From: a virus
Reading direction: 5' to 3' (one strand)
DNA length: 25,568 nt
IMG/VR virus record: IMGVR_UViG_3300037598_000120
Location: 1-25,568 of that record
Numbering within the stretch: the stretch's first letter is position 1; each line of letters opens with the position of its first letter. Under the pieces are notes generated by a model, which was given only the letters and a program-made list of their open reading frames with translations, had not been told where the DNA came from and ran no database searches. Positions 1 to 25,568 of the stretch are shown piece after piece. Position numbers and translations under genes: made by a program.

Positions 1-270
1 TATGCTAGAAAATATGCCCTAAACGGATTATTCGCTATTGATGATACCAAAGATGCTGATGCGACTAATGATCATGGTAAGTCAACGCCTAACCCTAAAG
101 CTATACCAGCCGCTTCCAATAAAGGGAGGGCTCTATTAGCTATCAGAAAGGCATCTACACAAGATGAGTTAAGCCGTATATCACTTAAGCTTAATGGTAT
201 GAATCTAGCCAATGATAAGGAGATCAGTGAAGCTTATGCGACACAATGTAAGCAGTTGGAGGTTAAATAA
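1..270 (+). CDS. ERF-family single-strand annealing protein, C-terminal part (5' end outside window)
   Basis: Frame 1 is open from base 1 and ends at TAA 268-270, giving the last 89 residues. The fragment starts YARKYALNGLFAIDDTKDAD, which matches the conserved end of the ERF domain (YARRYaLxxxxGIxxDDDxDG in family members). ERF proteins anneal complementary single strands in phage recombination. A low-complexity linker and a charged helical tail (about residues 45-89) follow. The next gene's ATG overlaps the stop by one base, so the two are translationally coupled. The YqaJ nuclease two genes downstream is the expected exonuclease partner. Family assignment is fairly sure; the missing N-terminus prevents a full check. 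Confidence 0.8.
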   Translation, partial: YARKYALNGLFAIDDTKDADATNDHGKSTPNPKAIPAASNKGRALLAIRKASTQDELSRISLKLNGMNLANDKEISEAYATQCKQLEVK

Positions 271-461
271 TGAATGAACAAGATTGCCTGAATGCCCTAA
301 CAGGCAGAGTTATAAAGAGTGCTAAGTTCAAGGACGAGTCATGCGAGGAGATTATAATTGAAACTCAAGATGGATTAACGTTTGAGATTGAAGGCGGTAG
401 TGGACACTTCTCTCCATGTGATGATTTTTGGGTATCTATAGAACAGGTTACTAGTGAGTGA
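270..461 (+). CDS. small conserved-type phage protein, unknown function
   Basis: 63 residues, acidic. The ATG overlaps the TAA of the annealase gene by one base, and its own stop overlaps the nuclease gene by 8 bases. The pattern (LTGRVIKSAKF, then IIIETQDGLTFEIEGG, then an aromatic-rich end) looks like a small beta-sheet fold similar to DUF7448-like phage proteins. That resemblance is from memory and weak. Its position between annealase and exonuclease suggests a role in the recombination module, but no catalytic motif is visible. Confidence 0.7.
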   Translation: MNEQDCLNALTGRVIKSAKFKDESCEEIIIETQDGLTFEIEGGSGHFSPCDDFWVSIEQVTSE

Positions 462-1158
462 CCGTAGCCATTGGCCTAAAGATGTTCTAGCTATGTGCTC
501 TAGGGAGATAGAGGGCTCGACTGAGCAGTTGTCCGATGGTTGGTTCAAGGCTAGAATGGGGCGGATTACTGGCTCTAAATTAGGTGAGGTAGTTCCAGCT
601 AGGGGCGATAAGATGCCTGCTAGAGCTAATATGTACATTGCTGAGAAATGCCTAGAGATAGTGGCAGGCTTTAGTCGTGAGGTTAAAGAGAATGATGCTA
701 TGCGTTGGGGTCGTGACTACGAAGCAGATGCTAGAGCGTTCGCTGAAGACTTCTTAGGTTCTAGGATATACGAAGTGGGCAGTATTACTATGGAGTGGAG
801 CGATCAAGTTAGTTCGTCACCAGATGGTATAGGGGTAGATGGAGGAGGCATTAAGTTTGCCTATGAATCCAAATGCCCTATGTCTCATACTCATATAGGC
901 TATTTAATGGCTGGTAAGATGCCTAGTAAGTATATAAATCAGGTTCAGGGCCATCTAGCGGCTACGGGGGCGGAATATTGTATATTCCATTCATTTGACC
1001 CTAGATTCCCTCCTGAGAATCAGCATATGATCCTTAAGGTGGATAGAGACGATAAGCGTATAGAGTTAATGAAGACGTTAACTCTAGTAGCTGTAGACAA
1101 GATTAATAAAGGTGTCGAGGCTGCCAGAAAAAATAGTGCAGAAATTGATCCTTTTTGA
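454..1158 (+). CDS. YqaJ-like viral recombinase / lambda-type exonuclease
   Basis: 234 residues from a GTG start. It has the YqaJ/lambda exonuclease motifs in order: RMGRITGS (34-41), RWGRDYEADA (84-93, with E90), SPDG (122-125, D124), YESKCP (137-142, E138 and K140) and YINQVQGHL (160-168). D124, E138 and K140 form the expected two-metal PD-(D/E)xK centre. These enzymes degrade one strand of a duplex end so that an annealing protein can pair the exposed strand, which fits the ERF gene just upstream. The length is normal for the family. The GTG lies inside the preceding gene, so translation is coupled. The gene ends next to a promoter for the following small genes. Confidence 0.93.
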   Translation: MSDRSHWPKDVLAMCSREIEGSTEQLSDGWFKARMGRITGSKLGEVVPARGDKMPARANMYIAEKCLEIVAGFSREVKENDAMRWGRDYEADARAFAEDFLGSRIYEVGSITMEWSDQVSSSPDGIGVDGGGIKFAYESKCPMSHTHIGYLMAGKMPSKYINQVQGHLAATGAEYCIFHSFDPRFPPENQHMILKVDRDDKRIELMKTLTLVAVDKINKGVEAARKNSAEIDPF

Positions 1159-1159
1159 T

Positions 1160-1187
1160 TTGACAAACAATCAAAAGGCATTATAAT
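1160..1187 (+). promoter_or_regulatory. sigma70-type promoter
   Basis: A perfect -35 TTGACA (1160-1165) and perfect -10 TATAAT (1182-1187) are separated by 16 bp. Transcription should start near 1194 and read two membrane peptides and the DUF3127 gene. It begins right at the stop of the nuclease gene. Confidence 0.85.
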
Positions 1188-1217
1188 AGAAGCATCAACA
1201 AACAAAAGGAGAAGATA

Positions 1218-1373
1218 ATGGATGTATGGAGTATACTTATGGCTCTGTGGCTCATTTCGCTAGTGATAGGAATGGTAGCTTCTGGATATGAGTGGCGGGG
1301 TGTAGGTATTTATTTTAATGGCCTATCATTGGCCTTTGCGGTATCTGCAATGATAGTGTCACTAGTTAAGTAA
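1218..1373 (+). CDS. small membrane protein, 51 aa
   Basis: Starts at ATG 1218 behind AAAAGGAGAAGATA, the same leader used by the next two genes. The peptide has two hydrophobic stretches (about residues 4-22 and 33-50) joined by a short polar turn containing YEWRG, so it should be a two-pass hairpin in the inner membrane. It is the first gene of the transcript from the promoter at 1160-1187. No family is recognised. The strong ribosome site and the repeated leader make it likely to be real. Confidence 0.75.
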   Translation: MDVWSILMALWLISLVIGMVASGYEWRGVGIYFNGLSLAFAVSAMIVSLVK

Positions 1374-1403
1374 AGTATTTAAATAAAACAAAAGGAGAAG
1401 ATA

Positions 1404-1574
1404 ATGATAGCGACTGTAATAATATTATTCTTTATGACTCTGAAGCTAGGCTATAGGATAGCTAATAATGGCAAGATTCAGAAGCTGACGATTGATGGAG
1501 GTGCTTCCTTGCTTCTATATACTATATCTATAGCCTTGCTTTACTGGGCTGGATTATTTAATAACTTTAATTAA
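1404..1574 (+). CDS. small membrane protein, 56 aa
   Basis: ATG 1404 follows AAAAGGAGAAGATA, as in the previous gene. It has an N-terminal hydrophobic segment (residues 2-14), a basic loop (RIANNGKIQK) and a second segment (about 33-50). It resembles the preceding peptide in size, topology and leader, which may reflect duplication of a gene cassette, although the protein sequences are not alike. Function unknown. Confidence 0.75.
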   Translation: MIATVIILFFMTLKLGYRIANNGKIQKLTIDGGASLLLYTISIALLYWAGLFNNFN

Positions 1575-1591
1575 AACAAAAGGAGAAGATG

Positions 1592-1984
1592 ATGAGTGAG
1601 TTAAAGACACAGGGTACAGTAGTAGAAGTAAGCGAGCAGGTAGTTAATGAGGCTGGTACATGGCAGAAATTGACGTTTGTCATTAAGATTGAGAACGACT
1701 ATAACCCAGCTCGACCTAATTATGCTAAGTTTGCTATAGGTAACAAGCCAGATGCAGAGTTTAATGGATGTGAGAACTTCATTAAATTCAACAAGGTAGG
1801 CGACTTAGTTGATGTTGATTTTAACTTGAGCGGATTCACCTTCAAAGATAAGAAAGATGGGCATGACGTATACGCTAACAGCCTATCAGCGTGGCGAGTC
1901 AGAACCGTAAAAGACGAGGAGCCAGCAGGTGGGACTGTGGAGGATGAGGATGTAGAGGGCGATGCCGATCCTTTTCTAATATAA
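1592..1984 (+). CDS. DUF3127-like OB-fold protein, probable single-strand DNA-binding protein
   Basis: 130 residues from the second of two adjacent ATGs. AGGAG to ATG 1592 is 6 bases, the spacing of the two preceding genes, whereas ATG 1589 would leave only 3. The body (TQGTVVEV, W-x-K-L-T-F-V-I, FIKFNKVGDLVDVDFNLSGF, SLSAWRV) fits the DUF3127 OB-fold pattern. Residues from about 107 on form an acidic tail ending DADPFLI, like the DDDIPF tip with which bacterial SSB recruits partner proteins. A role in covering single strands during recombination or replication follows from the tail and the neighbours. A terminator follows directly. Confidence 0.8.
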   Translation: MSELKTQGTVVEVSEQVVNEAGTWQKLTFVIKIENDYNPARPNYAKFAIGNKPDAEFNGCENFIKFNKVGDLVDVDFNLSGFTFKDKKDGHDVYANSLSAWRVRTVKDEEPAGGTVEDEDVEGDADPFLI

Positions 1985-1992
1985 ACTGACCT

Positions 1993-2025
1993 AAGCCCGA
2001 TACTTTAACTAGTATCGGGCTTTTT
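1993..2025 (+). terminator. intrinsic terminator with TTAACT hexaloop
   Basis: The stem AAGCCCGATACT (1993-2004) pairs with AGTATCGGGCTT (2011-2022) around loop TTAACT (2005-2010) and runs into a T tract. No promoter is visible before the next gene, so it may act as an attenuator between recombination and replication genes rather than a full stop. Confidence 0.85.
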
Positions 2026-2048
2026 AGGTAAATAAATAGGAGATGATC

Positions 2049-2540
2049 GTGAAGAGATGCAAAGGCTGTAAGGAGGATTTAGATGAGTCATGTTTTGGTA
2101 AATGTAAAGCCGTAAAAAGCGGACTTAAGCCTAGATGTAACGCTTGTTATGCTGAAGAGACTAGGCTATATAGATTGACTGATAGATCCAAAGCGGTAAC
2201 TAAATCTTATAGATCCTCGGAATCAACTAAGAAGTACATGCGGGACTACGCAATTGAAAATAAAGATAGCATCGCGCTAGCTCAGAAAAAGCACAGCGAA
2301 AGTCACCCCTATGCCGCGAAGGCTAGGAGGATGGTTAATAACAAACTAAGATACAATAAGATCACAAAACCCAATAGATGCGAGGTCTGTAACTCAGTTA
2401 AGCCACTTCAAGCTCACCACGATAGCTACGAGAAGTCTAAGTGGTTAGATATAACTTGGATGTGCATAGGGTGTCACACTGATTGGCATAAATGCAATAA
2501 ACCATATCACCCACCGATAGGAGATAATCATGAGCAGTGA
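2049..2540 (+). CDS. HNH-type zinc-binding endonuclease-like protein
   Basis: GTG 2049 is chosen over ATG 2043. AGGAG (2038-2042) touches the ATG directly but lies 6 bases from the GTG, the phage's usual spacing. The 163 residues have an N-terminal pair of zinc knuckles (KRCKGCK and RCNACY), a basic linker, and a C-terminal HNH-like block (CEVCNSV, AHHDSY, CIGCHTDWH). Such proteins are nicking or homing-type nucleases, or packaging-associated nucleases, in many phages. It sits directly upstream of replication genes. Whether it is active, and whether it behaves as a selfish homing gene, cannot be told. Confidence 0.75.
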   Translation: MKRCKGCKEDLDESCFGKCKAVKSGLKPRCNACYAEETRLYRLTDRSKAVTKSYRSSESTKKYMRDYAIENKDSIALAQKKHSESHPYAAKARRMVNNKLRYNKITKPNRCEVCNSVKPLQAHHDSYEKSKWLDITWMCIGCHTDWHKCNKPYHPPIGDNHEQ

Positions 2541-3027
2541 GAACACTAAAGGCTTCGCCGAATACTTAAAGAGTCAAGACCCTGATGGTCAATATACTAC
2601 CAATCAAGTCAAGGGCCTTAAGGGTTATTATACAGCAGGATGGGATGCCTGCAATGGCAAGAAGAATATACCAGCTATTTATAAGTCTAGAGTTAGCGAG
2701 GTCATAAAGCACTTCAATGAAGTAGCGGGTAAGAATGTCAGAGACACACCAAGCCATACCAAGGCCATCAAAGGTAGGCTTATAGAAGAGTATACAGTGG
2801 ATGAACTTAAGTCAATTATAGACTATGTGGTGTTGGATTGGACGGGTAAGATGTTCGGAGATACCAAGGGCGAGACATATATAAGAATAGCTACACTATT
2901 TGGCAGCTCTGATAAGGTTGATAAGTATCTTGGATTAGCTGAAGTAAGTCAGGCAGCTGTCAAGGCTAAAACGGCGCAGATAATTACGAAGAAGGTCGAT
3001 ACAAGTCAATTTAAAGGTTCATTCTAG
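2530..3027 (+). CDS. Phg_2220_C-domain protein, probable replisome organiser or helicase loader
   Basis: 165 residues; the start overlaps the HNH gene by 11 bases. Residues about 55-135 (VIKHFNEVAGKNVRD, IKGRLIEEYTVDELKSIIDY, then TLFGSSDKVDKYLG) match the conserved C-terminal domain of phage replication initiators (Phg_2220_C). In those proteins an N-terminal winged helix binds the origin. Here the N-terminal part is short (about 53 residues), so origin binding may be lost or done by another protein. The immediately following gene is a DnaB-like helicase, which fits a loader role. The basic C-terminal tail could bind DNA. Confidence 0.7.
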   Translation: MSSENTKGFAEYLKSQDPDGQYTTNQVKGLKGYYTAGWDACNGKKNIPAIYKSRVSEVIKHFNEVAGKNVRDTPSHTKAIKGRLIEEYTVDELKSIIDYVVLDWTGKMFGDTKGETYIRIATLFGSSDKVDKYLGLAEVSQAAVKAKTAQIITKKVDTSQFKGSF

Positions 3028-3035
3028 GAGGTAAT

Positions 3036-4346
3036 ATGAAAGATATTCGCAGCGAATTAATTGGCTCACTAATAAAGAGAACCTATCAGATACCAGAGAT
3101 CTTCCCCATAGCAGGCTTTAAGGATGCCCTTACAGGCCCTCTAAGCGCAGTAGTGCCTGTTTTGATAGAGATGTTTGAGTCTAAGCAGGTAATAGGCGTA
3201 TCGAGCGTTATACGACGTATGCATGAAGCTGATGATAGTATCAGTATGGATAACTGGGAGACAATACTATATGAAGCTGTTGAATCAGCTAACCATCCTC
3301 ATAAAGTTGGCGGTTATGTAGAGGAGATTAGGAACTCACTGATTAGTAAGATGATACTTGATAGGGCCGCTAAGATACAGCGGGCTGGTAGTAGCACACA
3401 TGTAAGCGCCGATGCTCTGATGGATATCTTAGAGGAAACTACACTAGAGCTTAGATCATCTATTATGTCACAGGATAGACTTGATAGTGGTGATGCTATT
3501 GATGAGATTGCTAGAGAGCTTAAGGAGTACAGAGAGACCGGTGAGGTTCCTATGATCTTTACGGGCTTATGGGAGTTAGATAGAATGATAGGCGGCTTCG
3601 GTGATGGTGAGTATATCTGCATCTCTGCAATGAATGGAGGTGGTAAGAGTCTATTAGCAACAGGTATGATGCTATTCATGTCCCAAGCTAGAGCCAATGG
3701 CCTTAAAGGACGCAATACAGCCTTTGTGAGCCTAGAGATGACTAAGGCAGATGTATACAAGAGATTGATACACCAGACAAGCGGTCATGATATACGTAAG
3801 GCCCTAGCGTCTAGAAAGGATGCTGGTGAGGTTGAGGAGATGTTCAGAGAGGGTAACGAACGTATCAGTACGTTTAATGTTAATGTAGTGTGCCCTAGAT
3901 CTGAGGATGCTAACAGTATTAAGAATCTGTGCAGAACTTTAGTGGCAAACGGCGCAGAATGTATCTTCCTTGACTACTTCCAGCTGATGACCTTAAAGGG
4001 CTTTAGAGGCACTGAAATGCTAGAACGTATATCTTCTATGTTCATGAGGCTTGCAAAGGAGCTGAGAGTCCCTATAGTGATGTTAGCACAGCAGAACAGT
4101 GAGGCTAAGAGCACAGAGAACCCGCATACAGGTAAGAAGACAGGAGGTGTAAGTAGAGAGCATATAAGCCATTGTAAGAAGATAGCTAGAGACTCTCATA
4201 CAGTGCTGTTAATTAATGAGGATATGGATAAGATCATAATTGATAAGAGTAGAAATGGTAAGACGGGAGAGATTGATATAATGTTTGATGTCTCTAAGAT
4301 AACTATTATAGGTAAAGATGTTGATAGTGATTTAGTTCAAATGTAA
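3036..4346 (+). CDS. DnaB-like replicative helicase
   Basis: 436 residues behind a strong AGGAGG site. The N-terminal helical DnaB domain spans roughly residues 1-105. The RecA-like motor carries Walker A SAMNGGGKS (197-205), SLEM (232-235), Walker B CIFLDYFQLM (309-318), MLAQQNS (349-355) and a C-terminal KSRNGKTG arginine-finger region (404-411). These are the hallmark motifs of hexameric 5'-3' fork helicases. The length is near that of host DnaB (about 470). With the preceding organiser-like protein it forms the phage replisome core. No polymerase or separate primase is in the window. Confidence 0.93.
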   Translation: MKDIRSELIGSLIKRTYQIPEIFPIAGFKDALTGPLSAVVPVLIEMFESKQVIGVSSVIRRMHEADDSISMDNWETILYEAVESANHPHKVGGYVEEIRNSLISKMILDRAAKIQRAGSSTHVSADALMDILEETTLELRSSIMSQDRLDSGDAIDEIARELKEYRETGEVPMIFTGLWELDRMIGGFGDGEYICISAMNGGGKSLLATGMMLFMSQARANGLKGRNTAFVSLEMTKADVYKRLIHQTSGHDIRKALASRKDAGEVEEMFREGNERISTFNVNVVCPRSEDANSIKNLCRTLVANGAECIFLDYFQLMTLKGFRGTEMLERISSMFMRLAKELRVPIVMLAQQNSEAKSTENPHTGKKTGGVSREHISHCKKIARDSHTVLLINEDMDKIIIDKSRNGKTGEIDIMFDVSKITIIGKDVDSDLVQM

Positions 4347-4358
4347 AAGGAGAAGAGT

Positions 4359-4628
4359 ATGATTAAGTTAGAAGTTTTTGTTCATTCACATTTTGAGACT
4401 GGCGAACCTATCGAGGTAGATGTTTTTACTGCTGATGGCATTGTTGATCTAGTTTGGTTGTTTCATATATTTGATAAAGAACACAAATGGCATTGCGACC
4501 TTGCGGCATTAATTCATGAGAGAGTCAAGATCACTGAAGAATCTGTCTGGATTGAGTGCGAACCCATGAATGATGGCATGCCGTGCGAGTGGTGGATTGA
4601 GTACATTAAGGAGGCTAAAAATGATTAA
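4359..4628 (+). CDS. hypothetical acidic protein, 89 aa
   Basis: ATG 4359 follows AAAAGGAGAAGAGT. The product is acidic and rich in tryptophan (WLFHIFDKEHKWH, WIECEP, CEWWIEYIKE). No family is recognised. It overlaps the next gene by 8 bases and lies in the replication transcript, so a replication-related accessory role is possible but unsupported. Confidence 0.75.
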   Translation: MIKLEVFVHSHFETGEPIEVDVFTADGIVDLVWLFHIFDKEHKWHCDLAALIHERVKITEESVWIECEPMNDGMPCEWWIEYIKEAKND

Positions 4629-4734
4629 GAGATATGATGTATATTACGACTGCTGTGGCTCTGCCGATCACTCAGAATCACATAAGGGTTGCGATTACTA
4701 TGCCTCAGACTACGATAAGATAGAGGTGAGGTAA
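4621..4734 (+). CDS. small cysteine-rich peptide, 37 aa
   Basis: ATG 4621 lies behind AAGGAGGCTAAAA and ends at TAA 4732-4734, overlapping the next ATG by one base. The peptide MIKRYDVYYDCCGSADHSES, followed by HKGCDYYASDYDK, contains three cysteines and two histidines, a plausible small metal site. It resembles short phage peptides of the 'CCG..HxxGC' type, but no function is known. Confidence 0.65.
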   Translation: MIKRYDVYYDCCGSADHSESHKGCDYYASDYDKIEVR

Positions 4735-5171
4735 TGGTTAAGAAATACAAAGTACCTAGACCTTACTGTAATAATACAATGACGCTTGCTGGTATGCGCA
4801 GTTTTTTAATAAACATGTTGCGGAGGAAGTCCCTGCACTGGAAGCCTAAGCAGATGGCTATGAGGCGAGGCCGTAGCGGTACAGTCATCAACCCAGACAC
4901 GGGACGGCCAAACATCGCAGTTATTTGTGTTGAGTGTGACAAGAAGATAGCAGAGAAGGATGCTAAGCTGGATCACATTGAGCCCGTTATTCCAGTTGGC
5001 GGCTTTGGTGATAGCGATGATCTGTTCTGTTCGTACAATTGGAATGAGATCATGCCTAGAATGTTCTGTGAGGTTGATAATTATCAGATATTATGCAAGG
5101 AGTGCCATGATATTAAAACAAGTGGAGAGAGATCAGAAAGGAAGAGACTTAAAAAGGCCGCAGATTTATGA
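4734..5171 (+). CDS. HNH endonuclease
   Basis: 145 residues. A basic N-terminal half is followed by the HNH zinc-binding fold: C65-V-E-C68, L-D80-H81-I-E-P, then C121-K-E-C124-H125 and KTSGER. D80/H81 correspond to the catalytic His motif and the four cysteines to the structural zinc. HNH enzymes of this size are common as phage nicking or homing endonucleases. The ATG overlaps the upstream stop by one base and the downstream start is an ATGA overlap. It is the second HNH protein in this operon and is not obviously a copy of the first. Confidence 0.82.
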   Translation: MVKKYKVPRPYCNNTMTLAGMRSFLINMLRRKSLHWKPKQMAMRRGRSGTVINPDTGRPNIAVICVECDKKIAEKDAKLDHIEPVIPVGGFGDSDDLFCSYNWNEIMPRMFCEVDNYQILCKECHDIKTSGERSERKRLKKAADL

Positions 5172-5386
5172 ACCTAACTGAGGAGGAGATAGCAATGTTT
5201 AATGTAGGAGATACAATTGAAGGTGAGTATGAGACTCTCAAGATTTTATTTGTAGGTAAAACTGGCTACTACTGCGAGATTTTAGATCTTGATATAGTTA
5301 GCTATCCAGATCACTATGAAGAGGTAGGTGATGAGAAGCATATGGGGGCTTTTTTTATACATAAAAGATATGGGATATTACAGTGA
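5168..5386 (+). CDS. hypothetical protein, 72 aa
   Basis: ATG 5168 overlaps the HNH stop as ATGA. An in-frame ATG at 5195 has a much better AGGAGG site 8 bases upstream, so the true protein may begin MFNVGDTIEGEYETLK. The sequence looks like a small SH3-like beta barrel. The first residues (MNLTEEE) are shared with the next gene, as is most of the underlying DNA. Function unknown. Confidence 0.65.
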   Translation: MNLTEEEIAMFNVGDTIEGEYETLKILFVGKTGYYCEILDLDIVSYPDHYEEVGDEKHMGAFFIHKRYGILQ

Positions 5387-5685
5387 ACTTAACTGAAGAG
5401 GAGCATATTATAAGAGAATATCGTATAGCCGACAGTAAGGCCCATACGTACCCTTTAACGCACCAACAGGTAGCTGACTTGATAGGGGTGAGCAGGTCGC
5501 ACTATTGCAGAGTTCTGAATAGAGGTTGTTGGTTTGAGTTAGACTTATATAAGAAGGTTATAAGCATAGATATTGACTGGTACTTAAAAGAGTATCCTGA
5601 TGTAATGAAGAGTAACCTTGTGAGAATGGGATTAATCGTAAAACATTATCCTAAAGCACAAAAGTTCATGAATAAATATAGTTAA
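5383..5685 (+). CDS. helix-turn-helix protein, 100 aa
   Basis: GTG start overlapping the previous stop as GTGA. Residues about 24-47 (LTHQQVADLIGVSRSHYCRV) form a clear helix-turn-helix with the turn at LIGVSRS. The rest has no recognised domain. It could be a transcription regulator or a DNA-recognition module of the kind often found beside HNH genes. A comparable HTH (TGIHRGYINRILKKG) occurs in the minus-strand protein at 12156-12488. It is the last gene before a strong terminator. Confidence 0.72.
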   Translation: MNLTEEEHIIREYRIADSKAHTYPLTHQQVADLIGVSRSHYCRVLNRGCWFELDLYKKVISIDIDWYLKEYPDVMKSNLVRMGLIVKHYPKAQKFMNKYS

Positions 5686-5689
5686 TATG

Positions 5690-5722
5690 AGCCGCGTACA
5701 TTAATTTGTGCGCGGCTTTTTT
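5690..5722 (+). terminator. intrinsic terminator with TTAATT hexaloop
   Basis: AGCCGCGTACA (5690-5700) pairs with TGTGCGCGGCT (5707-5717) around TTAATT, followed by six T. It closes the replication operon. Confidence 0.92.
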
Positions 5723-5926
5723 CGGTCTAGTCAAAACGGCGCAGATTTTTACGCCTCTAAGGCTCAGAATGACCCCCAAAAGTGAGCGTCGGAGGTTTTT
5801 TCTAAGCTCCTATTTTTTTGATAATTTCAGTGTATGGCTCGATAAAATGTATGATATTTTTCAGGAAATAGTAACTTTCAATAATTTTGAACATTGATAA
5901 ACTTTGAAATAATATTCAAGAAGCCC
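5723..5926. other. gene-free spacer between replication and early small-gene regions
   Basis: No convincing gene. It contains GGCG/CGCC (5738-5756) around a T-rich loop, a weak GGAG/CTCC hairpin near 5790-5812 followed by seven T (possible back-up terminator), and then AT-rich DNA with A/T tracts leading into the first early promoter, which could act as an UP-like element. The 14-mer AAAACGGCGCAGAT (5733-5746) also occurs at 2968-2981 inside a gene. Confidence 0.5.
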
Positions 5927-5955
5927 TTTACATAAGTATTGACTAGGCTTATAGT
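5927..5955 (+). promoter_or_regulatory. early-type promoter 1
   Basis: -35 TTTACA (5927-5932), 17 bp, -10 TATAGT (5950-5955). The leader ATCAACTAAACCAAACGAGA follows, as downstream of the sister promoters. It should drive four small genes. Confidence 0.8.
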
Positions 5956-5987
5956 TATCTATCAACTAAACCAAACGAGACACTAAA

Positions 5988-6077
5988 ATGAAAGCCAGCC
6001 AGATAAATCACTACCAAAACAATAAGACTTTAAAAGTTAGACTAGCTAGAATTATTAATATCTTGAGAGGCCGCTAA
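5988..6077 (+). CDS. basic peptide, 29 aa
   Basis: The ATG lies about 27 bases after the expected transcription start of early promoter 1. The peptide is strongly basic with a helical C-terminus (LKVRLARIINILRGR) that could bind nucleic acid or membrane. It is supported only by position, as the first gene after a strong promoter, and by tight spacing to the next gene. No classical ribosome site is seen, only CGAGACACTAAA. Confidence 0.5.
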   Translation: MKASQINHYQNNKTLKVRLARIINILRGR

Positions 6078-6078
6078 T

Positions 6079-6255
6079 ATGATTAATACCGTTACAAGTA
6101 AGTATGTCATTAAGTACACTAAGTCAGGCGATAGTGCACCACAAGGCACTTTAACACCATTCTGCGTAACTGATGAAGACGCCATTAATTGGTTCAATGA
6201 AAGCCGTTGGGGTAAAACTCACACTATAGTAGAATTAAGAAGACTAACCAAATAG
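6079..6255 (+). CDS. hypothetical protein, 58 aa
   Basis: Starts one base after the previous stop, with GAGAGG upstream. The sequence alternates beta-like strands (SKYVIKYTKSG, HTIVELRRL) with a helix around DEDAINWFNESR. No family recognised. It lies within the first early transcript. Confidence 0.65.
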   Translation: MINTVTSKYVIKYTKSGDSAPQGTLTPFCVTDEDAINWFNESRWGKTHTIVELRRLTK

Positions 6256-6266
6256 AGAGGCATATT

Positions 6267-6392
6267 ATGAGTAACTGTATTACATTGAAAGCCAGATCAG
6301 ACTATCCGCTAATTAAATTAGGCATCACTGAGATCAAGGATCAGATACTCGATATGTTACTGACTGCATCGCTTGCAGGAGTTAGGATCTAA
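6267..6392 (+). CDS. hypothetical peptide, 41 aa
   Basis: ATG 6267 follows AGAGAGGCATATT, an acceptable ribosome site. The stop overlaps the next ATG by one base, which supports it as a real gene. Mostly helical, unknown function. Confidence 0.55.
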   Translation: MSNCITLKARSDYPLIKLGITEIKDQILDMLLTASLAGVRI

Positions 6393-6577
6393 TGGACGCT
6401 GATGACCTTAAGATTATACTAGCGGGGGCATCGCTTAACTATACGTACATAGTTAAACATCAGACAGCTTTCGAATTAAGAGGGCTCTCTGAGGCGCTAT
6501 CAGCCTATGGATTAACTATAGATGATGTACAAATATTCATAGAATCTGATATTTTACCAGAAAGGCTCTTGTATTAA
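6392..6577 (+). CDS. hypothetical acidic protein, 61 aa
   Basis: The start overlaps the preceding stop by one base (TAATG). A helical, acidic protein (MDADDLKIILAGASLNYTYI at the start). Its last codons also form the -35 of the next promoter. No family recognised. Confidence 0.65.
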   Translation: MDADDLKIILAGASLNYTYIVKHQTAFELRGLSEALSAYGLTIDDVQIFIESDILPERLLY

Positions 6578-6597
6578 CATATAAACAATACTATACT
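6569..6597 (+). promoter_or_regulatory. early-type promoter 2
   Basis: -35 TTGTAT (6569-6574), 17 bp, -10 TATACT (6592-6597), followed by the conserved leader ending CCAAACGAGACAAACAA before the next ATG. Confidence 0.82.
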
Positions 6598-6628
6598 AAA
6601 TCATAACCAACCCAAACGAGACAAACAA

Positions 6629-6847
6629 ATGACTAAAGAAAGCCTAATTGAAGTTTTAGAAGTTGCCTGTACTATCGTCTTCATCAAGAAAAACGGTGAT
6701 ACACGTAAAATGCATTGCATTATCAATGAAGATCAGCCAGCAACATTCGCTAATAGTGATGCTGTTGGTGTCATTGAGAGCCTAACAGGTGCTTTTAGAG
6801 CTATTAAGTCTAATACAGTGCTGTCAGTCAATGGGGAGATGGTATAA
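6629..6847 (+). CDS. small SH3-like (DUF2693-type) phage protein, 72 aa
   Basis: First gene after early promoter 2. IVFIKKNGDTRKMHCIINED resembles the F-x-K-K-D-G-x-x-R-x-M-x-C core of DUF2693/SH3-barrel proteins common in phages. Those proteins are of unknown function. The similarity is from memory and covers about 20 residues. The stop overlaps the next ATG by one base. Confidence 0.65.
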   Translation: MTKESLIEVLEVACTIVFIKKNGDTRKMHCIINEDQPATFANSDAVGVIESLTGAFRAIKSNTVLSVNGEMV

Positions 6848-7050
6848 TGAAGCCAGTCAAGATAGCCTCACTCATATACATAGGTAAGCAGATATACAGA
6901 CAGCGCAAGCGCATTAAGAAAGGCGGTAAGGCTACTATTGAATTCGCTGATCAGCACTGTAACTACTTCCTCTATACTGTCACTAAGTGGGTATTGGCAA
7001 TTATGGCTACTGGCTTTGTTATCTCAACAATATGCAGAATGTTTCAATAA
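6847..7050 (+). CDS. small membrane-anchored basic protein, 67 aa
   Basis: Basic N-terminal region with a cluster of Arg/Lys (YRQRKRIKKGGK) and a single C-terminal transmembrane segment (about 46-63), suggesting a cytoplasmic basic domain tethered to the inner membrane. Translationally coupled to the previous gene. Function unknown; early expression plus membrane tethering would suit exclusion or host takeover, which is inference. Confidence 0.65.
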   Translation: MKPVKIASLIYIGKQIYRQRKRIKKGGKATIEFADQHCNYFLYTVTKWVLAIMATGFVISTICRMFQ

Positions 7051-7055
7051 AGCCC

Positions 7056-7084
7056 TTGTAATACCTTAAGTCATCAACTATACT
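7056..7084 (+). promoter_or_regulatory. early-type promoter 3
   Basis: -35 TTGTAA (7056-7061), 17 bp, -10 TATACT (7079-7084), then ATCAACTAAGCGAAACAAGGA. It shares TTGTAATACCTTAA with promoter 4. Confidence 0.85.
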
Positions 7085-7118
7085 AGTATTATCAACTAAG
7101 CGAAACAAGGAAATCAAC

Positions 7119-7202
7119 ATGGTAAGAAAGCAACGTGGTCAAAAGAATAAGAACACTGTCAGACGTCAATTGAAAGAAATTAAGACAAAAGAAACAGCAT
7201 AG
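7119..7202 (+). CDS. highly basic peptide, 27 aa
   Basis: The only gene between early promoters 3 and 4, with AAGGAAATCAAC before the ATG. Of 27 residues about 11 are Lys or Arg (MVRKQRGQKNKNTVRRQLKE). Very basic early peptides can bind RNA, DNA or RNA polymerase; antitermination proteins use such arginine-rich segments. That role is a guess. The private promoter argues that it is expressed. Confidence 0.6.
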   Translation: MVRKQRGQKNKNTVRRQLKEIKTKETA

Positions 7203-7208
7203 AAGCAT

Positions 7209-7237
7209 TTGTAATACCTTAAAGCACTAAGTATACT
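7209..7237 (+). promoter_or_regulatory. early-type promoter 4
   Basis: -35 TTGTAA (7209-7214), 17 bp, -10 TATACT (7232-7237), then ACATCAACTAAACAAACGAG, the conserved leader. Confidence 0.85.
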
Positions 7238-7270
7238 AATAACATCAACTAAACAAACGAGTAAAACATC

Positions 7271-7447
7271 ATGAATGAATCAGCCAGCACACTTTGGGAT
7301 TACCTTTTAGACTACGAGATAGCCACAAAGCAAGAGCTATATCTAATAACCTCCATCAATGGTCATAACTTAGAGTCACTTGAGTCAGTACTATACTGTA
7401 GGACTTCTTATAGATCATTGGAACAAATATTAGAGTGCGAGGGTTAA
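7271..7447 (+). CDS. small conserved-type phage protein, 58 aa
   Basis: First gene from promoter 4. The pattern W-D-Y-L-L-D-Y-E-I-A-T, QELYLITSINGHNLESLESV, LYCRTSYRSLEQ fits a short family seen in many siphophages (D-L-I-x-x-x-I-A-T-E-E-E-L-x-L-V-T-x-I-N-G ... L-Y-x-R-T-G-Y). That recognition is from memory and no function is known. An acidic helical protein. It ends 2 bases before the next ATG. Confidence 0.7.
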   Translation: MNESASTLWDYLLDYEIATKQELYLITSINGHNLESLESVLYCRTSYRSLEQILECEG

Positions 7448-7449
7448 TT

Positions 7450-7680
7450 ATGAATACAGTAATAACACAGACCATCAGCGACGAAGCAATAGACATAATT
7501 AACCTAGCTGGCTACGCTGGTCATGTAATGCCTACAGAAGTAGACTCCCATACTATAGCTAATGATATAATAGAGCTGGTTAAACTAAGAGTAGAGGCTG
7601 ATATGCATGCTGGATTACATCAAGTTCTAGAAATTGAGGACTGTATTAATATACTTAAGGTGGTGTTAGGTGAGTACTGA
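7450..7680 (+). CDS. hypothetical protein, 76 aa
   Basis: ATG 7450 has GAGGG six bases upstream; an in-frame ATG at 7435 lacks such a site. Acidic and helical (TISDEAIDIINLAGYAGHVM, then IIELVKLRVEADM). The stop overlaps the next gene's GTG by 11 bases. No family recognised. Confidence 0.68.
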   Translation: MNTVITQTISDEAIDIINLAGYAGHVMPTEVDSHTIANDIIELVKLRVEADMHAGLHQVLEIEDCINILKVVLGEY

Positions 7681-8047
7681 TAAAGAACTAAAGAGCCTTA
7701 GATTAAAAAAGCTTATCAATGAAGACCTAAAAGAATTTAGAGCTAAGAAACTTAATGAAGCTAAAGACCTTAGTTTAATAGAGCTTAATGCCGCTTTAGA
7801 CATTAATGGCGCTATAGAGTTTACGCCTAATGATAACGGTGTGGCTCTTATGGGTGATGATGATCAGCTGATATTGGCATGTAGCATAATTGATTATCAA
7901 ACACGATGTAAGCACTTTACCAATGGATTATCAGTTCAATTTATGGGCCTTGATGGTGAATTATTCGATATACAGGCAAAAGGCAAGGTGATAGTGGTCA
8001 GTGATTATGACGCTTATTTAAATATGTTAGAGGATTATGAGCAATGA
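7670..8047 (+). CDS. hypothetical protein, 125 aa
   Basis: GTG start behind AAGGTGG. A charged helical N-terminal third (KELKSLRLKKLINEDLKEF) is followed by a beta-rich acidic C-terminal part. It looks like a small coiled-coil plus globular domain. The stop overlaps the next ATG by three bases. Unknown function. Confidence 0.7.
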   Translation: MSTDKELKSLRLKKLINEDLKEFRAKKLNEAKDLSLIELNAALDINGAIEFTPNDNGVALMGDDDQLILACSIIDYQTRCKHFTNGLSVQFMGLDGELFDIQAKGKVIVVSDYDAYLNMLEDYEQ

Positions 8048-8220
8048 CCAAGAAAGATAAAATAATAGCAATGTATGAGGCTGGTATATCAATTGATACT
8101 ATAGTTAGTACTATAGGCAGTCAACGCAGGTACATTACATCAATAATACAGCGCACCAATAAATACATTAAGGCATACGGCTATTCAAAAGGACTTCAGA
8201 GGCGTGCAATTCGCCTATAG
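8044..8220 (+). CDS. small basic helix-turn-helix-like protein, 58 aa
   Basis: ATGA overlap with the previous gene. KIIAMYEAGISIDTIVSTIG, followed by SQRRYITSIIQR, reads like a resolvase/homeodomain-type helix-turn-helix (helix, G-x-S turn, recognition helix). The tail is strongly basic. It probably binds DNA, perhaps as an early regulator. It is the last gene of the promoter-4 transcript, ahead of two terminator-like structures. Confidence 0.65.
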   Translation: MTKKDKIIAMYEAGISIDTIVSTIGSQRRYITSIIQRTNKYIKAYGYSKGLQRRAIRL

Positions 8221-8266
8221 CTAATAGATGAACACCCCAATGATGGGAAATACATAAACGAGGCGT

Positions 8267-8301
8267 AACAAGTAAGTCCTTAATAGCAGGAGCTTGTTTT
8301 T
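8267..8301 (+). terminator. possible terminator hairpin
   Basis: AACAAG (8267-8272) pairs with CTTGTT (8293-8298), and inside it TCCT (8277-8280) pairs with AGGA (8288-8291), with an asymmetric bulge; a short T run follows. Weaker than the terminator at 8369. Nothing else of note lies in 8221-8368 except a small CCCA/TGGG hairpin. Confidence 0.4.
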
Positions 8302-8368
8302 GGGATTGAGAAAACAGGTAGTAACGGATTAAGTAAATAAATATTGTCCCTCGAAATACACTATTTTT

Positions 8369-8400
8369 AGCTCATGCATTAATTTGTATGAGCTTTTTTT
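8369..8400 (+). terminator. intrinsic terminator with TTAATT hexaloop
   Basis: AGCTCATGCA (8369-8378) pairs with TGTATGAGCT (8385-8394, one G-T pair) around TTAATT, followed by seven T. It ends the promoter-4 transcript just before promoter 5. Confidence 0.9.
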
Positions 8401-8443
8401 GTGCTCGGTTCATATAAATGTTAATAAACTCTAATAAAAGCTC

Positions 8444-8472
8444 TTGCAATACATATCAGCAGCGACTATACT
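8444..8472 (+). promoter_or_regulatory. early-type promoter 5
   Basis: -35 TTGCAA (8444-8449), 17 bp, -10 TATACT (8467-8472), then ATCGCAACTAACTAAACAACGAG. It reads seven small genes to 9689. Confidence 0.85.
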
Positions 8473-8509
8473 TAAATCATCGCAACTAACTAAACAACGA
8501 GAAACGAAA

Positions 8510-8602
8510 ATGATACTGACGCTTACCAAACTAACAATAACCCTCCTCGCTACTGACTGCCTCCTAATCGTTAATGCTTTTGTTAAACTGGCGGTACTAT
8601 AA
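8510..8602 (+). CDS. membrane peptide, 30 aa
   Basis: First ATG after promoter 5, preceded by ACGAGAAACGAAA. Almost the whole peptide is one hydrophobic helix (MILTLTKLTITLLATDCLLI). Its stop lies one base before the next ATG. Single-span peptides this short occur in phage lysis and exclusion systems, but no function is shown. Confidence 0.55.
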   Translation: MILTLTKLTITLLATDCLLIVNAFVKLAVL

Positions 8603-8603
8603 T

Positions 8604-8750
8604 ATGCCACGATCATTTCCAATTACAGCAGCTCAGCACTCGTTAGACATGGAAGCACGTAGAATACATTTTAATGACGTAAGGATGAAGCAACTAGCTA
8701 CTTACGTAAGAAAGAAGAAACAAACAGTTAGAATTAACCTAATAGGGTAA
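8604..8750 (+). CDS. basic hypothetical protein, 48 aa
   Basis: Starts one base after the previous stop. Basic, with a Lys/Arg cluster (YVRKKKQTVRINLIG) at the C-terminus. No family recognised; tight packing supports it. Confidence 0.55.
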   Translation: MPRSFPITAAQHSLDMEARRIHFNDVRMKQLATYVRKKKQTVRINLIG

Positions 8751-8754
8751 AAGA

Positions 8755-8937
8755 ATGAATAAGAATGTAGCAACACTCATATTGAATGCAGAAATGACAC
8801 TAACCAAATTAGAGCTAGAATTAAATGAATTGCCTTCTAAGGGTTTTGGGGAGATCTATACATCAATGCGGATAGATCATATCAATAAAGAGACTAATGA
8901 CCTTATAGATGCCTTAAAATGGCTGGGAGAACAATAG
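8755..8937 (+). CDS. hypothetical helical protein, 60 aa
   Basis: Leucine- and glutamate-rich helix (LILNAEMTLTKLELELNELP) with a second helix at the end; likely a small coiled-coil protein. The next gene starts immediately after its stop. Unknown function. Confidence 0.6.
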   Translation: MNKNVATLILNAEMTLTKLELELNELPSKGFGEIYTSMRIDHINKETNDLIDALKWLGEQ

Positions 8938-9174
8938 ATGAATGATCTAACAGATACACGTGGTAAATACATATACTATATAGAGCTTGACTTAGGTGAT
9001 TCATTTGACTGGAGCTATAGGGTAGCAGGTAATAGCATTGATGATGCATTAGAGGCCATCAAGATAGACTACCATAGGGTATACGATGAGCTAATGGCAA
9101 TAGTTGACTATACTGTACTGGATACAGTGAGAGCTGATGAGTGTGATCCACAAACACAGGACTGGAGTGAATAG
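8938..9174 (+). CDS. hypothetical acidic protein, 78 aa
   Basis: ATG directly abuts the previous stop, with GGGAGAACAATAG upstream. A beta-strand start (KYIYYIELDLGDSFDWSYRV) and a following helix suggest an alpha/beta mini-domain. No family recognised. Confidence 0.65.
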   Translation: MNDLTDTRGKYIYYIELDLGDSFDWSYRVAGNSIDDALEAIKIDYHRVYDELMAIVDYTVLDTVRADECDPQTQDWSE

Positions 9175-9175
9175 T

Positions 9176-9388
9176 ATGGATAAGGAAATAGAGTTACATT
9201 GCGCTATTGCATCTTTTATGAGCGCAGACAAGGTTAAGGTATTCGCTAATGGGGATACTGGCGGTATTGACATAGCATCATATACTGATGATGAATGGAA
9301 ATCTTGCATTACGCTTGACTATAAGTCAGCTAAGAAGCTACAAGCTTTCATAAACCAATCAACTAGGCGTGGAGGTAGAAAACGATGA
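9176..9388 (+). CDS. hypothetical protein, 70 aa
   Basis: ATG 9176 is chosen because GGAG lies 8 bases upstream and it begins right after the preceding stop; an in-frame ATG at 9137 would overlap that gene by 38 bases. The N-terminal half looks globular; the tail is basic (STRRGGRKR). The stop overlaps the next ATG by 4 bases. Unknown function. Confidence 0.65.
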   Translation: MDKEIELHCAIASFMSADKVKVFANGDTGGIDIASYTDDEWKSCITLDYKSAKKLQAFINQSTRRGGRKR

Positions 9389-9483
9389 TTGATAATAAAA
9401 ACAATAACCTACATAAAGCTCGCGAGGCATGTAACGAAGCTGATGAGTGTCAATGTAGATCAAGAAGTGGTGGCATTATATGA
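9385..9483 (+). CDS. small cysteine-containing peptide, 32 aa
   Basis: ATGA overlap with the previous gene and overlap with the next ATG by 4 bases. GGAGG stands upstream. Three cysteines (EACNEADECQCRSRS) suggest a metal or disulfide site. Both ends fit the operon, which supports it despite its size. Confidence 0.55.
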   Translation: MIDNKNNNLHKAREACNEADECQCRSRSGGII

Positions 9484-9689
9484 TTCACACACATCAAGTT
9501 AGACAAGAGATAATGGCTAGGCTTAAGAAGCTCGATAGGAGGCTTGTAGAGCTTAGGAGACAATATGATAGTGCAATGACTACATATGGCATAGCTCAAC
9601 AGTTTAGAATATCTCATGAGTATGTGGAGGTAGAGGAAGAGAGAGATGTAGTTAGGGATGAATTACAAGCAACCTATAAGGACGTATAG
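9480..9689 (+). CDS. coiled-coil protein, 69 aa
   Basis: Heptad-like charged helices (RQEIMARLKKLDRRLVELRR and EVEEERDVVRDELQ) joined by a short loop indicate an antiparallel coiled coil or dimer. It is the last clear gene of the leftward block before the gene-free convergence zone. Unknown function. Confidence 0.65.
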   Translation: MIHTHQVRQEIMARLKKLDRRLVELRRQYDSAMTTYGIAQQFRISHEYVEVEEERDVVRDELQATYKDV

Positions 9690-10294
9690 CCATGGATAAC
9701 AATTCAGATCAAGGCTTAAGATATACATGATGCCTATGACTGAGGCTGGTAGTACATTAGGTGTGTGCTAGATATAGTATATAGTGTACGTATGTGTGTG
9801 ATATAAGTATAGGTATATGCCTAACGGCTTAACGTCTTCGACTCTGTGTGATGTAGGCTCATGTTAGTGTGTGTGTATGAATACAGGACACAGTGTAGCG
9901 TCATAATAGTACTGTGTGCTTGGTATGGTATGGATGTGTGTGGTGTGTGGATAGATGATTGATATAGTATTGATATAGTATTGAGTACTCATTCCTTGTT
10001 CCCTCTCATCAAATAAAACTCAACACTCTTTCCACTTCCTCCTTGACTAGCATGATATCAATGATATATTGTAGGTGAAAATTGGGGGGTGGGGGGGACT
10101 GTGTGGAGAGATTGGCTATGCCCCGTCCAACATTTATAACCCTGAACATTTTGAACCCATTCCAGAATACCCAAAAAATCAACCCATACAAGATATATCA
10201 GATCAAGTTAATATACATGATCAAGTATACCTCACACAGAGTACGAAGTACGTTAATAGGCGAAGCCTAGGGTATAGTAGGATCTGAGCCCCTA
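9690..10294. other. gene-free convergence zone with repeats and mini-hairpins; candidate origin or packaging region
   Basis: About 600 bases between + strand genes ending at 9689 and - strand genes ending at 10295. No gene with good start, ribosome site and composition is seen. It holds GT-rich stretches (9780-9960), a perfect 11-bp tandem repeat GATATAGTATT (9961-9982), an AT-rich palindrome ATATCAATGATAT (10055-10067), a G6-T-G7 run (10084-10097), GATCAAGT repeated 18 bp apart (10201 and 10219) and two small hairpins with GAA loops (10241-10251 and 10257-10269). The second contains GCGAAGC, known as an extremely stable DNA mini-hairpin. No terminator for the + strand genes is obvious. Confidence 0.5.
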
Positions 10295-10336
10295 TTAGAG
10301 GGCACCCAAACTGCTCAATTTCCCTACGTTATTCAT
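10295..10336 (-). CDS. possible 13-aa peptide
   Basis: The ATG overlaps the stop of the preceding 28-aa gene (ATGA) and has a strong GAGGAGG site. It encodes MNNVGKLSSLGAL and stops at TAATAG. It could equally be chance, because a strong ribosome site here may be a by-product of the upstream coding sequence. Confidence 0.25.
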   Translation of the reverse strand: MNNVGKLSSLGAL

Positions 10337-10419
10337 TTCCAACCTCCTCTCTTATGCCTAGACTCCACTACCATTGCGCCTATAAAGGCTACTATTGATA
10401 TGATTACTACTATTATCAT
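10333..10419 (-). CDS. membrane peptide, 28 aa
   Basis: The ATG sits behind AAAGGAGAAGAGT, the phage's standard strong leader. One N-terminal transmembrane helix (MIIVVIISIVAFIGAMVVE) and a short basic tail (SRHKRGGWK). The upstream interrupted gene ends 11 bases before it. Function unknown. Confidence 0.6.
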   Translation of the reverse strand: MIIVVIISIVAFIGAMVVESRHKRGGWK

Positions 10420-10430
10420 ACTCTTCTCCT

Positions 10431-10604
10431 TTAATATAGATCAACTGCTAAGTCAGCTAGCAACTCAGCTATCTCAGCCTTAGTGTAATTAACGCTCCTA
10501 GCCTTAATCTAGATATTGACAACTCGCTTCTCTATGCAGTCAACAATACGCCCTATCCTCTCCTCCGAGTCAAGTAGCTCCCTCTGTAACGCGTCCCGTA
10601 TCAT
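10431..10604 (-). pseudogene. small gene interrupted by an in-frame amber codon
   Basis: ATG 10604 behind AGAGGAGACATAC encodes a 31-residue helical peptide (MIRDALQRELLDSEERIGRI then VDCIEKRVVNI) ending at TAG (10509-10511). The same frame continues with equally protein-like sequence (IKARSVNYTKAEIAELLADL then AVDLY) to TAA 10431-10433, just before the next gene's ribosome site. The full frame would give a 57-residue protein. Either the gene is recently broken, the amber is read through, or the base is a sequencing error. Confidence 0.55.
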
Positions 10605-10725
10605 GTATGTCTCCTCTAATGAGCTCCGCTCGTAACGCTTCGCTCTGTGTTCTTTTTTAGATGTTAGTTATAATAATTTAAATAGAGAGGCCCGCATAAA
10701 CTCGGCTAAGCCTCGCATATAATTT

Positions 10726-10764
10726 AGTATAGTATTATAATACATGCTATTTATGGTTTATCAA
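10726..10764 (-). promoter_or_regulatory. possible promoter for the last minus-strand genes
   Basis: On the minus strand TTGATA (10764-10759) lies 18 bp before TTATAA (10740-10735), and TATACT (10731-10726) follows in the context AATACTATACTAAAT, which is identical to early promoter 2. The exact -10 is ambiguous. It lies between the gene ending at 10811 and the interrupted gene. Confidence 0.4.
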
Positions 10765-10810
10765 GTGTGTTTCGTGCTTATATAATGCGTTTGACAAAGA
10801 TGATAATCCA

Positions 10811-11086
10811 TTATTGATAAGGGCTACTCAGTCTGCCTTCTCCTATACTTATCAGCCCCCTTAGCGCCTCTATAGACTCATAAGCTTGGTAAGTTGAGCT
10901 ACAGTTAGGTATATGCTCCCGCCAAGTATCCTTACTGAACTTCGTTTCATAACTATATCCAAGTGGAGTTGCATAGAAGTATTTCCTACCCACCTTGGTA
11001 ATATCATACTTCTCCAACCCACATCCTCGTCGATCACCTATACCTTTTACGTATATCCTTTGACCTATTTTAATCTCATGACTCAT
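10811..11086 (-). CDS. small beta-barrel phage protein, 91 aa
   Basis: Starts MSHEIKIGQRIYVKGIGDRR, with ITKVGRKYFYATPLG next, the pattern of the small phage 'beta barrel domain' proteins (I-K-V-G-x-x-V-Y-V ... V-x-K-V-G-R-K-Y-F-Y). Their function is unknown. Its ATG overlaps the upstream stop by 4 bases. It is the last gene before a non-coding gap of about 200 bases. Confidence 0.75.
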   Translation of the reverse strand: MSHEIKIGQRIYVKGIGDRRGCGLEKYDITKVGRKYFYATPLGYSYETKFSKDTWREHIPNCSSTYQAYESIEALRGLISIGEGRLSSPYQ

Positions 11087-11337
11087 ACCATCTCCTTTCT
11101 CTTATTGATAATCTTAAGTAATCCACTAGTGACACCAAACCATTTAATGCCATCGCTGCTATTCATGAATCTAAATCCACTATACACGGCATTGTAGGAG
11201 TCGTCAGAGGCCTCTATAAACTCAGAGAACGTTATCCCTCCCTCTCGTGCTATATAGCCTGTCTTCCATGCCTCACGGAACTGAGTAAGTGATACGCCTA
11301 CCTCATTTAAATCATCTACTAGTTGCTGTTTTGTCAT
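11083..11337 (-). CDS. hypothetical protein, 84 aa
   Basis: ATG with GGAGGCGGTAA upstream. A helical protein (MTKQQLVDDLNEVGVSLTQF) with several aromatic residues. Both ends overlap neighbouring genes by 4 bases. No family recognised. Confidence 0.7.
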   Translation of the reverse strand: MTKQQLVDDLNEVGVSLTQFREAWKTGYIAREGGITFSEFIEASDDSYNAVYSGFRFMNSSDGIKWFGVTSGLLKIINKRKEMV

Positions 11338-11537
11338 TTACCGCCTCCAAATGCATTCATTAACCCGCGATTCTCAAGTATAACTCTATCATTCAATTGG
11401 CCTCTTACAAGCTTCAGCTCAGCAATTAACGTGTCATTGTCAGCCTCTAGCTCCATTATATCACTAGCCTTAACCCAGCTACCTTCATGGCAGGGTGATA
11501 TACCATACTGATGTATCTCATATCTCTTTAATTTCAT
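11334..11537 (-). CDS. hypothetical protein with coiled coil, 67 aa
   Basis: The short N-terminal part (MKLKRYEIHQYGISPCHEGS) is followed by a helix with coiled-coil character (DIMELEADNDTLIAELKLV). This 'Y-x-I-x-x-Y-G...G-x-W-V' opening plus coiled coil is common among small phage proteins of unknown function. It overlaps both neighbours. Confidence 0.7.
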   Translation of the reverse strand: MKLKRYEIHQYGISPCHEGSWVKASDIMELEADNDTLIAELKLVRGQLNDRVILENRGLMNAFGGGK

Positions 11538-11755
11538 TACTTCCCCATCTTGGTTAGGTTTACCATAATTGAATCAGGAACAAATGTATATAGATTGAGG
11601 TCCTTATCCTTGCCTTGATTAAGCATTATAGCCGTAGCTGCTTCCCCTCCCTTCATCCTACGCTTAATCTTCACAAAGTCCATCTCATTGTAACTAAACT
11701 CATCACCTGCCACTAATTCACCGAACTTATATGGTGCTTTATATTGATTCTTCAT
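11537..11755 (-). CDS. hypothetical protein, 72 aa
   Basis: ATG behind AAAAGGAGAAGATA, the standard strong leader. The sequence KFGELVAGDEFSYNEMDFVK suggests a small beta-rich domain; similar 'L-x-x-G-x-x-F' proteins occur in phages without assigned function. The start abuts the upstream stop. Confidence 0.7.
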   Translation of the reverse strand: MKNQYKAPYKFGELVAGDEFSYNEMDFVKIKRRMKGGEAATAIMLNQGKDKDLNLYTFVPDSIMVNLTKMGK

Positions 11756-11970
11756 TATCTTCTCCTTTTATTGAATTTCATTGAATGCCTATGAAGCATC
11801 TCACTCACATGGACTGCCTCATCAATCAATCGCTCTATTATAGGTATAGTTGCCAAAGTGTCTCCATACCATACGTTTACATATCCAGCGCCTGTATCGT
11901 AGCAAGCCCCATCTGAGTCTACTATCATAGCTAAAGCGTACGCTTCACTCTTCATCTGCTCTGTCATCAT
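11755..11970 (-). CDS. hypothetical protein, 71 aa
   Basis: The first ATG is preferred because GAGG lies six bases upstream; two more in-frame ATGs follow. It has a compact alpha/beta look (ALAMIVDSDGACYDTGAGYV) and a basic C-terminus. It overlaps the upstream gene by 26 bases in another frame. Unknown function. Confidence 0.65.
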   Translation of the reverse strand: MMTEQMKSEAYALAMIVDSDGACYDTGAGYVNVWYGDTLATIPIIERLIDEAVHVSEMLHRHSMKFNKRRR

Positions 11971-12172
11971 CGTTAGCCTCTATATGTTGATTTAGCACCA
12001 TAAGCGCCTTGTGTAGATTATGTATATCATCAAAGTCTATACCTGCAAGCTGAAAGGAGTCGAGAGTTAAGAATAAGTCAATATTTCTGCTCTCTGCTAC
12101 CTGTACGCTTGTTTCCCATAACTTACATATATCCGCGTGGCTCATTCGCTCCTCATTACTTGTATATTCCAT
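11945..12172 (-). CDS. hypothetical acidic protein, 75 aa
   Basis: Strong GGAGG six to seven bases before the ATG. Helical and acidic, ending ANDDDRADEE. No motif recognised. It overlaps both neighbours (17 and 26 bases), typical of this tightly packed block. Confidence 0.68.
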   Translation of the reverse strand: MEYTSNEERMSHADICKLWETSVQVAESRNIDLFLTLDSFQLAGIDFDDIHNLHKALMVLNQHIEANDDDRADEE

Positions 12173-12488
12173 AGTATACCCTCCATAACCCTAAAAACCA
12201 TTCACTATCTGCGCGCCAAGTCTTGCCGTCACCTCCGTGCATACCTAAATCTACATAATCCCCACTCTTAGTAAACTCATAGAATCGGTGAGACCCAACC
12301 ATTTCACCTCTAAGTAGAGATTCCCTCATCCTATTAGACCACTTTCTATTCAGTGCTGCAATATCACAGCCTTTCTTGAGGATTCTATTGATGTATCCCC
12401 TATGAATGCCCGTTCTATCGCTTATTCTATCCGCCGTCCACCCATCCTGTGTGCTGTTCAGAGCTCTTATCCTATCTGCTGATGTCAT
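12156..12488 (-). CDS. helix-turn-helix protein, 110 aa
   Basis: AAGGAG is followed directly by ATGAAGATG; the second ATG (12488) has the six-base spacing typical here and is taken as the start. Residues about 17-40 (WTADRISDRTGIHRGYINRI) form a helix-turn-helix. The C-terminal half is rich in Trp/Tyr (FYEF, SEWFLGLWRVYYGIYK). It may regulate or recognise DNA; its HTH is similar in style to the protein at 5383-5685. Target unknown. Confidence 0.7.
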   Translation of the reverse strand: MTSADRIRALNSTQDGWTADRISDRTGIHRGYINRILKKGCDIAALNRKWSNRMRESLLRGEMVGSHRFYEFTKSGDYVDLGMHGGDGKTWRADSEWFLGLWRVYYGIYK

Positions 12489-12561
12489 CTTCATCTCCTT
12501 AGCTTCCTCATCTTCTCTACCTTTGGTTTATGTGGACTATAAGTTGACTGATCAAGAGCCC

Positions 12562-12630
12562 TCAATCTAGATCAGGCAAGATATTAAATAGGATCACCAA
12601 TCCTGCCCATATGATTATGTACTCCATCAT
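12562..12630 (-). CDS. nested membrane peptide, 21-22 aa
   Basis: Two adjacent ATGs (12630 and 12627) lie behind TAAGGAGAAGGC, a strong site. The product, MEYIIIWAGLVILFNILPDL plus Asp, is one transmembrane helix. It begins inside the 59-aa gene in another frame and runs past its stop. The ribosome site and clean hydrophobic helix support it; its size keeps confidence moderate. Confidence 0.45.
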   Translation of the reverse strand: MMEYIIIWAGLVILFNILPDLD

Positions 12631-12763
12631 GCCTTCTCCTTACTGCCATTGCTGTCTCAAATGCTCCTGCTATCTCCTTAGCTGCCTTTACCTGCTCTGA
12701 CTTACAGACGCACTCATCACAGCGCCTATTTCTTACGCTACCTTGCCCACATACCCCGTTCAT
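12584..12763 (-). CDS. small cysteine-containing protein, 59 aa
   Basis: The ATG overlaps the stop of the pilin-like gene (ATGA), with GGAG 8 bases upstream. Cysteines cluster at the start (VCGQGSVRNRRCDECVC), suggesting a zinc site, followed by a helix and His-rich end (RRRHDGVHNHMG). No family recognised. Confidence 0.6.
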   Translation of the reverse strand: MNGVCGQGSVRNRRCDECVCKSEQVKAAKEIAGAFETAMAVRRRHDGVHNHMGRIGDPI

Positions 12764-13434
12764 GGCACTAACTCCAAGCCTAATGATATCCTCCCAGTGA
12801 ATATATTAATCTCCCCCTCTCGCTTATCCAACTTAAACAGGAATTGATGAGGGATATTACCAGTAAAGTCATACACCGTCCCATCTCGTCTTATCTTAAA
12901 GCCCTTAATGATACTTCCGTCATCAAATAACACCTTAGAGTCAATATCGTTATGGTGAACCTCAACGGTAGCGTTTGCTGTTACAGCCCATATAGTCAAA
13001 CCAGCATCACTTAGCGACACCCTGTAGTACTCCTTTCCATCAAGGTCAGAGTATGCACCAGCTTGGTATAACTGAATTACACTCCGTACATTACTAATCT
13101 CATTGCCCGACCTATCTGGTGCTGTAATAGTAAATGTAATCGACATCAGTATTGACATCAATGTAACGACTACCAGCAGTTCGATAATAGTAAACCTACG
13201 CTTCTTGTTTAGGAGGTCTGGCTTCTTAGTCTTTGGTGTCACTTTAACTCTACCTAACTCAGCAGTCACATTCCTATTCTCTCTTACTATGTGTCTTGTA
13301 ATGAAGTATGTACACATCAATGAGTATACCATCATTGCTCCTAACCTCAGTGGACTCTCGCTGAATCCGTATACCGAAAAGGATAGGATTAGGATATTTG
13401 CCATTAGTATTATGCCTGTTATTAACTCTCTCAT
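12760..13434 (-). CDS. pilin-like (GspH/FimT-type pseudopilin) membrane protein
   Basis: 224 residues. It begins with two hydrophobic segments (about 5-23 and 31-48), then a basic linker, then a near-perfect type IV prepilin motif: KKRR (77-80), F81-T-I-I-E85-L-L-V-V-V and a hydrophobic helix to about 103. E85 is the conserved Glu5 of mature pilins. The usual Gly before the cleavage point is Arg here, so prepilin peptidase may not cut. The remaining 120 residues resemble the beta-rich GspH/FimT domain (DDGSIIKGFKIRRDGTVYDF). A pilin-like protein with an extra N-terminal membrane hairpin is unusual in a phage. It might disturb host pili or secretion, for example to exclude pilus-dependent phages; that is inference. 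The start overlaps the upstream stop (TAATG). Confidence 0.7.
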   Translation of the reverse strand: MRELITGIILMANILILSFSVYGFSESPLRLGAMMVYSLMCTYFITRHIVRENRNVTAELGRVKVTPKTKKPDLLNKKRRFTIIELLVVVTLMSILMSITFTITAPDRSGNEISNVRSVIQLYQAGAYSDLDGKEYYRVSLSDAGLTIWAVTANATVEVHHNDIDSKVLFDDGSIIKGFKIRRDGTVYDFTGNIPHQFLFKLDKREGEINIFTGRISLGLELVP

Positions 13435-14147
13435 TACACTTCTCCCAGTAAGGATAATAGATGCTCAGCAATTTCCGACCACGCTGCTGACTCTGCTGAC
13501 TCTGCTGACTCTGCTGACTCTGCTGCTGCTGACCGTGCTGACCATGTTGCTGACCATGCTGCTGACTCTGCTGACTCTGCTGCTGCTGACTGTGCTGACC
13601 ATATTGCTGACCATGCTGCTGACTCTGCTGCTGCTGACCGTGCTGACCGTGCTGACCATGCTGCTGACTCTGCTTCCTTCAGTAAATCTATATCACCCGA
13701 CTCGATAGCCAACTTTACTTGATCTATAATATTGTGAACTTCTTTATTATCGTGATATTTCTTAGTTGATTCGATTATAAATATCTTAATTAAACCTTCT
13801 AATTGATCTATTTTCTTAGTCTCACACTTAGGCAAAGCCTCTGCGCACTCAACCATGAATAATTTAGCATCATCCTCACCTAAGCCCTCAAAGATCGACT
13901 CATAAAGATGCACGAACCACTCTGGTAGGCCTAAGTAATCGGCTTGCTGTTTATGGTTATTGTGCTCTAATTGCACTCCATTAATGCGAGCTATGGAATT
14001 AACGGCGCAACCCATAAAGCACCCCTTAAACTCACCATCCACTAGATCATTATAAGATCCCTGCATTATCATATCTTGCTCTTGATGCCATTTAATCTCT
14101 CTTACGAAGTCTTCCTTGCTTACATTCTGGAATGTTCTCTTAGTCAT
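13434..14147 (-). CDS. phage protein with Ala/Ser-rich pentapeptide-like repeat tail
   Basis: 237 residues behind AAAGGAGAATATAA and its own promoter. Residues 1-150 form the conserved part (TFQNVSKEDFVREIKWHQEQ at the start, GCFMGCAVN at 42-50, LGLPEWFVHLYESIFEGL at 72-89). Residues 158-224 are repeats of SAAxSA/ESA units (SAAWSARSARSAAAESAAWS). Proteins of this design recur in many phages without known function, from memory. The repeat should form a long, regular helix with Trp spaced along it. The short DNA repeats beneath it could change length by slippage. Confidence 0.8.
   Translation of the reverse strand: MTKRTFQNVSKEDFVREIKWHQEQDMIMQGSYNDLVDGEFKGCFMGCAVNSIARINGVQLEHNNHKQQADYLGLPEWFVHLYESIFEGLGEDDAKLFMVECAEALPKCETKKIDQLEGLIKIFIIESTKKYHDNKEVHNIIDQVKLAIESGDIDLLKEAESAAWSARSARSAAAESAAWSAIWSAQSAAAESAESAAWSATWSARSAAAESAESAESAESAAWSEIAEHLLSLLGEV
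13483..13674 (-). repeat. in-gene tandem repeat (9/15-bp CTGCTGACT-type units)
   Basis: On the + strand, units such as GCTGACTCT and GCTGCTGACC repeat for about 190 bp, coding SAES, SAAW and SARS blocks in the minus-strand gene. Units are in multiples of three, so length changes keep the frame. Confidence 0.88.
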
Positions 14148-14176
14148 TTATATTCTCCTTTGTTGTTGATATGTAC

Positions 14177-14205
14177 ACAATAGTAGCCTTTTGTTAACAC
14201 GTCAA
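14177..14205 (-). promoter_or_regulatory. sigma70-type promoter, minus strand
   Basis: TTGACG (14205-14200), 17 bp, TATTGT (14182-14177). It lies just past the minus-strand terminator at 14245-14218 and should drive the repeat protein, the pilin-like gene and those following. Confidence 0.82.
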
Positions 14206-14217
14206 GCCCTTAAACGC

Positions 14218-14245
14218 AAAAAAGCCGTACAAATTAATGTACGGC
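14218..14245 (-). terminator. intrinsic terminator with TTAATT hexaloop, minus strand
   Basis: Read on the minus strand: GCCGTACA, loop TTAATT, TGTACGGC, then six T. It ends the operon that runs from 19050 to 14251. Confidence 0.9.
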
Positions 14246-14250
14246 CTCAG

Positions 14251-14448
14251 TTACTCATTATACTTATAAGATTTATGTGTTAATACTACACTATTTGGCT
14301 TGTCTGTCACTTGATAGTCAGTCCACTCTAATGTAGACTCTAACTGTAGTAGGTTAGTTATTAATTGATCTAATGGATTCCAATCTCCTAGAGGTATTGG
14401 CTTGCAATATGTAAAGCGCTTAATGTCAGGCACTGTTGATATCCTCAT
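14251..14448 (-). CDS. hypothetical protein, 65 aa
   Basis: ATG 14448 is chosen: AAGG lies six bases upstream and it overlaps the previous gene by only 23 bases, whereas an upstream in-frame ATG at 14571 would overlap it almost completely. Begins MRISTVPDIKRFTYCKPIPL. No family recognised. Its stop is a few bases before the terminator. Confidence 0.65.
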   Translation of the reverse strand: MRISTVPDIKRFTYCKPIPLGDWNPLDQLITNLLQLESTLEWTDYQVTDKPNSVVLTHKSYKYNE

Positions 14449-14641
14449 AATAAACCTTAACAAGCCTCTTACTACTGTAAACCGAGTTAAATACCTTCTT
14501 AGCATTATCATATGTAGCAAAGGTTGCTGGCCTCTTAGATGATCCCACCTTACATAACCTATCATCATCATTTATTATTGCGTAGCGCACTGTTTTAATT
14601 TGTCTCACGTCTATTGATACTCCCTCTTCTTGAATTTTCAC
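14426..14641 (-). CDS. hypothetical protein, about 71 aa (start uncertain)
   Basis: The GTG at 14641 gives 71 residues but overlaps the HNH-like gene by 47 bases and has only a weak ribosome site. In-frame GTGs at 14608 and 14590 are alternatives. The core (YAIINDDDRLCKVGSSKRPA then TFATYDNAKKVFNSVY) looks like a small alpha/beta domain. Unknown function. Confidence 0.6.
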   Translation of the reverse strand: MKIQEEGVSIDVRQIKTVRYAIINDDDRLCKVGSSKRPATFATYDNAKKVFNSVYSSKRLVKVYYEDINSA

Positions 14642-14978
14642 TCATAGTAACCCATTCCATATTATCTATAGAGTATCCTCTTGATGAATCAACTCTATCT
14701 ACAGATGGCGCTAGCTTCCTCTCAAATCCAGACACGTAATAGTCATCCATAAGTGAATGAAACATCTCAGAACTTAGACCCCATTCATAGAACGCCTCCC
14801 GACTCAATAGACTTTTACCCTTGTAGAGGTGGTGCTTAGCCTTCTGCACTCCCTCTATTCTGGATTGCATATTTCTATACAATCGCATAAGGAAACCCTT
14901 AGGGGTCTTCTCGTAGTTCATTATTGAAGCCTTCTTTGAGGCCTTCCCCTCGGATGTCAAGTTTTTATATGTGCTCAT
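14595..14978 (-). CDS. HNH-like endonuclease (zinc-less type), 127 aa
   Basis: The C-terminal block LAPSVDRVDSSRGYSIDNME, continuing WVTMSENSRRG, is the typical end of phage HNH/AP2-associated endonucleases (S-I-D-R-I-D-x-x-x-G-Y-x-x-x-N-x-x-W-V). The first half is basic and helical (FLMRLYRNMQSRIEG). The Asp-Arg-Asp and Asn residues match the H-N-N core with Asp in place of the first His. No CxxC pairs are seen. It may be a homing-type gene inserted in the operon. It overlaps the phosphoesterase stop by 4 bases. Confidence 0.7.
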   Translation of the reverse strand: MSTYKNLTSEGKASKKASIMNYEKTPKGFLMRLYRNMQSRIEGVQKAKHHLYKGKSLLSREAFYEWGLSSEMFHSLMDDYYVSGFERKLAPSVDRVDSSRGYSIDNMEWVTMSENSRRGSINRRETN

Positions 14979-15922
14979 TTCTTATCTCCGTAAGCATTCA
15001 TCAAGTACTCTAGGCTTATTACACATGGATCGGCACCGCCACCGCGAACTTCATTTAACTCAAGGATGCCCCTAAAGTGCTTGTTGGCCTGAATTGACAT
15101 GTAATCCTCATCATGAGGGTAGAATGACCCACATACAGCACCAAACCTTCTAGTTCCATCACTTAGATAGTGCATAGCCATCTTAAGGCCTTGCTGATGA
15201 CCCATCACGAACGAGAAGCCAGCATTCTTAAGCATTGTATCTGCTGTGCCGCCTAATGGACTGCCTTTGAGGCTATGAGGATTGGTAATATAATGACTAA
15301 ACCTAATACCCTCAATCTCAAGTATATCAAGGAAGTCATGAACCTCAATGCCGTGCTTTTTGAAGTGACTCGTACCGGTGTCCTCTATCATTCCTATTAG
15401 CTGCGGATTGTCATTATAGAATCTTTCTATACGGACTTTACAGCTATGATTACCCAATGTGATATGAATTTCAGGTCTGCGCTTCTTGGGAATGGTATTA
15501 ATAATAGCCATAAACTCATCAAGAGCATCATTGCCTACCTTAATATCATCCGCAACTCTCAATCCCTCGGCAGAGCGCTTGCTATTAAATACAGACAGGG
15601 AAGGCATGTCATGCCAGTCGCCAGCTAATACTATTATATCATACTCCTTCTCAACTGCTCTCCTAGCGCAAGCCCTAATGTGCTCAGTAGTGCTACCTAC
15701 CTTCACCTGTGTATCTGGAACATAAAGAATACGCTTGCCTAGTCTGCCGTCTCGCTTCTTATTCTTTTTGACATTAATCTTTCTCATAGCTCTCTCCACA
15801 GTTGAATAGGTTACACCTTCAATATTGTTAGCCGTCTTCATGATAGCATCTGACCTAGTGCAGCCTCCAGCCATAAAAGCATTCACCGATAGTCTATAAA
15901 TCTCTCGTTTACTCATTATCAT
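14975..15922 (-). CDS. calcineurin-like metallophosphoesterase with N-terminal HTH
   Basis: 315 residues; AGGAGG lies 5 bases before the first ATG. Residues 1-50 form a helix-turn-helix-like region (TRSDAIMKTANNIEGVTYST). The phosphoesterase motifs follow: PDTQ (69-72, with Gln where His is common), GDWHD (101-105), GNHS (157-160), SH (209-210) and GHQQ (241-244). These bind two metals and cleave phosphoesters. Phage relatives are annotated as DNA repair-exonuclease-like or RNA/nucleotide phosphatases, and the true substrate is unknown. The HTH fusion suggests action on DNA. It overlaps the upstream membrane protein by 14 bases. Confidence 0.88.
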   Translation of the reverse strand: MIMSKREIYRLSVNAFMAGGCTRSDAIMKTANNIEGVTYSTVERAMRKINVKKNKKRDGRLGKRILYVPDTQVKVGSTTEHIRACARRAVEKEYDIIVLAGDWHDMPSLSVFNSKRSAEGLRVADDIKVGNDALDEFMAIINTIPKKRRPEIHITLGNHSCKVRIERFYNDNPQLIGMIEDTGTSHFKKHGIEVHDFLDILEIEGIRFSHYITNPHSLKGSPLGGTADTMLKNAGFSFVMGHQQGLKMAMHYLSDGTRRFGAVCGSFYPHDEDYMSIQANKHFRGILELNEVRGGGADPCVISLEYLMNAYGDKK

Positions 15923-16148
15923 TATATCCTCCTCTCTTCCTGATTATCAGCCTCATAAATAATCTAGCTATGCCAGCTATCGCCATTATAGGCAGCGTAA
16001 CGGGCCACAGAACTGCAACTAGTGTTATAGCACTCGCCAATGTAGAAGAATCCCTATACATGAGCCATTTTGAGTCTACACCAAGCAGGAGAAGCCCAGA
16101 AGTTAGAGCGACCACTAATAGATAGCATAACACCACAGACGTAGCCAT
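15909..16148 (-). CDS. membrane protein, 79 aa
   Basis: ATG 16148 is chosen (TGATG overlap with the previous stop and AAGGGA five bases upstream) over ATG 16154. Two transmembrane segments (about 5-24 and 40-64), then a basic tail (RLFMRLIIRKRGGYNDNE). The positive-inside rule places the C-terminus in the cytoplasm. Function unknown; a holin-like shape is possible, but there are no lysis genes beside it. Confidence 0.7.
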   Translation of the reverse strand: MATSVVLCYLLVVALTSGLLLLGVDSKWLMYRDSSTLASAITLVAVLWPVTLPIMAIAGIARLFMRLIIRKRGGYNDNE

Positions 16149-16360
16149 CACCATCCCTTGCCATCCTTAGGCATATGAGCACACTTATTGCATTCACCTT
16201 CTGCCTTCATTACACCGCACTTAGTACATGGTAGTTGGCGCTTTTTAAGTCTACCTCTGATCTCATCCTCCCACCTAGATCCAAAGGTGCTACTAATCAC
16301 AGAGCCTTTGCCTGCTCCAGTGCCTCTCTTAGCTCCAAACTCTCCAATCTGCTCATCCAT
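16148..16360 (-). CDS. small zinc-ribbon-like protein, 70 aa
   Basis: A Gly-rich start (EFGAKRGTGAGKGSVISSTF) and a C-terminal CTKCG ... ECNKCAH motif: two CxxC pairs that should hold one zinc, plus a basic linker (GRLKKRQLP). Similar small proteins are widespread in phages with unknown role. It overlaps both neighbours by one base. Confidence 0.72.
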   Translation of the reverse strand: MDEQIGEFGAKRGTGAGKGSVISSTFGSRWEDEIRGRLKKRQLPCTKCGVMKAEGECNKCAHMPKDGKGW

Positions 16361-16545
16361 TACTTGCCCCCGCTTATGGTTTCTAGATCATCACCCCAAC
16401 CATGACCAGTGACATAAGTTTCTGGAATCGTATTCAATATATTGTCAATCAGCTCCTTCAGCCCATCACGCTCTTTTTCGAGTTTGCTAGCCCTCATGTT
16501 GGCCTCTATTAACATATCTGTAACTCTGCTTAGATTTGTACTCAT
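16360..16545 (-). CDS. coiled-coil protein, 61 aa
   Basis: A continuous charged helix (MLIEANMRASKLEKERDGLK then ELIDNILNTI) followed by a Gly-rich end (VTGHGWGDDLETISGGK). A small dimeric coiled coil is expected. Unknown function; adjacent genes abut it. Confidence 0.68.
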   Translation of the reverse strand: MSTNLSRVTDMLIEANMRASKLEKERDGLKELIDNILNTIPETYVTGHGWGDDLETISGGK

Positions 16546-16803
16546 TTACACCACCTCAATCAGCTCTAAATCAGCCTCTTCAACCACTCTAACTTCCCCG
16601 TCCTCAAATTGTACCGTCACCTGTGTCTCGATGCCATTGTAGATGCCCGTATCCACTTCCTTGACACTGATTAGATCAACTGTCTGACCAACTAACTCAG
16701 GTGGCAATCCCGAGTCTAATGCTGCGCTTCTAAGTACCTTTGCTGTTAAGTCTTTAGCCATTGCGCCTGTTCTGTCTAGTAATTCATGTGTTAGATTTTT
16801 CAT
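16546..16803 (-). CDS. hypothetical acidic protein, 85 aa
   Basis: Helical N-terminal half, beta-rich C-terminal half with QVTVQFEDGEVRVVEEADLE, resembling a small SH3-like or KOW-like barrel. Ribosome site GAGAGA, with AAAGGAG further upstream. No named family recognised. It ends just before the next ATG. Confidence 0.68.
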   Translation of the reverse strand: MKNLTHELLDRTGAMAKDLTAKVLRSAALDSGLPPELVGQTVDLISVKEVDTGIYNGIETQVTVQFEDGEVRVVEEADLELIEVV

Positions 16804-16810
16804 ATTCTCT

Positions 16811-17431
16811 CTATTCTCCTTTTACTGTTTTAATAAAGTCACTTACTTCCTTAACTGCATTACTAATATCACCATTATTGTGTATGTCAATCTGTGGAAT
16901 GTTAATTCCTAGATATTCAATGTAATTTCTACTATCTCCTTCGAAGGTGCAGCCAGTCCTATGAAGGCGCACTATTGCCACTGTCCACTCGGGGTCTATA
17001 ATAAAAGGCTCTAACTCCTCGGTAAATCCACCATCTGAGCATACATAAGTCCCGTACAGGATACTCTTATCTAGCTCGCGCTTAAGCAGTTGACCAAAGT
17101 GCTGCTTGCCAAACCTAGGCTTAACAACCTCCTCAGAGATCCATATAAGGAACTCACGCTGTGACATACCTTGCAGCTTATACCAAGGCTGATCCTTTAG
17201 CCAAACCCTTTGACACATGCCATCTACGGGGGTGCCAGAGAATGACGCTTTCCCATACCGCTCAACCCACTCAGACCAACTAACTCCAGAGATAGCCAAG
17301 GCCATCTTAATTAGCTCATTCTTGAAGGATGCCTGAATTATACAGCTCCGTAGTGGCTCGTATAGGGCATTAGATATAGTATCCTTCCCTGATCTAGGTG
17401 GGCCATTTAATACTATTAAGTAATTGATAAT
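16811..17431 (-). CDS. probable deoxynucleoside monophosphate kinase with non-canonical start
   Basis: About 206 residues if initiated at AUU (17431). The first ATG in frame (17305) is too late, because the frame upstream encodes the P-loop: YLIVLNGPPRSGKDTISNAL, with GPPRSGKDT the Walker A. Later motifs YVCSDGGFTEELEPF and VAIVRLHRTGCTFEGDSRNY fit phage dNMP kinases (T4 gp1 type), which phosphorylate dNMPs for DNA synthesis. Going upstream the frame closes at a TGA with no ATG, GTG or TTG start. AAGGAG lies 3 bases before ATT and 6 before ATC. Alternatively, a -1 frameshift from the overlapping 33-aa frame would fuse the two. The substrate is inferred from motifs only. Confidence 0.72.
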   Translation of the reverse strand: MINYLIVLNGPPRSGKDTISNALYEPLRSCIIQASFKNELIKMALAISGVSWSEWVERYGKASFSGTPVDGMCQRVWLKDQPWYKLQGMSQREFLIWISEEVVKPRFGKQHFGQLLKRELDKSILYGTYVCSDGGFTEELEPFIIDPEWTVAIVRLHRTGCTFEGDSRNYIEYLGINIPQIDIHNNGDISNAVKEVSDFIKTVKGE

Positions 17432-17517
17432 GCTCTCCTTTTTCTGTATTCACCAAAATATACGTCACATAATATGGATCTTAGGTAGTCTATAGGCCTT
17501 CCTTTATGTGCATTCAT
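17416..17517 (-). CDS. 33-aa peptide, possible upstream half of a frameshifted kinase
   Basis: The ATG overlaps the protease stop by one base. The peptide MNAHKGRPIDYLRSILCDVY, continuing FGEYRKRRALSIT, is basic and ends at TAA 17416-17418, inside the kinase frame. At AGA AAA AGG AGA (rare Arg codons after an A run) a -1 slip would join it to the kinase frame. As a stand-alone peptide it may simply couple translation of the kinase. Confidence 0.5.
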   Translation of the reverse strand: MNAHKGRPIDYLRSILCDVYFGEYRKRRALSIT

Positions 17518-18170
17518 CACTTCTCCTTAGCTAATATTTTATTTACTGCATGCTCAACGACCTCCATTCTCACTATCCAAGCCATTCCCATTCCATGCGG
17601 AGCGCCCCTCACAAGCATACCTACTGCCTTACCATTGCGCAATGCGACACCGCCGCTATTACCGGGATTAGCAGCAGCATCAATCTTAGCGAATATAGGC
17701 CAATTATCAGCGATACTAGGATCTAATACGATCTTAGGATGTGACACAACCCCCATAGTGACGCTATTTGGAGTACCTAGAGGGCAACCAACTAGCACAA
17801 TTGGATCCAAGTAGTCTAATGGGCTATTATCGCGCTGTATAGCCTCTAAATGGCCTCTGAGAGCCAATGGGATGCGTATCACACCTACATCCGTACCGTT
17901 ACGGTGGGAGTAACCGACTACTTCAGCCTTGAACTTCTCACCAAGCACTACAAGCGTAATAACGTCTCCTCTGTCAACGCAATGCGCGGCAGTGACAATA
18001 TATTTGTCATCCCACACAAAGGCGCTACCAGTCCCACTGTTACCCATTAGTATCTTCATTGTACTATTCTGAACTATGTCAGCCATCGTTCTATCGCTTG
18101 TACCCTGTGTGCTCGCAACACACAATCCAATTGCTATTATTAATGCTACTATTAGTTTTAGTTTCTTCAT
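17517..18170 (-). CDS. secreted trypsin/HtrA-like serine protease
   Basis: 217 residues. A signal peptide (MKKLKLIVALIIAIGLCVAS) should send it through Sec to the periplasm or outside. The chymotrypsin-fold triad is complete: H63 in TAAHC, D94 in GTDVGVIRI and S172 in NPGNSGG. No PDZ domain follows, unlike DegP, so it is a single protease domain. A phage-encoded exported protease could act on envelope proteins (receptor removal, exclusion) or spread as a cargo gene; both are inference. Ribosome site AGGAG lies 9 bases before the ATG. It lies in the operon between small unknown genes and the kinase. Confidence 0.9.
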   Translation of the reverse strand: MKKLKLIVALIIAIGLCVASTQGTSDRTMADIVQNSTMKILMGNSGTGSAFVWDDKYIVTAAHCVDRGDVITLVVLGEKFKAEVVGYSHRNGTDVGVIRIPLALRGHLEAIQRDNSPLDYLDPIVLVGCPLGTPNSVTMGVVSHPKIVLDPSIADNWPIFAKIDAAANPGNSGGVALRNGKAVGMLVRGAPHGMGMAWIVRMEVVEHAVNKILAKEK

Positions 18171-18226
18171 GCCTTGTATCTCCTAATGTTTAATTATGTC
18201 CCTGTATTGTTATTACATTGTCATCA

Positions 18227-18304
18227 TTACCAGTCGCCTCTTGTTGATTTAATGTTTTCCTGCCTGCTAATGGCGTTATTATACTCCTCATATGTAGCAC
18301 TCAT
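18227..18304 (-). CDS. hypothetical peptide, 25 aa
   Basis: ATG one base after the upstream stop (TGATATG), encoding MSATYEEYNNAISRQENIKS then TRGDW. Coupled translation is plausible, but only a weak GGTG site is seen. About 55 bases of untranslated leader with no other gene separate it from the protease. Confidence 0.4.
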   Translation of the reverse strand: MSATYEEYNNAISRQENIKSTRGDW

Positions 18305-18305
18305 A

Positions 18306-18593
18306 TCAGCACCCCATTATTGATTTAGTATTACGCTGTTTTTCTGTCATTTGCCCATATTCCTCAGGTGGCCGTCTAATCCAATAAGGCATCCAGTTAT
18401 ATAGAGGCTTAGATACCTTTACCTTGTCGATCTCTACAAGAGCCTTATAGAAGTCATCAGGGCTATCGTGGCCACTATGCTCTTTGAATACAGGCCACTC
18501 AATCCTATCGCTAGGTTGCGCGTAGGTCTTGAAGTCTCTGTGTCTATATCCTAGGTCTTGCTTCTTCTCTGGCTTGAGATTATTGTCCATCAT
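18306..18593 (-). CDS. hypothetical protein, about 95 aa
   Basis: Start at one of a cluster of Met codons (18599, 18593 or 18590) chosen to limit overlap with the previous gene; an upstream in-frame ATG at 18641 overlaps more. Polar, Trp/Tyr/Pro-rich (PLYNWMPYWIRRPPEEYGQM). No family recognised. It lies between the immunity-like gene and the protease. Confidence 0.65.
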   Translation of the reverse strand: MMDNNLKPEKKQDLGYRHRDFKTYAQPSDRIEWPVFKEHSGHDSPDDFYKALVEIDKVKVSKPLYNWMPYWIRRPPEEYGQMTEKQRNTKSIMGC

Positions 18594-19050
18594 GTTCATC
18601 CAGTAGCTTAATGAGTTGATCCTCCCGCAGAAGTCTCGCAACAGGACAAGCAGTATAAGCAGCAGAAGCAGCAGAATCAGCGATGGCGCCCAGCATTAAA
18701 GCTCCCCCTACCTTATTCAATTCTTCTTGCGAGCAACCCCCAATAATAAACTTATGAGTCATATCAATACAATTCTTAACTCTATCATCATTTGGATATT
18801 TAGCCTTCCAATACTTATAGCACTGTTCTGCACACCATACTCCAAACTTCATACGAAATAACTTATTATCGCCAAGCGCTGCTCTGTCCAGTACCCACAT
18901 AGTATCGGCTAGACCATTAGACTTAAGTATAGTCAATAGTGAGATATTCTTATCCATTGGGTAATCTAAGCCCACATAAGCTAATAGCTTCCTATATCCC
19001 GATGTACAGGCATAATTATCTTTACATGATTGCAATGTTGTGTATATCAT
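18580..19050 (-). CDS. Imm5-like 'putative immunity protein' family member
   Basis: 156 residues behind AAGGAGG and a private promoter. Residues about 40-135 (GLADTMWVLDRAAL, FGVWCAEQCYKYWKAKYPND, then SQEELNKVGGALMLGAIADS, AASAAYTA) follow the Imm5-type pattern of a helical repeat with WCAE..W...P.D.R and an Ala-rich end. In bacteria such proteins are predicted antitoxins for polymorphic toxins, and they also occur in phages. No toxin partner is adjacent. The role here is unknown. Confidence 0.68.
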   Translation of the reverse strand: MIYTTLQSCKDNYACTSGYRKLLAYVGLDYPMDKNISLLTILKSNGLADTMWVLDRAALGDNKLFRMKFGVWCAEQCYKYWKAKYPNDDRVKNCIDMTHKFIIGGCSQEELNKVGGALMLGAIADSAASAAYTACPVARLLREDQLIKLLDEHDGQ

Positions 19051-19077
19051 CTACTTCCTCCTTATTAATTATAAGAC

Positions 19078-19106
19078 ACTATATACCCCAGTGATAGGCA
19101 TTACAA
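19078..19106 (-). promoter_or_regulatory. early-type promoter, minus strand
   Basis: TTGTAA (19106-19101), 17 bp, TATAGT (19083-19078). The TTGTAATGCC start resembles early promoters 3 and 4. It should drive the long operon 19050-14251. Confidence 0.85.
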
Positions 19107-19130
19107 GGAGTTTCAGGATAAAAATTAAAC

Positions 19131-19165
19131 AAAAAAAAGCCCGAGACTAATCAAAGTCTCGGGCT
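19131..19165 (-). terminator. intrinsic terminator with TTGATT hexaloop, minus strand
   Basis: Minus strand: AGCCCGAGACT, loop TTGATT, AGTCTCGGGCT, then T8. It ends the transcript carrying the tRNA-like gene and sits directly before the promoter at 19106-19078. Confidence 0.92.
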
Positions 19166-19468
19166 GGTAAATGACTCGGTAGCGAATTTCCTCATCATGT
19201 TACAATCTAGAAAAGAAGCCCCACACAAGCAAAAGGAGAAGGAGAGAAAACCTGTGTAGGGCTAAGAGGGTTAGTTTTAACGACGATTGCGGTCATATTG
19301 CGTAGTAAGTTTTATGTGTGCTTGCTGTACTTCTTTACGTACATCTAATATAATTTGAACTTACTGCTTTAGGCTTATCAAGAACTGACTTACCTGCGAC
19401 TACTTGTAGCATCCGCTTTCTCTTTATACACTATAGTCCTTATCTCCTTTAAATCAAATCTAAAAAAG
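19166..19468 (-). ncRNA. non-coding stretch with nested hairpins, candidate structured RNA
   Basis: About 300 bases between the tRNA-like gene and its terminator with no good gene. AGTAAGTT (19304-19311) pairs with AACTTACT (19358-19365), enclosing a TGTAC/GTACA hairpin. AGCCC-ACACA (19217-19227) pairs with TGTGT-GGGCT (19253-19263) around a purine-rich loop on the + strand. Either a structured RNA or remnants of tRNA genes. Strand is inferred from the terminator. Confidence 0.4.
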
Positions 19469-19577
19469 TGCAAGGTATGGGATTCAAACCCATGTCTCCC
19501 GATCCACACGCTAATAAGCGCTGCATTCACGGCAACAGTCTCGTCAGACTCGCAATAAATCACTCTGCCAACCTTGC
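19469..19577 (-). tRNA. tRNA or tRNA-like gene, unusual; possible tRNA-Ser(UGA)
   Basis: The acceptor stem is perfect (GCAAGGT with ACCTTGC, discriminator A, no encoded CCA). D arm GCAG/TTGC and T arm ATGGG, TTTGAAT, CCCAT are normal. An anticodon arm GTTGC, loop CGTGAAT, GCAGC fits with anticodon UGA, but position 33 is G instead of U. A 15-base insertion (hairpin AGTCT-GACG-AGACT, 19550-19537) separates the D arm from it, and the variable region (with CGCT-TATT-AGCG) is long, so the total is 109 bases. It may be a decayed tRNA or a tRNA mimic; the identity is uncertain. Confidence 0.5.
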
Positions 19578-19695
19578 TTAAAATGGTCGGGGTCATTTTG
19601 TTATTCTCTTTGAGATCCCTGACTGCGTACTCAAATCATTCAGGTGCTACCTGACCACGGTTAAACTATATCACCTTTTATTCTCTTTACAAGGT
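19578..19695 (-). other. spacer with tRNA-like hairpin fragments
   Basis: No gene. It holds the perfect hairpin CAGGT-GCT-ACCTG (19641-19653) and GGTCA/TGACC closing a larger loop. A region like a tRNA 5' half (GGTGATATAGTTTAACCGTG on the minus strand) has no matching 3' half, so it may be the relic of a second tRNA gene. Confidence 0.35.
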
Positions 19696-19875
19696 CTAGA
19701 TATCATTATCAGTTAATTCATTTGCTGGACAATCCCTATGATACCACTCCTGCTCCCTACGTGCCTCTATAAACGGCAGAAAGTGCTCAACAATCAAGTT
19801 CTTTTGATTAGCTGGTGCATCTTTATACTTGAGGAAGTATGCCTTTGTGTATTCTTGTACTGTTGGTATATTCAT
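19696..19875 (-). CDS. hypothetical protein, 59 aa
   Basis: TAAGGAGGATAACAA precedes the ATG, which overlaps the upstream stop as ATGA. A helical, charged protein (LIVEHFLPFIEARREQEWYH). No family recognised. It is the second gene of the transcript leading into the tRNA-like gene. Confidence 0.68.
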   Translation of the reverse strand: MNIPTVQEYTKAYFLKYKDAPANQKNLIVEHFLPFIEARREQEWYHRDCPANELTDNDI

Positions 19876-20081
19876 TTGTTATCCTCCTTAGGGTAGTGAG
19901 AACTTTCGTACTCTTTGACTATCGCCGCCCTTTGCATTGCTGGGAGCTTACATGCCTTCTTCTGTATTAACTCATATTGCTCGACTAGATACGCGTAACC
20001 CATGGTTAGATGTATGTGGTTGCGATAAGGCCCATCACTCTTGTTCATCTTGTCGTATTCTCTCATGTATTCAACTTCCAT
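19872..20081 (-). CDS. hypothetical protein, 69 aa
   Basis: ATG behind AAAAGGAGACGGAC. Lys/Glu/Tyr-rich helical protein (YMREYDKMNKSDGPYRNHIH, then LVEQYELIQKKACKLP). First gene of its transcript. Unknown function. Confidence 0.72.
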   Translation of the reverse strand: MEVEYMREYDKMNKSDGPYRNHIHLTMGYAYLVEQYELIQKKACKLPAMQRAAIVKEYESSHYPKEDNK

Positions 20082-20110
20082 GTCCGTCTCCTTTTATTGT
20101 TTATGTATAT

Positions 20111-20139
20111 ATGATATAACCGCACTCTATAACATGCAA
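20111..20139 (-). promoter_or_regulatory. probable promoter, minus strand
   Basis: TTGCAT (20139-20134), 17 bp, TATCAT (20116-20111). It faces away from the late promoter at 20321, making 20140-20320 a divergent control region with no gene and AT-rich DNA. Confidence 0.65.
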
Positions 20140-20320
20140 TCTGCTTAGTGTAATTTTACATACATTCATATATGCGAATATACTCACGTAACGTTTTACC
20201 CATTTATTTTATGACACAAGACCAGCACTAGAAATGGTATATTTTCCGCATCGACTATTTATTTCGTGCTCAAATCCTTGTAGTCGCACTTTTCACTTTA
20301 AATTATTATTGATATTACGT

Positions 20321-20349
20321 TTGACAAGCCTATTTTATTGTGCTATAAC
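20321..20349 (+). promoter_or_regulatory. promoter for the packaging genes
   Basis: Perfect -35 TTGACA (20321-20326), 17 bp, -10 TATAAC (20344-20349). It gives an unusually long leader of about 250 bases before the small terminase ATG. Confidence 0.8.
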
Positions 20350-20422
20350 TATATATGTAGCGACCTGAAAGGGAGTTAAGCGTTAGTGAGTTTAATAACT
20401 AATAACATAAAAAACAATGGAT

Positions 20423-20511
20423 AAGCGAAGCGTTAAGCTCGGAGAGCAACGACCAACACTGCCGACCCTCTACACTATATATAATGAGCTAAAGCTCTTA
20501 ACGCTTCGCTT
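20423..20511 (+). repeat. inverted repeat in the terminase leader
   Basis: AAGCGAAGCGTTAAG (20423-20437) is perfectly complementary to CTTAACGCTTCGCTT (20497-20511), 15 bp with a 59-base spacer. GCTCTTA (20494-20500), like boxA of lambda nut sites, overlaps the right arm. TAACGCTTCGCT also occurs near 10635 in the convergence zone's flank. Confidence 0.8.
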
Positions 20512-20556
20512 GACCACCAAAGATTTGATTATAGGTGTATATACATTAAGTTATAC

Positions 20557-20577
20557 TGTTGGCTGAGATGGTTAACA
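20557..20577 (+). promoter_or_regulatory. GAGAT-pentaloop hairpin, boxB-like
   Basis: TGTTGGCT (20557-20564) pairs with GGTTAACA (20570-20577), three pairs being G-U, around loop GAGAT. It lies 26 bases before the small terminase ATG. The same loop recurs in other late leaders. Confidence 0.5.
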
Positions 20578-20602
20578 CAACCCTTAATGTGAGATACATA
20601 AG

Positions 20603-21103
20603 ATGACTAAACAAGAGAGAGTAGTAGCAAAGGAGACTTTGATAGACTTTTTCTATACTGAGGGATGCTCAATACATAAGGCTATTGAAGAGACTAAGGT
20701 TATATCTAAGACTGGCTATTATAAGTGGTTAAAGAGTGATGAAGACTTCGCAGCTAGAGTACTGAGAGGCAAAGACCGTGATGAGATGATGATGGACATT
20801 GCCGAAGACCTAATGATAGAGACAGTTAAGAGAGGTGGAGCACAGGGCGTAAAGGCTGCTATGTATATACTTGATTCCAAAGGCAAGGCTAGAGGCTGGG
20901 GTAAGACTACTGAGATTAAGGTAGAGAAGACCGAGAGAGCTATAGCTGAAATTGTACTTAAAGACACATCACCTGATGCTATTAAGGCACTCACTGAGGC
21001 GGCTAAGCTTAATATTCCAAAGGATGAAGAGGCTGTAACAGCACTATTTAATAAGCGCCTTGGCATAGCTGAAGAGGTGATTATAGATGTCACAGCAGAC
21101 TAA
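20603..21103 (+). CDS. terS: terminase small subunit
   Basis: 166 residues. The N-terminal helix-turn-helix region (AKETLIDFFYTEGCSIHKAI, then SKTGYYKWLKSDEDFAARV, residues about 9-53) and the following acidic helices fit small terminases, which bind the packaging site and assist the large subunit. Its last 17 bases overlap the large terminase gene, the usual order. The start has only a weak GAG ribosome site, possibly controlled by the long structured leader. The symbol is by role. Confidence 0.85.
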   Translation: MTKQERVVAKETLIDFFYTEGCSIHKAIEETKVISKTGYYKWLKSDEDFAARVLRGKDRDEMMMDIAEDLMIETVKRGGAQGVKAAMYILDSKGKARGWGKTTEIKVEKTERAIAEIVLKDTSPDAIKALTEAAKLNIPKDEEAVTALFNKRLGIAEEVIIDVTAD

Positions 21104-22523
21104 GGTAGTATGGAAGGCGTTAGCGGGATCACAGGAACTATTCCTTAATACACCATATAGAGAGACTCTATTGCATGGTAGTAGAGGGGGAGGTAAAACT
21201 GAGACAGCTATAATGGCCTTCGCTAAGCACGTTAACGCTGGCTATGCAGAGCGCTGGAGAGGAGTTATATTCCGTAGAGCCTACAAGGATTTAGAGGATG
21301 TTATATCTAAGTCTAAGCGACTGTTTAAGCAGTTATTCCCTGATGCTAGATTCTTAGCAGGTAAGGGTGACTTAAAGTGGGTATTTGCAACAGGTGAGGA
21401 GTTGATGTTCCGTAAGTTCGATAGCATTGATGACTATGACGGCTTTCACGGACAGGAATTACCCTTTATATTATGGGAAGAGATAACTAACTGGCCTGAT
21501 GATTCGTGCTATGAGATTATGAAGTCCTGTAATAGATCAGTTAAGATGTTAGATGCCTACGGTAAGAAGACTGAGTATACTGATACCATAAAGGTTCCTA
21601 GAATGTACCTAAGCACCACTAACCCATCTGGAGCAGGTCATGGCTGGGTTAAGGATTACTTTATCAGTCAAGGTGATGATTATGAGCCTATTATCAATGA
21701 GGTGGGTGAGGCTAGGTGGCATATACCATCAAGTGTGTTTGAAAATCCATTCATGGATGATGATTACATAAAAGACCTATCAATCATAAAGGATGAGAAT
21801 CTACGAAAGGCTTGGCTATTAGGATCATGGGATATTGTAGCTGGTGGATTGTTTAGTGATGTCTGGAATGAGACAGCTAATACATGTAAGCCGTTTGATA
21901 TACCTGAGAGCTGGAAGATTGATAGATCATTTGACTGGGGATCATCTAAGCCATTCAGTGTTATATGGTATGCAGAGAGTGATGGTACAGACTACATAGA
22001 TGCGGATGGTAACGAAGTAGCCACGATAGCTGGTGATATATTCGCTATACTTGAGTACTATGGAGCTAGTGGCCCTAACGTTGGCTTAAGGCTGACTGCT
22101 AGAGCTATTGCTATTGAGATACGGGACTATGAGATGAATCACCCATTACTTAAGGGTAGGAACGTTGTAGCAGGCCCCGCAGACTCGCAGATATATACTG
22201 TAGAGAATGGTAGTTCTGTAGCAACCTCAATGGAGAAGATTGGTATCTATTGGCTTAGAGCTGATAAGTCTTCTGGTAGTAGAGTTGCAGGGTGGGAGGT
22301 CATCAGAGAGAAGCTAGACAATGGACATAACGGCGAAGGCTTACCCAAGCTGGTTATATTCAGAGGTGGTGGATGTAAAGATCTCTTAAGATTATTGCCT
22401 GTAGCTCCTAGAGATGCGGTTAAGCTTGATGATATTGATACTGACTCCGAGGACCACAATTTGGATAGTCTTAGATACAGATGCCGCAAAAGACCGGTTG
22501 GGAGAGGCTGTAGACAGCTTTAG
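21087..22523 (+). CDS. terL: terminase large subunit
   Basis: 478 residues. ATPase domain: Walker A GSRGGGKT (31-38), Walker B LPFILWEE (125-132) and coupling motif STTNPSG (176-182). Nuclease domain: FDWG (D283), GPADSQIY (D366) and EDHNLDSLRY (455-464, with D460), the three acidic positions that hold the metals for DNA cutting. It pumps DNA into the prohead and makes the terminal cuts. Length is typical. The arginine-rich end (RYRCRKRP) is usual for the family. Start overlaps the small subunit. Confidence 0.95.
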   Translation: MSQQTKVVWKALAGSQELFLNTPYRETLLHGSRGGGKTETAIMAFAKHVNAGYAERWRGVIFRRAYKDLEDVISKSKRLFKQLFPDARFLAGKGDLKWVFATGEELMFRKFDSIDDYDGFHGQELPFILWEEITNWPDDSCYEIMKSCNRSVKMLDAYGKKTEYTDTIKVPRMYLSTTNPSGAGHGWVKDYFISQGDDYEPIINEVGEARWHIPSSVFENPFMDDDYIKDLSIIKDENLRKAWLLGSWDIVAGGLFSDVWNETANTCKPFDIPESWKIDRSFDWGSSKPFSVIWYAESDGTDYIDADGNEVATIAGDIFAILEYYGASGPNVGLRLTARAIAIEIRDYEMNHPLLKGRNVVAGPADSQIYTVENGSSVATSMEKIGIYWLRADKSSGSRVAGWEVIREKLDNGHNGEGLPKLVIFRGGGCKDLLRLLPVAPRDAVKLDDIDTDSEDHNLDSLRYRCRKRPVGRGCRQL

Positions 22524-22550
22524 TAAAATAACTTTAAAGGAGTACATACA

Positions 22551-24095
22551 ATGGCTAACTTTTTTTCAAGTAGCAACAGTAGTACAGCAACTAATGATGA
22601 TGGTTCACAGATAGATAGCCGTCATCCTTCTTATATAGCAATGACAGAAGACTATATGCTGATCAATACCATTCTTGGTGGATATAAGGAGATGCGCAAT
22701 GCAGGCGAGACGTACTTACCAAGGTTCAGCAAGGAGAGTGATACCTCATACACTAATAGGAAGAGTAGAACCTATCTAAACCCGTCATTCAGTGTTGCCG
22801 TTGAGTCGCATAGCTCTAAGCCCTTCAGTAGGCCTATAACGATCGAAGGACTTAGTGAAGATCCTAGACTTAGTGGTCTTGCTAAGAATACAGATGGTGA
22901 GGGTAATGACGCCACTGAGTTTGCTAAGCGAGTGTTTGTAGATGGCGATCAGTACGGCATGAGTCACATATTAGCTGACTATACAGCCAGTGAAGCATCA
23001 AGTAAGGCTGATGAAGCTGGTGATAGTGCTAGACTCGTACATGTTAAGTGTCTTGATCTATTTAACTGGGATAGAGACGGCGCTGGACTTAGTGAAATTA
23101 GATACCACAGATCAGCTACGGTTGCTAAGGGCAAGTTCGGTAAGCAACAAGTTAGACAGGTAGTTAGATGGACTCGCGATAGCTGGGCAGTATATCAAGC
23201 TAACTCAGAAGACAAAGATAGCGTAAAGAGTCAGAAAGATCAGAACGATGAGAAGATTAATAAGGATGACGGCAGTAAATGGACTATGGTTGATGCTGGT
23301 AGAAACTCATTAGGCTTCATACCCCTAACTACTGTGTATTTTAAGCGTACGGGTTTCATGGAAGCTATGCCGCCTAACATAGAGCTGGCTGAGTTAGTCC
23401 TAGAGCACTATCAGGACATGAGTGATCAGAAGAGTTTAGAGAAGATCTCTAGAGTCGCTATCATGACAGCTAGTGGTTACGATCCTCAAGAGCTTGATGG
23501 TTTTACTATTGGCGCACTCAATCTACTTGAGTCAACTAATATAGAGGCTAAACTCAATATCGTAGAACACTCAGGAAGCGCGGTAGCTATAGGTAGAGGA
23601 GCCTTAAAGATCTTAGAGGATAAGATGGAGGAGTTAAGCCTTAAGCCTGAATTAAACCGTACTAGCGGCGATGTGACAGCTTCTGAGGTTATAAGCAATG
23701 CATTCAATAGTCAGTCTGATCTAATGAGTTGGACTAACGCCACTGAAGAAGGTATGCGTGAGGCGTTTAGAATGGCCTACAAGTACATAAAGGCCGATGA
23801 TAGTGATCTAATCATCTCTGTTTATAAGGACTTTACAATAGCTGGCAATGTTAGTGATCTAGGCGCTTTGACGTTACTGTATACATCAGGTGCTCTTGAT
23901 GCTGAGACGCTGTTGTTTGAGTTTAAACGTAGAGGTAGTCTTGATATATCACACGACATAGCCAAGATCATTGAGAGAGCTACAGCAGAGGCTGAGAAGA
24001 AGATGCAGGTCGCAATGACATTAGCACAAGCAAGCAAACCGGAGGCCCCAAGTGAAAGTAATTCTAGTTCTAATAGCAAGTCTAAGTCTGAGTAG
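22551..24095 (+). CDS. portal protein (DUF4055 type)
   Basis: 514 residues behind AAGGAG. It shows the DUF4055 pattern: RKSRTYLNPSFSVAVESHSS, KPFSRP, FVDGDQYGMSHILADY, LFNWDRDGAG, then IPLTTVYFKRTGF, IELAELVLEHYQDMSDQKSL. Portals form the 12-mer ring at the head vertex through which DNA passes. It follows the large terminase, as usual. The C-terminus is Ser/Lys-rich (PSESNSSSNSKSKSE), and its last 44 bases overlap a small lipoprotein gene in another frame. Confidence 0.9.
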   Translation: MANFFSSSNSSTATNDDGSQIDSRHPSYIAMTEDYMLINTILGGYKEMRNAGETYLPRFSKESDTSYTNRKSRTYLNPSFSVAVESHSSKPFSRPITIEGLSEDPRLSGLAKNTDGEGNDATEFAKRVFVDGDQYGMSHILADYTASEASSKADEAGDSARLVHVKCLDLFNWDRDGAGLSEIRYHRSATVAKGKFGKQQVRQVVRWTRDSWAVYQANSEDKDSVKSQKDQNDEKINKDDGSKWTMVDAGRNSLGFIPLTTVYFKRTGFMEAMPPNIELAELVLEHYQDMSDQKSLEKISRVAIMTASGYDPQELDGFTIGALNLLESTNIEAKLNIVEHSGSAVAIGRGALKILEDKMEELSLKPELNRTSGDVTASEVISNAFNSQSDLMSWTNATEEGMREAFRMAYKYIKADDSDLIISVYKDFTIAGNVSDLGALTLLYTSGALDAETLLFEFKRRGSLDISHDIAKIIERATAEAEKKMQVAMTLAQASKPEAPSESNSSSNSKSKSE

Positions 24096-24195
24096 CTGTA
24101 AGACTACAGAGATATTTATAATTAATAGCGACAACGTATGTATCGAGGTAATCACCACAGGATCAGATTTAGATCTAAAGGGAAAGTTAAAATAG
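24052..24195 (+). CDS. small lipoprotein overlapping the portal gene
   Basis: GTG 24052 lies six bases after GGAGG, inside the portal's C-terminal codons in another frame. The 47 residues start MKVILVLIASLSLSSC: a basic end, a hydrophobic core and the lipobox L-S-S-C16, a classic signal-peptidase II site. The mature part is 32 residues (CKTTEIFIINSDNVCIEVIT and a Lys-rich end). It should be an envelope lipoprotein. Phage lipoproteins of this size act in superinfection exclusion (T5 Llp type) or lysis (spanin), which is the inference here. The stop is 2 bases before a promoter. Confidence 0.72.
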   Translation: MKVILVLIASLSLSSCKTTEIFIINSDNVCIEVITTGSDLDLKGKLK

Positions 24196-24197
24196 AT

Positions 24198-24228
24198 TTG
24201 ACATATACTCTTAACCGTGTATTATAAG
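24198..24228 (+). promoter_or_regulatory. late-region promoter
   Basis: Perfect -35 TTGACA (24198-24203). The -10 is one of the overlapping TATTAT/TTATAA/TATAAG (24220-24228), with spacing 16-19 bp. It reads the 36-aa gene. Confidence 0.7.
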
Positions 24229-24234
24229 ACTGTA

Positions 24235-24245
24235 GCCGAGATGGC
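24235..24245 (+). promoter_or_regulatory. GAGAT-pentaloop hairpin, short stem
   Basis: GCC (24235-24237), GAGAT, GGC (24243-24245). Only three pairs, but the loop and the CCGAGATGG core match the other late leaders. It is at or just after the expected transcription start. Confidence 0.35.
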
Positions 24246-24274
24246 AAACTTATAATACATGAAAGGAGAGATTT

Positions 24275-24385
24275 ATGTACGGAATCAGATTTACAAACAG
24301 AGCAACAGGTAAGATGGTCAAGAGAAGTCAAGTAGGTCTTATAGACAGAGTAAAGCTTGGCATTGGCTTGATATTTAACCGATAG
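24275..24385 (+). CDS. basic peptide, 36 aa
   Basis: ATG behind AAAGGAGAGATTT, with its own promoter and a terminator after it, so it looks like a stand-alone gene. Basic (MYGIRFTNRATGKMVKRSQV) with a hydrophobic C-terminal third (GLIDRVKLGIGLIFNR). It could bind nucleic acid or the membrane. It sits between portal and scaffold genes, where structural operons rarely carry such a unit. Unknown function. Confidence 0.65.
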   Translation: MYGIRFTNRATGKMVKRSQVGLIDRVKLGIGLIFNR

Positions 24386-24402
24386 AAGAAAGAAAGTACA
24401 CG

Positions 24403-24447
24403 AGCCCCTATGTATTCAGTTTGTCGCTGCGATATAGGGGCTTTTTT
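24403..24447 (+). terminator. intrinsic terminator between the small peptide and scaffold genes
   Basis: AGCCCCTAT (24403-24411) pairs with ATAGGGGCT (24434-24442), loop 22 bases, then six T. It would cut late transcription before the scaffold and capsid genes unless bypassed. Confidence 0.85.
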
Positions 24448-24453
24448 ATTAAT

Positions 24454-24466
24454 GACCGAGATGGTC
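24454..24466 (+). promoter_or_regulatory. GAGAT-pentaloop hairpin, copy 1 of scaffold leader
   Basis: GACC (24454-24457), GAGAT, GGTC (24463-24466): four Watson-Crick pairs. It follows the terminator's T run by 6 bases. Confidence 0.5.
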
Positions 24467-24471
24467 GCAAC

Positions 24472-24486
24472 GAAACGAGATGTTTC
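24472..24486 (+). promoter_or_regulatory. GAGAT-pentaloop hairpin, copy 2 of scaffold leader
   Basis: GAAAC (24472-24476), GAGAT, GTTTC (24482-24486): five pairs and five loop bases, the exact size of lambda boxB (15 nt). It ends 12 bases before the scaffold ATG and touches its AAGGA site. Confidence 0.55.
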
Positions 24487-24498
24487 AAGGAACACACA

Positions 24499-25320
24499 AT
24501 GGCACTAGAAAGCGTACTAGCAAATTTAGATGGTTTAGATGACTCACTGAAAGCACATTACTCAGAGGTTGCAGATGTTGGCTTCGTACTACAGACAAAT
24601 AATTTCGTCACGGACAATGTATCATATGGGAACGTTGACACTAAGAATCTCAAGTCTGCTTTAGACAGTGAGCGCACTGCACGTAAGGAAGCTGAGAGAG
24701 GTGTACAAGGCCTTGAAGCCTACACTTCACTAGGTACAGCAGAAGAGATCACAGCTAAACTCAACACAGCAAGCGATGTCGGTACTAAGGTAGATGAACG
24801 CATTGAATCACTTAGAACCGAATATGAAGGTAAGCTAACTACAGCAGCAGCTACGGCAACAGAAGCCCTAGACGGTATGAAGAAAGCTAACCACTCACGA
24901 GAAGTAACCGCATTACTTAATAGTGTCGCTGGTGATGTAGTTGAAGGAGAAGGCCCTCAGAACTACTTAACAGGCATCCTTAAGTCTATGACAGCCCTTG
25001 ACGCTCTTGGTAACGTTATAGTGGTTAACCCTGATGGCTCGCCAAGACAGACCTTAGCGGTTGACTCAGTGGCTAATATGTCACTCGAGGAGGCTTGGGG
25101 TATGATTAAAGGTGACCCTACTCATGGCTTTGCAATTAAAGCAAGCGGCGCTAGTGGGTCAGGTTCGACAGGCAGTAGTGGTGGTAGTGCCAATATAAGC
25201 GGCACACCAACTAATGCAGCAGACTGGAACGGAATGAGTTCAGTAGCTCAGACAGCGTTCTATAATGCTAATCCTGCCAGAGCAACCGAGCTAGCAATAG
25301 CTGGCGCTAAAGTACAGTAG
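24499..25320 (+). CDS. head scaffolding protein
   Basis: 273 residues from ATG 24499, with AAGGA 7 bases upstream; a longer frame reaching back into the terminator is rejected. The opening (LDGLDDSLKAHYSEVADVGF) and the following charged coiled coil (LKSALDSERTARKEAERGVQ, with KVDERIESLRTEYEGKL later) match phage scaffold proteins, which guide capsid assembly and then leave. The C-terminus has a Gly/Ser linker (SGASGSGSTGSSGGSANI) and a short Ala-rich end that may bind the capsid. Position between portal and capsid genes agrees. No protease motif is seen. Confidence 0.8.
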   Translation: MALESVLANLDGLDDSLKAHYSEVADVGFVLQTNNFVTDNVSYGNVDTKNLKSALDSERTARKEAERGVQGLEAYTSLGTAEEITAKLNTASDVGTKVDERIESLRTEYEGKLTTAAATATEALDGMKKANHSREVTALLNSVAGDVVEGEGPQNYLTGILKSMTALDALGNVIVVNPDGSPRQTLAVDSVANMSLEEAWGMIKGDPTHGFAIKASGASGSGSTGSSGGSANISGTPTNAADWNGMSSVAQTAFYNANPARATELAIAGAKVQ

Positions 25321-25330
25321 AGTAATACTT

Positions 25331-25363
25331 AGCCCCATACATTAACTTGTGTGGGGCTTTTTT
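25331..25363 (+). terminator. intrinsic terminator with TTAACT hexaloop
   Basis: AGCCCCATACA (25331-25341) pairs with TGTGTGGGGCT (25348-25358, one G-T pair) around TTAACT, followed by T6. It ends the scaffold transcript before a separate promoter. Confidence 0.92.
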
Positions 25364-25417
25364 GTGTTTGTGTCATAAGCTCAAATGCACGCTAAGGGGT
25401 ATAGGAGGCAATTGTGT

Positions 25418-25445
25418 TTGATTGGTGATATAATTGATGTATAGT
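25418..25445 (+). promoter_or_regulatory. probable promoter for the capsid gene
   Basis: TTGATT (25418-25423), 16 bp, TATAGT (25440-25445). A leader of about 90 bases follows, with GTAAC/GTTAC (25446/25489) and a 15-nt hairpin TGACA-AATCC-TGTCA (25495-25509). Confidence 0.6.
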
Positions 25446-25539
25446 GTAACTAATGAGGTTTAGCGGCCTTAGAGACTTGCCAAATAACGTTACATGACAA
25501 ATCCTGTCACAATTCCAATATAAATAAGGAGCCTCACAA

Positions 25540-25568
25540 ATGGCCTCAACTATTGCAGCACAATTTGT
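25540..25568 (+). CDS. start of probable major capsid protein
   Basis: ATG 25540 follows AAGGAGCCTCACAA. Only MASTIAAQF is inside the window. Position after the scaffold, a separate terminator-promoter pair (as for a highly expressed gene) and the strong ribosome site point to the major capsid protein; the sequence itself is too short to prove it. Confidence 0.55.

What the first reader, a model, noticed from the sequence alone, without database searches (positions are those of the whole stretch)
20557..24486. Repeated GAGAT-pentaloop hairpins in late leaders: a possible boxB-like antitermination system
Four leader sites carry the loop GAGAT closed by different but complementary stems: TGTTGGCT/GGTTAACA (20557), GCC/GGC (24235), GACC/GGTC (24454) and GAAAC/GTTTC (24472). 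Loop constant with changing stems is the mark of a selected RNA structure. The last one is a 5-bp stem with 5-nt purine-rich loop, the same size as lambda boxB bound by N protein; GAGA is also a GNRA tetraloop with one extra base. Terminators interrupt the late region (24403, 25331), so a read-through mechanism would be useful, and a boxA-like GCTCTTA lies in the terminase leader. The reader protein could be a small basic peptide such as 7119-7202; that last link is a guess.
Basis: partly seen in the sequence, partly recalled or inferred. Interest (0 to 1): 0.85.

Follow-up and report, generated by a model that had tools for sequence, protein, structure and literature searches.

The report
Constant-loop RNA hairpins before phage head genes
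Short RNA hairpins whose loop is always the same but whose stems change sit just in front of the head-building genes of this phage and of many distantly related phages, and they are probably docking sites through which an unidentified protein controls how much head protein is made.

Summary
The window has five GAGAT-loop hairpins, all in late leaders (terS two, small ORF one, scaffold two). A relative (L004; TerS 38%, scaffold 43% identical) keeps tandem GAGAT hairpins at terS and scaffold, mostly with different but complementary stems; 0 of 2000 shuffles match. In YuA-like phages an unbiased ranking of all loops gives G-N-G-A-N pentaloops as the strongly enriched hairpin loops in MCP and scaffold leaders (57/60 MCP leaders), not in coding sequence, with strong covariation. 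Queuovirinae carry the same arrangement with ANGG tetraloops. No Rfam family matches.

The boxB-antitermination reading is only partly supported. The loop is GNRA plus one base, but boxA is not conserved, stems vary freely, and the scaffold hairpins lie after the terminator, 0-10 nt from the scaffold Shine-Dalgarno in about 15 phages. In terS the second hairpin ends at the start codon. I favour a translational operator read by a phage protein (0.5) over a nut/put-like element (0.25).

The parts
20557..20577 (+). terS leader hairpin 1, TGTTGGCT[GAGAT]GGTTAACA, loop 20565-20569
   Evidence: sequence; scan; MFE fold forms it
20583..20602 (+). terS leader hairpin 2, CTT(A)ATGT[GAGAT]ACATAAG, ends at the base before the terS ATG (20603); its loop holds the only SD-like bases
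   Evidence: sequence; scan; same place in L004 AATTGT[GAGAT]GCAATT|ATG
20543..20590 (+). outer stem ACATTAAG 20543-20550 / CTTAATGT 20583-20590 around hairpin 1; excludes hairpin 2 (shares its 5' arm)
   Evidence: sequence; MFE prefers the outer stem
24198..24225 (+). sigma70-like promoter TTGACA-16-TATTAT (11/12) just upstream of the small-ORF hairpin
24235..24245 (+). small-ORF leader hairpin GCC[GAGAT]GGC inside an inverted repeat TGTATTATAAG 24218-24228 / CTTATAATACA 24249-24259; not kept in L004
   Evidence: sequence; fold
24402..24447 (+). intrinsic terminator between small ORF and scaffold leader; counterpart in L004 near 13293-13347
   Evidence: sequence; fold
24453..24467 (+). scaffold leader hairpin 1, TGACC[GAGAT]GGTCG
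   Evidence: L004 13355-13369 identical stem
24472..24486 (+). scaffold leader hairpin 2, GAAAC[GAGAT]GTTTC; directly followed by SD AAGGA 24487-24491
   Evidence: L004 CACC[GAGAT]GGTG followed by AAGGA
20603..21103 (+). terminase small subunit, by position and relation to L004; no family hit
21087..22523 (+). terminase large subunit
   Evidence: phrog_979/phrog_2
22551..24095 (+). portal protein
   Evidence: phrog_145 3e-80
24275..24385 (+). 36-aa basic ORF, counterpart in L004 13177-13251
24499..25320 (+). head scaffolding protein
   Evidence: phrog_206 6e-21

Best explanation
The GAGAT hairpins are copies of a cis-acting RNA operator in the 5' leaders of head-assembly genes. Shown: the hairpins are real, conserved by pairing rather than sequence, have an invariant G-N-G-A-N loop across one group of phages (GAGAT in this phage), often come in tandem, are concentrated at terS, scaffold and major capsid genes, and end 0-10 nt before the scaffold Shine-Dalgarno (or, at terS, at the start codon). 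Inferred: a phage-encoded protein recognises the loop and backbone, not the stem sequence, and when bound hinders 30S loading (or alters leader stability), so that head proteins are made in the right amount or at the right time. Tandem copies would give cooperative binding. The best candidate reader is a head protein acting on its own mRNA, above all the scaffold protein of family phrog_206, common to nearly all phages seen with the hairpins while their capsid families differ. Existence of a selected RNA element: about 0.97. Translational operator: about 0.5. Scaffold protein as reader: about 0.2.
For: Covariation on sites chosen by loop only (69 GTGAT sites: 79.7% vs 48.4% paired, score 0.745 vs 0.203, slides at most 0.28) and on the GAGAT sites. 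Unbiased loop ranking and coding control: closing pair Watson-Crick 96% in leaders vs 13% in coding for GTGAT; GNAAN, GNYAN and non-G-first loops at background. Hairpin 3' end to scaffold SD 0-10 nt and to ATG 12-22 nt in window, L004, LKO4, CN1, PaMx74, RcRudolph, 9g, SE1, PSTCR4, BA3, R29Z, CAjan, NP1, 1.117.O; EC151 and K4PH164 GTTGC[ATGG]GCAAC has one base before GGAG. terS hairpin 2 ends at the ATG in both window and L004. Whole-record scans find few other sites. phrog_206 scaffold shared, capsid phrog_212 or phrog_247.
Against: MCP-leader hairpins lie 28-119 nt from the ATG (median about 50), too far for simple SD occlusion. A sigma70-like promoter 10-42 nt upstream of the first hairpin in 13 of 52 MCP leaders (0 of 52 in control) fits a promoter-proximal transcription element equally well. 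No reader protein is identified. phrog_206-type scaffold phages 83AMN and MMDA13 lack the scaffold-leader hairpin and Nitrincola phage 1M3-16 has only a distant terminator-like one.
Confidence: 0.5

Rival explanations
1. Nut- or put-like element: the hairpins, at the 5' end of late transcripts, load an antitermination factor or act on RNA polymerase directly, so that the terminators between scaffold, capsid and tail genes are passed late in infection.
For: GNRA-plus-one loop resembles boxB pentaloops; GNRA-like pentaloops are known protein docking sites (PMC12550061). Hairpins promoter-proximal in MCP leaders. Terminators in the late region. Tandem hairpins separated by 0-5 nt in several leaders.
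Against: boxA not enriched; stems not conserved; scaffold-leader hairpins lie after the terminator and keep a fixed distance to the SD; hairpins repeated before individual head genes rather than once per operon.
Confidence: 0.25
2. Leader mRNA stability or processing element: the hairpins protect 5' ends or are entry sites for a nuclease or for a host RNA-binding protein.
For: Near 5' ends of head transcripts where promoters can be recognised; stems short but stable.
Against: A plain stabiliser needs no invariant loop; loops are constant within a phage but differ between lineages (GNGAN vs ANGG), which points to a coevolving phage factor.
Confidence: 0.15
3. DNA-level site (protein binding, late promoter, packaging) that happens to be palindromic.
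For: Some inverted repeats overlap promoters (24218-24259 in the window; 9g, EC151 and PSTCR4 MCP leaders).
Against: Only pairing and the loop are kept; every stem position uses several pair types and the sites are oriented with the gene.
Confidence: 0.04
4. Loop pairs with the 16S rRNA 3' tail (GGUGAUCC complements GGAUCACC) and acts as an accessory ribosome site.
For: The common YuA-like site CCGG[GTGAT]CCGG contains the complement of the 16S tail (tail sequence from general knowledge).
Against: GAGAT, GCGAT, GTGAC and ANGG loops do not pair with it, and stem bases vary.
Confidence: 0.03

Closest known systems
Lambdoid boxB RNA (nut sites of lambda, P22, phi21)
   Same: Short stem, purine-rich pentaloop of GNRA type, in phage leaders, probably read by a phage protein
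   Different: boxB loops are GAAAA/GAAGA (lambda, from general knowledge) and GACAA (P22); here A is invariant at loop position 4 and position 5 varies (GNRA then an extra base, the n5-n6 insertion class of PMC12550061, vs n3-n4 for P22). No boxA, stems vary, sites next to the SD of single head genes, tandem
HK022 put sites (from general knowledge)
   Same: Two adjacent stem-loops near the start of a transcript
   Different: put is early and protein-independent; a put comparison was not run here
RNA-phage coat-protein operator hairpin (MS2 type; from general knowledge)
   Same: Hairpin at the ribosome site, loop-specific; a structural protein as repressor is the model I favour
   Different: dsDNA tailed phages; several genes; tandem copies; repressor not identified
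P22 scaffolding protein autoregulation (Wyckoff & Casjens 1985, cited in PMC5744158)
   Same: Precedent that a scaffold protein controls its own gene's expression
   Different: No hairpin operator of this kind known to me; the P22 paper was not read here and its scaffold was not compared with phrog_206
Mycobacteriophage SAS/ESAS start-associated sequences (PMC3203893)
   Same: Repeated leader elements just upstream of phage start codons, with inverted repeats, function unknown
   Different: SAS/ESAS conserve sequence; here only loop and pairing are conserved, and the genes are head genes

Membership tests
Lambda-type nut/boxB | Short hairpin with GNRA-like pentaloop | tested here: inconclusive
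   Loop G-N-G-A-N fits GNRA+1 by sequence; three-dimensional fold not determined; differs from known boxB loops
Lambda-type nut/boxB | boxA upstream of the hairpin | tested here: not met
   GCTCTT sense 4, shuffles 2.5; GCTCTTA 0 in 58 leaders; window match at 20494 not kept in L004 terS leader
Lambda-type nut/boxB | Conserved stem sequence contacted by an arginine-rich peptide | tested here: not met
   All stem positions vary by compensatory changes
Lambda-type nut/boxB | N-like arginine-rich antiterminator encoded by the phage | tested here: inconclusive
   Basic peptides exist (7119-7202; 24275-24385) but only the second has a counterpart in L004, none clear in six other phages
Lambda-type nut/boxB | Terminator read-through dependent on the site | not testable with these tools
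   needs an experiment
Translational operator hairpin (MS2-like mode of action) | Hairpin at or adjacent to the ribosome binding site | tested here: met
   scaffold: 0-10 nt to SD; terS: abuts ATG; but not met for MCP leaders (28-119 nt to ATG)
Translational operator hairpin (MS2-like mode of action) | Recognition by loop and pairing | tested here: met
   covariation with invariant loop
Translational operator hairpin (MS2-like mode of action) | Repressor protein binds and blocks initiation | not testable with these tools
   no reader identified
HK022 put | Two stem-loops acting directly on RNA polymerase without a phage protein | not tested
   only general resemblance
Any Rfam 15 family | Covariance-model match | tested here: not met
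   window at E up to 1 and nine loci at gathering scores: only tRNA plus one chance-level hit elsewhere

The most novel reading that the evidence does not exclude
Head-gene leaders of several tailed-phage lineages (YuA-like/Mesyanzhinovviridae, Queuovirinae and the unclassified window lineage) share an uncatalogued operator system in which the scaffold protein (phrog_206) binds hairpins with a lineage-specific loop code (GNGAN or ANGG/AUGR) and autoregulates terS, scaffold and capsid synthesis, i.e. capsid stoichiometry is set by RNA binding of an assembly protein.
Probability: 0.18. Interest if true: 0.88.

Novelty: new variant of a known kind. Interest (0 to 1): 0.76.

Why it matters
It is a strongly covarying, apparently undescribed cis-regulatory RNA that also occurs in cultivable phages (9g, CAjan, EC151, LKO4, CN1), so a model found in one metagenomic window can be tested at once in laboratory strains. 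The loop rule also gives an annotation signal for head-gene leaders in uncultured phages.

Tried and rejected
Collection scan for CCGAGATGG...CGAGATG and for ATGACCGAGATGGTCG...GAGATG: besides the known relatives, the hits read (L028/L097, L140) were coding coincidences in GC-rich phages. GAGAT alone is not enriched. Portal scan found no further relatives; genome-contig scan found none. The first five Queuovirinae regions had no GAGAT hairpins at these leaders; ranking repeated loops in their leaders exposed ACGG/ATGG instead. A hairpin near 1.9 kb conserved in LKO4 and CN1 is antisense inside the helicase gene. boxA search negative. 16S-tail complementarity rejected because other loops lack it. 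Literature: papers on 9g and Mesyanzhinovviridae do not mention such hairpins; the structured-RNA survey of 2010 shows nothing alike in the passages found; subscription papers (for example the YuA genome paper) could not be read. Some stem_loop features are annotated in the LKO4 GenBank record without comment. No structure prediction of candidate readers was run, since it would not show RNA binding.
Full report
What was claimed. Four leader hairpins with loop GAGAT and different stems, read as a boxB-like antitermination system.

The observation. All four are present at the stated coordinates, and a fifth (20583-20602, one bulged A) lies against the terS start codon. The word GAGAT is at chance frequency in the window (82 vs 73), but in the late intergenic stretches it is by far the most frequent pentaloop (5 hairpins; next best 2). 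Repeating the count on dinucleotide shuffles of the leaders, with any loop allowed to win, gives 0/2000 as high for the window and 0/2000 for window plus relative.

Setting. The window is an IMG/VR record of 25,568 bases. Late genes: terS 20603, TerL 21087 (phrog_979/2), portal 22551 (phrog_145), a 36-aa ORF 24275, scaffold 24499 (phrog_206), and by position the start of the capsid gene at 25540. TerL is nearest to Queuovirinae (45%); the portal is nearest to YuA-like phages and relatives (up to about 30%).

Close relative. One related species was found (L001-L004; TerL 73%, portal 54%, scaffold 43%, TerS 38% identical). It keeps tandem GAGAT hairpins at terS (ATATGC[GAGAT]GC(T)ATAT and AATTGT[GAGAT]GCAATT|ATG) and at scaffold (TGACC[GAGAT]GGTCG and CACC[GAGAT]GGTG, then AAGGA), again after a terminator. 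On the nine sites of both phages 91.7% of cells of a 4-bp stem pair (57.6% in shuffles) and all four pairs show double changes. The 24235 hairpin is not kept there, so it is the weakest member, although it sits just downstream of a good promoter match.

Distant relatives, unbiased. Leaders of LKO4, CN1, PaMx74 and RcRudolph show hairpins, mostly in tandem, with loops GTGAT, GTGAG, GTGAC, GCGAT. Eighty further loci were fetched by capsid protein. In 60 distinct MCP leaders, ranking every 4-, 5- and 6-base loop by strict hairpins (four Watson-Crick pairs) puts GTGAT first (23 of 57 occurrences; base rate 0.9%), then GCGAT and GTGAC; in scaffold leaders GTGAT 17/23, GCGAT 9/15, GTGAG 7/15 (base 1.2%). 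57 of 60 MCP leaders have at least one GNGAN hairpin and 30 have two or three. In the neighbouring coding sequence the same words do not pair (GTGAT: 0 of 112 with four pairs against 39 of 79 in leaders), and loops differing at the fixed positions (GNAAN, GNYAN, HNGAN, GNGBN) stay at background in the leaders. On 69 distinct GTGAT sites chosen without regard to pairing, all five pairs covary and the covariation score is 0.745 against 0.203 shuffled and at most 0.276 slid. The sites are related by descent, so the counts are not independent, but the slid control keeps that relatedness and the coding control keeps composition.

A second loop class. In Queuovirinae and allies the same positions carry tetraloops ACGG (9g, SE1, CAjan) or ATGG/ATGA (EC151, K4PH164, PSTCR4, BA3, NP1, 1.117.O; R7M as the pentaloop CATGG). 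Unbiased ranking of 65 metagenomic relatives gives ATGG first in scaffold leaders (27 hairpins in 21 loci) and in MCP leaders (11). In 9g and BA3 one of the hairpins is itself followed by a T-run.

Where the hairpins sit. The hairpin end lies 0-10 nt before the scaffold SD in the window, L004, four YuA-like or allied phages and most Queuovirinae examined. At terS in window and L004 the second hairpin ends at the ATG and its loop has the only SD-like bases. In MCP leaders the hairpins lie 28-119 nt from the ATG and, where a strict promoter match exists, 10-42 nt after the -10 box (13/52 vs 0/52 in coding control). Whole-record scans of six phages show no comparable concentration elsewhere; LKO4 and CN1 have about twenty GNGAN matches each at this cut-off in GC-rich DNA, mostly single.

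Mechanism. The invariant loop plus freely changing stems argues for recognition by a protein (inference); the loop class changes with lineage, so a phage protein is likelier than a host one (inference). Position at the SD of scaffold and the start of terS favours control of translation initiation. The MCP position and the promoter proximity keep a transcriptional (nut/put-like) role alive. The lambda form of that role fails two defining tests here (boxA, fixed stem). The scaffold family phrog_206 is shared by window, L004, YuA-like and Queuovirinae phages while capsid families differ (phrog_212, phrog_247), and a scaffold that regulates its own gene has a precedent in P22 (reference in PMC5744158; that paper was not read). 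Against it, 83AMN and MMDA13 encode a related scaffold but have no scaffold-leader hairpin. In the window terS leader the outer stem 20543-20550/20583-20590 and hairpin 2 are mutually exclusive, so a conformational switch is possible (not tested).

Known or new. No Rfam 15 match. Open literature on 9g and on the YuA family does not mention the hairpins; closed literature could not be checked, so prior description cannot be excluded. GNRA-like pentaloops as protein sites are well known. I rate it a new variant of a known kind: a leader RNA operator family not yet catalogued.

Noticed in passing
window 24275-24385; L004 13177-13251: Short basic ORF with its own promoter and terminator between portal and scaffold, N-terminal half conserved (MYGIRFTNRATGKMVKRS / MYSLRFVSLKTGKIVKRK); possible alternative RNA-binding peptide.
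   Followed up: partly
window 20543-20602: Outer stem ACATTAAG/CTTAATGT and terS hairpin 2 use the same strand and exclude each other: possible RNA switch at the terS start codon.
   Followed up: no
window 19469-19577 (-); L004 8189-8258 (-): Rfam finds a tRNA on the minus strand; the window copy spans 109 bases against 70 in L004 (an insertion), and ARAGORN does not call the window copy.
   Followed up: no
L132 9205, L130 11226: In 9g and BA3 a constant-loop hairpin (ACGG / ATGG) is followed by a T-run, so a terminator-like hairpin itself carries the lineage loop; BA3's lies right after a promoter match.
   Followed up: no
L341 and L342 scaffold leaders: GGA[GTGAT]TCC overlaps the SD of the scaffold gene in a Stenotrophomonas and an Alteromonas phage that otherwise use ATGN loops; same 11-mer as hairpin 1 of many YuA-like MCP leaders.
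   Followed up: no
L152 5917-6059: Nitrincola phage 1M3-16 has one long terminator-like hairpin with a GAGAT loop upstream of its phrog_206 scaffold gene.
   Followed up: no
L144, L129, L132 MCP leaders: Inverted repeats whose left arm lies in the promoter and whose right arm lies just downstream (for example GACCGTGCTTC...GAAGCATGGTC in EC151): possible DNA operators.
   Followed up: no
window 20603-25320: Mosaic head module: TerL closest to Queuovirinae, portal (DUF4055) closest to YuA-like phages.
   Followed up: partly
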